NCBI RefSeq assembly: GCF_000737325.1
Contig: NZ_CP011125.1
Location: 7,378,001-7,442,000, forward strand
Reading direction: 5' to 3'
Length of the DNA: 64,000 nt
DNA from: Sandaracinus amylolyticus
GTDB taxonomy: Bacteria > Myxococcota_A > Polyangia > Polyangiales > Sandaracinaceae
The stretch's first letter is position 1. The number at the start of each line of letters is the position of its first letter. The notes under the pieces were generated by a model. That model saw only the letters and a list, made by a program, of their open reading frames with translations, was not told the origin of the DNA and ran no database searches. Shown one piece after another: positions 1 to 64,000 of the stretch. The position numbers and the translations under genes were made by a program.

Positions 1-102
1 ATGCTCGAGCAGGTCGAGAAGGCGCTCGACACGTACTTCGCGGGCGGCCCGATCTCGCTCACGGTGCACGTCGGGCTGGCCGACGCACGCAAGCCGGGCT
101 GA
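1..102 (+). CDS. C-terminal fragment of an unidentified protein
   Basis: Frame 1 is open from the first base and ends at a TGA at 100-102, giving at least 33 residues that begin MLEQVEKALDTYF. The window cuts the gene, so the ATG at base 1 may be internal. No motif is visible in so short a piece, and I do not recognise the family. It converges on the vWA lipoprotein gene that ends at 183, leaving 80 bp between the two stops with nothing notable in them. Confidence 0.5.
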   Translation: MLEQVEKALDTYFAGGPISLTVHVGLADARKPG

Positions 103-182
103 GCCTCACACGTCCGAGCCCGCGCACTCGCGGGTGCTCGCTCGCATCGTCGACGCCGACGACGACCGAGTCCCCGCGCCGC

Positions 183-1493
183 TCAGCGCCCGAGCTCGTC
201 GCACCCGTCTCCGTCGATCGCCGGCACCACGATGTCGACGATCGTCTCGCTCAGCCGCGTCACGCCGTCGCCGCGCAGGACCACGATCATCCGGAACACC
301 TGCGGCTCTTCCATCCGAACGAAGCGCTCGTTCGCGAGCATGATCGAGAACGTCACGCGCGTGCCCGGACGCACGTCGACGAACCGATCCGGGAGCCGCG
401 TCGCCCCGCTCGCGGGATCGGCCGACGCCGCGACGATCTCGGTCACGAACTCCGTCGCGTCCGCAGCGTCACCCGGCCAGTCCTCGGTGAGCGCGTCGAC
501 GTCGATCGGCACCTCTTCGACCAGCGTGCGCACCGCCTCGACGACGTCGGACCCGAGGCTCGCGCCGTTCGTCCCGATGTCGAACACGATCGGCGTTCCG
601 TCCGGACGCACCGCGCCGGTGTCGCGCGCCAGGTTCTGCAGCTGCGGCAGCCCGATATCCGTCCCGTCGCCGCTGTAGAGCCCGAGCACCTTCGCGCCGA
701 TCGTCCGCAGCTCCATCACCGTCTCTTCGTACGTGTGGTTGCGGAACCCGAGCACCGGCGCGTAGCGATCCGATCCGCCGGGCCCGTTGTGCGTCGGCGC
801 GTCGGTGAAGAGCAGGAAGATGCGCGAGCCCTCGCGCTCGAAGCACGGATAGCCGACCGTCCCCGCGGGGCACGAGCGCGCCGGCACGAGGCGCATCGGC
901 GCGTCGGACGTCGCCGTCACCCAGAGCGCCTCGACCGTCGCCTCCGGCAGATCTCCGCCGCCCTGACGCTCGAGCCGATCGAGCGCGCGCTGCACCGCGT
1001 CGATGTCGGTCGTGCTGCGCTGCTCGAGGCGGTAGAGGTCGTCCGCGGGCATGCCGCTCGTGCGCCCATCCGAGCCGTACGGATCGACCGGGAAGTCCGC
1101 GTACCGCGCGACGCTGAAGCGCACGTCGGGGATCTGCCCCGCGATGCCGGGGATGATCGTGTCGCGCAGGCGCGCGCGGATCTCGCCGATCTCCTCGCCC
1201 ATCGAGCCCGTCACGTCGACGAGGAAGTAGACCTCGGCGCTGAGCACGCGGCTGACGAACGACACGTCGACCGAGCGCGGCGGCTCCATCGGCGGGAGCT
1301 CGACGCACACGTCGGGGGGCACGAACGCATCGGGCGGCACGAAGCGGTCGGGCGGCACGAACGCATCGAGCGGCCCGTCGATCGACGCATCGAACGGCGC
1401 CTCCGCGTCGGGCGCGAAGAGCCCCGTCTTCGATCCACAACCGAGCAGCGCGAGCGCCGCGACGACCCCGACCACGCGCCGATCTGGTCTCAT
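183..1493 (-). CDS. von Willebrand factor A domain lipoprotein (paralog 1 of 3)
   Basis: A 436-residue exported lipoprotein. The N-terminus has a short hydrophobic signal and a lipobox ending LLGCGSKTGL, then an Asp/Pro-rich linker with repeated 'FVPPDA' units. The vWA domain carries the MIDAS motif DVTGSMGEE, a later DAPTHNGPGG motif, and a conserved cysteine pair in SCPAGTVGYPCF. A C-terminal beta-rich tail ends DGDGCDELGR. The start chosen is the ATG at 1493, which overlaps the upstream TGA as ATGA; a longer form from 1508 is possible but less likely. It is the last gene of a three-paralog cluster. Ligand unknown; the family suggests metal-dependent protein or surface adhesion, which is inference. 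Confidence 0.85.
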   Translation of the reverse strand: MRPDRRVVGVVAALALLGCGSKTGLFAPDAEAPFDASIDGPLDAFVPPDRFVPPDAFVPPDVCVELPPMEPPRSVDVSFVSRVLSAEVYFLVDVTGSMGEEIGEIRARLRDTIIPGIAGQIPDVRFSVARYADFPVDPYGSDGRTSGMPADDLYRLEQRSTTDIDAVQRALDRLERQGGGDLPEATVEALWVTATSDAPMRLVPARSCPAGTVGYPCFEREGSRIFLLFTDAPTHNGPGGSDRYAPVLGFRNHTYEETVMELRTIGAKVLGLYSGDGTDIGLPQLQNLARDTGAVRPDGTPIVFDIGTNGASLGSDVVEAVRTLVEEVPIDVDALTEDWPGDAADATEFVTEIVAASADPASGATRLPDRFVDVRPGTRVTFSIMLANERFVRMEEPQVFRMIVVLRGDGVTRLSETIVDIVVPAIDGDGCDELGR

Positions 1494-2761
1494 CACTCGT
1501 CCTCGCACCCGAGGCCGTCGTCACCCGGCACGACGATCACGATGTCGCGCACCTCGATGCGACTGCGCCCCGACTCCCGGAATATCACACGCGCCGCGAA
1601 TTCTCGCCGCGCCGGCGAGGGCGGCAGCTCGCTCGCGTCGATCTCGAGCTCGAACGTGAGGCGCGTGCCCGGGCGCACGCCGAGGAAGCGCGAGCCGTCC
1701 ATCCCCGCGATCCCGCTCGCAGGATCAGCGGAGCGCGCGTGGATGGCGCGCACCACGTCGAGCGCGTCGAGCGCATCGCCCGGTCGGTCCTCGACCGTCG
1801 CGTCGACGTCGAGCGGCACTTCCTCCGCGACGCGCCGCACCGCGTCGACGATGCCTGCGCCGATGCGATCACCGCGACCGCCGATGTCGAACACGATCGG
1901 ATCGCCCGCGCCGTCCACCGACTCGGTGTCGCGCGCGAGCGCGACGAGGTGCTGGAACGCGCTCGGCCGTCCCGCGTCCGACGCCGCGAGCCCGATCACG
2001 AAGAGGTCCAGTGCGCGCGTCGCCTCCACCGTCTCGAGATAGGTGTGCGGCGCAGGCCGGACCCGTTCGTAATTCGACACCGGCGAGACGTCCGGCGGCC
2101 CGTTGTGCATCGGCGCGTCGGTCACGAGCATCACGATGCGGAACGCGTCGTCGCGGAAGCACGCGCCCCCGACGCCACCGCTCGGACAGCCCACGCTCGC
2201 CTCGATGAACGGCTCGAGGCCCGCGCCCGTCGCGACCTGGAAGAGCCCTTCGATCGCGGCCTCGGGGTCGTCGAGGTTGCCCCACACCGGCGTGCGCGCG
2301 AGCGCCGTCTCGATGCGCACCACGTCGGTCGTGATCGGCGTGCGCAGCAGGAAGGGCCCGACGTCGTCGCCCGCGAGCGCGTGCGGAGCCACGGGGAACT
2401 CGCCGAACAGCGCGACGCCGAACGCGGCATCGGGGATCAGCTCGCGCACGCCGGGCACGACGCGATCGCGCAGCCGCTCGCGCACCGAGTCGATCTCGTC
2501 CTGCATGCTCGCGGTCGAGTCGATCAGGAACATCACGTCGACGACGCGCAGGCTCGCCGGGATCTCGAGGTCGACGCGCACGCGCGGATCGTCGACCGGC
2601 ACGTCCACGCAGAGCGGCGGCGGAGGCGGCGGAGGGCCCGCGTCCATCCCCGCGTCGATCTGCGCGTCGGGCGCGTCGAGCCCCGTCCTCGCGCCGCACG
2701 ACACCAGACCGGCGATCAACGCCAGCGAGCCGAAGCGCCAGATCGAAGCGGGAAACGTCAC
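1493..2761 (-). CDS. von Willebrand factor A domain lipoprotein (paralog 2 of 3)
   Basis: About 422 residues from a GTG at 2761, which leaves a compact 20-residue signal before the lipobox cysteine in GLVSCGARTG. TTG at 2803 and GTG at 2797 would give longer leaders. A Pro-rich run (seven prolines) follows the lipidated end. MIDAS motif: DSTASMQDE. DAPMHNGP and GCPSGGVGGACF are the same signatures as in the flanking paralogs. The stop overlaps the start of paralog 1 (ATGA), so translation is probably coupled. The common architecture (GCGxKTGL-type lipobox, linker, vWA, beta tail ending in a Gly-Cys-Glu/Asp motif) shows that the three genes arose by tandem duplication. Confidence 0.83.
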   Translation of the reverse strand: MTFPASIWRFGSLALIAGLVSCGARTGLDAPDAQIDAGMDAGPPPPPPPLCVDVPVDDPRVRVDLEIPASLRVVDVMFLIDSTASMQDEIDSVRERLRDRVVPGVRELIPDAAFGVALFGEFPVAPHALAGDDVGPFLLRTPITTDVVRIETALARTPVWGNLDDPEAAIEGLFQVATGAGLEPFIEASVGCPSGGVGGACFRDDAFRIVMLVTDAPMHNGPPDVSPVSNYERVRPAPHTYLETVEATRALDLFVIGLAASDAGRPSAFQHLVALARDTESVDGAGDPIVFDIGGRGDRIGAGIVDAVRRVAEEVPLDVDATVEDRPGDALDALDVVRAIHARSADPASGIAGMDGSRFLGVRPGTRLTFELEIDASELPPSPARREFAARVIFRESGRSRIEVRDIVIVVPGDDGLGCEDE

Positions 2762-2835
2762 GACGAGCCCGACGCATCCTGAGCGAGACGCGCCCACGAG
2801 CAAGTCGCTCGCGGCGCGTCACCTCTCCAACCAGG

Positions 2836-4167
2836 TCAATCGGAGGGGCCGCGGATCTCGAGCACCGTGCCCGTCATCTCCTCGCACCCGGTGCCGTCCT
2901 CGCCCGGCACGACGATCTCGATGATCACCGATCCGATGCGCGTTCGACCGTCGCCGCGGAACACGACCTCGAGGAGGAACCGCTGCGGGCCGGCGCCCGG
3001 CGCGACCGCGTCGTTGCGCAGCGTCATGCCGAACACGACCGTCGTCCCGGTGCGCACGCCGAGGAACGCGCCCGCCGGGACGTCGATCTCGCGCACGCCC
3101 TCCATCGGCTCGGCGCGAAGCGGCACCACGGCTTCGACGAAGTCGCGTGGATCGACGGCGTCGGTGCGATCGACGTCCATCAGCACGGTGTCGATGTCGA
3201 GCTCGATGACCTCGGCGAGCGTCGTGATCGCGTCGATGACGCTCGTCGACAGGCGCTCGCCGTTCTCGCCGATGTCGAACACCAGCGGCTCGTCACCGTC
3301 ACCGAGCGCGTTGGTGTCGAGCGCGAGCTGCCGCATGTCGGGCAGGCCTCGATCGCGCGGCGGACCGGAGTAGAGGCCGATCACGCGGATCTCGTTGCGC
3401 TGCAGCGCTTGCACCGCGTCGTCGTAGTCGTGCGCGACGGTCGCGACCGCGGGGCACGCCATCGAGTCGGAGTACGGGCTCCCGCCGCCGGGCCCGTTGT
3501 GGAACGGCGCGTCGCTGAAGAGCAGCACCACCGGCAGCGCGTCGGTGCGGAAGCACGGATAGCCGAAGCCACCCATCGGACATCCGAAGCTCGCCGGCAC
3601 GTAGCGCCCGACGCCTTCACCCGTCGCGATCTGATAGAGCGCTTCGACCTGCGACTCCGGCGTGTCCGCGCCGTTGTTGAGCCGCACCGAGTCGACCGCG
3701 CTCTGCACGCGACCGACGTCCTCGGTCACCGGCAGCACGAGGCGGAACGGCAGATCGTTGTCGCCCGCGCTGCCGCATCCACCCTCGGGGAAGTCCGCGT
3801 ACGTCGTCACGCCGAGGTTCGCATCGGGGATCGCGCGGCGGATGCCGGGCACGATCTGATCGCGCAGCGTGCGGCGGATCTCACCGATCTCCTGGCCCAT
3901 CGACGCGGTGGTGTCGATCGCGAGGACGACGTCCGCGCGACCGAGCTGCACCTCCGTCTCCAGCGGGATCTCGATGAGCCCACCGTCGAGCGGGATCTCG
4001 ATGCATGGAATCTGCGCGTCAGGCCCGGCATCCACGCCGGCATCGACCTGAGCGTCAGGTGCGAGGAGCCCTGTCTTGGCTCCACAACCGACGAGCATCA
4101 CCGCGAGCGGCCACCAAAGGCAGCGCGGGGCGAGCCCGACCCGAGGCCCCAAGACGCGTTGCGCCAC
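2836..4167 (-). CDS. von Willebrand factor A domain lipoprotein (paralog 3 of 3)
   Basis: About 443 residues from a GTG at 4167. The open frame extends to 4254, but that would overlap the upstream phosphatase, whose stop is at 4214, and would spoil the signal peptide. Lipobox region: LVGCGAKTGLLAPDA, followed by a DAGVDAGPDAQ linker. The vWA domain has DTTASMGQE as MIDAS, DAPFHNGPGGG and the cysteine pair in GCPMGGFGYPCF. The first gene of the vWA trio in transcription order, 46 bp downstream of the App1-like phosphatase gene. Predicted to be anchored in the outer or inner membrane by lipid; function unknown. Confidence 0.84.
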   Translation of the reverse strand: MAQRVLGPRVGLAPRCLWWPLAVMLVGCGAKTGLLAPDAQVDAGVDAGPDAQIPCIEIPLDGGLIEIPLETEVQLGRADVVLAIDTTASMGQEIGEIRRTLRDQIVPGIRRAIPDANLGVTTYADFPEGGCGSAGDNDLPFRLVLPVTEDVGRVQSAVDSVRLNNGADTPESQVEALYQIATGEGVGRYVPASFGCPMGGFGYPCFRTDALPVVLLFSDAPFHNGPGGGSPYSDSMACPAVATVAHDYDDAVQALQRNEIRVIGLYSGPPRDRGLPDMRQLALDTNALGDGDEPLVFDIGENGERLSTSVIDAITTLAEVIELDIDTVLMDVDRTDAVDPRDFVEAVVPLRAEPMEGVREIDVPAGAFLGVRTGTTVVFGMTLRNDAVAPGAGPQRFLLEVVFRGDGRTRIGSVIIEIVVPGEDGTGCEEMTGTVLEIRGPSD

Positions 4168-4213
4168 GCCACAACATCTAGCTCCCGCTGTTGCGCGCGT
4201 CGAGATCGCGTGA

Positions 4214-5344
4214 TCAGAGACGTCCGAGCGATCGCAGCTTCGCGGCGCGCGCACGCGCGCGATCGCGATCGAAGAGCCCGGGCCAGTCGATCTCGATCGG
4301 CGGTGGAGGAGGCGGCGACTCGAGATCCTTCGGACACTCCTCGTCGAGCTGTCGGCCGAACGCGCGCAGCACCGGCGCGGTGGTCGCGAGCAGCGACTCG
4401 TCCACCTCTTCGAGGAAGCGCGCGAGCACGTCCGCGCCGTAACGACCGAGCTGCTTGCGCGCGACGAGATCCATGTACGACGCGACGAGCGCGTCTGCGG
4501 TGAATCCGTGATGGATCACGAGCTCCGCGGCCACGCGCAGCGCCGACAGCGGAGGCAGCACGCCGTGCTCGAGCAGCACGCACGCGGGCTGGAAGTAGTT
4601 GTAGAACGGGCAGACGCGCGGCCCGTACTCCTCGAACGCGTTCGGCGCGCTCACGCGATCGAGGTGGATGAAGATGCGGATCGCGCCGCCGCCGCGCGGC
4701 ACGCGCTCCGCCATGCGCACGACGCGCGGCAGCACGTCGGGATAGACACCGGCGATCTGCAGCACCTGCATGAGCGTCGGCACTTCGACGCGGCCCGCGC
4801 AGAGGTCGGTGTAGATCGAGTAGATGAACGCGTCGGCCTCGGCGTCGTCGCCGAACATGTACTCGAGCGTGTCGGAGGGCATCGACGCGCGCGTGTCGAG
4901 CAGCGCCGCGAGCTTGTAGCCGACCTGGTCCTTCACGAACCGGAAGCGCCCGCGGAGGATGTTCGTGAGCTGCGGCTTGAGGACGAGGTTGTCCCAGCGG
5001 ATGCCGTCGAGGCGCAGCTTCGCCTCGAGCACTTTGCGCATCTGCGTCGGGCTGCCCGACAGGATGTAGATGCCCGCGGGATCGGTCGCGCGGATCTCGC
5101 GGAGCAGCGCGGACGCGCCGGGCACCGTCTTCTTCTGCGCGGCGGACTCGAACGCGGTGCGGAGCAGGTCCTTCACCGTGTCGAACTCGGTGCGCAGATA
5201 CGTCTTGTCGAGATCCCAGCGATGCACGACGCGATGCGCGTCGTAGGGCGGCGCGGGAATCGGCGTCGTGACGGTGACGGGCGGAGCCGGACCGAGATCC
5301 GCGAGGCCCGCCTCGTCTTGCTGTCTGGAGCTCCCCCCGCGCAC
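4214..5344 (-). CDS. App1/DUF2183-like HAD phosphatase
   Basis: A 376-residue protein with the signature of the phosphatidate phosphatase App1 catalytic domain (HAD superfamily). Motif I is WDLDKTYL (nucleophile Asp), motif II is ILSGSP, and a downstream MFGDDAEADAF supplies the acidic motif IV, with a Lys in FVKDQVGYK between them. App1-type enzymes dephosphorylate phosphatidic acid; whether this one does is inference. No signal peptide or membrane segment is seen. The C-terminal third is helical and ends after a Pro-run. Start is a GTG at 5344; a shorter form beginning at an internal codon is possible because the first 30 residues look unstructured. It precedes the three vWA lipoproteins on the same strand. 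Confidence 0.72.
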   Translation of the reverse strand: MRGGSSRQQDEAGLADLGPAPPVTVTTPIPAPPYDAHRVVHRWDLDKTYLRTEFDTVKDLLRTAFESAAQKKTVPGASALLREIRATDPAGIYILSGSPTQMRKVLEAKLRLDGIRWDNLVLKPQLTNILRGRFRFVKDQVGYKLAALLDTRASMPSDTLEYMFGDDAEADAFIYSIYTDLCAGRVEVPTLMQVLQIAGVYPDVLPRVVRMAERVPRGGGAIRIFIHLDRVSAPNAFEEYGPRVCPFYNYFQPACVLLEHGVLPPLSALRVAAELVIHHGFTADALVASYMDLVARKQLGRYGADVLARFLEEVDESLLATTAPVLRAFGRQLDEECPKDLESPPPPPPIEIDWPGLFDRDRARARAAKLRSLGRL

Positions 5345-5382
5345 GCGGCGCTCACCTTAGCACCGCGGCGCGCGGGACAGAA

Positions 5383-5612
5383 TTTCTGAGGAGCCCAGGA
5401 AGACGAAGCGAACACGAACCGCGCTCGCCTCCGAGCAGCAGAGAATTTCTGAGGAGAGCAGGAGCGTTAGGAACACCACGGCGACGAGCCACACGCGGAC
5501 GCGCCGCGCGAACCGCGCCAGACATCGAGCAGCAGAGAATTTCTGAGGAGAGCAGGAGGGTTAGGAACACCACGGCGACGAGCCACACGCGGACACGCCG
5601 CGCGAACCGCGC
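5383..5612. repeat. 94-bp direct repeats (family A)
   Basis: Two near-identical copies begin at 5433 and 5527, exactly 94 bp apart, each starting GAGCAGCAGAGAATTTCTGA and running to about 5518 and 5612. A truncated third copy of the start lies at about 5383-5432. Short open frames read through it in several phases because 94 is not a multiple of three, so it is not coding. Confidence 0.8.
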
Positions 5613-5630
5613 TCGACGTCGACGTTCGCG

Positions 5631-5965
5631 ATCGAGGCACCGACGCCTGCCACGCGAGGCACCGACGCCTGCGCTCGAGGCACCGACCCATGCCGCTCGG
5701 GCCACCAACGTCTGCCGTTCGGGCACGGACGAGCCCTCCGAGCATCGAGAAGACACCACGACGTGGTCTTCCTTCTCCTCCTGCCTTCCTCAGAAGTCTC
5801 TCGAAGGCGCACGGACGAGCGATGAGAGCATCGAGAAGACACCACGACGTGGTCTTCCTTCTCCTCCTGCCTTCCTCAAAACCTCTCGACACGCGCGCGA
5901 CGAGCGATCCGAGGATCGAGAAGACACACCGACGTGGTCTTCCCTCCTCTTCCTGCTCTCCTGAG
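5631..5965. repeat. Short repeats and inverted members of the same repeat family
   Basis: First comes a small triple repeat, GAGGCACCGACGCCTG-like, at about 5634, 5656 and 5676. Then three copies of a roughly 54-bp unit containing GAGAAGACACCACGACGTGG lie at about 5740, 5827 and 5911. Read on the opposite strand, these units resemble the family at 5433 and 5527 (TTCTGAGGA, then GCAGGAG, then CCACG), so the stretch 5345-5982 holds one repeat family in both orientations and no gene. Confidence 0.7.
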
Positions 5966-5982
5966 CGGGTCGGTGTCCGGGC

Positions 5983-6672
5983 TCAGGAGTGCGGCAGGCC
6001 CTGCGCGCCGTTGTGCATCCAGGCCGCGATCGCGCTCGCCGCGCTGCTCACCGCGTCGCGCTGGAACTGCGACCAGTCGTGGCGCCCCGTCGAGCCCGCG
6101 ATGTTGCTGATCCCGAGCGCTGCCACGAACGGCACGTCCGCCGCGCGGCACGCCATCGCGACCGCGAAGAGCTCGAGGTTCTCCGCTTCGCACCCCGTCG
6201 CCGGCGCGATCGCCGCCGCGAGCGTGTCGTCGGTCGTCTGCGCGAGCGGGCTCGCGACCGCCGCGAGGTGTCCTCGCGGATGGCACGCACGCAGCGCGCT
6301 GCTCATCAGCCCGTGCGTCTCCACGACGGTCTGCATCGGGTCGGGGAACGACGCGCGCACCGCGAGCACCGCGTGATCGACGAGCTGCGCGCGGCTCGGC
6401 ACGAGCACGTCGTGCGGCCGGTACTGCGCGAGGTTCGGGTACACGCCGCACGTCCCGATCATCAGCACCGCGCGCGGCTGCACCGCGAGGATGCCGCGCG
6501 CCGCCGCGGCCGCTGCCGTCGCCATGCCCATGCCGACGATCTTCGCGCGCACCCGCACGTTCCGGATGACGCCGTCGAGGCGCTCCCCGAGGTAGGGCCG
6601 CATGCCTGCGAGATCGGGCGCGTGCGAAGCGACGAGGAGGACGTCGGCGCCGCGTTGCTGACCACTGCTCAT
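5983..6672 (-). CDS. Nucleoside phosphorylase / MTA-SAH nucleosidase-like protein
   Basis: A 229-residue cytoplasmic protein of the PNP/UDP phosphorylase fold. Visible signatures are a glycine-rich MIGTCGVYPN segment, the AENLELFAVA segment that matches the family's ME-type catalytic region, and ALGISNIAGS near the C-terminus, which matches the 'R-x-I-SD-x-A' region. Members cleave or phosphorolyse N-glycosidic bonds of purine nucleosides, MTA/SAH or futalosine; the substrate cannot be decided here. The ATG at 6672 is chosen; the frame is open far upstream, but that part is repeat sequence. It stands alone between two repeat-rich intergenic stretches. Confidence 0.75.
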   Translation of the reverse strand: MSSGQQRGADVLLVASHAPDLAGMRPYLGERLDGVIRNVRVRAKIVGMGMATAAAAAARGILAVQPRAVLMIGTCGVYPNLAQYRPHDVLVPSRAQLVDHAVLAVRASFPDPMQTVVETHGLMSSALRACHPRGHLAAVASPLAQTTDDTLAAAIAPATGCEAENLELFAVAMACRAADVPFVAALGISNIAGSTGRHDWSQFQRDAVSSAASAIAAWMHNGAQGLPHS

Positions 6673-7283
6673 TCGCAGCACGAGAGTACCAGACCGCGAC
6701 GCGACCCATGGCGCGACCGCGCTCCGCATCTGCGAGGAGGCTCCCGACGCGTGGCGCGACCGTCGATCGCATCTCGGGAACGACCCCCGACGCGTGTCCG
6801 GAGCCTCCACCGGATCACGTCGGCGGCAGCGGACGCGCGGCGGGGGCCGCGCACCGATCTCGGGGGCGCGACCCGACGCGCGGCGGGTGCCGCTCCACGA
6901 TGTCGATCGAGGCCCCGAACGCGTGTCCGGGGCCTCCATGGAATCTCGATCGACCCTCCGGACACGCGTCGGGGCCCGCGATCGGAGCCCGAGATCCCCC
7001 GCCGCCACGCGTCCGGTGCCACGATCGGGCTCCGGGGCGCCGTTTCGCCGCGCGAACGAAGCGATCCAGGCGACTCATCGCCCGCTCGCGCCGCGTCGCG
7101 AGCCCGGCGCGGCGCTCTCGTCGAGATCCGCCGCCGCGCGACGCGCGTCGTGCGCCACCCTCTCGCGTCGCCGTCGCCGTTCGTCTCGCGGCGCGTCGCG
7201 GCGTCGCTCGAGGGCTCTGCCGCGCGGCGTCGCGTGATGCGGATCTTTGATCTGATCGGCAGCGCCCCGATAGCATTCGATCC
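6673..7283. repeat. Intergenic stretch with degenerate interspersed repeats
   Basis: This 611-bp stretch has no convincing gene. From about 6700 to 7020 a degenerate unit centred on GACGCGTGTCCGG followed by GCCTCCA recurs, clearest near 6790 and 6920; related half-units lie near 6750 and 7000, and an inverted one (CCGGACACGCGTCGG) near 6957. ATCTCGGG and TCGATCG-type words sit between the units. The rest, 7030-7283, is featureless GC-rich sequence leading to the GTG start at 7284. Confidence 0.6.
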
Positions 7284-7745
7284 GTGTCGCCCAACCTGCT
7301 CAAGCCGCCCGTTCGCGTGCGGCCCGGCGCTCTCTTGCGTCCGCGCGAAGGAGTCGCGCTCGGTCCACGCGCCGAGGAAGAGCTCTTCCGGGTGGCCGAG
7401 GTGCTGACCGAAGGACGCCTCGATCAGAGCGCGTTCTTCGGCTCGGCGCTGATCACGATCGACCTCGAGAAGGTCGCGCCGCAGCTGCGCGGGCCCGAGG
7501 GCGAGGCGGAGCGCCGCCGCCTCTTCGACGTCGTGACCGGCTCGGTGCGGGTGCGCCTGCGCGCGATGCGCCTCGCGCTCGCCGACGTCGCGCGGCGTCA
7601 CCCCGACAAGCGCCTCGGCACCGCGACCACCGAGACGCGCTTCCGCCTCGACGGCTCGTTGCTCCTGCTCGACGTCGATCTCGAGGTGCCGGTCGATCTA
7701 TCTTCGCTGCAGCGCAAGAGCACAGGCAGGGACTCCGTTCGATGA
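7284..7745 (+). CDS. Conserved small protein of unknown function, coupled to MerR-TPR
   Basis: A 153-residue protein from a GTG start, with no signal peptide or membrane segment. It is rich in Arg, Glu and Leu, has a mixed alpha/beta pattern and ends in a strand-rich segment (RLDGSLLLLDVDLEVPVDLS). I do not recognise a family. Its TGA overlaps the ATG of the next gene as ATGA at 7742-7745, so the two proteins are probably made together, and a role alongside the MerR-TPR regulator is a reasonable inference. Confidence 0.75.
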   Translation: MSPNLLKPPVRVRPGALLRPREGVALGPRAEEELFRVAEVLTEGRLDQSAFFGSALITIDLEKVAPQLRGPEGEAERRRLFDVVTGSVRVRLRAMRLALADVARRHPDKRLGTATTETRFRLDGSLLLLDVDLEVPVDLSSLQRKSTGRDSVR

Positions 7746-8845
7746 GCCAAGGCGATCCGGTGGGTGGGAAGATCATCCACGTCCAGTTCGGTCCGGGCGG
7801 CGGTCGTCGCGCCGTCCCGGCGACCACCGTGCCCACGCCGCCGAAGAGCGCGTCGACCGCGGTGGTCCCGCCGCCCGCCGAGCCCATCGCCGCGCCCGCG
7901 CCCGACGAGGAGACGCTCGCCGTCGACGTCGCCGCGCAGGAGGCCGAGCTCGAGAAGCAGGCGCGCCGTCGTGATCCCACGGGCGATCTCTACGGTCGCG
8001 CCGAGGTCGCGCGCCTCTTCGGCATCCCCGAGAGCAAGCTGCGCTACTGGGATCGCACCGGGTTCCTCTCGCCCTCGGGCGTCGTCGGCGCGCGGCGTCT
8101 CTACACGTTCCAGGATCTGATCGGCGTGCGCACCGCGAAGACGCTGCTCGAGCGCGGCGTGCCGCTGCGCCGCGTGCGCAAGACGGTCGAGGCGCTGCGC
8201 ACGACGCTGCCCGACGTGGTGCGCCCGCTCTCCGAGCTGCGCGTGCTCACCGACGGAGCGAGCGTGATCGTGCGCGACGAGAAGTCGTCGTTCGAGCCGC
8301 GCACCGGCCAGGTCGTGATGGACTTCGAGGTGCGCGAGCTGCGCGACGACGTGGTGCGCGTGCTGCGCCCCGACGCGCTCGATCCCGCGCGCCGCCGCGC
8401 CGCGTACGAGGCGTACCTCGAGGGCTGTCGGCTCGACGAGGACGAGGCGACGCTCGATCGCGCCGAGGCGTGTTATCGCCGCGCGATCACGCTCGACCCC
8501 GCGCTCGCGAACGCGCTGACGAACCTCGGCAACCTCCGCTTCCGGCGCGGCGACGGCAAGGAGGCGCGGGGGCTCTACGAGCGCGCGATCGAGCTCGACC
8601 CGGAGCAGCCGGAGGCCTGGTACAACCTCGGCTTCCTCGCGTTCGAGCGGGGCGACCTCGAAGACGCGGTGCGCCTGTTCGATCGCGCGGTGTCGAGCGA
8701 TCCGAGCTTCGCCGACGCGCACTTCAACCTCGCGATGGCGCTCGAGGAGATCGGGCGGACGCGCGAGGCGCGCGTGCACTGGGAGACGTACCTGCGTCTC
8801 GACCCGAGCGGGCCGTGGGCGGAGATCGCGAAGCGCCATCTGTGA
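7742..8845 (+). CDS. MerR-type DNA-binding domain fused to TPR repeats
   Basis: A 367-residue fusion. Residues 1-75 are a Pro/Ala-rich lead. Residues of roughly 80-150 form a MerR helix-turn-helix (LYGRAEVARLFGIPESKLRY, WDRTGFL, ARRLYTFQDLIGVRTAKTLL). Residues 150-220 are a linker with a short beta segment, and 220-367 hold at least three TPR units (ANALTNLGNLRFRRGD, EAWYNLGFLAFERGDLEDAV, ADAHFNLAMALEEIG). MerR proteins usually carry a ligand-binding or coiled-coil dimerisation segment here; a TPR array suggests control by a protein partner. The 4-bp overlap with the preceding gene identifies a candidate. DNA target unknown. Confidence 0.85.
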   Translation: MSQGDPVGGKIIHVQFGPGGGRRAVPATTVPTPPKSASTAVVPPPAEPIAAPAPDEETLAVDVAAQEAELEKQARRRDPTGDLYGRAEVARLFGIPESKLRYWDRTGFLSPSGVVGARRLYTFQDLIGVRTAKTLLERGVPLRRVRKTVEALRTTLPDVVRPLSELRVLTDGASVIVRDEKSSFEPRTGQVVMDFEVRELRDDVVRVLRPDALDPARRRAAYEAYLEGCRLDEDEATLDRAEACYRRAITLDPALANALTNLGNLRFRRGDGKEARGLYERAIELDPEQPEAWYNLGFLAFERGDLEDAVRLFDRAVSSDPSFADAHFNLAMALEEIGRTREARVHWETYLRLDPSGPWAEIAKRHL

Positions 8846-8919
8846 TCGCGCATCGACGTCGTCCTTGACGCGGGATCGCTCGCGGTGGTCGGATGACGCG
8901 ACCACACGGAGGCGGAGCG

Positions 8920-10653
8920 ATGGACGGCAAGACGTTCGATGTCGCGATCCTCGGGACCGGGATCGCCGGCAGCATCCTCGGAGCGATCCTCGCGAAGAAC
9001 GGCGTGCGCACGCTGCTCGTCGAGCAGGGATCGCACCCGCGGTTCGCGATCGGCGAGTCGACGGTGCCAGAGACGACGTTCTTGTTCCGGCTGCTCGGGA
9101 TGCGCTACGGCGTGCCCGAGATCTCGCAGCTGAGCACGTACAACCGAGTGCGGCGCACGGTCGGCACGACATCGGGCGTGAAGCGCAATTTCTCGTTCGT
9201 CTTCCACCGGGACGGCGAGCCGCAGCGCGCGCACGAGTCGTCGCAGCTGCCGACGCTCTCGCCGCCGATGGGGCCCGACGTGCACCTCTTCCGGCAGGAC
9301 GTCGACGCGTACCTGCTCGGCGTCGCGGCGGCGCGCGGCGCGGTGGTGCGCCAGCGGACCGACGTGACGAGCCTCGACTTCGGCGCGAGCGGCGTGGAGC
9401 TGAAGTGCCGCGACGGGAGCGCGTTCCGCGCGAGCTACGTCGTGGACGCGGGCGGCGTGCAGGCGCCGGTCGCGAAGCTCTTCGGGCTGCGCGAGCAGCC
9501 GACGACGATGCGCACGCACTCGCGATCGATCTTCACGCACTTCCACGGCGTGACGCCGTTCGATGCGTGCATCGGGCCGCGCGAGGGCCACGGCCTGCCG
9601 AGCCCGCTCTCGCAGGGGACGCTGCACCACCTCTTCCACGGCGGATGGATGTGGGTGATCCCGTTCGACAACCACCCGTCGTCGACGAACCGCCTGACGA
9701 GCGTCGGGCTGAACCTCGATCCGCGCGTGCACCCGCCGACGGGTCTTCCCGCGGAGGAAGAGTTCCGGCGCTTCGTCGCGCGGTATCCCGCGCTCGCGAA
9801 GCAGTTCGAGAACGCGCACCCGATCCGCGAGTGGGTCTCGACCGATCGACTGCAGTTCTCGTCGACGCGCGTCGTCGGCGATCGCTACTGCCTGATGCCG
9901 CACGCGTTCGCGTTCGTGGATCCGCTCTTCTCGAGCGGGCTCGGCATCTCGATGGGCGCGATCAACATGCTCGCGTGGCGCCTCATCGAGGCGAAGAAGG
10001 ACGGCGACTACTCGACCGAGCGCTTCATGCCGATCGACGCGCGCGTGAAGCGGAACTTCGCGCACGTCGATCGCCTGGTGAGCCGCTCGTACGTGGCGTT
10101 CTCGGACTTCGAGCTGTGGAACGCCTGGTACAAGATCTGGGCGCTCGGGACGATCTTCGGCGGCACCGGCACGCTCGAGGCGATCGGCGAGGTGCTCACG
10201 CACGGCGCGGGGACGCGCTTCGAGCCGTACGAGCTCGCGCCGTTCGGCGGGCTGCAGGGCTCGGATCTGCCCGAGTACATGGCGCTCTTCGATCGTGCAG
10301 CCGCGGAGATCGACGCGTACGCGGAGAAGCGCGTCAGCGCATCGCAGGCGGCGGAGCGCATCTTCGCGGTGATCGAGGAGAGCCGCCTCTGGCCGGCGCC
10401 GTGGGGCAGCCCGCGCGCGCGCCATCCGGGCGTGTTCACGCTGCCGAAGGTCGGTCCGCTGATTCAGTGGATGCAGCGCGACGCGCCGCAGGGGATCCGC
10501 GACGCGTATGCGCGCCGCTTCGTGCTGCGCCACGTCGTGAAGATGGCGGCGGACGAGTGGGCGTCGGAGCTCGGCTACGCGGGCAAGCTCGTGACGACGC
10601 TCGGTCGCGACTTCGTCACCGGCTACAACCGCGACTGGGATCGCGCGGACTGA
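8920..10653 (+). CDS. Flavin-dependent halogenase-like FAD oxidoreductase
   Basis: 577 residues from the ATG at 8920, preceded by GGAGGCGGAG; an in-frame ATG at 8893 adds nine residues. The N-terminal dinucleotide-binding motif is GTGIAGSILG. The halogenase signature W-x-W-x-I-P is present as GGWMWVIPF, and F-x-x-P-x-x-S-x-G as FVDPLFSSGLG. GESTVPETT after the first helix is also typical of the tryptophan/phenol halogenase family. Known members use FADH2, O2 and chloride or bromide on activated aromatics; many family members are annotated from sequence only. No flavin reductase or biosynthetic cluster is adjacent, so the substrate is open. Convergent with the next gene (1 bp between stops). 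Confidence 0.75.
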   Translation: MDGKTFDVAILGTGIAGSILGAILAKNGVRTLLVEQGSHPRFAIGESTVPETTFLFRLLGMRYGVPEISQLSTYNRVRRTVGTTSGVKRNFSFVFHRDGEPQRAHESSQLPTLSPPMGPDVHLFRQDVDAYLLGVAAARGAVVRQRTDVTSLDFGASGVELKCRDGSAFRASYVVDAGGVQAPVAKLFGLREQPTTMRTHSRSIFTHFHGVTPFDACIGPREGHGLPSPLSQGTLHHLFHGGWMWVIPFDNHPSSTNRLTSVGLNLDPRVHPPTGLPAEEEFRRFVARYPALAKQFENAHPIREWVSTDRLQFSSTRVVGDRYCLMPHAFAFVDPLFSSGLGISMGAINMLAWRLIEAKKDGDYSTERFMPIDARVKRNFAHVDRLVSRSYVAFSDFELWNAWYKIWALGTIFGGTGTLEAIGEVLTHGAGTRFEPYELAPFGGLQGSDLPEYMALFDRAAAEIDAYAEKRVSASQAAERIFAVIEESRLWPAPWGSPRARHPGVFTLPKVGPLIQWMQRDAPQGIRDAYARRFVLRHVVKMAADEWASELGYAGKLVTTLGRDFVTGYNRDWDRAD

Positions 10654-10654
10654 G

Positions 10655-11323
10655 TCAGGCCGCGTAGCGGATCCAGGTCTGCTCGACGAGGGTGCCCTCC
10701 AGGCGCGGCGTCACGACCGTGTAGTGCGCGATGCCGCCCTCGGGGCTCTCGCCGACCGAGCCGAGCCCGATGACGCGCACCTCGTCGACGTCGCGCTGGA
10801 AGGGCACGTGCGAGCCGCCGCACGCGACGATGTCCGCGGGGTCGTCGGCGATCAGCGCCATCATCTCTTCGTCGCTCATGTCGTGGCTGAGCTCGGTCGT
10901 CGGGTCCGCCGGCGAGCCGTGCACGACGACGATCTCGCGGCCGTCGACGAGCGGGATCCGCATCGAGTCGGGCAGTCGCTCGAGGTACTTGAGGACGAGC
11001 TCGCCGACCGCGGTGCGCGTGCGCAGGAAGCGCTCCATGCGCTCGCGCTGCACCTCGTCGGCGGGGCTCATGCGCGTGGGATCGAGCGTGGCGAGCGCCG
11101 CGTCCGACAGGCCGCGCACGCACTTCGCCTTCACCTCGACGAGGCGCTTCCACACCGCGAGCGGATCGTCGCCGCCGAACAGCAGATCCCCCGCGACGTA
11201 CACGATGCCGACGTCACGGCGCCGGATGTCCTGGAGCACTGCGTCGAGCGCGGCGAGGTTGCCGTGGATGTCGGCGAGGAACGCCATCGGCGCGGAGGCG
11301 GGCGCGGTACGGGAGCTGGCCAT
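10655..11323 (-). CDS. Calcineurin-like metallophosphoesterase
   Basis: 222 residues with the ordered metal-binding motifs of the calcineurin-like phosphoesterases: D-x-H as LADIHGNLAALDAVL, G-D as VAGDLLFGGDD, a distal His in VVHGSPAD and a final G-x-x-H as GGSHVPF. The expected G-N-H/D motif is instead VRGLSDA, a notable departure. No signal peptide. Related proteins include YfcE-like phosphodiesterases and ApaH-like enzymes; substrate undetermined. ATG at 11323 used; a shorter start (ATG at 11287, MAFLADIHGN) would also keep the whole domain. Confidence 0.78.
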   Translation of the reverse strand: MASSRTAPASAPMAFLADIHGNLAALDAVLQDIRRRDVGIVYVAGDLLFGGDDPLAVWKRLVEVKAKCVRGLSDAALATLDPTRMSPADEVQRERMERFLRTRTAVGELVLKYLERLPDSMRIPLVDGREIVVVHGSPADPTTELSHDMSDEEMMALIADDPADIVACGGSHVPFQRDVDEVRVIGLGSVGESPEGGIAHYTVVTPRLEGTLVEQTWIRYAA

Positions 11324-11371
11324 CGGCGGCTGACTGTAGCGCCGACGAGTCGTTCCGGGAGCCCCGGGGCC

Positions 11372-11815
11372 TCACGTCGCGCGCACGACGCCGTGCACGA
11401 CGGCCTCGCCGAGCGCGCCCTTGACGTCGATCACCTTCACCGGCGCGACGCCCGCCGAGAGCAGCGCGCCACACGCTTCCTCGAGCGGGCGCGCGCGTCG
11501 TGTCGCGTCGAACGCACCGAGCGCGCGCTGGGTGAACGCACGCAGCCCGGCGCGCTCGACCGGCAGCACCATCGCGATCACGCCGCCCTCGCGCACGCAT
11601 GCGCGCACCGCGGCGCTCGCGTCGACCAGCCCGCTCGCGGTGGGCCCCAGCACGACGGCGTCGAAGCGCGCGTCGCTCGGCAGCGCGTCGAGGCTCGCTC
11701 GGTTCGCGCCGCGCGCTGCGTCGAGCGCGTCGATCGGCGACACCCCGATCCACAACACGCGCGCCGCGCCGACCGGCGCGAGCGCCTCGGCGAGCGCGGC
11801 CTCGCGTGCCTGCAC
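11372..11815 (-). CDS. Methyltransferase-like small protein of unknown function
   Basis: 147 residues starting at a GTG that overlaps the stop codon of the upstream CNNM-type gene (TAGTG at 11817-11813), so it is very likely co-translated. The fold pattern resembles a reduced Rossmann methyltransferase: RVLWIGVSP (motif I position), DAVVLGPTA (motif IV position) and REGGVIAMVLPV (post-motif strand). The glycine-rich SAM loop D/E-x-G-x-G-x-G is missing, so activity is doubtful. A long frame continues upstream of 11815 but is antisense-like shadow of the neighbouring gene and was not used. Confidence 0.6.
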   Translation of the reverse strand: MQAREAALAEALAPVGAARVLWIGVSPIDALDAARGANRASLDALPSDARFDAVVLGPTASGLVDASAAVRACVREGGVIAMVLPVERAGLRAFTQRALGAFDATRRARPLEEACGALLSAGVAPVKVIDVKGALGEAVVHGVVRAT

Positions 11816-13137
11816 TAGACCGCGCCTTCGGCGGGCGATGCGGACGACGGAGGCGCGGTGGTCTTGCGCCGGATCTCGACGCGGGTGACGTGCTTCTCGT
11901 CCGCCTCGCGCACGATCAGATCGAGCCCGTCGAGCGTCACGCTCTCGCCCGGCTCCGGCACCTTGCCCGCGAGCCCGACGACGAGCCCACCGAGGGAGTC
12001 CACCTCGACCTCGGCGTTCTCCGCGGCCTCGCCGAGCTCGGTGTCGAGCAGCTCGCCGAGCTCGTGGATCGACACCCGCGCGTCCGCGAGGAACGTGTTG
12101 GGCCCGATCTCCATGACGAGGCTCTCCTCGGCGTCGTGCTCGTCCTGGATCTCGCCGACGATCTCCTCGAGGATGTCCTCGAGCGTCACCACGCCGGCGG
12201 TGCCGCCGAACTCGTCGACGACGAGCGCGAGGTGCTGCCGCTTGCTCTGCATCTCGCGCAGCACGTGGCCGATCTTCTGCGACTCCGCGACGAAGAGCGC
12301 GGGCTTGCGCACGATCGAGAGCAGGTTCACGCGGCCCTTCTTCTCGCGCATCGCGCGGAAGAGGTCCTTCGCGTGGAGGATGCCCTCGATGCGATCGACG
12401 CGCTCGCGATAGACCGGGTAGCGGCTGTGGCCCTCTTCGACGACGCGCGCGACGACGTCGTCGATCGGCGTCGAGACGTCGATCGCGACCATGCGCGTGC
12501 GGGGGACCATCACCTCGCGCGCGACGGTGTCCTTGAACTCCAGGACGCGCAGGAGGAGCTGCGCGAACTCCTCGGGGATGACGCCCTCTTCCTCGCGTCG
12601 CTCGATCATGTGCTCGACCTCGCGCGCGGCGAGATCCTCGTCGACCGCTTCGTCGCGCTGCGGGAGCAGGCGCTCGGTCGTCGACGCGACGATCTGGATG
12701 GGCCACGCGAGCGGCGCGAACATCATCTCGAGCGGGCGCGACCACCGCAGCAGGCGAAGGCCGAGCACACGGGCGCGAGCACGCGCGAACGTCTGCGCGA
12801 CCTCTGCGAGCACCGCGTAGCCGAGCGACGCCGCGGCGACGACGAGCACGCCCGCCCAGAGCGGCATCTGGCCCATGACCAGGTGCGCGGTCGCGGCGGC
12901 CAGCGCGGCCACGCTCATCACGCGGCCGGTGAGCAACCGCGCGCGTATCGCGGCGCGCTCGCGCAGGACGCGGTTGGCGGTGGGCGCGTCGGGCCCTTCC
13001 TCGTCGCGCACCGCCATGAGGAGCTCCTCGGGCAGTGCGTACATGGCGGCGGTCAGCGCGCTCATCACGGCTCCGACGAGGGCGGAGACGATGATGATCG
13101 TAGCAGCGAGACCTGGACCTTCGGGCGATTCGGGCAC
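11815..13137 (-). CDS. CNNM/HlyC-CorC family membrane protein with CBS pair
   Basis: 440 residues. Three or four hydrophobic helices occupy residues 10-165 (DUF21/CNNM transmembrane region). Two CBS motifs follow around residues 215-340 (VMVPRTRMVAIDVSTPIDDV; then VVDEFGGTAGVVTLEDILEE), and the CorC_HlyC C-terminal domain is at about 350-425 (MEIGPNTFLADARVSIHELG). Family members act in magnesium or cobalt homeostasis at the inner membrane, often as exporters; some are misnamed hemolysins. The FGGTAG and TLEDILEEIVGEI segments are diagnostic. It is followed by an overlapping small methyltransferase-like gene. Confidence 0.9.
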   Translation of the reverse strand: MPESPEGPGLAATIIIVSALVGAVMSALTAAMYALPEELLMAVRDEEGPDAPTANRVLRERAAIRARLLTGRVMSVAALAAATAHLVMGQMPLWAGVLVVAAASLGYAVLAEVAQTFARARARVLGLRLLRWSRPLEMMFAPLAWPIQIVASTTERLLPQRDEAVDEDLAAREVEHMIERREEEGVIPEEFAQLLLRVLEFKDTVAREVMVPRTRMVAIDVSTPIDDVVARVVEEGHSRYPVYRERVDRIEGILHAKDLFRAMREKKGRVNLLSIVRKPALFVAESQKIGHVLREMQSKRQHLALVVDEFGGTAGVVTLEDILEEIVGEIQDEHDAEESLVMEIGPNTFLADARVSIHELGELLDTELGEAAENAEVEVDSLGGLVVGLAGKVPEPGESVTLDGLDLIVREADEKHVTRVEIRRKTTAPPSSASPAEGAV

Positions 13138-13286
13138 GGGAGTGCGCTCCGGAGCTCGGCAGCGGAGCGAAGGAAGAGACTAGAGCGATGGCTCCCGGGG
13201 AGCAAGCGTTCGTCCCGATCTTTGGACGGTCGGCCGCCCCGCTCGCGCGGCGCCCACCTCGCCACGAGGCGAGGTGCCACGGGCGC

Positions 13287-14168
13287 TCACTGCACGCCGA
13301 CGGCGCCCGACTCCACCAGCTCGACCAGGGTCCGGAGCACCTCGAGACGCGACATCCCGCTCACGTCGACGAGATCGTCCACGGTCACGCTCCCGTCGAG
13401 GCGCGAGAGCAGGAAGCCCTGCCGATGATCGAGCCCGAGCCATCGGATCTCGTGCTCGGGCACCGCGATGCGCGGCACGCGCGCGCCGACCTCGGAGCTC
13501 GCGACGCCCGACACCGAGCCGAGGCGCGCCGTGTAGAGCGCGAGCAGGCGCTCGCGGCTGCTCTCGGCGCAGCGCTGGGCGCGCACGTCGTCGGGGTCGC
13601 GCCCGAGCAGCAGCTCGGCGACGCGCAGCGCGCCCGTGTAGTCGCCGAGCGCGTAGCGATCCGCCATCTCGCCCGCGAGGTCGAGCCCGGGCGTCGAGGG
13701 CGGCCGCGAGCGGCGCGTGACGAGCTCGAGCGCGTCGTCGCGCGTCATCGGGGGCGGCGTGACCGAGCGGGGCCGCGCGGGCGCGTTGCCCTCGCGCAGA
13801 CGGCCCCAGCCGTCGTCGGCGCGCGGGCTCGCCTCGAGCTCCCCGAGGTCGAGCTGCAGCGCCTGCTCGGTGCCGCGATCCTCGGTGACGAGCTCGGGAT
13901 CGAGGAAGCCCTCGGGATCGATCGTGGCGCGCGCCTTCGCGCTCGGCGCGCGCTGCGCCGTGTCGAGCTCGGCGGTGTCGAGCTCCGCCGTGTCGAGATG
14001 CAGCGGCTCGGGGCGATCGGAGTCGCGCTCCTGGGGCGCGGGATCGTCGGGTAGCGCGAGCGGCGGCCCCGCGAACTCCAGCGTCACGCGGTGCGGGGGG
14101 CGCGTCGAGCGACCACGGCCCGGCGGGCTGCTCGCTCGACCATCCCCCGACGATCCGCTGCGGCTCAT
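13287..14168 (-). CDS. Adaptor-like protein sharing a domain with the J-TPR protein
   Basis: 293 residues, no signal peptide. The first 150 residues are low-complexity (Pro/Arg/Ser, with LDTAELDTAELDTA). A helical part at roughly 165-215 looks like one TPR-like hairpin (MADRYALGDYTGALRVAELL). The last 60 residues form a compact domain (GFLLSRLDGSVTVDDLVDVS) closely matching the N-terminal domain of the J-domain protein at 16149-17972 (GFILSRIDGVATIDDLSDLT). It lies 7 bp downstream of the dnaK stop on the same strand, so it is probably part of the same transcript. Molecular role unknown; a client or signal adaptor for the chaperone pair is inference. Confidence 0.75.
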   Translation of the reverse strand: MSRSGSSGDGRASSPPGRGRSTRPPHRVTLEFAGPPLALPDDPAPQERDSDRPEPLHLDTAELDTAELDTAQRAPSAKARATIDPEGFLDPELVTEDRGTEQALQLDLGELEASPRADDGWGRLREGNAPARPRSVTPPPMTRDDALELVTRRSRPPSTPGLDLAGEMADRYALGDYTGALRVAELLLGRDPDDVRAQRCAESSRERLLALYTARLGSVSGVASSEVGARVPRIAVPEHEIRWLGLDHRQGFLLSRLDGSVTVDDLVDVSGMSRLEVLRTLVELVESGAVGVQ

Positions 14169-14175
14169 CGCACGC

Positions 14176-16002
<1,827 letters not shown>

Positions 16003-16148
16003 CCGCTCCCCACACTTTCGCGGCGGTCAGTCCGCGAACCAGCAAACACTCAGGGCTCGTCGAGCCCGGCCACATCGTTCGCGTCTCGCCTCCGATGCTC
16101 GACGATTTCGGTCACGAGGTCGAGGACGAAGAGGCGCGCGAAGGACGA

Positions 16149-17972
16149 TCAGCCCTTCAGCTCGCCCAGGAGATTCTTGACGATCTGGTCGGTGGGGTCC
16201 AGCAATGCGGCACGCTCGAGCTCGCGCCGCGCGTTGAGCTGGAGCCCCGCCGCGAGGTAGACGCGACCGAGCGTCCGACGTGCGGCGACGTCGTCCGGCC
16301 TCAGCTCGCACGCACGCTGTGCGAAGCGCTGCGCCTGGTGGAGATCGCCCTTCGCCTCGACCAGCGCGAGCGCGGCGCGGAGCAGCGCGGCGACGTCGTC
16401 GGGCCGCCCGTCGACCACCTTCGACCAGCTGATCGCCGCGGCGGCCCACTTGCGGTGCTTCTCCTCGTACTGCGCGGCCTGCTCGTACTTGTCGGCGAGC
16501 TGCGCGGCGAGCAGGCGCGACACGCGCTCGTGCTCGAGGCGCAGGTCGTCGCGCTGCGGCGCGAGCGCGGTCGCCATGCGTAGCTCGCGGCTCGCGCCCG
16601 CGAGATCGCCCTCGGCCTCGAGGCGCTGCGCGTCGCGTTGGTGGCGCGAGATGCGGTCGATGCCGCCGGTGAGCGACGCGGTGCTCTTCAGGCTGCTCGC
16701 GAGGTCGCGCAGCACCTCGTCGCGGGCGCGCGGGGCCGACGAGGTCGGCGACGGAATCGCGCCCGACGACGTCGTGGTCGTCGCGGGGCGCGCGCCCTGG
16801 AGGCGTCGCTCGAGGAGCTCGCGGGCGCGGCGACGGCCTTCGTCGCTGAGCGCACGCGCCGGGCTCTCGGTGGGCGCGGGCGACGGCGGCGGCGGCGGCT
16901 CAGGCGGCGGCGAAGGAGCCGGAGGCGAAGGGCTCGCGGCGGGCTTCGCGGGGGCGCGCATCGCGTCCTCGACCGCGCGCGTGTCGCCCTGGAGCGCGAG
17001 GTACGCGTCGTACTCGGCGCGCGGCTTCTTCTTGCCGAGCACCTCGTACGCCTCGGTGAGGCGCGTGAAGATCGCCTCCATCTTCGCCTTGTACGGGCCG
17101 AGGCTCTTCCGGAACGCGGTGTCGGGGTGGAAGACCTTCGAGAGCTCGAAGTACGTCGCGCGGATGTCCTTCAGCTCGGCGTTCGGGCGCAGCCCGAGCA
17201 CCTCGTAGTGATCGAGCAGCTCGAGCACCGGATAGAGCTCGTCGATGCGCTTGCGACGCTCGGGCGGGAGATCGATCTCGGCAGGCAGCGAGCCGGCGCT
17301 CGAAGGAACAACTGCGGCCGGCTCGGAAGCGGGAGGTGATGCGGGCGGCGGCTGGGTCGCCGGCATCGCAGGCGGTGTCGGACGGCGCGCCGTCGCGTCG
17401 GCGGTCGGGACCGTCGGGTTGCTCGGCGGGCGGTCGCGCACGTTCACGCGCGCGACGTTGCCCGGTCGCGCGGTCGGCGGGCGCGACGCATCGACACGCC
17501 CTTCGAGCCGGCGCGGATCGATCGTGTCGCTCGGCGTCGCGCTGCTCGGCGGCGGTGGCGACGTCGGCGACGTCGAGCTCGGCACGGGCACGCGCGCGGG
17601 AGGCGGCACCTTCACGCGGGTCGGCTCGCGCGTCGCGCTCGGCGGCTCGCTCTCGGTCACGTTCGGTCGCTCGAACGCGCGCGGCGACGGGATCGCGCGG
17701 CGATGCACGCCCTGCGAAGGCGTCGGAGGACGGTTCGACGCGCGCGGCAGGCTGATCGTTCCGTCGGCCCACTCGACCGCGCCGAGCTCGATCAGCCGGC
17801 CGATCGCGATCACCACGTCGCTGACGTCGAGGTTCGTGAGATCGGAGAGATCGTCGATCGTCGCGACCCCGTCGATGCGCGACAGGATGAACCCCTCCGT
17901 CGGCGTCAGCGGTAGCGAGCGAAGATCCACGCCGGTGACGAGCCGGGGGATTCTGGGACTCCGATTTCCCAC
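16149..17972 (-). CDS. J-domain protein with N-terminal adaptor domain and TPR array
   Basis: About 607 residues from a GTG at 17972 (a TTG at 18032 is alternative). Order: residues 20-70 a small domain (GFILSRIDGVATIDDLSDLT) shared with the gene at 13287-14168; 75-245 a Pro/Ser/Thr-rich disordered linker; 253-322 a J domain with LDHYEVLGLRPNAE and the essential HPD triad in FHPDTAF; then a Pro-rich stretch; 430-600 TPR-like helices (GDLAGASRELRMATALAP, GDLHQAQRFAQRACELRP). The HPD motif predicts stimulation of Hsp70 ATPase, and dnaK lies 146 bp downstream on the same strand. Cytoplasmic. The TPR array suggests a client-selecting role. Confidence 0.85.
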   Translation of the reverse strand: MGNRSPRIPRLVTGVDLRSLPLTPTEGFILSRIDGVATIDDLSDLTNLDVSDVVIAIGRLIELGAVEWADGTISLPRASNRPPTPSQGVHRRAIPSPRAFERPNVTESEPPSATREPTRVKVPPPARVPVPSSTSPTSPPPPSSATPSDTIDPRRLEGRVDASRPPTARPGNVARVNVRDRPPSNPTVPTADATARRPTPPAMPATQPPPASPPASEPAAVVPSSAGSLPAEIDLPPERRKRIDELYPVLELLDHYEVLGLRPNAELKDIRATYFELSKVFHPDTAFRKSLGPYKAKMEAIFTRLTEAYEVLGKKKPRAEYDAYLALQGDTRAVEDAMRAPAKPAASPSPPAPSPPPEPPPPPSPAPTESPARALSDEGRRRARELLERRLQGARPATTTTSSGAIPSPTSSAPRARDEVLRDLASSLKSTASLTGGIDRISRHQRDAQRLEAEGDLAGASRELRMATALAPQRDDLRLEHERVSRLLAAQLADKYEQAAQYEEKHRKWAAAAISWSKVVDGRPDDVAALLRAALALVEAKGDLHQAQRFAQRACELRPDDVAARRTLGRVYLAAGLQLNARRELERAALLDPTDQIVKNLLGELKG

Positions 17973-18030
17973 GCGGAAGCCAGGCCGCGACGGTAGCACG
18001 TGGCATCGCGCCACGCGCAGCTTTCGCGGC

Positions 18031-18072
18031 AAACGGAGCGCGGGAAACGGAGCGCGGGAGACGGAGCGTCGG
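18031..18072. repeat. 14-bp tandem repeat, three copies
   Basis: AAACGGAGCGCGGG occurs at 18031 and 18045, and a diverged third copy at 18059. It lies between the argF stop and the J-TPR gene and is not coding. Confidence 0.7.
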
Positions 18073-18108
18073 TGCGCGCGCCGCGTGTTGGAGCGCGCGC
18101 CGACGAGC

Positions 18109-19041
18109 TCAGCGCATCAGGTGCTCGAGCAGCGCCTTCTGCGCGTGCAGCCGGTTCTCCGCCTCGTCCCACACGCGCGACGCAGGGCCGTCGATCACGT
18201 CGGCCGCCACCTCTTCGCCGCGATGCGCCGGCAGGCAGTGCAGGAAGATCGCGTCGCGCGCCGCGCGCTGCATCAGCGCGCCGTCGACCTGGTAGCCCTC
18301 GAACACGCGCGCGCGCGCCGCGGCCTCGCTCTCCTGGCCCATGCTCGCCCACACGTCCGTCGTCACCACGCGCGCGCCCTCCGCGGCCTCGCGCGGATCA
18401 CGCACCACGCGGATCTTCGGATCGATCCCGACCTCGCGCGCCGCGCGCGCCGCCATCTCGAGCACCGCGGCCTCGGGGAAGAACCCGTCGGGGCACGCGA
18501 GGCGCAGGTCGAGCCCGAGCAGCGCCGCGCCGAGGATCCACGAGTGCGAGACGTTGTTGCCGTCGCCGATCCACGCCACCGGCACGTCGCGCAGATCCTC
18601 GGTGCCGAGCGACTCCTGCACCGTCTGCAGATCCGCGAGCAGCTGGCACGGGTGGAAGCGATCACAGAGCCCGTTGATCACCGGCACGCGCGAGTGCTTC
18701 GCGAGCGTCTGCACCTTGTCGTGACCGAACGTGCGGTAGACGATCGCGTGCACGAAGCGCGAGAGCATGTGCGCCGTGTCGTCGATCGGCTCGCCGCGCC
18801 CGAGCTGCGTGTCCTTCGCGAGCAGCGTCACCGGCTGACCGCCGAGCTCGAACACGCCGACCTCGAACGACACGCGCGTGCGCGTCGACGCCTTCTCGAG
18901 GACGATCGCGACGCTCTTGCCCTCGAGCGGGCGCGGGTGCGCGGGCGTGCCGCGCAGCTTCTTCAGCTCCTTCGCGCGCGCGAGCACGCGCAGGAGATCG
19001 TCGCGTCCGAGGTCGAGCAGGGTGAGGAAGTGCTTCGGCAC
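18109..19041 (-). CDS. argF: Ornithine carbamoyltransferase
   Basis: 310 residues from a GTG at 19041 (VPKHFLTLLDLG). Carbamoyl-phosphate loop ASTRTRVSFE, the carbamoyl-phosphate motif HPCQLLADLQT, and the ornithine-side FLHCLPAHRGEE are all present, as is the IGDGNNVSHSW segment, so this is OTCase rather than aspartate carbamoyltransferase. It converts ornithine and carbamoyl phosphate to citrulline. Length is normal for the family. It follows argD on the same strand with 26 bp between them, so the two are likely co-transcribed. The long frame running from here through argD is a shadow and was discarded. Confidence 0.95.
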   Translation of the reverse strand: MPKHFLTLLDLGRDDLLRVLARAKELKKLRGTPAHPRPLEGKSVAIVLEKASTRTRVSFEVGVFELGGQPVTLLAKDTQLGRGEPIDDTAHMLSRFVHAIVYRTFGHDKVQTLAKHSRVPVINGLCDRFHPCQLLADLQTVQESLGTEDLRDVPVAWIGDGNNVSHSWILGAALLGLDLRLACPDGFFPEAAVLEMAARAAREVGIDPKIRVVRDPREAAEGARVVTTDVWASMGQESEAAARARVFEGYQVDGALMQRAARDAIFLHCLPAHRGEEVAADVIDGPASRVWDEAENRLHAQKALLEHLMR

Positions 19042-19067
19042 GGCGGATCCTTCGCGAGGGGTCGACT

Positions 19068-20282
19068 TCACTTCTTGGGGATCGAGCGCAGCGCGATCGC
19101 GAGCTGCTCGACGGCCTGGTCGACGTCGGCGCGCTTCACGTTGAGCGCCGGCGCGAAGCGGATCACGTCGCCGCCCGCGATCGCCGAGAGCACGCGCTGC
19201 GAGCGCAGCTGCTGGTACGCGACCATCGGGTCGTACGCCGCGTCGACGCGGATGCCCTGGAGCAGGCCCATGCCGCGACGCTCCGCCGCCGCCGGGATCG
19301 ACGCGTCCGCGACCAGCGCCGCGAGCTTCTCGCCGAGGTAGCGGCCCATCGTCTCCGCGTTCTCGACGAGCTTCTCCTCGTCGAAGATGCGCAGCACCGC
19401 GAGGCCCGCCGCGCACGCCAGCGGGTTGCCGCCGAACGTCGAGCCGTGGGTGCCCGTCGTGAGCGCGCCCGCGACCTTCTCGGTGATCAGCATCGCGCCG
19501 AGCGGCACGCCGCCGCCGATGCCCTTCGCGAGCGAGCACGCGTCGGGCATCACGCCCGACCACTCGCGCGCGAGGAAGCGACCGGTGCGGCCGTAGCCCG
19601 TCTGCACCTCGTCGAAGAAGAGCAGCGCGCCCGCCTCGTCGCAGATGCGGCGCGCCTCGCGCAGGTACTCGTTGCTCGCGACGATGATCCCGCCCTCGGC
19701 CTGGATCGGCTCGAGGAACACCGCCGCGGTGTCGGGCCCGACCACCGCGCGCAGCGCGTCCGCGTCGCCGTAGTCGACGAAGCGCACGCCGGGGAGCATC
19801 GGGCCGAAGCCCTCGTGGTACTTCGCCTGCCCGGTGATCGAGACCGCGCCCATCGTGCGGCCGTGGAACGACTTGTGGGTCGCCACGAGCTCGACGCGGC
19901 GCGCGTCGCCGCGCGTGTGGTGGTAGCGGCGCGCGAGCTTGATCAGCGCCTCGTTCGCCTCGGTGCCCGAGTTCGAGAAGTACACGCGGTCGAAGCCGGT
20001 GCGCTTCGTGAGCTCGGCCGCGAGCTCGATCGCGCGATCGCTGAAGAAGAGGTTCGACGTGTGGATGAGGCGCGCCGCCTGGTCCGCGAGCGCCTTCGCG
20101 AGCGTCGGGTGCGCGTGGCCGACCGAGAGCACCGCGATGCCGCCCGAGAAGTCGAGGTACTCGTTGCCCTCCACGTCCCACACGCGGCAGCCCTCGCCGC
20201 GCGCGAGGATGATCGGCGGCTGCCGATAGTTCGGGACGAAGGTCTTCTGGGCGGTCTCGTACAGCTCGCGGTTGGTCGCCAT
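19068..20282 (-). CDS. argD: Acetylornithine aminotransferase (class III PLP enzyme)
   Basis: 404 residues. The PLP lysine lies in ACSLAKGIGGGVPLGAM, the cofactor Asp in LLFFDEVQTGYGRTG, and SNSGTEANEALIKLAR is the PLP-phosphate loop, all typical of class III aminotransferases; FLEPIQAEGGI is the argD/ornithine-transaminase signature. Placement directly upstream of argF makes acetylornithine the likely substrate. It transfers the amino group from glutamate in arginine synthesis; the family is often promiscuous for succinyldiaminopimelate. Divergent from the cytochrome c gene with 84 bp between starts; the sequence there shows no clear promoter. Confidence 0.93.
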   Translation of the reverse strand: MATNRELYETAQKTFVPNYRQPPIILARGEGCRVWDVEGNEYLDFSGGIAVLSVGHAHPTLAKALADQAARLIHTSNLFFSDRAIELAAELTKRTGFDRVYFSNSGTEANEALIKLARRYHHTRGDARRVELVATHKSFHGRTMGAVSITGQAKYHEGFGPMLPGVRFVDYGDADALRAVVGPDTAAVFLEPIQAEGGIIVASNEYLREARRICDEAGALLFFDEVQTGYGRTGRFLAREWSGVMPDACSLAKGIGGGVPLGAMLITEKVAGALTTGTHGSTFGGNPLACAAGLAVLRIFDEEKLVENAETMGRYLGEKLAALVADASIPAAAERRGMGLLQGIRVDAAYDPMVAYQQLRSQRVLSAIAGGDVIRFAPALNVKRADVDQAVEQLAIALRSIPKK

Positions 20283-20366
20283 CGCGCGCCGTCTTTACCA
20301 CTGCTGGGCGCCGCGCGCGACGGTCCGGTCGTAACGCCGGGCGCGCCTCGCGCCTCCGATGGCGCG

Positions 20367-20825
20367 ATGACTCGAACGACTTCGATCCTCTCCGTCCTCG
20401 TGCTGCTCGCTGCGTGCGAGGGCTCGTCCTCCACGCCCGCGACCGACGCCGCGATCGCGCCCGACGCGCCGCCACCCGCGACGTTCGCCGAGCAGGTCGA
20501 GCTCGGCGCCGCGACGTACACCGCGCAGTGCGCGAGCTGTCACGGCGCGAGCGGCGAAGGCACCGCGACCGGCCCGCGCGTCGTGGGGCTCGCGGAGGGC
20601 GCGCTGCCGCTCGAGCCGCGCGAGGGCGCGGTGCGCACCACGCAGTTCGTGACCGTCGCCGACGTCGCGGAGTTCGCGGTCATGGCGATGCCGCCCACCG
20701 CGCCGGGCTCGCTCTCGGGCGAGGAGTACTGGGCGATCCTCGCGTTCGCGCTGCACGCCAACGGGATCGATCTCGAGCGGAAGCTCGACGCCGAGCTCGC
20801 GGCGACGCTGACCATCCCGCGGTGA
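20367..20825 (+). CDS. Cytochrome c lipoprotein
   Basis: 152 residues from the ATG at 20367 (MTRTTSILSVLVLLAACEGS): lipobox LLAAC with Cys17, then an Ala/Pro/Asp linker. The single haem-binding motif is CASCHGASG (Cys55, Cys58, His59), and a Met-containing VMAMPP segment offers the distal ligand. This is the small mono-haem class I cytochrome c pattern seen in periplasmic electron carriers. No oxidase or dehydrogenase gene is adjacent, so the redox partner is not evident. It sits between argD and msrA. Confidence 0.88.
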   Translation: MTRTTSILSVLVLLAACEGSSSTPATDAAIAPDAPPPATFAEQVELGAATYTAQCASCHGASGEGTATGPRVVGLAEGALPLEPREGAVRTTQFVTVADVAEFAVMAMPPTAPGSLSGEEYWAILAFALHANGIDLERKLDAELAATLTIPR

Positions 20826-20851
20826 CGTCCGAGAGGTCGGAAGAGAGCTCG

Positions 20852-20920
20852 ACCGCAGAGGGCACAGAGGACCGCAGAGAACTCGATCGCCCTCTGTGGC
20901 CCGCTGCGTCCTCGGCGGTG
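20852..20920. repeat. Palindromic dispersed-type repeat between convergent genes
   Basis: A 69-bp imperfect palindrome beginning ACCGCAGAGGGCACAGAGG and ending CCTCGGCGGTG, with a CTCGATCG centre. Both flanking genes end here, so it could also act as a bidirectional terminator. The A/G-rich ACCGCAGAGG end resembles a repeat type I remember from other bacterial genomes; that part is recollection, not a search result. Confidence 0.65.
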
Positions 20921-20939
20921 AATTCCCCGGCGACTCCGC

Positions 20940-21593
20940 TCAGTGGCCCGCGACGTCGCCCCAGATCTGGCGGAGGCGCGCGTCGCGGCCGCAGCCGAGG
21001 CGGTACTCGGTGTAGCGGACCGGGTGCGTCCGGTAGAAGTCCTGGTGGTAGTCCTCGGCGATCCAGAACGGGCCCGCGTCGGTGATCTCGGTGACGATGC
21101 GGCCCGGGATCGTCTGCTCGACGCGCGCCTTGCTCGCCTCGGCGAGGCGGCGCTGCTCGGCGTCGATCGGGAAGATGCCGCTGCGGTACTGCGTGCCGTG
21201 ATCGCAGAACTGCGCGTCCGCCTGGGTGGGATCGACGTTGTGCCAGAACACCTCGAGCAGCTGCTCGTAGGTGGCGCGCGACGGGTCGTAGAGCACGCGC
21301 ACCGCCTCGGCGTGGCCGGTGCGGCCGGCGCTCACTTCCTCGTAGCTCGGGCCCTCGAGCTCGCCGCCGGTGTAGCCGGAGAGCACCGAGATCACGCCCG
21401 GGAGATCCTCGAACGGGCGCTCCATGCACCAGAAGCAGCCGCCCGCGAAGATCGCGACGGCCTGGCCCTCGCCGGGCGGCGGCGCGGCCTGGGTCTGGGG
21501 GGCGCGCGAGGAGGCGGACGCACTCGGCGTGCTGGTCGCGGGCGACGAGCACGACGCGAAGACGAGCGCGAAAACGAGCGCGAGGCGGGTCAC
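20940..21593 (-). CDS. msrA: Peptide-methionine (S)-S-oxide reductase, lipoprotein form
   Basis: 217 residues from a GTG at 21593. A short hydrophobic signal precedes the lipobox LVFASCSSP, so the enzyme is exported and lipidated, unlike cytosolic MsrA. The catalytic motif is GGCFWCMERPF, with GYTGGELEGPSYEEVSAGRT and HAEAVRVLYDP downstream as expected, and HGTQYRSGIF near the middle. It repairs the S-epimer of methionine sulfoxide. The open frame extends to 21779 through repeat sequence, which is why the start was moved in. Two late cysteines (in the AQFCDHG and RLGCGRD segments) may be resolving cysteines. Confidence 0.9.
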   Translation of the reverse strand: MTRLALVFALVFASCSSPATSTPSASASSRAPQTQAAPPPGEGQAVAIFAGGCFWCMERPFEDLPGVISVLSGYTGGELEGPSYEEVSAGRTGHAEAVRVLYDPSRATYEQLLEVFWHNVDPTQADAQFCDHGTQYRSGIFPIDAEQRRLAEASKARVEQTIPGRIVTEITDAGPFWIAEDYHQDFYRTHPVRYTEYRLGCGRDARLRQIWGDVAGH

Positions 21594-21599
21594 GCCCTG

Positions 21600-21950
21600 C
21601 TGTACGTCGCTGGCGTCGACCGCGTTACGGGGAGCGCATCGATCGAGCGCGTCGGCCCCTCGGTGGGGGTCCGTGGTCGATCGATCGACCTGGTTGGGGG
21701 CGCATACCCCCAGCGAAGGTCGATGCATCCACCTCGAGGGACCCTCGGAGGTCACCCAGGTTCGATCGATCGACCACATTGGGGCCGGCTACCCCCGACC
21801 CCGGTGGATCGATCGACCTTCTGGGGCCGTCTACCCCCAACCGAGCTCGATCAATCGACCTCCGATCACCCGTGGAGGTGACCGACGCTCGTTGCGTCGA
21901 GCTGGGGGACTCCGGCCGCGCTTCCGGACGTCGTTCGATCGCGCGCTGGG
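21600..21950. repeat. Tandem approx. 43-bp repeats with GATCGATC and G/C hairpins
   Basis: The 357-bp gap between msrA and argB holds four copies of GATCGATCGACC-type sites, at 21679, 21764, 21807 and 21849; the spacing of 85, 43 and 42 bp indicates a 42-43 bp unit with one degraded copy. Each of the first three is followed by a short hairpin, clearest as TGGGGGCGCATACCCCCA at 21695-21712. There is no gene in it. Confidence 0.75.
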
Positions 21951-22823
21951 TCAGCCCGCGGTGATCTCGGTGCCGATGCCGCGGTCGGTGAACAGCTCGA
22001 GCAGCGCCGCGTGCTGCATGCGGCCGTCGATGACGTGGCACTTCTTGACGCCGACCGCGATCGCGTCGAGCGCGCACTGCACCTTCGGGATCATCCCGCC
22101 GCTGATCACGCCGGTGTCGATCAGCGAGCGCACGTGATCGGCGGACATCGACGACGCGACGTTCCCGCTCTCGTCCTTCACGCCGGCGATGTCGGTCATG
22201 AGCACGAGCTTCTCGGCTTTCGTCGCCGCGGCGATCGCGCCCGCGACGGTGTCGGCGTTGACGTTGAGCGAGCGACCCTCGGCGTCGACCGCGACCGGCG
22301 CGACCACCGGGATGAAGCCACCCGCGACGAGGTGCTCGAGGATGCGCGTCTTCACCTCGACGATGCGCCCGACGCGCCCGGGGTCGACGACCTTGCCGCT
22401 CTTGGTGCGCATCTCGGTGACGCGCTCGCCGCGGAGGAACGCGTCGTCCTTGCCGGACAGGCCCACAGCGCGCCCGCCGTGGTTGTTGATCAGCGTGACG
22501 ATCTCCTGGTTCACGCGACCGCCGAGCACCATCTCGACGACGTCCATCGTGCGCTCGTCGGTGACGCGCAGGCCGTCGATGCGCTCGCTGACGACGCCGA
22601 GGCTGCCGAGCATCTCGTCGATCTGCGGGCCACCGCCGTGGACGACGATCGGCTGGAGGCCGACGAGCTTCATGAGCGTGACGTCGCGCGCGAACGAGTC
22701 GCGCAGCGACGGCTCGGTCATCGCGTGACCGCCGTACTTGATGACGAAGGTGCGGCCGTGGAAGCGGCGGATGTACGGGAGGGCCTCGTGGAGGATCGAG
22801 GCTTTGTGGATGAGGTCCTGCAT
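21951..22823 (-). CDS. argB: Acetylglutamate kinase
   Basis: 290 residues of the amino-acid kinase family: FVIKYGGHAM is the N-terminal nucleotide loop with its catalytic Lys, VVHGGGPQID the acetylglutamate-binding glycine loop, then RVTDERTMDVVEMVLGG and LNVNADTVAGAIA, and a second Lys in SGGMIPKVQ. It phosphorylates N-acetylglutamate at the second step of arginine synthesis. It shares strand with argD and argF but is separated from argD by msrA and the cytochrome gene. A long structured palindrome begins 18 bp upstream of its ATG. Confidence 0.95.
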   Translation of the reverse strand: MQDLIHKASILHEALPYIRRFHGRTFVIKYGGHAMTEPSLRDSFARDVTLMKLVGLQPIVVHGGGPQIDEMLGSLGVVSERIDGLRVTDERTMDVVEMVLGGRVNQEIVTLINNHGGRAVGLSGKDDAFLRGERVTEMRTKSGKVVDPGRVGRIVEVKTRILEHLVAGGFIPVVAPVAVDAEGRSLNVNADTVAGAIAAATKAEKLVLMTDIAGVKDESGNVASSMSADHVRSLIDTGVISGGMIPKVQCALDAIAVGVKKCHVIDGRMQHAALLELFTDRGIGTEITAG

Positions 22824-22840
22824 GAAGCGTCTCGGTGAGT

Positions 22841-23020
22841 GGCGCGGGGTGGTGGGTCCGCCGCCCGGGGTGCTCGCGGGCTGCTGGACGAGCGGGTGAG
22901 AGCGTCGGGCGGCGGTGGGCGCATCGCGGCGCGAAGCGCGCCGCGATGACTGTCGTCAGTCTGTGATCGACGTCAGCGAGCCCCCGTCGCACGAGGGCGT
23001 CGGACCCACCACCCCACGCC
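22841..23020 (-). promoter_or_regulatory. Approx. 180-bp imperfect palindrome directly upstream of argB
   Basis: Outer arms at 22841-22866 and 22995-23020 pair over 26 bp with two mismatches (left arm begins GGCGCGGGGTGGTGGGTCCG), and weaker complementarity continues inward to about 22888 and 22972. Nested at the centre is a perfect 12-bp stem with an AAG loop (22922-22933 with 22937-22948). If argB is transcribed from upstream, this folds in its leader RNA; it could equally be a small mobile element. No clear target-site duplication is seen. Confidence 0.55.
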
Positions 23021-23108
23021 TGGCACCGCGGTTCTGCCGCCTCGCGTGGTGGAGGTGGCGGTGGCTCGCGACCGATCCGCGCGAGCGCGGCTCGGACGCT
23101 CGCGGGTA

Positions 23109-23204
23109 GCACCGCGCGACTGCGTCGCGCGTGTGCGCGCTGCGCGCGGTGATGGACGAGCACCGCGCGACTGCGTCGCGCGTGTGCGCGCTTCGCGCGG
23201 TGAT
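23109..23204. repeat. Two 45-bp direct repeats, 51-bp period
   Basis: Copies at 23109-23153 and 23160-23204 differ at one base. Each is itself weakly palindromic, with ACCGCGCG at one end and CGCGCGGT at the other. Together with the palindrome at 22841-23020 these fill the 423-bp gap between argB and the thioesterase gene, where I see no gene. Confidence 0.75.
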
Positions 23205-23246
23205 CGAGCAGCGGGGAGCAGCGCGGGGCATCGGGGGCGGAAGGTA

Positions 23247-24062
23247 TCAGCGCGACGTGCGGATCGCGTCGGCGAGGCGGGACGGGCCGGTCTCGCCGAG
23301 CATGCGGCGGACCGTGGTGCCGGTGACGCACACGCGGTCGCCGACGAGGATGCGGTTCGCGAACACCGCGGCGCCGTCTTCGGTGTGGCCGCGCGCGATC
23401 GTCTCGACGCGCACCTCGTCGCCCGCGGTGACCGGGCTACGGAACGTGAGCTCCTCCGCGATGGGCTCGACGTCGCGCGGCGCGAGGCCCGCGGCGTGCG
23501 CCGCGAGGGAGAGCGCCTCGTCGCAGAAGTCGACGTACTGCGGGTGGTTCACGTGATCGAGCGGGTCCATCCACGTCCACCACGCGCGGAAGGTGAAGAC
23601 GTGGGGCTCGTGCGCGTCGAGCTCGCGGGCGAGCGCGGGGAGCTCGGGCGCCGCGTCGTCGTCGGGGCCGCTCTCCACCGGGAACGCCTCGATCAGCGAG
23701 CGCGGCGCGCGCGCCATCTCGAGCGACTCCGAGACGTGCACCCACTCCTGGCGCGCCGACGCGATCGCGCCCCGAGACGAGCGCACTCGGATCTCGCGCG
23801 TCGAGAGCATCTCGCGGCGCATGCGCGACACCCACGTCGTCGCCGCGAGGGGCTCGCCGTAGGTCGCCTCGAGGTGGTGGCGCACCGTCATGCTCCGCAC
23901 GACGAACGCGGTCTTCTCCTCGCGGTAGCGCATCGGAGGCCAGCCACATGCGGTCGAGCCCTCGACCGCGACCTCCTGGAAGAGGCGCCAGACGTCGCCG
24001 GCCCGCGCAGCGTCGCGCGCGGAGAACGCGTGGCGCGGGAGCATCGTGGACGTGGAGAACAT
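23247..24062 (-). CDS. Double-hotdog acyl thioesterase-like protein
   Basis: 271 residues from the ATG at 24062 (MFSTSTMLPRHAF). Two hotdog halves are visible: the first around residues 1-125 and the second from about 150, where FTFRAWWTWMDPLDHVNHPQ carries the Asn/His pattern typical of the catalytic half of acyl-ACP thioesterases. It probably hydrolyses acyl-ACP or acyl-CoA; the exact substrate is unknown. The frame stays open to 24326 through the 95-bp repeat array, so the shorter start was preferred. It is the terminal gene after the repeat array. Confidence 0.72.
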   Translation of the reverse strand: MFSTSTMLPRHAFSARDAARAGDVWRLFQEVAVEGSTACGWPPMRYREEKTAFVVRSMTVRHHLEATYGEPLAATTWVSRMRREMLSTREIRVRSSRGAIASARQEWVHVSESLEMARAPRSLIEAFPVESGPDDDAAPELPALARELDAHEPHVFTFRAWWTWMDPLDHVNHPQYVDFCDEALSLAAHAAGLAPRDVEPIAEELTFRSPVTAGDEVRVETIARGHTEDGAAVFANRILVGDRVCVTGTTVRRMLGETGPSRLADAIRTSR

Positions 24063-24110
24063 CGCGGCCGCGTGTACCGCGCGCAGCCGCGCGCGGCAAT
24101 CGCCAGCCGG

Positions 24111-24385
24111 AGTGCTCGCCGGCGCAGGGCCCGCACGGGAGCGTGCGGTGCACGTGGACGGAAGGGCCCTGAGCGGGCGAGCCGATGTTGGACCAGCCCA
24201 GCTGTAGTGCTCGCCGGCGCAGGGCCCGCACGGAAGCGTGCGGAGCACGTGGACGGAAGGGCCCGGAGCGGGCGAGCCGATGTTGGACCAGCCCAGCTGG
24301 AGTGCTCGCCGGCGCAGGGCCCGCACGGGCGCGTGCGGAGCACGTGGACGGGAGGGCCCGGAGCGAGCGAGCCGATGTTGGGCGG
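24111..24385. repeat. 95-bp tandem repeat array, about three copies
   Basis: Units begin AGTGCTCGCCGGCGCAGGGC at 24111, 24206 and 24301, exactly 95 bp apart; the third is truncated near 24385. Each unit contains a hairpin such as CCGCACGGAAGCGTGCGG. The array fills the gap between the regulator gene ending at 24391 and the thioesterase gene starting at 24062. Because the period is not a multiple of three, the frames through it are not coding. Confidence 0.9.
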
Positions 24386-24390
24386 CGCGT

Positions 24391-25703
<1,313 letters not shown>

Positions 25704-25707
<4 letters not shown>

Positions 25708-26954
25708 CGCGTCGCTCCCTCGATCACGAGCGCGACGATCGCGCCCTTCCCTCGCTCGCCGCCGATCTCGAGCGTGCCGCCGTGCTGGCGCGCGACGCTG
25801 CGCGCGAGCGCGAGGCCGAGCCCGGTGCCGCCCTCGCGCGCGCTCGCGAAGACCTCGCCCGCGCGCACCGCCGGGTCGAAGCCCTCGCCGGTGTCGTGCA
25901 CCTCGAAGCGCACCTGAGCGCCGTCGCGCCGCGCGCGCAGCGTCATCACGCCGCCGCCCGGCATCGCCTGCACCGCGTTCTGCGCGAGGTTGAGCAGCGC
26001 CTCGCGCAGCCGGCGCGGATCGGCGATCACCTCGCCCGCATCGCCCTCGCAGCGCACCTCGACCGACGACGCGGCGGCGCGCGCCTCGATCACCGCGGCG
26101 ACGTCGTCGAGCAGCGCCCGCGGTCGCAGCGGCTCGGGCGCGAGATCGGTGAGCGGGCGCGCGAGCGTGAGGTACTCGTGGAGGATCGCCTCCATGCGCT
26201 CGACCTCCTCGAGCACCACGGCGAAGCGTCGCTCGTCGCGCGCGTCGCTCGGCTTCTTCGCGAGCATCTGCACGAGGCCCTTCACCGCGGTGAGCGGGTT
26301 GCGGATCTCGTGCGCGACCTTCGCGCCGAGCGCCTCGGACTCGCGCGCGCGATGCGCTGCTTCCTCGAGCACGTCGCCGCGCATGCGATCGAGCGTCTCG
26401 CCCACCGAGCGATAGGCCTCGACGAGCCCGACGACGCCGAGGCGCGCGAGCGCGAGCGTCATGAGCGTGCTCCACGCGACCATCCACCCGCGCTGGGGCG
26501 AGGGCACGACCGGGAACGGTCCGCGCACGACCGCGAGCACGAGCAACACGGAGATCGCGATCGCGATCATCACGCCCGCGCCGCGACGCGGACCGAACGC
26601 GGCGAGCCCGACCGTCACCGGCGCGAAGAGCAGCGGCAACATCGGGCTCTCGAGCCCTCCGCTCAGCAGCGCGCCGAGCCCGATCGCGATCGCGGTCGCG
26701 CCCAGCGAGATGCCGAGCCAGCGCTCGTCGAGCGCGCGGCGGCCGAGCGCCCATGCCTCGACGAAGAACGCGATCACCATCGAGCCCGTCGCGGCGGCGA
26801 TCGCGATCACCTGCGCGCGCGGCGCGCTCGAGCTCGCGAGGATCGCGGCCTGACCGAGCGCGCCGATCGCGACCACGAGGGGGCGCTGCCGCAAGAAGCG
26901 CGTGCCGACCGCGCGGAGGCGCGCGGCGTGGAGCGTGTCGAAGGCGCGGGTCAC
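25704..26954 (-). CDS. Membrane sensor histidine kinase
   Basis: 416 residues. Five or six hydrophobic segments lie in residues 25-180, with little periplasmic loop, so the signal may be sensed within the membrane. A coiled-coil stretch leads to the H-box KVAHEIRNPLTAVKGLVQML, followed by N-box NLAQNAVQAM, G1 DTGEGFD and G2 GGTGLGLALA of the HATPase. The HEIRNPL H-box matches NtrB-type kinases. It is the cognate partner of the NtrC-type regulator that overlaps its 3' end. Divergent from the gene at 27137, 182 bp away. Confidence 0.93.
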
Positions 26955-27136
26955 GGAGCCGGGCTCGTCGCAAGCGTCGCACCGATCCCGTCGTGCCGCG
27001 AAGCGCGCGCGCGATCGTCGCGGGCCCGACAGCTCCGTCGGCGGGCCGACGATCCGGCGCGGCTCGTCGGCGAGATCGCGCGAATTCGGCGCGGCACGAG
27101 TCGTGATGAAGCGACGCGGCGAAGGAGGACCTCGAC

Positions 27137-27736
27137 ATGTCCACGCTCTCCGCTCCCGTCCCGACCTCGACCGATCGTCGCTGGCACTTCGCGCTCGGCG
27201 CCTGGCTCGCGCTCGCGGTGCTCGCCTCCGCGCTCGGTCTGCTCACGCCCGAGCGTCTGCCGCTCGTGCCGCTCTCGATCGCCGGCGGGACGCTCGCGCT
27301 GGTGATCGCGTACCGCCGCGTGCCCTCGTTCCGCGCGTTCGCGCAGCGCATCGATCTGCGCGTCCCGATCCTCTTGCACTTCGTGCGGCTGCCGATCGGC
27401 GTCGCGTTCCTCGTGATGGCGTCGCGGGGCGCGCTCGACCCGACGTTCGCGACGATCGCGGGCTACGGCGACATCCTCGCCGGAGGTCTCGCGCTCGTCG
27501 CCGCGGCGATGCCGTCGCGCACCGGGATCGTGCGCGCGTGGAACGTGATCGGCCTCGCCGACATCCTGCTCGTCGTCGCGACCGCGCAGCGGATCCTGTT
27601 CTTCTCGGGCCACCCCGAGACGATGTCCACGATGGCGGCGTTCCCGTGGAGCACGATCCCGACGTTCGTCGTGCCCCTCGTGATCGCGACGCACCTCTTG
27701 GTGCTCGCGCGGCTCAGCGCGACTCGTAGACCGTGA
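27137..27736 (+). CDS. Integral membrane protein of unknown function
   Basis: 199 residues with five or six hydrophobic helices (HFALGAWLALAVLASALGLL; LPIGVAFLVMAS; GYGDILAGGLALVAAAM; NVIGLADILLVVATA; FVVPLVIATHLLVLARL). No catalytic motif is evident. The start is well supported by GAAGGAGGA at 27120-27128. It is divergent from the sensor kinase and might be its target or partner, though only position suggests this. Its 3' end overlaps the convergent phosphoesterase gene by 23 bp. Confidence 0.78.
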   Translation: MSTLSAPVPTSTDRRWHFALGAWLALAVLASALGLLTPERLPLVPLSIAGGTLALVIAYRRVPSFRAFAQRIDLRVPILLHFVRLPIGVAFLVMASRGALDPTFATIAGYGDILAGGLALVAAAMPSRTGIVRAWNVIGLADILLVVATAQRILFFSGHPETMSTMAAFPWSTIPTFVVPLVIATHLLVLARLSATRRP

Positions 27737-28463
27737 GGCTCGGCAGCTCGACCGCGGTGAGGAACCCGCCGCTGCCGCAGCCGGTGTCGGTCGCGATGAC
27801 GCACTCGCCCGCCCAGAGGTCGCTCGGATCGTGCGGCGTGTGCCCCGAGAGCTCGGGCGGCAGGTACTCGGTGCGCGTGTGCCCGATCACGACGCGCTTG
27901 CCGCGGTACTCGGTGAAGAGCTCCTCCTCGCGCGTCCACGCGAGCGCCATCTTCGGGTCGGTCTCGCTGGGGTGGAGGAAGCGTCCGTCGCGCCGCAGCA
28001 GGCCCGCGTGCACGTAGATGGCGTGCTCGTCCTCGTGGAACCACGGGAGCTCGCGCATCCACGCGATCACGTCGGCGGGGAAGAAGCGTCCCGCGAAGAG
28101 ATCGTCGACCTCTTCGCGGCTCGGCATCTCGTCCTCGCGCGGATGGGCCCCGCCGACGTACGAGCGCATCGTCGCGAGACAGCCGTTGCCCGGCGGGAAG
28201 ACGAACTCGGGCCAGCCGCGATCGACGACGCGCACCCACGCGTCCTCGTGGTTGCCGCGCAGGGTGACGACACGACAGCCGAGCTCGCGCTCGAACGCGC
28301 GCACGACGCGCACGACCTCTTCCGACTTCGGCCCGCGATCGACGTAGTCCCCGAGGAACACGAGCGTGTCGCGCTCGTCGAGCAGCGGGAGCTTCGCGAC
28401 CAGCGCGCGCAGGTGATCGAGCTCGCCGTGGATGTCGCCGATCGCGAAAGTGCGGTTCGCCAC
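27714..28463 (-). CDS. Ser/Thr-phosphatase-like metallophosphoesterase
   Basis: 249 residues with all signature motifs of the PPP/ApaH-PrpA phosphoesterase family: AIGDIHGELDHL, FLGDYVDRGPKS, LRGNHEDAW, then His in YVHAGLL and VIGHTRTEY. The GDYVDRG and RGNHE motifs are those of bacterial Ser/Thr protein phosphatases and diadenosine tetraphosphatases. Substrate is undetermined; protein dephosphorylation would suit an organism with Hanks-type kinases. Cytoplasmic, with no signal peptide. Confidence 0.9.
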   Translation of the reverse strand: MANRTFAIGDIHGELDHLRALVAKLPLLDERDTLVFLGDYVDRGPKSEEVVRVVRAFERELGCRVVTLRGNHEDAWVRVVDRGWPEFVFPPGNGCLATMRSYVGGAHPREDEMPSREEVDDLFAGRFFPADVIAWMRELPWFHEDEHAIYVHAGLLRRDGRFLHPSETDPKMALAWTREEELFTEYRGKRVVIGHTRTEYLPPELSGHTPHDPSDLWAGECVIATDTGCGSGGFLTAVELPSLTVYESR

Positions 28464-28533
28464 GTCGCGATCATGCCAGAGCGCGCGTGCTCGGAGTTGC
28501 GCACCTCACCCATGGGCTCAATGCTCGCGCGCG

Positions 28534-29463
28534 ATGAACGAGCTCCGCGACGTGCCGCCCGAGCCGCAGGTCCCCGACGCGCAGCGCGGCGCAGGCATGC
28601 TGCCGCTTCGCTACGAGGACGTCGTGCAGGACGGTCGGCTCCGGCTCGAGCCGGTCACGCACGCGATCGGCGCGGCGATCTGGAAGAAGACGCTCTCGGA
28701 GCACCCGCTCGTGCTGCGCCTCGGCGCGGAGGGCATCGTGCCGATCCTCTCGCGGCTGCAGGTCGAAGCGGGCGGTGGACCGATCTCGGCGCGCGAGCCG
28801 GTGAGCGCGCGCGGGACGTTCGAGCTGCTGCGCTTGATCGACGATCAGGATCGCCAGCGGCTGCGCGTGGACATGTGGGCCGAGCTGCAGGGCACGCGCG
28901 GTCACACGCACGGCGCGGCGATCGAGGGCGCAGGCGAGCCCGTGCTGCTCGGGCGCGCGATCGCCGAGCACGTGCTCACGCGGCCGTTCGCGCCGCCCGA
29001 GGAGCGCAGCGTCGAGCAGCTCCCCGGGGAGCTCCCCGAGGGCATGACGACGCGCGACGTCGCGTGGCGCGCGCCGCGCACCGCGATCGACCTGCCGCGC
29101 GGCGCGACCCCGATCGACGACGCGTTCGCGCTGGACCCGGTGCCGATCGTGTTCGGGCTCGGCCACACCGACAGCAACCAGCACGTCAACTCGCTCGTCT
29201 ATCCGCGCCTGCTCGAAGAGGCCGCGCTGCGTCGCTTCCATCAGCTGGACCTGCCGACGACGGTGCTCGCGCGCTACGTCGACCTCGCGTTCCGCAAGCC
29301 CTGCTTCGCGGGTGACCGCATGCGCATCATGCTGCGCGCGTACCGTGCGGGTGACGAGGTCGGCGTGCTCGGCGCGTTCATCACGTCGGGCGAGGCGATC
29401 ACCGCGGGCGCGACCCCGACCGAGCGCGCGCACGTCTTCGCGCGCATGCAGTTCGCGCGGTAG
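28534..29463 (+). CDS. Double-hotdog thioesterase-like protein
   Basis: 309 residues from the ATG at 28534. The second half (from about 205) contains GLGHTDSNQHVNSLVYPRLL, the Asp/Asn-His pattern of the hotdog thioesterase catalytic half, while the first half is a degenerate hotdog. It has the same general layout as the protein at 23247-24062, so the two may be distant paralogs. Acyl substrate unknown. The frame remains open upstream of the ATG, but that segment overlaps the divergent phosphoesterase promoter region. Confidence 0.68.
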   Translation: MNELRDVPPEPQVPDAQRGAGMLPLRYEDVVQDGRLRLEPVTHAIGAAIWKKTLSEHPLVLRLGAEGIVPILSRLQVEAGGGPISAREPVSARGTFELLRLIDDQDRQRLRVDMWAELQGTRGHTHGAAIEGAGEPVLLGRAIAEHVLTRPFAPPEERSVEQLPGELPEGMTTRDVAWRAPRTAIDLPRGATPIDDAFALDPVPIVFGLGHTDSNQHVNSLVYPRLLEEAALRRFHQLDLPTTVLARYVDLAFRKPCFAGDRMRIMLRAYRAGDEVGVLGAFITSGEAITAGATPTERAHVFARMQFAR

Positions 29464-29595
29464 TCACACGATTGCAGTGTGGCCGGCGAGAACGTGCGTT
29501 GGCCGCGGTGTCGACGCGCGTTCGCACGGCGCGCGCGCGATCGTGTGATTTCGCGGCGAGGCCGAGTGGCTCGCGCATTGCGAGCCCGCGACGTC

Positions 29596-30132
29596 ATGCG
29601 ACTCGTCGGATCTCTCCTCGTGCTCGTCGTGGCGACTGCCTGCGGCGGTAGCTCGTCTCGGCTCTCCGTCGCCTCGCCCGTCGACGCGCGTCCCCACGCC
29701 GTGCCGCTCGTGCTCGACGACGACGCGGGCGGTGATCAGCTCGTGTTCGACGTGCACGCGAACCGCGCGATCACGAGCCGCGATCGCACCGCGGACATCG
29801 CGCTCGTGCTGCAGGACGAGCTGTGCGAGGGGCGCGAGTACCCCGCGCAGATCGAGGTCACGGTCGAGCTCGCGGATGGGACCACGCGCACCGAGCGCGT
29901 CGATCACGTCACCGACTGCGAGACCGTGCTCGCGAGCCTCGAGTCGGTCGAGCTCGGCGAGTGCGACGCCGAAGGATGCCGCACGAGCATGCGCGTGGGC
30001 GTGCGCGCGCTGAGCGGCACCGAGGACCTCGACCTCTCGCTCTACGCGTCGGTGCGGTTCCACGACTGGTCGCACGAGCGCGGCGGGCCGCACGTCGATG
30101 CGACGCTCCGCCGCGCGACCCCGAGCGAATGA
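29596..30132 (+). CDS. Lipoprotein of unknown function
   Basis: 178 residues from the ATG at 29596: signal MRLVGSLLVLVVATACGGSS with lipobox Cys16. The mature part is beta-rich, with two cysteine pairs (ELCEGREY and VTDCETV; GECDAEGCRTS), and no recognised domain. It faces hslU tail to tail with 45 bp between. The 132 bp upstream contain a long-range inverted repeat (TCACACGAT at 29464 and ATCGTGTGA at 29540). Confidence 0.75.
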   Translation: MRLVGSLLVLVVATACGGSSSRLSVASPVDARPHAVPLVLDDDAGGDQLVFDVHANRAITSRDRTADIALVLQDELCEGREYPAQIEVTVELADGTTRTERVDHVTDCETVLASLESVELGECDAEGCRTSMRVGVRALSGTEDLDLSLYASVRFHDWSHERGGPHVDATLRRATPSE

Positions 30133-30177
30133 CGCACGTGCGCCGCGTCTCCGCGCGGGAGCGCGACCCGCGATCGG

Positions 30178-31578
30178 TCAGAGGATGTAGCGCGACAGAT
30201 CCTCGTTGCTGAGGATCGGCGTCAGCGTCGTGCGCACGCGCTCCGCGTCGATCTCGATCGACTCTCCGTCGAGCTCGGGCGCGCGATAGCTGATGTCCTC
30301 GAAGAGCGCCTCGAGGATCGTGTGGAGACGACGCGCGCCGATGTTCTCGGCGCGCTCGTTCGCCATCTGCGCGTACTCCGCGATCGCCTCGATCGCGTCG
30401 TGCGTGACCTCGACCTTCACGCCCTCGGTCTCGAGCAGCGCCTTGTACTGCTTGGTCAGCGCGTTCTTCGGCTCGGTCAGGATCCGCACGAAGTCCGCCT
30501 TGCCGAGCGCCTCGAGCTCGACGCGGATCGGGAAGCGACCCTGCAGCTCGGGGATCAGATCGCTGACCTTCGACACGTGGAACGCGCCGGCCGCGACGAA
30601 GAGCACGTGATCGGTCTTCACCGGCCCGTACTTCGTGCTGACGGTGCTGCCCTCGACGATCGGAAGGAGGTCGCGCTGCACGCCCTCGCGCGACACGTCG
30701 GGCCCGCCGGTCTGGCCCTGACGCCCCGCGATCTTGTCGATCTCGTCGAGGAAGACGATGCCCGCCTCCTCGGTGCGCTTCACGGCCTCGCGCTGCACGC
30801 GATCCATGTCGACGAGCTTGCCCGCCTCTTCCGCCTCGAGCGCCTTGCGCGCCTCGCTCACCTTCACGCGGCGGCGCTTCGTGCGCCCTTTGAAGCCGGG
30901 GAGCTGCGAGAGCATGTCGCGGAAGTTGACCTCCATCTCCTCCATGCCGTGCTGCCCGAAGATCTGCATGAAGGGCACGCCCTGATCCGCGACGTCGATC
31001 TCGACCTCTTCGTCGTCGAGCTCGCCCGCGCGCAGCCGCGCGCGCACCTCGTTCATCTCGCGCTCGCTCGGCGCGTACTGCTGCGGCGGAGGCGTGACGA
31101 GGAACGCGCCGAACGGGCCCTGCGGGCGCTGCGGCGGAGGCTGCGGAGGCGCGTCCTTCGAGGCGAGCATGCGGACGAGGCGCTCCTCCGCGAGCTCCTG
31201 CGCGCGCGCCTGCACGTTCTCCATCTCCTCGACGCGCACGAGCTGGATCGCGTTCTCGACGAGGTCGCGCACCATCGACTCGACGTCGCGACCGACGTAG
31301 CCGACCTCGGTGAACTTGCTCGCTTCGACCTTCACGAACGGCGCGTTCGCGAGCTTCGCGAGGCGCCGCGCGATCTCGGTCTTACCGACGCCGGTCGGGC
31401 CGATCATGATGATGTTCTTCGGCGCGATCTCGTCGCGCAGATCGGGCGAGACCTGCTGCCTGCGCCATCGATTGCGCAGCGCGATCGCGACCGCCTTCTT
31501 CGCCTTGTGCTGACCGACGATGTAGCGGTCGAGCTCGCCCACGATCTCGCGCGGGGTGAAGGTGCGAACGCCGCTCAT
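30178..31578 (-). CDS. hslU: HslU ATPase of the HslVU protease
   Basis: 466 residues. Walker A is [10 protein letters not shown], Walker B is [11 protein letters not shown], and the HslU N-terminal segment [14 protein letters not shown] and sensor/C-terminal motif [13 protein letters not shown] are present; it ends LSRYIL, the tail that docks HslU into HslV. The intermediate (I) domain is at about 125-240. It unfolds substrates and feeds them to HslV. Its ATG overlaps the hslV stop (ATGA at 31578-31575), giving translational coupling and the classic hslV-hslU order. Confidence 0.97.
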
Positions 31579-32141
31579 CCCTCGATCTCCTCCACGACGA
31601 CGTTCTGGTTCGTGTACACGCAGATCTCGCCCGCGGTGCGCAGCGCTTCGCGCGCGATGTCGGCGGGCGCCATCGTCGTGTGGCGCATCAGCGCGCGCGC
31701 GGCGGCGAGCGCGTAGGGGCCGCCCGAGCCGATCGCGATCACGCCCTCGTCGGGCTCGATCACGTCGCCCGTGCCGCTGATGAGGAACGTCGCGCTCGCG
31801 TCCATCACGACCAGCATCGCTTCGAGCCGGCGCAGGTAACGATCGGTGCGCCAGTCCTTCGCGAGCTCCACGGCCGCACGCGCGAGCCCGCCCTTGTCTC
31901 CCGCGGGAGTGCGGTGCTCCTTGAGCTTGGCCTCGAAGCGCTCGAGCAGCGTGAACGCGTCGGCGCTCGCACCCGCGAACCCCGCGATCACCTTGCCGTC
32001 CGCGATGCGCCGCACCTTGCGCGCGCCCGACTTCATCACGGTCTGACCGAGCGAGACCTGACCATCTCCCGCCATCGCGGCACGTCCATCGCGGCGCACC
32101 GCCACGATGGTGGTCGATCGAAAACGAGCTTCTTCGCTCAC
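31575..32141 (-). CDS. hslV: HslV peptidase of the HslVU protease
   Basis: 188 residues from a GTG at 32141, supported by GGAGA six bases upstream. A nine-residue propeptide (VSEEARFRS) precedes the catalytic N-terminal threonine of [10 protein letters not shown], so the mature enzyme begins at Thr10. [12 protein letters not shown], the [12 protein letters not shown] segment and [14 protein letters not shown] match HslV. Other bacterial HslV proteins also carry short propeptides here. Divergent from xerC with 146 bp between starts, an inverted version of the xerC-hslV-hslU arrangement known from Bacillus. Confidence 0.95.
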
Positions 32142-32287
32142 GCGCGCATCTCCACGCAATGGTGCCGAAAAGGGCAGAGAGAGGCCGGCACCCTAAGTCG
32201 TCACCTCGCCCCGTCAACCCCGCTTCCAAACTCCGAGCCGCTCGCCGCTTTCTCCTCTCGCCGCGCGCTCGCGCGTACCCTCCTCGC

Positions 32288-33220
32288 GTGGCCCACGACG
32301 ACGAGCTCGCGAAGCAGATCGCGCTCTTCCTCGCGTGGCTGCGCGACGAGCGCCGCAGCCCCGACAAGACGATCGAGACCTACGCGCGAACGCTGCACGA
32401 GCTGCGCTCGTTCCTCGTCGAGAAGAAGCTCTCGAGCGACGCGCGACGCATCACGATCGTGTCGCTGCGCGCGTACCTCGCGGCGCTCTTCGACTCGCAC
32501 GCGAGCGCGACGCTCGCGCGCAAGATCGCGACGCTGCGCTCGTTCTTCCGCTACCTGCTGCGCCGCGGGATCATCACGTCGAACCCCGCGGCCGCGCTGC
32601 GCTCACCGAAGCTCGCGCGTCCGCTCCCGCGCTTCCTCACGGTCGACGAGGCGTTCCGCGTCGTCGACGCGCCGAAGGAGGACGCGCATCGCGACGAAGC
32701 GCTGCGCCTGCGCGACGCGGCGATGCTCGAGATGCTCTACGGCGCGGGCCTGCGCGTCAGCGAGCTCGCGGGGCTGCGCCTCGGATCGCTCGACCGCAGC
32801 GCGCGCCTGGTGCGCGTGATGGGCAAGGGGCGCAAGGAGCGACTCGCGCCCTACGGCTCGAGCTGCGCCGACGCGCTCGATGCGTACCTCGCGATCCGCA
32901 GCGCGCTGGTGAGCGACAAGACGGCTCCACTCGACGCGCTCTTCCTCGGGCGTCTCGGCACCGCGCTCACCGCGCGTCAGGTGCAGAACGTCGTGCGTCG
33001 CTACGGCGCGCTCGGCGCAGGGCGCGGTGATCTCCATCCCCACGCGCTCCGTCACACGTGCGCGACGCACCTGCTCGACGCCGGCGCGGACCTGCGCGCG
33101 ATCCAAGAGCTGCTCGGCCACGCGAGCCTCGCGACGACGCAGCGCTACACGCACGTCACCGTCGATCGCCTGATGGCCGTCTACGACAAGGCGCACCCAC
33201 TCGCGCACGACGACGAGTGA
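32288..33220 (+). CDS. xerC: Tyrosine recombinase XerC-like
   Basis: 310 residues from the GTG at 32288. N-terminal SAM-like core-binding domain is followed by a catalytic domain with all active-site residues: Arg in [14 protein letters not shown], Lys in [11 protein letters not shown]-x-x-R as [14 protein letters not shown], His in [15 protein letters not shown] and the Tyr nucleophile in the same segment. Length and motifs fit XerC/D, which resolve chromosome dimers at dif; no dif site was recognised in this window. It sits beside hslVU, as xerC homologs often do. Confidence 0.93.
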
Positions 33221-33236
33221 CGCTACGACAACGCGC

Positions 33237-33620
33237 ATGACCTCGGAGCAAGGACGGAAGCGCTACACGCTGGTCGGGGATCCCACGCGCATCCCGGTGC
33301 CGGGCGGCAAGCTCATCGAGGAGTACTTCGGTCGCGTCCGCACCGGCACCGACGCGTTCAGCCTCGCGCACATGATCGCGCCGCCCGGATGGGGCGAGCC
33401 CGCGCAGACGCCGCGCTTCGGCGAGCTCACGATCATGGTGCGCGGCTCGATGCACATCGAGATCGGCGACGAGCAGCTCGAGCTGCGCGCGGGACAGGCG
33501 ATCTGGATCGAGCCCGACGTGCGCGTGCGCTACTCGAACCCGTACCCGGTCGAGAGCGAGTACTTCGCGATCTGCATCCCCGCGTTCTCGCCCGACGATG
33601 CGCAACGAGATCCCGAATGA
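33237..33620 (+). CDS. Cupin-domain protein
   Basis: 127 residues forming a single cupin barrel: [15 protein letters not shown] is the first cupin motif region, with a degenerate metal-binding pattern (few histidines), and [19 protein letters not shown] the second. Lacking the usual two-His set it may bind a ligand rather than a metal. The stop overlaps the next start (ATGA at 33617-33620). Substrate unknown. Confidence 0.8.
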
Positions 33621-34252
33621 CGATCGCGTACGGATACCTCCACGGCTTCGCGTCGAGCGCGCGCTCGAAGAAGGGCGTGCACCTCCACACCGCGCTCGGT
33701 GATCGCATCGATCTGCAGCTCGCGGAGCTCAACCGTCCTTCGTTCGCGAAGCTCTCGATCGACGCGATGCTCGCGGAGCTCGACGCGATGCACGAGGCGC
33801 ACGGACGCCCGCGGTGGCGCCTCGTGGGCTCGAGCCTCGGCGGATGGCTCACCGCGCGCTGGGCCGAGCTGCATCCCGAGCGCGTCGATCGCGTGATCCT
33901 GCTGTGTCCCGCGTTCGACATCGAGACGCGCTGGCCGCAGCTGATGAAGCCGGGCGAGTTCGAGACGTGGCGCGCGCGCGGCGAGCTCGAGGTCGCCGAT
34001 GCGACGGGCGCGCTCGTGCCGCTGCACTTCGCGTTCTACGAGGGCGCGAAGGCGCACACCGCGTATCCGCGCGTGTCGTGCCCGGTCACGATCATCCACG
34101 GCACGCGCGACGATCGCGTCCCGATCGAGAGCTCGCGGCGCTGGCTCGCGTCGCACCCGCACGCGCGTCTGATCGAGGTCGACGACGGGCACGACCTCGT
34201 CGAGAGCCTGCCGATCATCGAGCGCGCGATGATCGACGACTTCGCGCTCTAG
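33617..34252 (+). CDS. YqiA-like alpha/beta-hydrolase
   Basis: 211 residues from an ATG that overlaps the cupin stop. Catalytic nucleophile elbow [13 protein letters not shown] (G-x-S-x-G), acid in [13 protein letters not shown] and His in [10 protein letters not shown] are all visible, giving a complete triad. The short N-terminus [16 protein letters not shown] matches the YqiA/UPF0227 esterase family, which have small acyl-ester or thioester substrates. Likely co-translated with the cupin protein. Confidence 0.85.
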
Positions 34253-34282
34253 CGCGTCCGTCTGCTCGAACCACCAGCTCGG

Positions 34283-34648
34283 TCATCCGCGCTTCGCGGT
34301 GCGCTTGCTCCAGCCGTCGGCCCACTCCGCGAGCGGGCCGAGCGCGTCGAGCAGCGCGCGTCCTTCCTCCGTCAGCGAGTACCCCGCGCTCTCGCCTTCG
34401 CCTTCGCCCGCGACCACACCGGCCTCGCGCAGCTCGGCGATGCGCGCCGCGAGCGACGTCGGCGACACGCCGCCGCACGCCTCGCGCAGCGCGCGGAAGT
34501 GGAGCGGGCCTTCGCGCAGCTCCCACACGACGCGCAGCGCCCAGCGACGCCCGAGCAGATCGAAGAGCGCCATGATCGGGCGTCCCGTCTTCGATCCGCG
34601 CACCGGGCGGCCCGGACGAGGTGCTCCGCGTTGCGCTACGGTTTTCAT
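34283..34648 (-). CDS. HxlR-family transcriptional regulator
   Basis: 121 residues from an ATG at 34648 (MKTVAQRG). The winged helix matches HxlR proteins: LLGRRWALRVVWEL, GPLHFRALREACGGVSPT and LTEEGRALLDALGPLAEW. No cysteine sits near the N-terminus as in the redox-sensing members YodB and HypR; the only cysteine is in REACGGVS. The 17-bp sequence GCTATGAAAACCGTAGC that spans its own start codon recurs, as three tandem relatives, ahead of the gene at 35286, suggesting autoregulation and control of that gene. Confidence 0.85.
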   Translation of the reverse strand: MKTVAQRGAPRPGRPVRGSKTGRPIMALFDLLGRRWALRVVWELREGPLHFRALREACGGVSPTSLAARIAELREAGVVAGEGEGESAGYSLTEEGRALLDALGPLAEWADGWSKRTAKRG

Positions 34649-34651
34649 AGC
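34635..34651 (-). promoter_or_regulatory. Candidate HxlR operator overlapping its start codon
   Basis: On the minus strand this reads GCTATGAAAACCGTAGC, with arms GCTATG and CGTAGC around five bases. It agrees with the 17-mer at 35219 in 14 of 17 bases, or 16 of 19 with the GC that follows both. It contains the hxlR start codon, so a repressor bound here would block its own expression. Confidence 0.5.
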
Positions 34652-34705
34652 GCGCATCCTCGCCGAGCGCGCCCCCGGCGACAAGCGCGCGAGGAGAGCG
34701 ATCCG

Positions 34706-35212
34706 ATGGACGACGTCCGCTTCTGTCTCCGCTGCGGCACCGCGCTCGAGGAGGTCATGCTCGAGGGCCGCACGCGCAAGCGCTGTCCTGCGCCCGGGTG
34801 CGGCTTCGTGCACTACGGCAACCCGCTGCCGGTCGTCGCCGCGATCGTCGAGCACGTGGAAGACGAGGACGAGACCGAGAGCCGCATCGTGCTGGTGCGC
34901 CAGAAGGCGTGGCCCGAAGGATGGTTCGGGCTCGTCACCGGCTTCCTCGAGCGCGGCGAGACCCCCGAGGAAGCGGTGCTGCGCGAGCTCGACGAGGAGC
35001 TCGGCCTGCGCGGTGAGATCGCCTCGCTCGTCGGCGTCTACGCATTCGTGCAGCGCAACGAGGTGATCGCGACGTGGCACGTGCGCGCGCGCGGACCGAT
35101 CACGCTCGGCGAGGAGCTCGAGGCGTACAAGCGCGTCCCGATCGCGAAGCTGCGCCCGTGGCCTTTCGGCACCGGTCTCGCGGTGAAGGACTGGCTCGCG
35201 AAGCGCGGCTGA
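34706..35212 (+). CDS. Nudix hydrolase with N-terminal zinc ribbon
   Basis: 168 residues from an ATG preceded by GAGGAGAG. A zinc ribbon occupies residues 1-35 (FCLRCGTALEE and RCPAPGCGFVHYGNP). The Nudix box is complete: GFLERGETPEEAVLRELDEE followed by LGL, with all catalytic glutamates. This layout resembles the NudC-type NADH pyrophosphatase but is shorter, so the nucleotide-sugar or dinucleotide substrate is unresolved. Divergent from hxlR; 57 bp separate the two starts. Confidence 0.87.
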   Translation: MDDVRFCLRCGTALEEVMLEGRTRKRCPAPGCGFVHYGNPLPVVAAIVEHVEDEDETESRIVLVRQKAWPEGWFGLVTGFLERGETPEEAVLRELDEELGLRGEIASLVGVYAFVQRNEVIATWHVRARGPITLGEELEAYKRVPIAKLRPWPFGTGLAVKDWLAKRG

Positions 35213-35218
35213 GCGTGC

Positions 35219-35269
35219 GCTACGAATTCCGTAGCGCTCCACAATCCGTAGCGCTACACATTCTGTAGC
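35219..35269 (+). promoter_or_regulatory. Three contiguous 17-bp operator-like sites
   Basis: Three 17-mers abut exactly: GCTACGAATTCCGTAGC (35219-35235), GCTCCACAATCCGTAGC (35236-35252) and GCTACACATTCTGTAGC (35253-35269). The first and third are perfect 6-bp inverted repeats around five bases (GCTACG/CGTAGC and GCTACA/TGTAGC). A ribosome-binding GGAGG follows at 35274 and the ATG at 35286, so the array covers the core promoter and leader. Confidence 0.65.
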
Positions 35270-35285
35270 ACACGGAGGACGAGCC

Positions 35286-35840
35286 ATGTCGCGCTTCCCC
35301 GATCCGCTCTCGCCGCCCTACGCGCCCGAGGTCGAAGCCGCGCTCACCGAGATGATGCCGCGCGGCGCGCCGGTCCCGCCGCTCGCGCTGTTCCGCTTCT
35401 TCGCGCACCACCCGGCGCTGATGGAGGTGATGCGCCCGTTCGCGCGCGTGCTCCTCGGTGCACGCGGGGCCGCGCTGGCGCCGCGCGATCGCGAGATCGT
35501 GATCCTGCGCGCGACGGCGCGTGCGCGCTGCGAGTACGAGTGGGGCGTGCACGTCGCGTTCTTCGCGTCGCGCGTCGGGCTCGACGACGCGACGGTGCGC
35601 GCGACGGTACACGGCCCGATCGACGGGCTCGGAGCGCGCGATCGCTTGCTGGTGCGCGCCGTCGACGCGCTGCACGAGGATGCGACGCTCGACGACACGC
35701 TGCGCGCGGAGCTCGCGACCGTGCTGAGCCCGGAGCAGATCGTCGAGCTGCTCGTGCTCGCGGGCTGGTATCGCACGATCGCGTGCGTGGCGAACGGCGC
35801 CGGGCTCGCGAACGAGCCGTGGGCGCCGTCGTTCCCTTAG
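35286..35840 (+). CDS. Carboxymuconolactone decarboxylase-like (AhpD-fold) protein
   Basis: 184 residues. The CMD fold is recognisable from LAPRDREIVILRATARARCE and YEWGVHVAFFASRVG, although AhpD's catalytic CxxC is absent: only Cys of ARCEYEW aligns, and a second Cys lies in RTIACVANG. It is therefore more like gamma-carboxymuconolactone decarboxylase or an uncharacterised member than an alkylhydroperoxidase. It probably forms helical oligomers. Three tandem operators upstream mark it as the probable main target of the adjacent HxlR regulator. Confidence 0.75.
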   Translation: MSRFPDPLSPPYAPEVEAALTEMMPRGAPVPPLALFRFFAHHPALMEVMRPFARVLLGARGAALAPRDREIVILRATARARCEYEWGVHVAFFASRVGLDDATVRATVHGPIDGLGARDRLLVRAVDALHEDATLDDTLRAELATVLSPEQIVELLVLAGWYRTIACVANGAGLANEPWAPSFP

Positions 35841-35853
35841 AGCTGTCGTCTCC

Positions 35854-36381
35854 TTAGAGCTGCCAGCCGAGGCCGCCGACCAGACCGACGACGACGTCGT
35901 CGTCGACCCACGTCGGGTGGATGTCGGCCGAGAGCACGAAGCTGCCGAAGTGCAGCGCGACGCGGCCGTCGAGGCCGAAGAGCAGGTCGCCGTCGACGCA
36001 GCCCTCCTGCGTGTCGCAGCCCCACGCGAAGTCGAGCGAGGGACCGAGCGCGAGGTGCAGCGGCCCGAAGTGAACGCCGAGCATCGCGGTGTTCCACAGC
36101 ACGCCCTGCGCGCTGCCGCTCTCCGGGCCCGCGGTGAGCGCGCCGATGAGGCCGTGGCTCTGCAGGTAGATCGAGATCAGCGGGATCGGGCGCACGCCGA
36201 GGCGCAGCGCGAGGCCGCCCATCGCGCTCTGTGGGTCGGTGACGAAGCCGCCACCTTCACCGGAGAAGCCGAGCACGAGTGGGCCGTCGGCCGATGCGCG
36301 AGGAGGCGAGACGAATGGCGCCGCGCACGTGAGCGCGAAGACGAGACCGAACGCGGCGAGGAGACGTGATCGACGAGACAT
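35854..36381 (-). CDS. Exported beta-rich protein of unknown function
   Basis: 175 residues from the ATG at 36381. Signal peptide MSRRSRLLAAFGLVFALTCA with cleavage near RASADGP. The mature region is short strands with many glycines (GLALRLGVRPIPLISIYLQ, GPLHLALGPSLDFAWG) and one Cys pair (GCDTQEGCVDG). That pattern is compatible with a small outer-membrane beta-barrel, though no family was recognised. Convergent with the CMD gene, 13 bp apart. Confidence 0.7.
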   Translation of the reverse strand: MSRRSRLLAAFGLVFALTCAAPFVSPPRASADGPLVLGFSGEGGGFVTDPQSAMGGLALRLGVRPIPLISIYLQSHGLIGALTAGPESGSAQGVLWNTAMLGVHFGPLHLALGPSLDFAWGCDTQEGCVDGDLLFGLDGRVALHFGSFVLSADIHPTWVDDDVVVGLVGGLGWQL

Positions 36382-36505
36382 GACACCCGCGCACAGAGCA
36401 GCGCGCGTGCCGCGCAGGAAACGCAGCGAATCGCACACGTTGCGCCGACGTGCGTGAACGCGTGGTGGCACCGACGTGCGACGCCCGAGTCACACGTCAC
36501 ACCGA

Positions 36506-38173
36506 TCAGGCTGCGTCGCGCTTGTCGAGATCCACCGCGAGCGTCACGGGACGCACGCTGTGACGCTCGCTCGAGGAGCGACGGAGCTCGGGCGCGCGCT
36601 CGCGCCACCACTGGCGCGCGTCGGCACCGGTCCACTCCGGCACCTCGCACGCCTCGAGCATCTCGATGAGCGCGGCGGCGCTCGCGGGGCGCGCCGCGGG
36701 ATCCTTCTCGAGGCAGCGCATCACCAGCGCCTCGAGCTTCTCGGGCAGCGGGCGACCGACGCGCACCGATGGACGCACCGGGCGCGAGTGCAGATGGTGG
36801 CCGCAGACCTCGACCACGTTCTTGCCCTCGAACACCGGCTCTCCCGTGAGCAGGAAGTACGCGACCGCACCGAGCGAGTAGACGTCGCTGCGCCCGTCGA
36901 TCGCGTGGGGCTCGCGGATCTGCTCGGGTGACATGTAGAGCGGCGTTCCCTGCAGCGCCTCGGTCTGGCTGAACGCGGGCGCACCGCCGTCGATCTCGCG
37001 CACGAGACCGAAGTCGAGCACCTTCACGAAGTCGGGCCGCCCGCCGCGCTCGCAGATCAAGAGGTTGCCCGGCTTCACGTCGCGATGGATCAGGCCGAGC
37101 GCGTGCGCTTCGCCGAGCGCCTCCGCGGCCTGACGCAGCACGTGCACGACGCGCCCCGGGTGCATCGGGCCCTCGGCGCGCACGACGTGCTCGAGGTCGA
37201 AGCCGTCGAGGTGCTCCATCACGTAGTAGAAGATGCCGTCGGGCGTGTGACCGTAGTCGTAGATCGCGATCGTGTTGGGGTGTGTCAGACGGCTCGTCAT
37301 CTGCACCTCGCGCTCGAAGCGCGCGATCGCCTGAGGCCCGCGCTCCGCGCGCAGCAGCTTGATCGCCGTCGGGCGGCGCATCAGCGCGTGGCGAGCGCGA
37401 TAGACGACGCCCATCCCGCCCTCGCCGATCTTCTCCTCGAGCGTGTACTGCCCGAGCGTCAGCGCCTCGCGCACCTGACGATGCAGGCCGTAGATGACGT
37501 GCGAGACGACACTGCTCGCCTTCGTCGCCGCGAACGCCCACACGATCGTCCCCGCGACGAAGAGCGCCGGCGAGGGCCAGTCCGCGGGCCGGTCCGGCTG
37601 CGAGTGGATGAGCCAGGTGCTGAGCACGATCGGGATGCAGACGATCACCCCGAGGACGCCGGTGCGCGTGGTGTCGCTCGGCACGATCGCGCTCCGCACG
37701 AAGAGCAGGAAGCTGATCGCGAGCAGGCCCGCGAGCTCGGGGCGCCACTGCGCCTGACCGAGGCTCGGCAAGCTGCCGAAGATCACGCCGAGGCCGATCA
37801 CCACGCCCGCGTCGAAGCGCTGCAGCGTCTCGTAGCGCCACGGCCGCGACCGCACGAGCTTCGAGAGCCCGAGGAGCGAGCAGCCGAGCACGAGGTGCAG
37901 GTACGCGACGTAGTGCTGCAGCATCCACGAGAGGCGCGCGGCATCGAACACCGCGAGCACGCTCGCCTGCAGCACCCAGAGCGTGACCTCGAGGCCACCG
38001 ACGAGCGTGAAGAAGAGCGCGAGACGCCGCTGCGTGAGATCACGATCCTGCGAGATCGCGAAGTCGACGGTGCCCAGCCCCAGCCGGGTCATCAGCCGAT
38101 CGTAGAAACCGCTTCCCGAACGCCCCTGCACGACCGCGCGATTGTGGGTCTGGGCGCGCGTGGTCGCCAGCAC
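36506..38173 (-). CDS. Membrane-anchored Ser/Thr protein kinase (N-terminal membrane domain)
   Basis: 555 residues. About six hydrophobic helices lie in residues 50-225, then a cytoplasmic Hanks-type kinase from roughly 243: glycine loop KIGEGGMGVVYRAR, VAIK-like Lys in TAIKLL, catalytic LIHRDVKPGNLL, DFGLV, and GTPLYMSPEQI for the APE region. The kinase is complete. Most bacterial receptor kinases have the kinase first and the transmembrane segment after it, so this order is unusual. No extracellular sensor is seen. Possibly a signal receiver within the membrane. Confidence 0.9.
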   Translation of the reverse strand: MLATTRAQTHNRAVVQGRSGSGFYDRLMTRLGLGTVDFAISQDRDLTQRRLALFFTLVGGLEVTLWVLQASVLAVFDAARLSWMLQHYVAYLHLVLGCSLLGLSKLVRSRPWRYETLQRFDAGVVIGLGVIFGSLPSLGQAQWRPELAGLLAISFLLFVRSAIVPSDTTRTGVLGVIVCIPIVLSTWLIHSQPDRPADWPSPALFVAGTIVWAFAATKASSVVSHVIYGLHRQVREALTLGQYTLEEKIGEGGMGVVYRARHALMRRPTAIKLLRAERGPQAIARFEREVQMTSRLTHPNTIAIYDYGHTPDGIFYYVMEHLDGFDLEHVVRAEGPMHPGRVVHVLRQAAEALGEAHALGLIHRDVKPGNLLICERGGRPDFVKVLDFGLVREIDGGAPAFSQTEALQGTPLYMSPEQIREPHAIDGRSDVYSLGAVAYFLLTGEPVFEGKNVVEVCGHHLHSRPVRPSVRVGRPLPEKLEALVMRCLEKDPAARPASAAALIEMLEACEVPEWTGADARQWWRERAPELRRSSSERHSVRPVTLAVDLDKRDAA

Positions 38174-38213
38174 CGGCCGGTGCGACGCAATGTTTCTCCA
38201 CGTGCGCCTTCGG

Positions 38214-38633
38214 TCACTCCGGCGCGGTGGGCCCCGCGGGATCGGGCTCGCGGAAGACGAGATCGCCGCGCCCTTCGTTCGTGACCGTCACCACCGCGCG
38301 TCCGTCGTCGACGCTCGCGCTCCACGGGAAGCCCGCCGCGATCTGCTCGGCCTCCAGCGGGAAGCGACCGAGCTCGAGGGGATCGCGACCATCTCGGAGG
38401 ACGAGCCAGCGGTGCTCTTCGATCTCGGGGAGACAGCGGCGCGCGTCCTCGCGCACCCGCACGCCCGACGCGACGTCGCGCGTCTCGCGCTCGACGAAGG
38501 GGCATCGCGCCTCGTCGTGCGCGAGCTGGAAGCGCGCGATGAACACGAAGATGCCGACCGCGAGCACGGCCGGGAGCACGCCGAGCACGACGAGCAGCCA
38601 GCGCGGCGGCATCGGGATGCGGCGCTTCGTCAT
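38214..38633 (-). CDS. Small single-pass membrane protein coupled to trmFO
   Basis: 139 residues from an ATG overlapping the trmFO stop (ATGA at 38633-38630). A single transmembrane helix at about 12-34 ([20 protein letters not shown]) follows a basic start [10 protein letters not shown]; the remainder, with two Cys in ARCPFVE and RRCLPEIEE, faces the far side of the membrane. Beta-rich, no family recognised. Co-expression with trmFO is suggested by overlap only. Confidence 0.68.
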
Positions 38634-40030
38634 TCTCCGGCGCTCGCTTCGATCACGACGTGCTCGCGAGGTGCGATGCGCGCGTGGACGTCGCGGGCGC
38701 CGACGGCGTCGAGCCAGCCCTCGAGATCCGCGAGGGCGCGGGTTGCGAGCGCCTCGCCGCGCTCGCGCTTGCCGAGCTTCTTGAACTTGCCCGTCGGCGT
38801 CGTGATCACGGCCGCGTCGCCGAGCGACGGGAACATCGAGAACACGACGTTCGAGGGCTGGAACGACTGCTTGCCCTCGGGCGCGCGACGAAGATGTCGA
38901 TAGAGCGAGCCGAGCGCGGTCGTCTCCGGCGGAAGCGCACCGCCGGCGAGCAGCACGCCGAGCACGAGGCCGCAGGCCGCGCTCTCGACGTAGCCCTCGA
39001 CGCCGCTGATCTGTCCCGCGAGGTGCACGCCCGGCAGCGCGCGCAGCGCGAGCGAGTCGTCGAGCACGCGCGGGGAGTCGACGAACGTGTTCCGGTGCAC
39101 GCTGCCGTAGCGGAGGATCTCGACGTTCTCGAGGCCGGGGATCATCGAGAAGACACGCTTCTGATCCGCGTGCTTCATGCGCGTCTGGAACCCGACGAGG
39201 TTGTACGCGCTGAAGTCGACGTCCTCGGCGCGCAGCTGCACGACTGCGTAGGGCCAGCGCCCGGTGCGCGGATCGGTGAGCCCGACCGGCTTCATCGGGC
39301 CGAACGCGAGCGTGCGCATGCCGCGCTCGGCCATGACCTCGAGCGGCAGGCATCCCTCGAAGTACTTCGGCTCCTCGAACGCGCGCGGCGCGACCTTCTC
39401 CGCGTCGATCACGGCCTGCACGAAGCGCTCGTACTCGTCCTTCGTCAGCGGGCAGTTGAGGTACGCGTCGTCGCCGCCCTTGTCGTAGCGGCTCGCGCGG
39501 AACGTCTTGCTCTCGTCGATCGAGTCGGCCGAGACGATGGGCGCGATCGCGTCGTAATAAGCGAGGTGCTCGCCGCCGATCACGCGCGCGAGATCCGCCG
39601 CGAGGCTCTCGCCGGTGAGCGGCCCGGTCGCGAGCACGAGCGGGCGCGCATCGGGGATGCGATCGACGATCGCGTGCTCGACCCGGATGCGCGGGTGCGC
39701 GTGGACGCGCTTCGTCATCTCGCGCGAGAAGACCTCGCGGTCGACGGCGAACGCACCGCCCGCGGGCACCTGCGCGAGCGCGCCCGACGCCATCACGAGC
39801 GAGCCCGCGCGGCGCATCTCTTCCTTGAGCAGGCCGACCGCGTTGGCGAGCGCGGCCCCGCGGAACGAGTTCGAGCACACGAGCTCGGCGAGGCCATCGC
39901 CGGTCTGCGCGGGCGTGCGCGCGAGGGGCTTCTGCTCGATCAGCACGACGTCGACGCCGCGCTCGGCGAGCTGCCACGCGCACTCGCATCCTGCGAGGCC
40001 GCCGCCGACGATGGTCACCGTTCCGGGCAT
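38630..40030 (-). CDS. trmFO: Folate/FAD-dependent tRNA (uracil-54-C5)-methyltransferase
   Basis: 466 residues. N-terminal FAD motif [19 protein letters not shown] and the diagnostic [18 protein letters not shown] and [12 protein letters not shown] segments identify TrmFO, as does [20 protein letters not shown] in the middle and [16 protein letters not shown] near the C-terminus. It makes m5U54 in the T-loop of tRNA using methylenetetrahydrofolate and FADH2. Length is typical. It is the first gene of a two-gene overlap with a small membrane protein. Confidence 0.96.
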
Positions 40031-40188
40031 GGGCCGGGGACCCTAGCAGACGAGACGGCGCGATTCCGCCCGGCCCGCGCGCCACACGGGTGCGGCGCAG
40101 CGCCCCGTTCTCACGCTCGAAACGAGGGACGCGACCGGGGATCCTGCGACGCACGCGCACGGCGCGTCGCCTGCATCCCCGTGCGCGC

Positions 40189-40632
40189 GTGGACTCTGCG
40201 CTCAGCCCGCTCCTCGCGACCGTCCGCGCGCGACGTGCGGCGCGGCGCATCGCCGAGCTCACCGACGAGATCGACCAGGTCCTCGACGCGGCGCCGCGGT
40301 GGGACCCCGATCTGCTCGCGCTCGAGCTCGAAGCGCTCGAGCTGATGGTGGCCCGCGAGATCGCGCGGGCGCGACGCACGCTCGAGCGGCTCGATGCCTC
40401 GGAGCGCGCGCTCGCGAGCGCGCTGCGCCGCGCCGTGGAGGTGTTCGACCGTTGCGCGCGCGACATCGACGCGCGGCACACCGCGGGTGAATGGAGCCGC
40501 TGCGTCCAGGAGCTGCGTGCGGCGCTCGTCACGTCGTCGCCGGTGCTGCGGTCCGCAGTGGAGCGCGCCGGCGCGGCGCGGGCGCGCGCGTCGAGCGAGC
40601 CGCGACACGCGGCGTCCTACGGCGCGCCCTGA
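40189..40632 (+). CDS. Helical protein of unknown function
   Basis: 147 residues from a GTG at 40189; the open frame reaches back to 40090 but the extra residues look unstructured. The protein is almost wholly alpha-helical and rich in Arg, Ala and Leu (LEALELMVAREIARARRTLE). No family recognised. It converges with dprA, whose stop is at 40641. Confidence 0.55.
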   Translation: MDSALSPLLATVRARRAARRIAELTDEIDQVLDAAPRWDPDLLALELEALELMVAREIARARRTLERLDASERALASALRRAVEVFDRCARDIDARHTAGEWSRCVQELRAALVTSSPVLRSAVERAGAARARASSEPRHAASYGAP

Positions 40633-40640
40633 GCGATCGT

Positions 40641-41531
40641 TCACCGCATCCGCCGGAACGCGCCGCGCTCGTCGGGCACGGCGAGGCCGAGCAGCATCAG
40701 CGTGGTCAGCGTGGTCTGCACGCGCGACGCGGGAAGCCCCGTCGTGCGCACGAGGTCGTCGACGTGCGAGGGACGCGCGCGCAGCGCTTCGATCACGACT
40801 TGCTGATCCTCGTCGAGGCGCGTGCGCGGCGCGCGGGCCGCACGGCGCGGACGCGCCACGCGCTCGCCGGTGAGCGCTTCGATCACGTCGTCCGCGTGGC
40901 GGCACGCGCGCGCCTGGTTGCGCGCGAGCAGCGCGACGCCCCCTTCGCCACGCACGTCGTCGACGGCCCACGGCACGGCGAACAGCGGGCGTCCCGAGAT
41001 GCGCGCGTGGCCCGCGGTCGAGAGCGCGCCGGAGCGCGCCGGCGCCTGCACGACGATGACGGCGCGAGAGAGCGCGGCGATCAGGCGGTTGCGCGAGAGG
41101 AACGTGTGGGCGCGCGGATCTTCGTCGTCGGCGGCCTCGGTGACCACCGCGCCGGAAGCCGCGATGCGCTCGAAGAGCGACGCGTGGGCGCGCGGATACG
41201 GACGCGACAGCCCGGACGCGAGCACCGCGATGCTGCGGCCCTCGGCTTCGAGCGCGCCGTGGTGCGCGGCGGCGTCGATGCCCTCCGCGCCACCGGAGAC
41301 GACGACGAAGCCGGCCGCGGCGAGGTCGCGGCCCATCCGTCGTGCGAGCTCGAGCGCGTCGTCGCTCGCCCGGCGTGTGCCGACGATCGCGACGGCGCGG
41401 TCGAGGAAGGGCAGCTCGCCTGCGACGCGGAGCTTCGCCGGGGGGTCCGGGAGCTCCTCGAGGCACGCGGGCCACGCGGGGTCGGAAGGAAGGAAGTCGA
41501 ACGCGTGATGGGAGAGGTCGTGGGTACGCAC
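40641..41531 (-). CDS. dprA: DNA processing protein DprA
   Basis: 296 residues from a GTG at 41531. The Rossmann-like DprA core has VAIVGTRRASDDALELARRM, SGGAEGIDAAAHHGAL and RTLFAVPW-type RPLFAVPWAVDDVRGEG, plus SRNRLIAALSRAVIVVQA. The C-terminal winged helix (residues 235-296, SHVDDLVRTTGLPASRVQTT) is present. DprA loads RecA on incoming single-stranded DNA in transformation, so the organism may be naturally competent; no other competence genes are nearby. Confidence 0.92.
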   Translation of the reverse strand: MRTHDLSHHAFDFLPSDPAWPACLEELPDPPAKLRVAGELPFLDRAVAIVGTRRASDDALELARRMGRDLAAAGFVVVSGGAEGIDAAAHHGALEAEGRSIAVLASGLSRPYPRAHASLFERIAASGAVVTEAADDEDPRAHTFLSRNRLIAALSRAVIVVQAPARSGALSTAGHARISGRPLFAVPWAVDDVRGEGGVALLARNQARACRHADDVIEALTGERVARPRRAARAPRTRLDEDQQVVIEALRARPSHVDDLVRTTGLPASRVQTTLTTLMLLGLAVPDERGAFRRMR

Positions 41532-41678
41532 GGGCCCTCGTATCGGAGCGAGCGGACGCGCGTTGCGTCGGAAATCTGACGTCCGCCGATGACTTCTCGC
41601 GACACCTCGCGACGCCGCGCGTTCCCGGAATCTGCGCGGGGCTTTCCGCATCGCGCGAACGCGTGTACACCCCGGCCC

Positions 41679-41999
41679 ATGCTGCAGAAGACGGATCTCG
41701 TGGTGGGCACCGGCGCCGAAGCGACGTCGGGCAAGCGCGTCACCGTGCACTACGTCGGCACACTGACGAACGGCCAGAAGTTCGACAGCTCGCGCGATCG
41801 CGACGAGCCCTTCGACTTCGTGCTGGGGCGCGGACAAGTCATCAAGGGCTGGGACGAGGGCGTCGCGGGGATGCGCGAAGGTGGCAAGCGCAAGCTCGTG
41901 ATCCCGCCCGAGATGGGATACGGCAAGCGCGGCTTCCCGCCGGTGATCCCGCCCGACTCGACGCTCGTCTTCGAGGTCGAGCTGCTCAGCGTGGATTGA
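41679..41999 (+). CDS. FKBP-type peptidyl-prolyl isomerase
   Basis: 106 residues, a minimal FKBP domain with no signal peptide: [51 protein letters not shown] and [13 protein letters not shown] cover all core strands and active-site aromatics. It accelerates prolyl cis-trans isomerisation. Four bases separate its TGA from the TTG start of the next gene. Confidence 0.95.
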
Positions 42000-42003
42000 G
42001 CGC

Positions 42004-43416
42004 TTGAGCTGGTTCTGGACGGTCTTCACGATCCTCGAGATCGTCTGGGTCGCGGGGCTCTCGGCGTGGATCGTCCTCGAGCGCCGTCCGCCGGTCGCCA
42101 CCATCGCGTGGATCCTCACGCTCGCGTGGCTGCCGGCGGTCGGCGTGGTCGTCTACTACTTCCTCGGCCCGCGCCGGCTGACGCGACGCAAGCTCAAGCG
42201 CGCGCAGGCACAGAAGCTCGTCGACGCGGCGATCGCCGCGATCGAAGACGAGGCCGACGACAAGAGCCGCGGTGAGCTCGCGAAGCTCGCGGTGAGCGCA
42301 GGCGAGGCCGCGCCGCTCCGTGCCGAGCGCATCGACCTCTACACCGAAGGGCGCGACTGCCTCGCCGCGCAGCTCGAGGCGATCGCCGCCGCGAAGCACC
42401 ACGTCCACGTCAGCTACTACATCTGGTACCCGGATCACGTCGGGACGCGGTTCCGCGACGCGCTCGTCGCGAAGGCGAAGCAGGGCGTCGAGGTGCGCCT
42501 CCTGCTCGACTGGATCGGCGCGTACTCGACCACGTCGCGCTTCCTCGCGCCGCTGGTCGAAGCGGGCGGGAAGATCGCGTGGTTCAACCCGGTGTCGCTG
42601 ACGCGCCTGCGCCCGCGCTACACGAACTTCCGCACGCACCGGAAGATCGTCGTGTGCGACGGACTCGTCGGGTTCACCGGCGGGATGAACATCAGCGACG
42701 AGCAGACCGCGGAGTGGCACGGTGATCGCGCGTGGCGCGACACGCACGTGCGCATCGAGGGCTCGGCGGTGCGCGCGCTGCAGCGCGTGTTCATCGAGGA
42801 CTGGAGCTACGCGTGCGGCGAGACGCCGAACGGGCCCGAGTACCTCAAGCGCGCGACGGCGCGCGGCGAGGAGCTCGTGCAGATCGTCGCGTCGGGTCCC
42901 GACGCCGACGTCTACGCGATCCACAAGCTCATCTTCGCGTCGATCGCGTCGGCGCACGAGCGCGTGCTGATCACGACGCCGTACTTCGTGCCCGACGAGC
43001 CGATCGTGAGCGCGATGGTGACCGCGGCGATGCGCGGCATCGACGTGAAGGTGATCGTGCCGGCCGCGGGCGACTCGATGCTCGTCGACCTCGCGGCGCG
43101 CTCGTACTTCCCCGAGCTGCTCGCGGCGGGCGTGCGCATCTACGAGTACCTGCCGCGCTTCGTGCACGCGAAGACGATCGTGATCGATCGCGACCTCGCG
43201 ATCGTCGGCAGCGCGAACATGGACAACCGCAGCTTCCGGTTGAACTTCGAGGTCTGCGCGGCGGTGTACGGCGGACAGTTCGCGCAGCGTCTCGCCGCGG
43301 TGTTCGAGGACGATCTCGCGGAGTGCCGCGAGGTGAAGGCGCGCCAGCTCGATCGCGAGCCGCTCGTGCAGCGGCTCGGCGAGGCGACGGCGCGTCTCTT
43401 CTCTCCGATGCTGTGA
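42004..43416 (+). CDS. Cardiolipin synthase-like phospholipase D protein
   Basis: 470 residues from a TTG at 42004. Two membrane helices at the N-terminus (FTILEIVWVAGLSAWIVL and TIAWILTLAWLPAVGVVVYY) and two HKD motifs, THRKIVVCDG and VHAKTIVIDRD, each followed by G-S/G-A-N (FTGGMNISDEQ, VGSANMDNRSF). This is the bacterial Cls layout, which condenses two phosphatidylglycerols to cardiolipin. ERRPPVATIAWIL near the start is a hallmark of the family. Confidence 0.9.
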   Translation: MSWFWTVFTILEIVWVAGLSAWIVLERRPPVATIAWILTLAWLPAVGVVVYYFLGPRRLTRRKLKRAQAQKLVDAAIAAIEDEADDKSRGELAKLAVSAGEAAPLRAERIDLYTEGRDCLAAQLEAIAAAKHHVHVSYYIWYPDHVGTRFRDALVAKAKQGVEVRLLLDWIGAYSTTSRFLAPLVEAGGKIAWFNPVSLTRLRPRYTNFRTHRKIVVCDGLVGFTGGMNISDEQTAEWHGDRAWRDTHVRIEGSAVRALQRVFIEDWSYACGETPNGPEYLKRATARGEELVQIVASGPDADVYAIHKLIFASIASAHERVLITTPYFVPDEPIVSAMVTAAMRGIDVKVIVPAAGDSMLVDLAARSYFPELLAAGVRIYEYLPRFVHAKTIVIDRDLAIVGSANMDNRSFRLNFEVCAAVYGGQFAQRLAAVFEDDLAECREVKARQLDREPLVQRLGEATARLFSPML

Positions 43417-43454
43417 GCGCGGCAGGAGCGCGGCGGAGCGCGCGTATCCCGGAC

Positions 43455-44366
43455 GTGCGTCGCGCGTTCGCCGTCATCGTCCTCGCGCTCGTGATCGCGC
43501 CCTCGGAGGCGCGCGCGGACGTGGTGCCGTACGGATGGCAGCCGCCGGCGCCCGAAGAAGAGACGCACGTCGCGCTCTTCCGCGCGTCGCTCGCGGCGTG
43601 GATGTCGCCGGACGAGCGCGTGAGGCTCGCGGCGCGCGTCCACCCGCGGTGCGGAACGGTCGCGCGGCGCGGCTCGACTGGCTTCGGCAGCCTGCAGGAG
43701 TGCCCGAGCGTCGATCGCATCCGCGAGGTCGCGATCGATCGCGCGGTGCGCTTCTTCGCGGCGGAGATCCTCGACGCGCACGGCCGTGGTCCCGACGCCG
43801 CCGCGCTGCGCGAGGCGCCGCCGATGCGCGATCCCGCCGCGCGCAGCGCCGTGCTCTCGCGCCTGACCGGAGACGTGCTCGAACCGGCGCGCGTGCTCGC
43901 CGAGCACGGCATGGAGCTGTCGCTCGAGCAGATCGCGTCGCTCCTCGGTCGTCTCGTCGAGGGCGCCGTGCGCGCCGGAGCGCGTCGCGAGCGGATCGTG
44001 CAGGCGGCGATCGAGATGCTCGCGGAGCTGTCGCGCCCGCTCGCGCACGTCTCGGTCTCCAGCGAGGACGCGCGCGGCGACGATCGGACCGCGCAGCTCG
44101 CCGCGCGGCGCGCCGGCGCGTGCCTCCAGCCGGAATTCGACGCGCGCTGGCGGCCGGTCGCGGTGCGTGTCGCGATCCGGCGGAGCGCAGCGGGCGTCGC
44201 CGTGTCGTCGAGCGGGCCGACGTCGGTCCGGGCGTGCGTCGAGCGCGCGGTGCGCGTCGAGCTCGGCCGCGAGCGAGCGCTCCGCGCGACGAGCTCGATC
44301 ACGCGCATCGTCGCCGGCCCTCGCGGCGCGCTCTGGGGCGCGCCGCTCGAGCTGGCCGGTGACTGA
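43455..44366 (+). CDS. Exported protein of unknown function
   Basis: 303 residues from a GTG at 43455; a GTG at 43413 overlapping the cardiolipin synthase stop would give 14 more residues. Signal peptide RRAFAVIVLALVIAPSEARA is followed by a mature helical protein with three Cys-containing segments (HPRCGTVAR, LQECPSVD, AGACLQPEF). The C-terminal half looks like an energy-transducer or TonB-like carboxylic domain (CVERAVRVELGRERALRA), but the match is weak. Periplasmic or outer-membrane associated. Function unknown. Confidence 0.6.
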   Translation: MRRAFAVIVLALVIAPSEARADVVPYGWQPPAPEEETHVALFRASLAAWMSPDERVRLAARVHPRCGTVARRGSTGFGSLQECPSVDRIREVAIDRAVRFFAAEILDAHGRGPDAAALREAPPMRDPAARSAVLSRLTGDVLEPARVLAEHGMELSLEQIASLLGRLVEGAVRAGARRERIVQAAIEMLAELSRPLAHVSVSSEDARGDDRTAQLAARRAGACLQPEFDARWRPVAVRVAIRRSAAGVAVSSSGPTSVRACVERAVRVELGRERALRATSSITRIVAGPRGALWGAPLELAGD

Positions 44367-44387
44367 CGCGCACGGGGCCGCGCGTGA

Positions 44388-44678
44388 TCAGGGCAGGATG
44401 CCGGCGCACTCGCTCGCGCACGAGAACGTCGCGTCGATGCACGAGCGGTCGTCGAGGCACCCGTCGCACGCATCGGCGGCGTTCGAGTCGCCGTTCTCGC
44501 CGTCGACGAGGTCGTCGCAGCGATCGCGGCACGCGCCGGTGTCGTAGTCCTCGTCGTAGCAGTCGCGGTAGCGGTCGCAGATGTTCGCGCAGTCGACGCC
44601 CTCGTCGATCTCGTCGACGGGGTTGGAGCACGCGGTCGCGAGCGAGAGCACGAGCACTGTGAAGATCGAGAAGCGCAT
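44388..44678 (-). CDS. Cysteine-rich small lipoprotein
   Basis: 96 residues from the ATG at 44678, preceded by GGAGGAACACC. Lipobox SLATACSNP with Cys17. The mature domain is acidic and has 11 more cysteines in clusters CANICDRYRDC, ACRDRC, DACDGCLDDRSC and FSCASEC. Dense Asp/Glu with Cys suggests a disulphide-locked or metal-binding domain. Unknown family. Confidence 0.72.
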   Translation of the reverse strand: MRFSIFTVLVLSLATACSNPVDEIDEGVDCANICDRYRDCYDEDYDTGACRDRCDDLVDGENGDSNAADACDGCLDDRSCIDATFSCASECAGILP

Positions 44679-44782
44679 TCGGTGTTCCTCCGGGCGCCCC
44701 GCCTTCGCAAGCTCGGTGCCGCGCGAATCGAGCGAAAACGCCATCGCGCACTGGTGCGTGATGCCCCAGCGGGCGTGCGGCG

Positions 44783-45700
44783 TCACGGCATCGTGGCGAT
44801 CAGCGCGATCGCGGCGATGCGCTCGACGGATTCGTACACGTCGCGCTCGAGCTCCTCGCCGAACACGTCGGGATCGATCTCGTCGCGCTCGACGTGCGCG
44901 CCCGCCGCCCGCAGCGCGGGCACCACCGCGTCGCACAGCACGTCGCGTCCGTCGACGATCGGCACGCCGGTGTAGAGCACGAGGCGTCCGCCGCGCGTCA
45001 GCCGCGGGATCGCCTCGCGCACGATGCGCGCGGCGAGCGCGGTGCCGAGCGCATCGCCTCCGTCGCGATACGTGCGGTGCGCGTCGTCGACGAGGTACGG
45101 CGGGTTCGCCGCGATCACGTCGAAGCGCCCGGCGACGCCGTCGAACAGATCGGCGCGGACGATCGACGCGTGCGTGATGCCCGCGATCGCGACGTTCACC
45201 CGCGCGTGCGACAGCGCTCGTTCGCTGACGTCCGAGAGCACCACCTCGCGCGCCGCGCCCGCGAGCACGATGCCGCCCGCGCCCGTGCCGCAGCCGAGGT
45301 CGAGCGCGCGCTCGACGGGTCTTCGCACGCGCGTGAGCAGTCGCGCGAAGCGGTGGGTGTCGGGCCCGAAGAACACCGCGTCGCGATCGCGCGTGGGATA
45401 CGCGGAGTGCACGAAGACGTGCTCGCCGAGCGTGGAGACGCGCACCCGCGCGCGCAGCCGTCCGTCGTCGAGCGTCTCGAGCGCGTCCGCGTCGCGCAGG
45501 TGCGCGAGGATCGCCTCGGGCACCACGTCGGGCGCGAAGGGCAGGCTCCATCCGAGCGCGCCGCGGAGGTCGCGCGCATCGCGCATCGAAGGGCGCGCGA
45601 CCACGCGCGCGTGGGTCGCGGGCGTCACGGTCTCGAAGCGATATCCCGCCGCGCGCAGCGCGCCTCCGAGCGCGACGAGCGCCTCCTCGCGTGCGTCCAC
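44783..45700 (-). CDS. SAM-dependent methyltransferase of the HemK/RsmC type
   Basis: 305 residues. Motif I is RALDLGCGTGAGGIVLA, acidic loop VVLSDVSERAL and catalytic motif IV IAANPPYL (N-P-P-Y), which marks amino-methyltransferases acting on glutamine, adenine or guanine bases. An N-terminal 100-residue domain is unlike PrmC. Substrate therefore unresolved: rRNA, protein release factor or other. The 33-bp gap on the 3' coordinate side separates it from a small membrane-protein gene on the same strand. Confidence 0.85.
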   Translation of the reverse strand: MDAREEALVALGGALRAAGYRFETVTPATHARVVARPSMRDARDLRGALGWSLPFAPDVVPEAILAHLRDADALETLDDGRLRARVRVSTLGEHVFVHSAYPTRDRDAVFFGPDTHRFARLLTRVRRPVERALDLGCGTGAGGIVLAGAAREVVLSDVSERALSHARVNVAIAGITHASIVRADLFDGVAGRFDVIAANPPYLVDDAHRTYRDGGDALGTALAARIVREAIPRLTRGGRLVLYTGVPIVDGRDVLCDAVVPALRAAGAHVERDEIDPDVFGEELERDVYESVERIAAIALIATMP

Positions 45701-45733
45701 GAGCGAGTCAGATCGTTCCGCGTCCGCGCCGCG

Positions 45734-46024
45734 TCAACGCGGCCCGACGACGAGCCCCGCGCTCAGCGGCGCGAGGATCACCACGAGCACGATCGAGATC
45801 GCGAGGTAGAGCGCGCCGACGATCATCGCGGGCACTCCGTGCACGCGCCCGCCCGCGCCCCGGCGCGCGAGCGCGAACGTGCGCTGGTTCAAGAGGCCCA
45901 TCACGCCCCACGCGAACAGGATCCCGCTGCCGACGAACCCGACCAGCGGGATGAGCACGCGGAACACGGGCGCGAGCTGAGCGAGCGCGCGCCCGGTCTC
46001 GAACATCCGGAGGACGAGGTCCAA
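45734..46024 (-). CDS. Small membrane protein of unknown function
   Basis: 96 residues with two hydrophobic helices (FRVLIPLVGFVGSGILFAWG and IVGALYLAISIVLVVILAP). No motif. It lies 12 bp downstream of the radical SAM gene stop and on the same strand, so a joint transcript is likely. Confidence 0.72.
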   Translation of the reverse strand: MDLVLRMFETGRALAQLAPVFRVLIPLVGFVGSGILFAWGVMGLLNQRTFALARRGAGGRVHGVPAMIVGALYLAISIVLVVILAPLSAGLVVGPR

Positions 46025-46036
46025 GCGTCCGTTCTC

Positions 46037-48028
46037 TCAGCGCGGCGCGCCGGGGCGCGGCACACCGCCGCCGCGGCGCCCCACCCTGCCCTGCGGCCGC
46101 GGCCCGCCGGCCGCGCGCTTCTTCGCATGGATCGACAGCGATCCCTTGCCGTGCGCCGGGGGCACCAGCGCGCGCGCGTCGGCGCCGATCAGGTCGCGCC
46201 GTCCCGCTTCGATCAGCGCCTCGCGCGCGAGGTCGTGGTGCTGGGGATCCCAGTACAGCAAGAGCGCCTTCTGCTTGCGCTTGTCGCGCAGATCCTTCGC
46301 CGTGTACACGGGCTCGCGCGTGAACGGGTCGAGGCCCGTCCAGTACATCGCCGTCGCCATCGACATCGGCGTCGGGATGAAGTCCTGCACCTGGCGCGGG
46401 CGGATGCCGCGCTTCTTCAGGTACGTCGCGAGCGCGATCATCGACTGCAGCGTCGAGCCCGGATGACCGCTGATGTAGTAGGGGACGAGGTGCTGGTCCT
46501 TGCCCGCGCTCTCGCTCGCGCACGCGAACATGTCGGCGAACTTCTCGTAGGACTCGGCGCCCGGCTTCTTCATCTTGTCGAGCACGTCCTCGTCGACGTG
46601 CTCGGGCGCGACGCTGAGCTGCCCGCCGGTGTGATGACGCGCCAGCTCCTCGACGAACTCGGGGCTGCGCTCCGCGAGGTCGTAGCGCACGCCGCTCGCG
46701 ACGAAGACCTTCTTGATGCCCTTCTCCTTGCGCACCTTGCGCAGGAGATCGACGAGCGGCGCGTGATCCGTGACCAGGTTCTCGCAGACGCCCGGATGCA
46801 CGCACGACAGGCGACGGCACGAGCGCTCGATCGCCTCGTCCTTGCACTTCATCGCGTACATGTTCGCGGTGGGCCCGCCCACGTCGCTGATCACGCCGCG
46901 GAACCCGTCCATGCGGCGCAGCGCGCGCACCTCGCGGAGGATCGAGTCGCTCGAGCGCCACTGGATGACGCGCCCCTCGTGCTCGGTGATCGAGCAGAAC
47001 GTGCAGCCCCCGAAGCAGCCTCGCATCGTCACGATCGAGTGCTTCACGGTCTCGAACGCGGGGATCGGCTCCTCGTACGACCAGTGCGCGCGCCGCGCGA
47101 ACGGAAGGTCGTAGAGCTCGTCCATCAGCGCCGTGTCGAGCGGCTCGGCGGGCGGGTTGTAGTAGACCGCCTGCACGCCGTGCGGCTGCACCATGCGGCG
47201 CCCGTTGCCGGGGTTCGTCTCGTGCTGGAACGCGCGCGACATCTCCGCGAACGCGCGCTTGCTCTCGTCGCCCGTGCCCTCGACGTCCTCGTAGCCCGGC
47301 AGGAAGAGCACCTTGCCGTCGCGCGTGTAGCGGCTCTTCGGCAGCTCTTCCCATTCGCCCTTGCCGAGCACGTACGCGGTCCCGCGCACGTCCCGGATCT
47401 CCTCGATGCGCTTGCCGTCGCGCAGTCGATCCGCGACCTCCCACACGGGCCGCTCGCCCATGCCGAAGATCAGCAGGTCCGCCTTCGCGTCGAGCAGGAT
47501 CGAGCGGCGGACCTTGTCGCTCCAGTAGTCGTAGTGCGCGATCCGCCGCAGCGACGCCTCGATGCCGCCGATCACGATCGGCACGCCCGGCATCGCCTGA
47601 CGCACGAGGTTCGAATAGACGATCGTCGCGCGGTTCGGGCGCGCGCCGGTGCGCCCGCCCGGCGAGTACTGATCCTCCGACCGCACCTTCTTCTGCGCGG
47701 TCAGCTTGTTCAGCATCGAGTCGAGGTTGCCCGCCGTGATCCCGACGAACAGCCGCGGCGCGCCCATGCGCAGCACGTCGTCGGGAGAGTCCCATCGCGG
47801 CTGCGCGATCATCCCGACGCGGTAGCCGCGCGCCTCGAGGAACCGTCCGATCAGCGCGCCGCCGAACGCCGGGTGATCGACGTACGCGTCGCCGTTGACG
47901 ATGAGCACGTCGAGCTGGTCCCAGCCGCGCGCCTCCATCTCCTCGCGCGTGGTCGGCAGGAACGAGCGGAGATCACGCGCGAGCCCGGAGGCGTTGCGGT
48001 TCCGGCGGAGCTGGACGAAGTCGCCCAT
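46037..48028 (-). CDS. YgiQ-type radical SAM protein
   Basis: 663 residues from the ATG at 48028. The iron-sulphur motif CxxxCxxC is MRGCFGGCTFCSITEHEG; the N-terminal YgiQ region (LPTTREEMEARGWDQLDVLI, VFVGITAGNLDSMLNK-like LFVGITAGNLDSMLN) and the DUF3362-type C-terminal region (GIRPRQVQDFIPTPMSMATA) are present. Family members are conserved and of uncertain reaction, possibly methylthiolation or another radical modification. The C-terminal tail of about 40 residues is Arg/Gly/Pro rich. Confidence 0.92.
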   Translation of the reverse strand: MGDFVQLRRNRNASGLARDLRSFLPTTREEMEARGWDQLDVLIVNGDAYVDHPAFGGALIGRFLEARGYRVGMIAQPRWDSPDDVLRMGAPRLFVGITAGNLDSMLNKLTAQKKVRSEDQYSPGGRTGARPNRATIVYSNLVRQAMPGVPIVIGGIEASLRRIAHYDYWSDKVRRSILLDAKADLLIFGMGERPVWEVADRLRDGKRIEEIRDVRGTAYVLGKGEWEELPKSRYTRDGKVLFLPGYEDVEGTGDESKRAFAEMSRAFQHETNPGNGRRMVQPHGVQAVYYNPPAEPLDTALMDELYDLPFARRAHWSYEEPIPAFETVKHSIVTMRGCFGGCTFCSITEHEGRVIQWRSSDSILREVRALRRMDGFRGVISDVGGPTANMYAMKCKDEAIERSCRRLSCVHPGVCENLVTDHAPLVDLLRKVRKEKGIKKVFVASGVRYDLAERSPEFVEELARHHTGGQLSVAPEHVDEDVLDKMKKPGAESYEKFADMFACASESAGKDQHLVPYYISGHPGSTLQSMIALATYLKKRGIRPRQVQDFIPTPMSMATAMYWTGLDPFTREPVYTAKDLRDKRKQKALLLYWDPQHHDLAREALIEAGRRDLIGADARALVPPAHGKGSLSIHAKKRAAGGPRPQGRVGRRGGGVPRPGAPR

Positions 48029-48083
48029 GAGCGAGGGGGGCACCGTAGCAGGGGATGCGAGCAGAGACGATCTCGACGGAGAT

Positions 48084-48097
48084 CCGTTTGGAAACGG
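48084..48097. promoter_or_regulatory. Short palindrome in divergent promoter region
   Basis: CCGTTTGGAAACGG, 6-bp arms around GG, lies between the divergent radical SAM gene (start 48028) and the gene at 48164. It could be an operator, with TATAGA at 48108 as a possible -10 box. Support is by pattern only. Confidence 0.3.
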
Positions 48098-48163
48098 GGA
48101 CCGCGTGTATAGATGGGGCGAACGCGGCTCGGACACGCGCGTTCGACGCGGAGGGGTCAGCAC

Positions 48164-48532
48164 ATGGAGTCCCACCTCGGTTGGCGGGAGGCCCTCGGTT
48201 TCGGGCCCGACCCGTACACGGTCTCTTCGGATCGCTGGATCGGCTCGCTGCCAGCGCACGTCGACTGGATGCGGCTCGAGGATCGCCTGATCGCGCGCGG
48301 CTGGTACCCGAAGAACGCGGTCGCGAACCTGCGCGTCTACGGCTGCGACGGCGGGCACGAGGTCGTGATCGAGCTCGCGGGACGTCGTGTGATCATTCGC
48401 ATCCACGGCTCGGTGCGCGCGGAGTCGCGCCCGTCGATCGCGGAGCAGCTCGGTCGCACGCTCGCGGAGGAAGCCGCACATTCACCCATCGGCGCGCCGC
48501 AAGCGCCCATCCGCGCGCCCCACGCCGCCTGA
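48164..48532 (+). CDS. Conserved protein of unknown function
   Basis: 122 residues from the ATG at 48164, preceded by GAGGGG. Alpha/beta pattern with WREALGFGPDPYTVSSDRW and VVIELAGRRVIIRIHGSV; the C-terminal tail is Pro/Ala rich. No family recognised. The longer frame from 48113 would add 17 basic residues and seems less likely. Confidence 0.6.
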   Translation: MESHLGWREALGFGPDPYTVSSDRWIGSLPAHVDWMRLEDRLIARGWYPKNAVANLRVYGCDGGHEVVIELAGRRVIIRIHGSVRAESRPSIAEQLGRTLAEEAAHSPIGAPQAPIRAPHAA

Positions 48533-48598
48533 CGCACGCACGTCTGCCCGCGGGAATGCCGGCGAGAGACGCTCGCGTCTCGTCTACACTCGTCGGCC

Positions 48599-50236
48599 AT
48601 GCGCAGGGTGCAGATCGCGTTCTTGGGTGTGTGTCTCTCGCTCGCCGCCGCGTGCGGTGGCGCAGGCGCGGCAGGGGCCGGCGGCGCATCGGAGCCAAGC
48701 GGCGGCGAGGGCGGCGGGAGCACCGTCTCGAGCAGCGGCGGTGAGAGCTCCGCGGGCGCCGCGACCGGCTCGGGCGACGACGTCGCCGTGTTGCTCGTCG
48801 ACGTCATCGCGCCGCGCCTCTGTGAGTCGCTGCGCGGATCGTTCGTCGGTCTTCCCGGCGACGGCGGCACCACCGGGCCGGCCTCGGGCAGCGATCCCAC
48901 CGTCGGTCGCTGGTGGATCCGCGAGTGCAGCGCGAGCGTCGACGGCGACCGCCTGAGCCTCTCGATCGCCGGCACCGGATGGACCTGGGTCGACCGCGAG
49001 TCGATGGGCTTCCGCGTCCGCCAGTACCTGCGCTTCGACGCGACCGCCGCGTTCCGCGCGACGATGGAGGTCGCCTACGATCGCCCGCATCGCATCGCGA
49101 CGATCTGGATGCGCCCCGACGCCGACGTGACCGCCGCGGTCACCCCGCGCGGCCTCGTGCAGGCGGAGGCCACGAACGTGATGAGCGGCATGCTCGGCGG
49201 GCTCCTCGAGCTCACCGGCAGCTCGGCGAGCGCGCGCGCGCAGCAGCAGGTCGCGGACGAGGGCAGCCAGCGCCTCCGCGAGCGCTTCGGCAGCGGCTTC
49301 ACCGTGACGTTCGCGATGGACAACGAGCAGATGGACTTCATGGTCGGCGCGCTCGCGCGCGGTCAGGTCCCGGTGCGCCCCTACGAGGCCGAGGCGGGCG
49401 TCACGTGGTCGGTGAACCAGCGCATGCAGCTCTGGCCGAGCGGGCTCGACGTGATCGGCCCGGTGCTCGACGGGCGCGGACCGCAGGCGCTCGACCTCGA
49501 GCTCGAAGAGGGCGAGGGGCTGATCGTCGAGGCGATCTGCGCGCCCGAGTTCGAGCGCTTCTACGACCAGATGCTCCAGGGCGCGCAGCCCACGCCTCCG
49601 CGCGGCACGCGCGTGATGGAGTTCGCCCACGCGGGCAGCGCCCAGCGCGCCGTGGTGCCCGCGCTCGGGTGCCCGACGCTCCTGCTCGTCACGACGCGCG
49701 ACGGCGCGACGCTGCCCGCGCGCATGCGCGTGCGCGTCACGCCCGCCGACGCACCGACCGCGACCGCGCGCGCCCAGCAGGCCGCGACCGGCCCCACCGT
49801 CGCGACCGGAACGACGACCCCCACCACGACGACCGCGACCGCGCACCCGGTGCGCATCCAGATGACCGCGCTGACCGTCTCGCCCCAGAGCGCGACCGGC
49901 AGCCGCTGGGACATGATCGGCGGCGAGCCCGACCCCTACGTGATCGTCGTGTCGATCCCCGGACAGCGCGAGGTGCAGCGCACCGAGGCCGCGAGCGATC
50001 GCCACGAGGTCCCGCTCGACGCGTGGCTGCCCGGCGCGTTCCGCCCCGAGGATCTCCCGCTGCGCTTCTCGGTCTACGACGACGACGTCGGGAGCGACGA
50101 GCTGATCGGCGTGGTCGATCTCGCGCCCGGACAGATCCCCGCGAGCGGCGGCGAGATCAGCCTCGAGCTGCGCTCGCAGGACACGGTGCCGCGCACGATG
50201 GGCACCCTGCGCGTGCGCGTGCAGCCGGTGCAGTAG
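48599..50236 (+). CDS. Lipoprotein with C-terminal C2-like domain
   Basis: 545 residues. Signal and lipobox CLSLAAACGGAG; a Gly/Ser-rich spacer reaches residue 60. A large beta-rich region covers residues 60-395, then a Thr/Ala linker (TGPTVATGTTTPTTTTATA). The last 125 residues resemble a C2 beta-sandwich: RIQMTALTVSP, EPDPYVIVVSIPGQREVQRT and LRFSVYDDDVGSDELIGVVD, with Asp clusters suitable for calcium-dependent membrane binding. Function otherwise unknown. Confidence 0.75.
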   Translation: MRRVQIAFLGVCLSLAAACGGAGAAGAGGASEPSGGEGGGSTVSSSGGESSAGAATGSGDDVAVLLVDVIAPRLCESLRGSFVGLPGDGGTTGPASGSDPTVGRWWIRECSASVDGDRLSLSIAGTGWTWVDRESMGFRVRQYLRFDATAAFRATMEVAYDRPHRIATIWMRPDADVTAAVTPRGLVQAEATNVMSGMLGGLLELTGSSASARAQQQVADEGSQRLRERFGSGFTVTFAMDNEQMDFMVGALARGQVPVRPYEAEAGVTWSVNQRMQLWPSGLDVIGPVLDGRGPQALDLELEEGEGLIVEAICAPEFERFYDQMLQGAQPTPPRGTRVMEFAHAGSAQRAVVPALGCPTLLLVTTRDGATLPARMRVRVTPADAPTATARAQQAATGPTVATGTTTPTTTTATAHPVRIQMTALTVSPQSATGSRWDMIGGEPDPYVIVVSIPGQREVQRTEAASDRHEVPLDAWLPGAFRPEDLPLRFSVYDDDVGSDELIGVVDLAPGQIPASGGEISLELRSQDTVPRTMGTLRVRVQPVQ

Positions 50237-50267
50237 CTCGTGTAGCCTCCGCCCCGGGGAGGCAGAC

Positions 50268-50942
50268 GTGGCAGACACATACATCGATCCGATCGAGTGC
50301 GTGACCTACGGCGGCGTGGCTTGTGACGAGATGCGCGCCCAGGTCCTTCCGCTGCACCGCGGGTGGGCGAGCGCGATCGAGCGCGCGATCGAGCTGCAGG
50401 AAGAGCAGAACGCGAACGTCGAGCGGCTGCTCGCGCAGATGGGCAGCTCGCGCGCGGACCCGCTGGAGGTCGCGCAGGCGACGGACACGATCGCGCGCTT
50501 CGCGAGCTGGCTCGGATCGCTCAAGGGCCGGCCGCTCGATCCCGCGACGTTCTTCGCGGGCGCGAAGCCGTCGACGATCGCGAAGCGCCGACTGTCGAAG
50601 CTGGTCGGCGCGCTCGAGCACATGATCGCGCAGCTGACGCCGATCGCCGCCGGGCCGATCCCCGGCGCGGCGACCTGGCTCGAGGAGCTGCGCGCGGCGC
50701 ACGCGATCGCGGTCGCGCAGCGCGACGCGCAGCGCGCCGGCAGGACGGCCCAGGCGAACCTGACGCCCGAGCTCGAGAAGGCGCGCGCCGACTGGCTCGC
50801 GACCTACGTCGCGAACAAGCGTCTCGTCGAGGGCGTGCTGCGCCACCACGGCAAGGAGCACCTCATGCCGCTGGTGTTCGACGACCTCGCCGAGGTGCAG
50901 CGCACGAAGCCACGCCGCCCCGACGCACCCGTCGAGGACTGA
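50268..50942 (+). CDS. Helical protein of unknown function
   Basis: 224 residues, no signal peptide. Four or five long helices (GWASAIERAIELQEEQNANV; RRLSKLVGALEHMIAQL) suggest a helical bundle. It follows the C2-domain lipoprotein by 31 bp on the same strand, so a common transcript is likely. The 41-bp minisatellite starts immediately after its stop. Family not recognised. Confidence 0.68.
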   Translation: MADTYIDPIECVTYGGVACDEMRAQVLPLHRGWASAIERAIELQEEQNANVERLLAQMGSSRADPLEVAQATDTIARFASWLGSLKGRPLDPATFFAGAKPSTIAKRRLSKLVGALEHMIAQLTPIAAGPIPGAATWLEELRAAHAIAVAQRDAQRAGRTAQANLTPELEKARADWLATYVANKRLVEGVLRHHGKEHLMPLVFDDLAEVQRTKPRRPDAPVED

Positions 50943-50955
50943 GCCCGGCGCCCGA

Positions 50956-51303
50956 GCCGCCTCGACGGGCCCGCGCGCGTCGAATTCACCGCCGAGGCCG
51001 CCTCGACGGGCCCGCGCGCGTCGAATTCAGCGCCGAGGCCGCCTCGACGGGCCCGCGCGCGTCGAATTCAGCGCCGAGGCCGCCTCGACGGGCCCGCGCG
51101 CATCGAATGCGCCGCCGAGGCCGCCTCGACGGGCCCGCGCGCGTCGAATTCACCGCCGAGGCCGCCTCGACGGGGCTGCGCGCGCCGAATTCGCCGCCGA
51201 GGCCGCCTCGACGGGGCTGCGCGCGCCGAATTCGCCGCCGAGGCCGCCTCGCCGGGCCCGCGCGCGCCGAATTCGCCGCCGAGGCTGCCTCGCCGGGGCG
51301 AGC
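50956..51303. repeat. 41-bp minisatellite, eight copies plus a partial
   Basis: Units start at 50956, 50997, 51038, 51079, 51120, 51161, 51202 and 51243, with a partial at 51284. Each begins with GCCGCCTCG and contains CGCGCGCG and, in most, GAATTC. Substitutions between copies are few (GGGCCCG or GGGGCTG at one place). The period is not a multiple of three, so it is non-coding. It fills 50943-51348 between two genes. Confidence 0.95.
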
Positions 51304-51348
51304 GGTCCTCGTTCGAGGACACGTGCGCGGCGGCCCGCGGCGCCGTAG

Positions 51349-52311
51349 GTGTCCGCGATGTTCTTCGGGACCCGGGAAGACGAGGCGCAGCGCCTGCACG
51401 AGGAGGCGCTCGCCCGCATCGACGGGCGCGACCTCGCGGGGGCGCGCGAGATCGCGCGACAGCTGCGCGGGATGCGCTGGTCGGGCGCCTTCGAGATCGA
51501 GGCGCTCGCCGCGCGCGCCGAGGGCGACCTCGAGGGCGCGGTGCGCGTGCTCGAGGAGGGCGTGGGGCTCGCGCCGGGCGCGTGGTCGCTGCAGCAGCTG
51601 CTCGGCACGCTGTGCTCGGAGCTCGGGCGGCTCGATCGCGCGCTCGAGGCGCTCGACGCGGCGCTGCGGTGCGAGGGCGTGTGGGTGAGCTCGGTCCGCT
51701 ACAACCGCGCGGTCGCGCGCATGCGCGGCGGGGACGTCGGCGGCGCGCTCGCGGACGCGGAGAGCGTGCTCGAGGACCCTGCGACGCCGCCGTTCACGCT
51801 CGACGCGCTGCGGGTCGCGATCGACGCGCTGGCGCGGCTCGGGCGCGCCGACGACGCGATCTCGCTGGTGCGCGCGGTGAGCTCGTCGCTCGCGAAGGAC
51901 GACGTGGACGGGCGCGCCGCGCTCGCGGCGTTCGACGCGCTGGCGCGCGCCCGCGCGGGGCGGGGCGAGGACGAGGTGCGCGGGGCGATCGAGCGCGCGG
52001 TCGAGGGCCTCGCGATGCGCAGCGAGGTGATCGACGCGCTCGCGCTGCTGCCCGCGCCCGAGGCGCGCGTGCGCTACCGCGTGACGATCTCCGCGCCGCG
52101 CCCGCCCGACGCGCCCGTCGAGATCGAGGGCTACCTGCGGGTGTTCGAGGTACGGGCGCACGACGAGGCGCACGCCGTGGCGCTCGCGCGCGCGCTCGAG
52201 CCGTCGTCGCTGCGCAGCGCGATCGCGGTCGAGGACGTGAAGGTGCTCGGGGAGGACCGAGGGCCGGCGCGGGTGGTCTTCGCGAGTGGGCGGGCGCTCT
52301 TCGGGGCGTGA
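51349..52311 (+). CDS. TPR-like repeat protein
   Basis: 320 residues from a GTG at 51349, with an ATG three codons later at 51358. Cytoplasmic. Helical hairpins of TPR type run through residues 15-200 (EALARIDGRDLAGAREIARQ, LAARAEGDLEGAVRVLEEGV, LGRLDRALEALDAALR). The last 85 residues form an alpha/beta domain (ARVRYRVTISAPRPPDAPVE) of unknown kind. Protein scaffold role likely; partner unknown. Confidence 0.75.
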   Translation: MSAMFFGTREDEAQRLHEEALARIDGRDLAGAREIARQLRGMRWSGAFEIEALAARAEGDLEGAVRVLEEGVGLAPGAWSLQQLLGTLCSELGRLDRALEALDAALRCEGVWVSSVRYNRAVARMRGGDVGGALADAESVLEDPATPPFTLDALRVAIDALARLGRADDAISLVRAVSSSLAKDDVDGRAALAAFDALARARAGRGEDEVRGAIERAVEGLAMRSEVIDALALLPAPEARVRYRVTISAPRPPDAPVEIEGYLRVFEVRAHDEAHAVALARALEPSSLRSAIAVEDVKVLGEDRGPARVVFASGRALFGA

Positions 52312-52341
52312 GGATCGGGCGCGCGGAGCGGGCACGGGGAG

Positions 52342-52420
<79 letters not shown>

Positions 52421-52427
52421 GGCGTGA

Positions 52428-53609
52428 TCACGCTTCGGGGGCGCTCGGTTCTTGGCCGCGGGGGCCGCGGCGGGCGTCGCGCGGGATGAGGTGCTTGAGC
52501 GCGATGAGCTTGCCGAAGCAGAGCACGACGTCGCCCGCGTAGAGGCGCGTCGTGCCGCGCGGGTTCGGGATCACGAGGCTGCCGCGCTGGACCGAGAGCA
52601 CGCGGACGTCGCGCTCCTGGAGCTTCGCCTCCGCGAGGGTGCGGCCCGCGAGCTCGCTGCCCGGGGTGATCGGGAACTCGCTCACGCCGTAGCCCTTGTC
52701 GAGCGTGAGGCGCTGCTTGAGGTCGACCTCGGGGAAGAGGACCTGCTCCTCGATGTGCTCGACGATCGCGCCCGCGACGTCGATCTTCGTCGTGGCCTCG
52801 ATGCCCTGGAGGCCCGGCGACGAGTTGATCTCGAGCACCAGCGGGCCGTCCTTCGACTCCAGCATGTCCACGCCCGCGACGCGCAGGCCCATGATCTGCG
52901 CGGCGCGGATCGCGGTGCGCTCGTAGTCGGGATCGATCTGGATCGTCTCGGTGCGCCCGCCGCGGTGCACGTTGCTGCGGAACTCGTCGCCCTGCGCGAT
53001 GCGCCGCATCGCCGCGACCACGCGCCCGCCGACGACGAACGCGCGCACGTCGCGGCCGCGGCTCTCCGCGACGAAGCGCTGGATGAGCACGTTCTGCCGC
53101 GCGCTCTGGAGCGTCTCGACGATCGTCTGCGCGACGCGACGGCTGTCCGCGAGGATCACGCCCATGCCCTGCGTGCCCTCGAGCATCTTCACGACGACGG
53201 GGCCGCCGCCGAGGCGATCGATCGCGGGCAGGAGGTCGTCGCGGTGGCGCACGAAGGTGGTCGCGGGGAAGCCGACGTTGTGGCGCGAGAGCACCTGCAG
53301 CGCGCGCAGCTTGTCGCGCGCGACGGTGATCGCGTGCGAGCCGTTGAGCGTGAAGACGCCCATCTGCTCGAACTGCCGGACCACGGCGGTGCCGTAGAAC
53401 GTGATCGACGCGCCGATGCGCGGGATGACCGCGTCGTAGCGCGAGAGGCGCCGCTCCTTGTAGTAGAGCTCGGGCTGGCCCTGCTCGACGGCCATCGAGA
53501 AGCGAAGCGTGTCGAGCACCTTCGTCTCGTGGCCGCGCGCGAGGCACGCCTCGCGGAGGCGACGCGTGCTGTAACAGCCGCGCGCGCGGGAGAGGATGGC
53601 GATGCGCAT
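52428..53609 (-). CDS. rimK: RimK-type glutamate ligase fused to an RCK_C (TrkA_C) domain
   Basis: 393 residues from the ATG at 53609. Residues 1-300 match RimK throughout (MRIAILSRARGCYSTRRL, IPRIGASITFYGTAVVRQFE, EGTQGMGVILAD, VAGVDMLESKDGPLVLEINS), an ATP-grasp ligase that adds glutamates to ribosomal protein S6. The remaining 90 residues are not part of RimK: SEFPITPGSELAGRTLAEAK, then VLSVQRGSLVIPNPRG and LYAGDVVLCFGK form an RCK_C domain like those gating K+ uptake. That suggests allosteric control by a small ligand. Confidence 0.88.
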   Translation of the reverse strand: MRIAILSRARGCYSTRRLREACLARGHETKVLDTLRFSMAVEQGQPELYYKERRLSRYDAVIPRIGASITFYGTAVVRQFEQMGVFTLNGSHAITVARDKLRALQVLSRHNVGFPATTFVRHRDDLLPAIDRLGGGPVVVKMLEGTQGMGVILADSRRVAQTIVETLQSARQNVLIQRFVAESRGRDVRAFVVGGRVVAAMRRIAQGDEFRSNVHRGGRTETIQIDPDYERTAIRAAQIMGLRVAGVDMLESKDGPLVLEINSSPGLQGIEATTKIDVAGAIVEHIEEQVLFPEVDLKQRLTLDKGYGVSEFPITPGSELAGRTLAEAKLQERDVRVLSVQRGSLVIPNPRGTTRLYAGDVVLCFGKLIALKHLIPRDARRGPRGQEPSAPEA

Positions 53610-53679
53610 TCGTGAAGGGCTCAGGCTAGCGCGGGCGAGTGACGCAGGCGTGACCGTTCCGCGGGACGAGCGCTCCGGT

Positions 53680-54297
53680 TCAGTCGTCGATGTGGGCGCG
53701 CAGCACGTCGTTGATCGCGCTGTGCGCGACCTTGTACTCGTACCAGCCGCGCGCGATCGCGGTGAGCTCGTCCTCGGCGTCCTCGGCGACGAAGCCGCCC
53801 TCGGTCTGATCGAGGCGCGCGAGGAACGCGCTCCACGCGCTGCGCTGTGCTTCGACCGCGGTGCGCAGGTCGCGCACGCCGGGCTGCAGGTCGTCGGGGA
53901 GGATGAGCGCGTCGAGCGGGGGCAGGTGCTCGTCGAGGTGCACCATGCACTGACCACGCACGTGCTGCGCGTACGCGCGGGGCTGGGCCGCGCGCTCGGC
54001 GATCTCGCTGCGGAGCTGCTGATCGTTGCGCAGGTCGCGCAGATCCTCGCGCGGCAGGGCGCACGCCCAGAACGCGTCGAAGTGCTCGGCGCGCATGCCG
54101 TTGATCTGGCGCCCGAGCTGGCCGTACTCGCTCGGGCCCGACGACGACACGAACCACGCGAATCCCGCGCCCGCCGCGAGCACCGCGACGATCATCGCCG
54201 CGAGCATGCGGCCGCGGCCGCTGCGCAGCGCTTTCTCTTCCTGCTCGAGGCTCGGCCCGCCGATGGGCGTGAGCGGCGTGAATCCTCCGTCACTCAT
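53680..54297 (-). CDS. Membrane-anchored protein of unknown function
   Basis: 205 residues. One transmembrane helix at about 30-52 (RMLAAMIVAVLAAGAGFAWF), with the C-terminal 150 residues outside; this is helical and has two cysteines (FWACALPRE, RGQCMVHLD). It lies 42 bp downstream of the zinc-ribbon/TPR gene on the same strand and probably belongs with it. Family not recognised. Confidence 0.7.
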   Translation of the reverse strand: MSDGGFTPLTPIGGPSLEQEEKALRSGRGRMLAAMIVAVLAAGAGFAWFVSSSGPSEYGQLGRQINGMRAEHFDAFWACALPREDLRDLRNDQQLRSEIAERAAQPRAYAQHVRGQCMVHLDEHLPPLDALILPDDLQPGVRDLRTAVEAQRSAWSAFLARLDQTEGGFVAEDAEDELTAIARGWYEYKVAHSAINDVLRAHIDD

Positions 54298-54339
54298 GTG
54301 CGCCTCCGCTCCATGGGTCCCGGGGCCGGGCGCGTCAGG

Positions 54340-56082
54340 TCACTCCTGCAGATCGAGCCGCAGTCGGTCGCTCTCGCCGCCGCCCCCGAGACGGAGTCTC
54401 GACGGATCGCCGAGCATGAGCAAGGGACCGTCCTCGCCGCCGCCCGAAGGCGCGAGCTCGCCCTGCTCGTCGAGCAGGCTCGGACCGCCGCGCTCGGCGC
54501 CCGGCGCGCCCTCCGCGCCGCCGAGGCGGAGCGAGGTGCCGCCGAGCTCGTAGTCGTCGTCGCCCTCCTCTTCCTCGTCCTCGAGCGCTTCTTCTTCCTC
54601 GTCGAGCGGCGACTCGAGCGCGGTCGGGCCGAGCAGGCGGCGGATGAGCGTCTCCATGTCCGAGCGCTGCGCCGAGGGCACGCGCTCCATCACCTCGCGC
54701 GCTTCGCGGCGCATGTCGTCGTAGCGCGCGGCCTGGCGATACACGCGCGCGGCCATGAGGCGCGTCTGGAGGTCCGAGGGGTTGCGCTCGACCGCGGAGC
54801 GCGCGCTCTGCACTGCGCTCTCGAGGTCGCCGGTGGTCGCGTAGTAGCCGGCCCAGAGGCCGGGCAGCGTGTGCAGGTCGGGATCGATGCGCTGCGCGCG
54901 CTCGAGCTCCTCGCGCGCGAGGTCGGGCTCGCTCTGCGCGAGGTGCACCGCGGCGAGCGCGGCGCGCGCGGCGGCGTACTCGGGCGCGATCTCGAGCGCC
55001 TCGTTCAGCTCGCGCTGCGCGCCCTCGACGTCGCCCTGCGCGAGCAGCACGCCCGCGACGAGCTGGTGGCGCGGCGCGTCGGCGCGGATCTGCTTGGCCG
55101 ACTCGAGCTCCGCGACGCCCTCGCTGGCGGCGCCGGACACGAGCAGGATCGCGCCGCGCACCGAGCGCGTCGTGGGCGAGCGGGGATCGAGGCGCAGCGC
55201 GTCGCGCGAGACCTCCATCGCGCGCGCCGGATCGCTCTCGCGCACCAGCAGGTGGATCGCGCGCACGGTGAGCGCCGCGCCGAGCGCCTCGAGGTCGGTC
55301 ATGACGCGCACGTCGTCAGCCTCGGGCGCGACCTCGTGGCCGCCCCAGGGATCGAAGATGCGCGGCTCGCCCTGCCCGGCTTCGTTCTCGTAGACCGCGG
55401 CGACGTAGTACCCGAAGTGCCCGGAGGGATCGGGCGGCGAGGGATCGCCGGGGAACGCCCAGGTCTCGGCGAGCATCGCGTCCACGCCGCGGCTGCGCAG
55501 CGCGGCGACCATCAGCGCAGCGGCCTCGAGCGGGTAGAGGCGACGGCGCGATCCGTCCTCGCGGATCCACGAGCGCACCGCGCCCGCGTCGGCGACCGGG
55601 GTCTCGCGCGGGACGCCGAGCGACCACCGCGAGAACGCGTGCTGCGATGCGCGCGCGCGGATCGCCTCGTACACGCCCTCCGCCATCTCGGTGGCGCTGC
55701 GGCGTCCCTCGGTGGCGCGCTCCGCGAATTCCTCGACGCCCTCGTCGGCCGCGAGGAGATCGACGACGCCGCGCGCGTCGACGCGCAGGCGGCGCAGATG
55801 ACCGACGAGCTCGTCGCGCTCGAGCGGGCGCTCGGGGACGTCCTCGCCCACCTCGCGCGGCGCGCTCGCGCGCCACATCGCGTACCCGCCGCCGATCGCC
55901 GCGAGCAGCACGACGACGATCCCGGGCACGAGCCACGGGTTGCGCGCCGACGTCGCGGGCTTCGCGTCGGTCACCTTCTCGATGCCGGTGACGCGCATGC
56001 ACGAGGGGCAGCGGACCTTCTTGTCCTCCTTGCCGTCCTCGAGATCCCAGCGGTGGCCGCAGTTCAGGCAGACGTAGCGCAT
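54340..56082 (-). CDS. Zinc-ribbon, membrane helix, transglutaminase-like and TPR protein
   Basis: 580 residues. A zinc ribbon opens the protein (MRYVCLNCGHRWD and VRCPSCMRVTG). A membrane helix follows at about 50-70. Residues 100-255 look like a degenerate transglutaminase-like fold (LYPLEAAALMVAALRSRGVD, GHFGYYVAAVYENE, PRIFDPWGGHE) with no Cys at the usual nucleophile position. Residues 255-450 hold TPR hairpins (GAASEGVAELESAKQ, YAAARAALAAVHLAQSEPDL). A Glu-rich tail ends it. The zinc ribbon lies on the cytoplasmic side if the N-terminus is inside. Confidence 0.75.
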   Translation of the reverse strand: MRYVCLNCGHRWDLEDGKEDKKVRCPSCMRVTGIEKVTDAKPATSARNPWLVPGIVVVLLAAIGGGYAMWRASAPREVGEDVPERPLERDELVGHLRRLRVDARGVVDLLAADEGVEEFAERATEGRRSATEMAEGVYEAIRARASQHAFSRWSLGVPRETPVADAGAVRSWIREDGSRRRLYPLEAAALMVAALRSRGVDAMLAETWAFPGDPSPPDPSGHFGYYVAAVYENEAGQGEPRIFDPWGGHEVAPEADDVRVMTDLEALGAALTVRAIHLLVRESDPARAMEVSRDALRLDPRSPTTRSVRGAILLVSGAASEGVAELESAKQIRADAPRHQLVAGVLLAQGDVEGAQRELNEALEIAPEYAAARAALAAVHLAQSEPDLAREELERAQRIDPDLHTLPGLWAGYYATTGDLESAVQSARSAVERNPSDLQTRLMAARVYRQAARYDDMRREAREVMERVPSAQRSDMETLIRRLLGPTALESPLDEEEEALEDEEEEGDDDYELGGTSLRLGGAEGAPGAERGGPSLLDEQGELAPSGGGEDGPLLMLGDPSRLRLGGGGESDRLRLDLQE

Positions 56083-56130
56083 CGCGGAACCGCTTAGAAT
56101 TCGCGCGGCTCGGGCGCAAGCCGCGACGCG

Positions 56131-57396
56131 TCAGGGCAGATCGATCTCGACGGGCGCGGTGCGCACCGAGGTGCCTCCGTCGCCGAGCCGACCGTCCGCG
56201 CCGTCGCCCCAGCAGAAGACGCGACCGTCGGTCGTGGTCGCGCAGGAGTGCGACGCGCCGAGGGAGAGCGAGGCCGCGACGGGCAGGCCGGTCACGCGCA
56301 CCGGGGCGTGGCGCTCGGTGGTCGAGCCGTCGCCGAGCTGACCGGTGGCGTTGTCGCCCCAGCAGTAGACGGCACCGCTCGCGGCGCGCGCGCAGGTGTG
56401 GAGGCCACCCGCGGCGATCTCGACGGCGGGCTCCGGCAGCGCGAGCACGGGCGTGGGCCCGGGGGTGCTCGAGGGCGGCTCGCCGTCGCTCAGCTGCCCG
56501 AGATCGCCGGCGCCCCAGCAGAACGCGCCGCGATCGCCGGTGATCGCGCAGGTGTGGCGGCCCCCCGCGGACACCGCGGTCACCGAGGTCATGTCGGGCA
56601 CGGTGACCGGCGAATTCTGGTCGCGGCCGCTGCCGTCGCCGAGCTGACCGTACGTGTTCGAGCCCCAGCAGCGCAGCGTGCGATCCATGCGGATGGCACA
56701 CGTGTGCGCATCGCCCGCATCGACGTCGATCGCGTTGAAGCGCGTGTCGACGGGCGCGAAGCGCGCGCCTGCGCTGGTGCCGTCGCCGAGCTGGCCCGAG
56801 CCGTTGTCGCCCCAGGAGACGACGCGCGACGTCACCCGCACCGCAGCCGAGTGCCGGCCACCCACGTCGAGATCGGTCGGGCTCGCGAGCGACACGACCG
56901 GCGTCGTGGGGACGTCGGCGATGCTCGACGCGCCGTTCTCGCCGAGCTGCCCGAAGTCGTTGCGGCCCCAGCAGTACGTCTCGCCCGCGACCGTCAGCGC
57001 GCACGTGTGCTCGCTCGCGGCGCCGACCCACGCGGCGAGCGCGGGCAGCGCGACCTCTTCGGGCGTCGTCGTGAGCAGGAGCGAGGCGACGCCGAGCTCG
57101 CCGTTCTCGCCGTTGCCCCAGCAGAAGACGCGGCCGTCGCGCACCGCGCAGGTGTGATCCTCGCCGGCGCTGACGCTCAGCGTGCCGGGCACGAGCGTCG
57201 CAGCGTCGGGATCGAGCGCCGCGTCGAGGTCGGGGTCGCGTGCGTCGCGCGGCGCGCTGCCGTCGAGCGACGGATCGCCGGCGTCGAACGGGAACGGCGT
57301 GCAGAGCGGGTCGTACCCGACGCGGCCGCACGCGACGGCGAGCGACGCGGCGGCGAGCAACACGAGCGATCGCGCGTGTGGGGGCACCCTGGCCAC
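56131..57396 (-). CDS. RCC1-repeat lipoprotein
   Basis: 421 residues from a GTG at 57396. Signal and lipobox SLAVACGRVGY, Asp-rich linker (DAGDPSLDGSAPRDARDPDL), then seven RCC1/BLIP-II-type blades of the form C-x8-CWGxxxxGQLG: CAVRDGRVFCWGNGENGELG, CALTVAGETYCWGRNDFGQL and CARAASGAVYCWGDNATGQL are examples. Each blade except the third has two cysteines that could pair. Beta-propeller binding protein at the cell surface; ligand unknown. Common in myxobacterial genomes. Confidence 0.88.
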   Translation of the reverse strand: MARVPPHARSLVLLAAASLAVACGRVGYDPLCTPFPFDAGDPSLDGSAPRDARDPDLDAALDPDAATLVPGTLSVSAGEDHTCAVRDGRVFCWGNGENGELGVASLLLTTTPEEVALPALAAWVGAASEHTCALTVAGETYCWGRNDFGQLGENGASSIADVPTTPVVSLASPTDLDVGGRHSAAVRVTSRVVSWGDNGSGQLGDGTSAGARFAPVDTRFNAIDVDAGDAHTCAIRMDRTLRCWGSNTYGQLGDGSGRDQNSPVTVPDMTSVTAVSAGGRHTCAITGDRGAFCWGAGDLGQLSDGEPPSSTPGPTPVLALPEPAVEIAAGGLHTCARAASGAVYCWGDNATGQLGDGSTTERHAPVRVTGLPVAASLSLGASHSCATTTDGRVFCWGDGADGRLGDGGTSVRTAPVEIDLP

Positions 57397-57425
57397 GAGG
57401 ATACCCCGCGCACGTCCCGTCCCGA

Positions 57426-58028
57426 TCAGTGCGATGCGAGCAGATCCTCGAGGTGGCCGATGCGGTCGTTGCCGAAGAAGAGCTGATCGCCGACGAAGAA
57501 GCTCGGCGCGCCGAACGCGCCGCGCGCGACGGCTTCTTCGGTGCTCGCGCGCAGCAGCTCCTTCGTCTCGGGCGCGTTCGCGGACTCGACGAGCATCGTG
57601 CCGTCGAGCCCACACGCGTTCGCGACCTCGACGAGCACGGCGGGCGACGACACGTCGCGATCCTCGACCCAGAACGCGCGGAAGAGCGGGAGCGCGAGCG
57701 CGCGCACCGCGGCCTCACCCCCGGTGCGCTCGGCCGCCGCGAGCACGCGCTGCGTGGCGAGCGTGTTGAGCGGGAAGCGCGACGCGATCGCGAACGGCAC
57801 GCCGTACTTCGCGGCCCAGCGACCGAGGTCCTGCACCATCCATCGCCCGCGCGAGGCGACCTGCGCGGGCGGCGTGTTGCCGGTGGCCTTGAACACGCCG
57901 CCGAGCAGGAAGGGGCGGTGTCGCACCCGAACGCCGGTGCGCGCCTCGATGGCCGTGACCTGCGTGGCCGCGAGGTACGTGTACGGAGAGCCGACGTCGA
58001 AGAAGAACTCGATCACTCGATCGCTCAT
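57426..58028 (-). CDS. 2-Hydroxychromene-2-carboxylate isomerase-like DsbA-fold protein
   Basis: 200 residues, cytoplasmic. FFFDVGSPYTYLAATQV at the N-terminus is the HCCA-isomerase (kappa-class GST) signature, with Ser in place of thioredoxin's CxxC; FRAFWVEDRDVSSPAVL and ARGAFGAPSFFVGDQLFFGN complete the match. Known members isomerise polyaromatic ring-cleavage products with glutathione. No aromatic catabolism genes are nearby, so the substrate is uncertain. Confidence 0.88.
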   Translation of the reverse strand: MSDRVIEFFFDVGSPYTYLAATQVTAIEARTGVRVRHRPFLLGGVFKATGNTPPAQVASRGRWMVQDLGRWAAKYGVPFAIASRFPLNTLATQRVLAAAERTGGEAAVRALALPLFRAFWVEDRDVSSPAVLVEVANACGLDGTMLVESANAPETKELLRASTEEAVARGAFGAPSFFVGDQLFFGNDRIGHLEDLLASH

Positions 58029-58068
58029 CGCCGCGATGATGACGCGGCGACGAGCGATCGGTCGAGCC

Positions 58069-59790
58069 TCAGCGACACTCTTCGTTCGCGGCGCCGGGCG
58101 TGCCGTGGTCCATCGCGGCGTAGGTCGCGACGGAGGTGCACCAGCTCGTCGTGAGATCGTCGTGGAACGCGGTGCGCAGATCGGGGTCGAGGCTCAGCGA
58201 GTACCCGTCGCGCGACTGGAAGTCGCCGTCGTAGTCGACGCGATCGATCTCGACCCCGTCGCACTCGACGACGACCGAGTCGCCGGTGTTCCCGAGCGTG
58301 ATGCCCGAGTAGACGTAGCTCTCGGTGAAGCCGGGATCGGCGCTGCTCGCGAGCGTGACGCGGCCGTTCGCGGGGATCGTGAGCGCGCCGAGCGTGTGCA
58401 TGCCCGCCGCGTCGCGGAGCACGCACCCGGTGAGCACGCGCGGCTCGGTGGTGCTCGGGTTCGAGAGCTCGATCCACTCGCGGCCGGTCTCGGTGCCGCC
58501 CGACGGGTTGAGCATGATCTCGGTGATCACGACCTGGCCGGCGCCGTTCGGGCGGTTCGACGCGGGCGGCACCACGAGATCGGCCGACGCGGATGCCGTG
58601 ATGTCGATGCCGAGCACGTCCTGCACGCCGGTGACGGAGACCGTGTGCATCGAGGCGCGCGCCATCGCGCTCGTGGTCAGCGTCGCGACGTAGCCGCTCA
58701 CCGCGACGCTCGAGACGGTCGCGCCGGTGACCGTGAAGTCCGCGGCGGTGACGGTCGCGGGGTCGAGCGGCGCGTCGAACACGACGGCGATCGTCGTCGC
58801 GTCGAGCGCGACCGCGCCGATCACGCGGACGAGCGGGCACGCGATGTCCGCGAAGTCGTCGGGCGACCACGCCGAGGTCTGCGCCTGCGCGTCGAAGCGC
58901 CAGAGCGGCGTGAGGTCGATCTCCTGGTAGCAGCGGCGCTGGAGCCCGTACGCCTCGATGACCGACTGCACGGTGCGGAAGCGATAGGTCGTCGGGCTCG
59001 CGGTCGGCACGCCCGCCGTGGTGATGTCGGCGCACCAGTGATCGAGGCCGCAGTCGACGTAGTCGGAGACGACGCTGACTCGGTTGCGCGTGAGCTCGCT
59101 CTCGAGGTCGTCGAGCTCGGCGGGCACGTCGATCGCGGTGATGTCCTGGGGCTCCGCGAGGAAGCCGGGGACGGGCGTGTCGCCCGACTGGAACGAGCCG
59201 GGCACGATCGCGGTGACGCGGTGCTGTCCGTCGACGACCGCGGTCTCGGTCGCGGAGAACGACGCGTACGCGCCGCGCACCGGCGTCTCGCCGAGCGTCG
59301 TGGGATCGATCGCGAGGAAGACCGCGGGGCCGAGCAGCTCGTGCTGCACGAACACGCCGCCGGGATCGTCGCCGAAGGGCGGCAGCACGTAGGTGATCTG
59401 CACGGTGTCGAGGTACTGCGGCGACGCGAGGGTGCCGTTCGACGCGCGGAGCGCGAGGATGGCGCGCGCCGACTCGGTCAGGCCGGCGTCGTCGGTGGGC
59501 ACGGAGGCATCGGCGCCCGCATCGCTCGTCCCCGCGTCGCCGGTCGACGCGTCGTCGTCGATGGAAGCATCGTCGCTCGATGCGTCGGCGACGGTGGACG
59601 CGTCGTCGTCGTCGACGTGCGCGTCGAGCTCGTCCTCGCCCGCGTCGAATGGAGTCGACGCATCGCTCGGCGTCGACGCATCGGCGCGTCCCGCGTCGAC
59701 GCCGCCCATCGAGCCGTCGTCGTCGTCACCACAAGCCACGACCACCAGCGCCGCGGCGATCATCGCCGCGCGCCCGACCATCCGCCCCAT
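58069..59790 (-). CDS. Lamin-tail-like lipoprotein (paralog A)
   Basis: 573 residues from the ATG at 59790, after GGGAGGACTTC. Lipobox AALVVVACGDDDDGS; linker of Asp-Ala-Ser repeats (DASTVADASSDDASIDDDAS). Then an OB-like domain (PAVFLAIDPTTLGETPVRG), a Big_5-like Ig domain (DPATVTAADFTVTGATVSSV) and a lamin-tail-type domain (VVITEIMLNPSGGTETGREW, IELSNPSTT, GDSVVVECDGVEIDRVDYDG). Same order as the neighbouring paralog. Secreted or surface; function unknown. Confidence 0.82.
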   Translation of the reverse strand: MGRMVGRAAMIAAALVVVACGDDDDGSMGGVDAGRADASTPSDASTPFDAGEDELDAHVDDDDASTVADASSDDASIDDDASTGDAGTSDAGADASVPTDDAGLTESARAILALRASNGTLASPQYLDTVQITYVLPPFGDDPGGVFVQHELLGPAVFLAIDPTTLGETPVRGAYASFSATETAVVDGQHRVTAIVPGSFQSGDTPVPGFLAEPQDITAIDVPAELDDLESELTRNRVSVVSDYVDCGLDHWCADITTAGVPTASPTTYRFRTVQSVIEAYGLQRRCYQEIDLTPLWRFDAQAQTSAWSPDDFADIACPLVRVIGAVALDATTIAVVFDAPLDPATVTAADFTVTGATVSSVAVSGYVATLTTSAMARASMHTVSVTGVQDVLGIDITASASADLVVPPASNRPNGAGQVVITEIMLNPSGGTETGREWIELSNPSTTEPRVLTGCVLRDAAGMHTLGALTIPANGRVTLASSADPGFTESYVYSGITLGNTGDSVVVECDGVEIDRVDYDGDFQSRDGYSLSLDPDLRTAFHDDLTTSWCTSVATYAAMDHGTPGAANEECR

Positions 59791-60008
59791 CACGAAGTCC
59801 TCCCGCGCAGCTCGTGAGAGCCGCCGCGCATGCGGAAGACGTCGACACGCACGCTCCGGTCGCAAGCGGGAGACGCTCGACACGGTGAGCGAGCCGGCGT
59901 CATCGCAACGCACGGCAATCTCGGCGCCCGGAGCGATCCGTTGAGTGCCCGCTTCGAGCTCGCCGCGCGTTCGCCGCTCTCACGCGACTCAGCCGAGGCG
60001 ACGGAACG

Positions 60009-60046
60009 ACGAAGGCGGCGCCCCATCGAGAGAGCACCGCCTTCGT
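60009..60046 (-). terminator. Hairpin downstream of the paralog B gene
   Basis: ACGAAGGCGG (60009-60018) pairs perfectly with CCGCCTTCGT (60037-60046), 10 bp around 18 bases. It lies 19 bp beyond the stop at 60065, on the transcript of that gene. No long T run follows, so it is a probable but imperfect intrinsic terminator. Confidence 0.5.
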
Positions 60047-60064
60047 TCGTGAGTCAGCGATCGG

Positions 60065-61858
60065 TTAGGGGTTCGTGGCGCCCGGCGAAAGCGTCGGCGC
60101 GAACTCCCAATCGACCAGGGGAGTGTCGCGGTCACAGCCATCGGTGATGCGCTGGAGCGTGAGCGGATCGGTATTGCTGTCGGCTCCCGCCGGGCTCACG
60201 GCCGCTTCGGCGACGGTCCGCGGCGTTGCGTCGCCCATCAACGACATCATCGGGTTGGCACCCTCGTACGCAATCGCGTCCGCGATCGTGTTGCTCGACG
60301 TGTCGAGCAGGACCACCGCGTCGGGCGCACCGTTCTGCACGATATCGACGAGCGGGTCGGCAACCGCGATCAAGCGCGCGCCCGCGGCGATGGTCAGGCC
60401 GGTCGGCCCGACGACGACGAACCCGCCCGCGGGGATGGTGCCGTTGAGCATCACGCGGCGGTACTCGAGATCGTTGCTCCCGTTCACGAAGACGACGGCG
60501 TAGCTGCTGAGCGCGACATCCGATGCCGTCGGATTGTAGAGCTCGACATACTCCGCGTTGTCCGTGCCCACGTTGTCGTAGTCGACCTCGTTGATCACGA
60601 GGTGCGTCGCGAGCGCGCACGGCGCAGTGAGCATGAACGTCGCGGTGTTGTCCGCACTGCCGATCGCCGTGCCGCTCAGGTCCTCGACGCCGCTCACCGT
60701 GACCGTGTACGTCATCCCGGGCGTGAGCGCGCTCGTCGTGACGGTGACCTCGCGGTCCATCACCGTCGCGGCCGACGCGGTGACGCCACCGGTGAACGTG
60801 AACTGCGTTGCGACCGCAGTGACGCTCGCAGGGTCGATGTTGCGATCGAAGGTCACGATGACCTCGGTCACGCTTGCCGCGATCGCGCCGACGACGGTCG
60901 GCGCCGGGCAACCGCTCACCACGATCTCGGTGTCGCGATAGACGGACGGTTGAGCCACGTCGTTGAAGCGCCACATCGGGCCGGTCGCGGTGAAGTCGCA
61001 CGTGTCGACGAGGTCGAGCTCGTCGGCGAGCGTCGCAGGAAGCCGCAGTCGCAGGTCAGCGTCGTCGCTCACGCCGGCGGTGTCGATTTGCGCCGCCTCA
61101 TGGCCAGCGCCACTGAAGGCGGGATTGGCGGCGACAGTGCCGTTGAGGCGGACGAGCTCGCTCTCGTAGTCGTCGAGAGCGCTGACGAGGTCGGTCGCGC
61201 TCGAGACATCCTGGACTAGCGACGGGACATCGAAGCCGCTCGCGTCGACGCTCCAGCCGCTGATGGTCGCGACCTGACGACGCCCCTGCGATTCCGCGGC
61301 AGGAGTGATGCTCGTCGCCGTGAACGACACAACGTCGCCCACCTCGGGCGCGGGACTGAGCGTCGTCGGATCGACGGCCACGAAGATCGCCGGCCCGGTC
61401 TGCTGCGCCTGGACGAAGAATCCGGTGGGGTCCGTTGCGACGGTGGGCTTGAGATAGGTCACGACCGCTTCCTCGATCGCGAGGCTGAGCCCCGTGCCGG
61501 CCGCCGCGCGCACCGCACCGATCTGCGCCGACGTCGCTGCGGGATCGCTCAGCACGACTCCGCCGTCGGCCATGCCCGCATCGGTATCGCCGGCATCGGA
61601 TCCGCCGCCGTCGCTCCCTGCATCGCCTTCGCCGCCGTCGACGTCGCCACCATCGACGTCGCCGGCGTCCTCACCGCCTGCGTCGAGGCCGGCGTCGTCC
61701 GTCGGCGTCGTTCCCGAGTCGGTGCGACCCGCGTCCGAGCGGCCTGCGTCGGCGCGGCCGCCGTCCACGTCACCACCACCATCGTCGTCGCCGCACGCGA
61801 CGAGTGTCGTCGTCAGCGCGGCGACGACGAGCGCGGCACGAATCCACGTGCTTTTCAC
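60065..61858 (-). CDS. Lamin-tail-like lipoprotein (paralog B)
   Basis: 597 residues from a GTG at 61858 with AGGAGG eight bases upstream. Lipobox TTTLVACGDDDGG; linker of Asp-Ala-Gly repeats (DAGGEDAGDVDGGDVDGG). Then PAIFVAVDPTTLSPAPEVGD (OB-like part), a Big_5-like Ig domain (ITFDRNIDPASV-type VTFDRNIDPASVTAVATQ) and a lamin-tail-type domain (LVINEVDYDNVGTDNAEYVE, LYNPTASDVALSSYAVVF). Paralogous to the gene at 58069-59790. Base use is slightly less GC-rich than in the neighbours. Surface-exposed function unknown. Confidence 0.85.
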   Translation of the reverse strand: MKSTWIRAALVVAALTTTLVACGDDDGGGDVDGGRADAGRSDAGRTDSGTTPTDDAGLDAGGEDAGDVDGGDVDGGEGDAGSDGGGSDAGDTDAGMADGGVVLSDPAATSAQIGAVRAAAGTGLSLAIEEAVVTYLKPTVATDPTGFFVQAQQTGPAIFVAVDPTTLSPAPEVGDVVSFTATSITPAAESQGRRQVATISGWSVDASGFDVPSLVQDVSSATDLVSALDDYESELVRLNGTVAANPAFSGAGHEAAQIDTAGVSDDADLRLRLPATLADELDLVDTCDFTATGPMWRFNDVAQPSVYRDTEIVVSGCPAPTVVGAIAASVTEVIVTFDRNIDPASVTAVATQFTFTGGVTASAATVMDREVTVTTSALTPGMTYTVTVSGVEDLSGTAIGSADNTATFMLTAPCALATHLVINEVDYDNVGTDNAEYVELYNPTASDVALSSYAVVFVNGSNDLEYRRVMLNGTIPAGGFVVVGPTGLTIAAGARLIAVADPLVDIVQNGAPDAVVLLDTSSNTIADAIAYEGANPMMSLMGDATPRTVAEAAVSPAGADSNTDPLTLQRITDGCDRDTPLVDWEFAPTLSPGATNP

Positions 61859-61971
61859 GAAAGTGCCTCCTGAAGAAGTTCGGCCAGAGTGGCACGACGA
61901 CCGAGGAGCACAAGCGCCATCTGGGTGACCACGGGTGGACGCTCACGGGGTCGCGCCGCAGGATCGCGCGC

Positions 61972-62301
61972 GTGGATCGCCCCGACGAGCTCGACTGTCT
62001 GACGTGTGGCGCGTGCTGCCGCACCGGGCACGACGGGCGCATCCTCGTGCCCGCCGAGGACATCGTGCGCTGGCGGCGAAGCGGTCGCGACGACGTCGCG
62101 GAGCAGCTCCAGCCGGGGCACTTCGGCGAGATGGCGTTCGCGACGGACGACCACGGCGCGTGCGTGCACCTCGGCACGCCCGGCGCGCCGAACGCGTGCG
62201 CGATCTACGAGATCCGCGGGACCACGTGTCGCGAGTTCGAGCGCGGCAGCTGGCAGTGCCTCGAGTTCCGACGCGATCACGGGATCGATCCGCGCGCTTG
62301 A
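61972..62301 (+). CDS. CxxCxxCC cysteine-cluster protein (YkgJ-like)
   Basis: 109 residues from a GTG at 61972, chosen because longer frames overlap the divergent lipoprotein start. DCLTCGACCRTGHDG carries the CxxCxxCC cluster of the YkgJ family, and GTTCREFERGSWQCLEFR supplies two more cysteines; GAPNACAIYEIR lies between. Such clusters bind zinc or iron. Function unknown. Confidence 0.8.
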   Translation: MDRPDELDCLTCGACCRTGHDGRILVPAEDIVRWRRSGRDDVAEQLQPGHFGEMAFATDDHGACVHLGTPGAPNACAIYEIRGTTCREFERGSWQCLEFRRDHGIDPRA

Positions 62302-62335
62302 CCGCTCCGGGTCGCACCGTCAGAGTGCGCCTCCG

Positions 62336-62497
62336 ATGTCCCGCACGAGCCACATCCGCTTCGCGATGCGCCGTGCGAGCGACCTCTTCCCGAGCGCATG
62401 GCGTCCCGTCGCCGGCGGAGCCGTCGCTGACGGAATCGTCGCGAAGGACCCGTACGTCGCGGCCCGCGTGCCCGGGATCGATCGAGCCTCCCCCTAG
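62336..62497 (+). CDS. Possible small protein, 53 residues
   Basis: An ATG-started frame (MSRTSHIRFAMRRASDLFPS) between the cysteine-cluster gene and the terminator at 62524. Basic, no recognised motif, no clear ribosome-binding site. It may be a real small gene or chance; the rest of 62302-62601 holds only the terminator. Confidence 0.25.
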   Translation: MSRTSHIRFAMRRASDLFPSAWRPVAGGAVADGIVAKDPYVAARVPGIDRASP

Positions 62498-62523
62498 AGC
62501 GCTCCACGATCCGAGAGAAGCAC

Positions 62524-62565
62524 GAAGGCCGCGGCTCCGAGAGGACCCGCGGCCTTCTGCGTTTT
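62524..62565 (+). terminator. Intrinsic terminator
   Basis: GAAGGCCGCGG (62524-62534) pairs perfectly with CCGCGGCCTTC (62547-62557) around 12 bases, followed by TGCGTTTT. A strong, T-tailed hairpin for the plus-strand transcript ending after the cysteine-cluster gene. Confidence 0.8.
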
Positions 62566-62601
62566 CAGCCCTTCCCTTCTCGTTTTCTCCGGAGATTCGT
62601 C

Positions 62602-63990
62602 ATGTCCAATCGTCATCGCCAGCTGCCCTGGAGAGAGAGACCCATGCTCGAGCTCGCACGGCTGTCGTGGCCGATCGCGATCTCGATGCTCTCGTTCGGT
62701 GTGATGACGCTGGTCGACACGCTCTTCGTCGGCCGGCTCGGTCCTTCGGCGCTCGCGGGCGTCGGGCTCGCAGGGACCGCGACGTTCGCGCTGCTGTGCT
62801 TCCCGATGGGCCTGCTGCGCGGCGTGAAAGTGCTCGTGTCGCAGTCGGTCGGCGCCGATCGACGCAGCGAGCTGGGCGCGCACCTCGGCGCCGGGCTCGC
62901 GCTCGCGATCGCGCTCGGGATCGCGACGCTCGTGCTCGGACAAGGGCTCGCGCAGCTCTTGCCGCACCTCGCCGCGTCGACCGCCGCGGGCGAGAACGCG
63001 CGCACGTACCTCGCGATCCGCGTGCTCGGCGCGCCGTTCGTGCTCGCGTTCGTCGCGCTGCGCGAGTTCCGCTACGGCGACGGCGACACGCGCTCGCCGA
63101 TGGTCGCCGCGCTGGTCGGCAACGCCGCGAACATCGCGCTCAACTGGCTCATGGTGATCCAGCTGGGCTGGGGCGTGCGGGGCAGCGCGTGGGCCACGGT
63201 GATCGGTCACGGCGTCGAGCTCGGGGTCGTGATCGCGGCGCAGTCGCGCGACGGCTTCCCCATCTCGATCACGCGCGCACGTCACGCGCTCGCGCTGTGG
63301 CGCATCGGCGTGCCGACCGGGCTGCAGTTCCTGCTCGAGATGGGCAGCTTCGCGCTGCTGACGACGATCGTGTCGCTGCTCGGCGAGGTGCAGATGGCCG
63401 CGCACCAGATCGCGCTGCAGGTGATCCACTTCTCGTTCCTTCCGACGATCGCGCTCGGGGAAGCGGGCTCGGTGCTCGCCGGGCAAGCCGTCGGGGCGAA
63501 CGAGGACGGGCTCGTGAAGCGCATCGCGCACGTCGGGCTCGTCGGCGCGGCGCTCTACACCGGCGCGTGCACGCTGATCTTCACGCTGCTCGGGGTGCCG
63601 ATCATCGCGTGCTTCACCGACGACGTCGCGCTCGCGACGACCGCGCTCGGTCTGCTGCGCGTCGCTGCGTTCTTCCAGATCGCAGACGGCGCGGTGGTGG
63701 TCGCGCGCGGCGTGCTGCGCGGCGCGGGCGACGTGCGCGTGCCCGCGATGCTCGGCATCTGCACCGCGTGGCTCTGCACGCCGCCGCTCGCGTGGTTCCT
63801 CGGGCGCGAGCTCGGGCTCGGCGCGTTCGGCGGGTGGATCGGGCTCTGCACCGAGATCCTCGTGCTCGCGGTGCTCTGCTGGATCCGCGTGGAGAGCGGC
63901 GCGTGGAAGCCCCTGGCGGTCGAGTCGCGCGCGCGGCTCGAGCGCGAGGCGAAGGACGCGCCGTCGAGCGAGCCTGCGCTCGCGGCGTGA
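62602..63990 (+). CDS. MATE-family multidrug/sodium efflux transporter
   Basis: 462 residues with about twelve hydrophobic helices in two halves of similar pattern, as in MATE exporters: LARLSWPIAISMLSFGVMTL and VDTLFVGRLGPSALAG in the first bundle, and WRIGVPTGLQFLLEMGSFAL, VQMAAHQIALQVIHFSFLP and VLAGQAVGANE in the second. Family members exchange Na+ or H+ for cationic drugs or metabolites. Short hydrophilic tail. No regulator is adjacent. Confidence 0.92.
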   Translation: MSNRHRQLPWRERPMLELARLSWPIAISMLSFGVMTLVDTLFVGRLGPSALAGVGLAGTATFALLCFPMGLLRGVKVLVSQSVGADRRSELGAHLGAGLALAIALGIATLVLGQGLAQLLPHLAASTAAGENARTYLAIRVLGAPFVLAFVALREFRYGDGDTRSPMVAALVGNAANIALNWLMVIQLGWGVRGSAWATVIGHGVELGVVIAAQSRDGFPISITRARHALALWRIGVPTGLQFLLEMGSFALLTTIVSLLGEVQMAAHQIALQVIHFSFLPTIALGEAGSVLAGQAVGANEDGLVKRIAHVGLVGAALYTGACTLIFTLLGVPIIACFTDDVALATTALGLLRVAAFFQIADGAVVVARGVLRGAGDVRVPAMLGICTAWLCTPPLAWFLGRELGLGAFGGWIGLCTEILVLAVLCWIRVESGAWKPLAVESRARLEREAKDAPSSEPALAA

Positions 63991-64000
63991 ATCGATCAGT

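Follow-up and report, generated by a model that had tools for sequence, protein, structure and literature searches.

The regulators YodB, HypR (YybR), and QsrR bind short dyads and regulate themselves together with redox or quinone genes. The HxlR protein of Bacillus subtilis is an activator that responds to formaldehyde and binds direct repeats. Here, we describe a predicted operator system around an HxlR-family gene of Sandaracinus amylolyticus, located in a 64-kb window (the whole stretch of DNA analyzed; bases 7378001 to 7442000 of a genome of 10,327,335 bp in one contig). The gene, hxlR (window positions 34283 to 34648, minus strand), encodes a winged-helix protein of 121 amino acids (Pfam HxlR PF01638, 52.7 bits; cut-off, 20.8), the predicted binder of the 17-mers described below. 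Its sequence relatives in the PDB are YodB (5hs7), HypR/YybR (4a5n), QsrR (4hqm), and B. subtilis HxlR (7bzd).

The resemblance to YodB, HypR, and QsrR extends to the arrangement of a small winged-helix protein adjoining a small target gene, although the predicted target here is a CMD-family gene and the YodB dyad is unlike the palindrome found here. The N-terminal sensing cysteine of YodB and HypR is also missing from the Sandaracinus protein. The aligned N-terminal region of its orthologues has no conserved cysteine; only Cys58 recurs, in most orthologues (it is absent from L164 and L165). The protein family here therefore lacks the conserved N-terminal cysteine that characterizes the redox-sensing DUF24 subgroup (YodB/HypR). 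The Sandaracinus protein shares its Pfam family with B. subtilis HxlR, but the sequence match is weak. Furthermore, the latter activates from direct repeats, whereas the Sandaracinus sites are dyads over a start codon, a position that suggests repression.

Four 17-mers matching the palindrome GCTAC-N7-GTAGC with at most one mismatch occur in the window, all of them at this locus. One (GCTATGAAAACCGTAGC on the minus strand, 34635 to 34651, one mismatch) contains the ATG of hxlR (34646 to 34648, minus strand). The other three precede a gene of the CMD (AhpD-like) family (35286 to 35840, plus strand; Pfam CMD PF02627, 30.7 bits; cut-off, 23), the predicted target, which starts 16 bp past their end. 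These are site 1 (GCTACGAATTCCGTAGC, 35219 to 35235) and site 3 (GCTACACATTCTGTAGC, 35253 to 35269), both exact matches with perfect 6-bp arms, and between them the imperfect site 2 (GCTCCACAATCCGTAGC, 35236 to 35252, one mismatch). A Nudix hydrolase gene (34706 to 35212, plus strand; Pfam NUDIX PF00293, 55.5 bits) lies divergent from hxlR, between it and the array. The basic description in an earlier note on this DNA is borne out: the three 17-mers tile 35219 to 35269 gap-free, two of them (sites 1 and 3) are perfect inverted repeats, and site 1 agrees with the reverse complement of the site containing the hxlR ATG at 14 of 17 bases. Tandem Repeats Finder likewise reports a 17-bp period at 35217 to 35269 (3.1 copies, 80% matches).

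Palindromes might arise by chance in GC-rich DNA, and matches with one mismatch are indeed common genome-wide (169 places). However, dinucleotide shuffles of the window yield a mean of 0.69 matches (maximum 3), against four observed, all at the hxlR/CMD locus. All four are also kept in congener G002 (L082; ~92% DNA identity), where the hxlR-start site and site 1 are identical to those of the window, site 2 has one central change, and site 3 has central changes. The motif is, moreover, conserved beside orthologues across the phylum, a footprint that already refutes chance and leaves it a negligible probability.

That footprint is extensive. In an order-level set of 184 genomes, we examined the 14 best-matching HxlR orthologues outside the genus, 13 of which are complete (50 to 64% identity). 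The palindrome (0 to 1 mismatch) lies close upstream of hxlR in 13 of the 14 genomes, and each complete orthologue has one or two sites; the truncated fourteenth match (L165) has none close upstream. A phylum-wide draw added 27 orthologues, of which 21 have a site beside hxlR or CMD (0 to 1 mismatch), while six (L251, L271, L272, and L275 to L277) have none within the DNA examined around the locus. Among 18 loci with less similar HxlR proteins, only L066 has a site, a single one with one mismatch. A CMD orthologue adjoins hxlR in 11 of 14 order-level and 20 of 27 phylum-level loci. The two genes are mostly divergent with the sites in their shared intergenic region. G005, from a different genus within the family, shows this layout, with two sites between the genes.

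In rearranged loci with the two genes apart or in the same direction (L155, L156, and L158), hxlR and CMD are each preceded by sites of their own. Sandaracinus has the Nudix gene between hxlR and CMD and retains sites with both. In alignments, several relatives resemble Sandaracinus in having the site directly next to the hxlR start codon or overlapping it. The 57 hxlR/CMD operators that we collected have their GCTAC arms in common, as well as three A/T bases at the centre. Conservation in relatives was the test that the earlier note had set itself, and the palindrome does follow HxlR orthologues and their CMD partner phylum-wide. Its proposal that one regulator controls both itself and the CMD gene gains support from a palindrome conserved beside both genes and not at other HxlRs. 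As a separate observation, a Nudix homologue is also found in the hxlR/CMD locus of G103 (L153), there downstream of CMD, and may form one functional group with these genes.

We conclude that the 17-mers very probably constitute the operator through which HxlR controls hxlR and the CMD gene, an arrangement found across the phylum. This reading draws on the phylogenetic footprint, the separate sites where hxlR and CMD lie apart, the conservation of the arms (below), and congener G001, which lacks the HxlR orthologue and the motif alike (0 copies). An HxlR dimer would bind each 17-bp dyad with its A/T-rich centre. Bound at 34635 to 34651, over its own start, HxlR would shut off hxlR, and up to three dimers side by side on 35219 to 35269 would repress the CMD gene. 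A putative inducer would then free HxlR from its operators. The uncharacterized HxlR-CMD pair thereby gains a testable operator throughout the phylum.

The earlier note had also argued for phased binding, with each 17-bp site spanning 1.5 turns of the helix. This does not hold. Seventeen base pairs are about 1.6 turns, which places adjacent dimers on nearly opposite faces of the DNA and out of phase. Nor is 17-bp abutment general: paired sites in relatives are 19 to 53 bp apart, often 31, 34, or 41 bp, and among the loci compared gapless tiling occurs in Sandaracinus only.

Elsewhere in our genome collection, the tandem form is found only in nine Actinobacteria. These carry tandem GCTACG-N5-CGTAGC pairs (L114 to L122), abutting, at promoters of TetR genes (Mycobacterium, Mycolicibacterium, and Rhodococcus) or YhgE/Pip-like genes (Bifidobacterium), and could indicate that another regulator, such as a TetR-type protein, reads the motif in Sandaracinus. 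Yet the actinobacterial sites have no A/T centre, and the 26 best-matching TetR loci in the two Sandaracinus genomes have no promoter site (at one of them, a site lies >800 bp off). Since the motif instead tracks HxlR orthologues across the phylum, a TetR-type reader is highly improbable. The actinobacterial pairs are apparently an uncharacterized TetR operator resembling that of HxlR, and we regard the likeness as convergence. A viral origin of the tandem pattern was also considered and rejected, as viral contigs lack it.

The motif is not private to the hxlR/CMD locus; the genome has about 60 copies, mostly away from promoters. Exact copies of GCTACRN5YGTAGC number 66 in S. amylolyticus (G000) and 61 in congener G002, compared with 0 to 7 in 18 other genomes. 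A tighter form, GCTACGRAWTYCGTAGC, has 46, 43, and 1 copies in three of 97 genomes and none in the others; a control gave zero. Abutting pairs or triples at exact 17-bp spacing occur at about 20 places. Positions were taken from pattern searches and from sequence stretches that covered nearly all of these places, and the surrounding genes are our own calls from codon usage. A set of the SlmA/Noc/matS kind, kept out of one domain of the chromosome, was rejected because the sites occur throughout it; locus-level GC skew was too noisy for placing the origin and terminus.

Dispersed copies have a distinctive position. Intergenic clusters lie between convergent genes in 16 of 29 cases in G000 and 19 of 37 in G002, whereas such regions make up 11.5% and 17.3% of intergenic positions (enrichment, P = 1.4e-8 and 2.4e-6, respectively). 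Divergent regions are depleted (1 of 29 and 3 of 37 clusters; P = 9e-5 and 0.001), and 26 of 27 co-directional clusters are closer to the upstream gene's 3' end than to the next start. Sites stand upstream of a coherent gene set only at hxlR/CMD; the dispersed copies adjoin unrelated genes, and we found no common theme among the genes flanking them. The array at 35219 to 35269, which begins 7 bp past the Nudix stop codon, is itself in a position typical of the dispersed non-promoter copies, and this counts against the operator reading.

Such positions would also suit RNA-level hairpins, that is, terminators or 3'-end stabilizers behind genes, which at the present locus would end the Nudix transcript. 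Some single copies do lie within longer stems (e.g., L045 and L033). Nevertheless, the two half-sites show no compensatory changes. Of 102 sites, 36 have an A.C mismatch at pair 7:11, in line with independence, with observed half-site classes of 53/36/4 against about 54/34/5 expected, and pair 8:10 also varies independently. Independent variation of half-sites is what protein contacts would give and argues against RNA hairpins. The sites inspected have no U-tract, ordinary terminators adjoin some of them (L031 and L047), and some copies lie within genes. Neither the hxlR-start site nor the orthologous divergent promoters are 3' ends. We therefore consider hairpins very unlikely.

The copies within genes, 11 in G000 and 10 in G002, are read in two frames only, those in which the TAG of the site is not a codon. 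An encoded protein motif, such as YGIRS in a thioredoxin, clearly favours them. We rejected the idea that they are coding coincidences, as all 21 have the A/T centre, which is also present in 93 of 101 intergenic dispersed sites. In a separate genus, three species (G160 to G162; L179, L181, and L182) have a single motif copy within an SDR gene, where it encodes RYGIRSN; this copy is kept in all three despite unfavourable codons.

Most clusters are syntenic between the collinear genomes G000 and G002. In the spanned syntenic intergenic alignments, substitution is 3.6% in the arms and 9.3% in the centre; the intergenic DNA around the sites shows 13.9%, and coding DNA 8.8%. Some clusters have, at the same time, been gained or lost as blocks. 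For the sites at L034, L037, L052, and L099, the other species has no counterpart in its orthologous intergenic region, and L057 has two standard copies where congener G002 has six identical tandem copies (L230:14552-14658). The latter are of the 17-mer variant GCTACCGAATCCGTAGC and stand behind a stop codon. Arm conservation and the turnover of blocks together mean that sites are under constraint where present, while the set as a whole is fluid.

Other repeated DNA was noticed in these genomes. A duplicate of ~1.3 kb on the smaller replicon of G002 (L113; contig C2, 209732 bp) copies the gene end of L050/L110 together with its 17-mer site. A dispersed repeat of 80 to 120 bp (L047:2218-2305 and L053:1714-1915) recurs close to 17-mer sites in a number of intergenic regions in both genomes. 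Within the window, ~300 bp at 22832 to 23149 are 80 to 83% similar to L104, L107, and L205 in both Sandaracinus genomes, representing either a dispersed repeat or a repeated domain.

Restriction to the genus, the block-wise changes in copy number, and the species-specific sites might mark the dispersed copies as a selfish repeat, similar to REPs or minisatellites, with no more than a resemblance to the HxlR operator. Several observations oppose this. Neither G000 nor G002 has a match to the Y1/RAYT transposase family (PF01797), which argues against classical REPs. A 17-bp insertion would frameshift genes and so cannot yield the intragenic copies. In addition, the copies have the A/T centre of the operator, and their arms are conserved. 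A selfish repeat is thus rather unlikely.

Binding of the dispersed copies by the same HxlR is, in our view, probable, since their arms, length, and centre are identical to those of the operator. Judged from sequence and position, their likeliest role is that of weak roadblock, structural, or titration sites bound by HxlR, which would fit where they lie. More tentatively, a one-locus repressor may have become a genome-wide DNA-binding protein in Sandaracinus, serving as a roadblock or structural protein rather than regulating promoters, its operator having been copied to about 40 loci that lie between convergent genes, past stop codons, or within genes. Possession of the protein is not enough to account for the spread, as G005 has HxlR yet only local sites.

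The new element is that the operator has spread, in this genus specifically, to non-promoter positions; our literature search found no report of the GCTAC-N7-GTAGC motif. Sandaracinus provides a naturally occurring example of a local regulator's operator multiplied many-fold within a genus, away from promoters. Gains, losses, and copy-number changes can be compared between two collinear congeners (~92% identical), and the dispersed operators would make it possible to test what purpose transcription-factor sites serve within genes or at their ends.

Two kinds of known system come close. Like REP/BIME elements, the dispersed copies are palindromic, intergenic, concentrated at gene 3' ends, and variable in number. 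They differ in being half the length or less, in lacking a RAYT gene, and in occurring also within genes as copies identical to a conserved operator. The second comparison is with transcription factors that bind away from promoters. CRP at aatC/tnpA, LeuO, and RutR have sites inside genes or where two genes converge (PMC4892627), and PhoB likewise has non-promoter sites (PMC10294691). The positions are alike, but those proteins are global or larger regulators whose sites were mapped experimentally, whereas in Sandaracinus the exact operator of a local autoregulator has been multiplied within a single genus, frequently as two 17-bp sites that abut.
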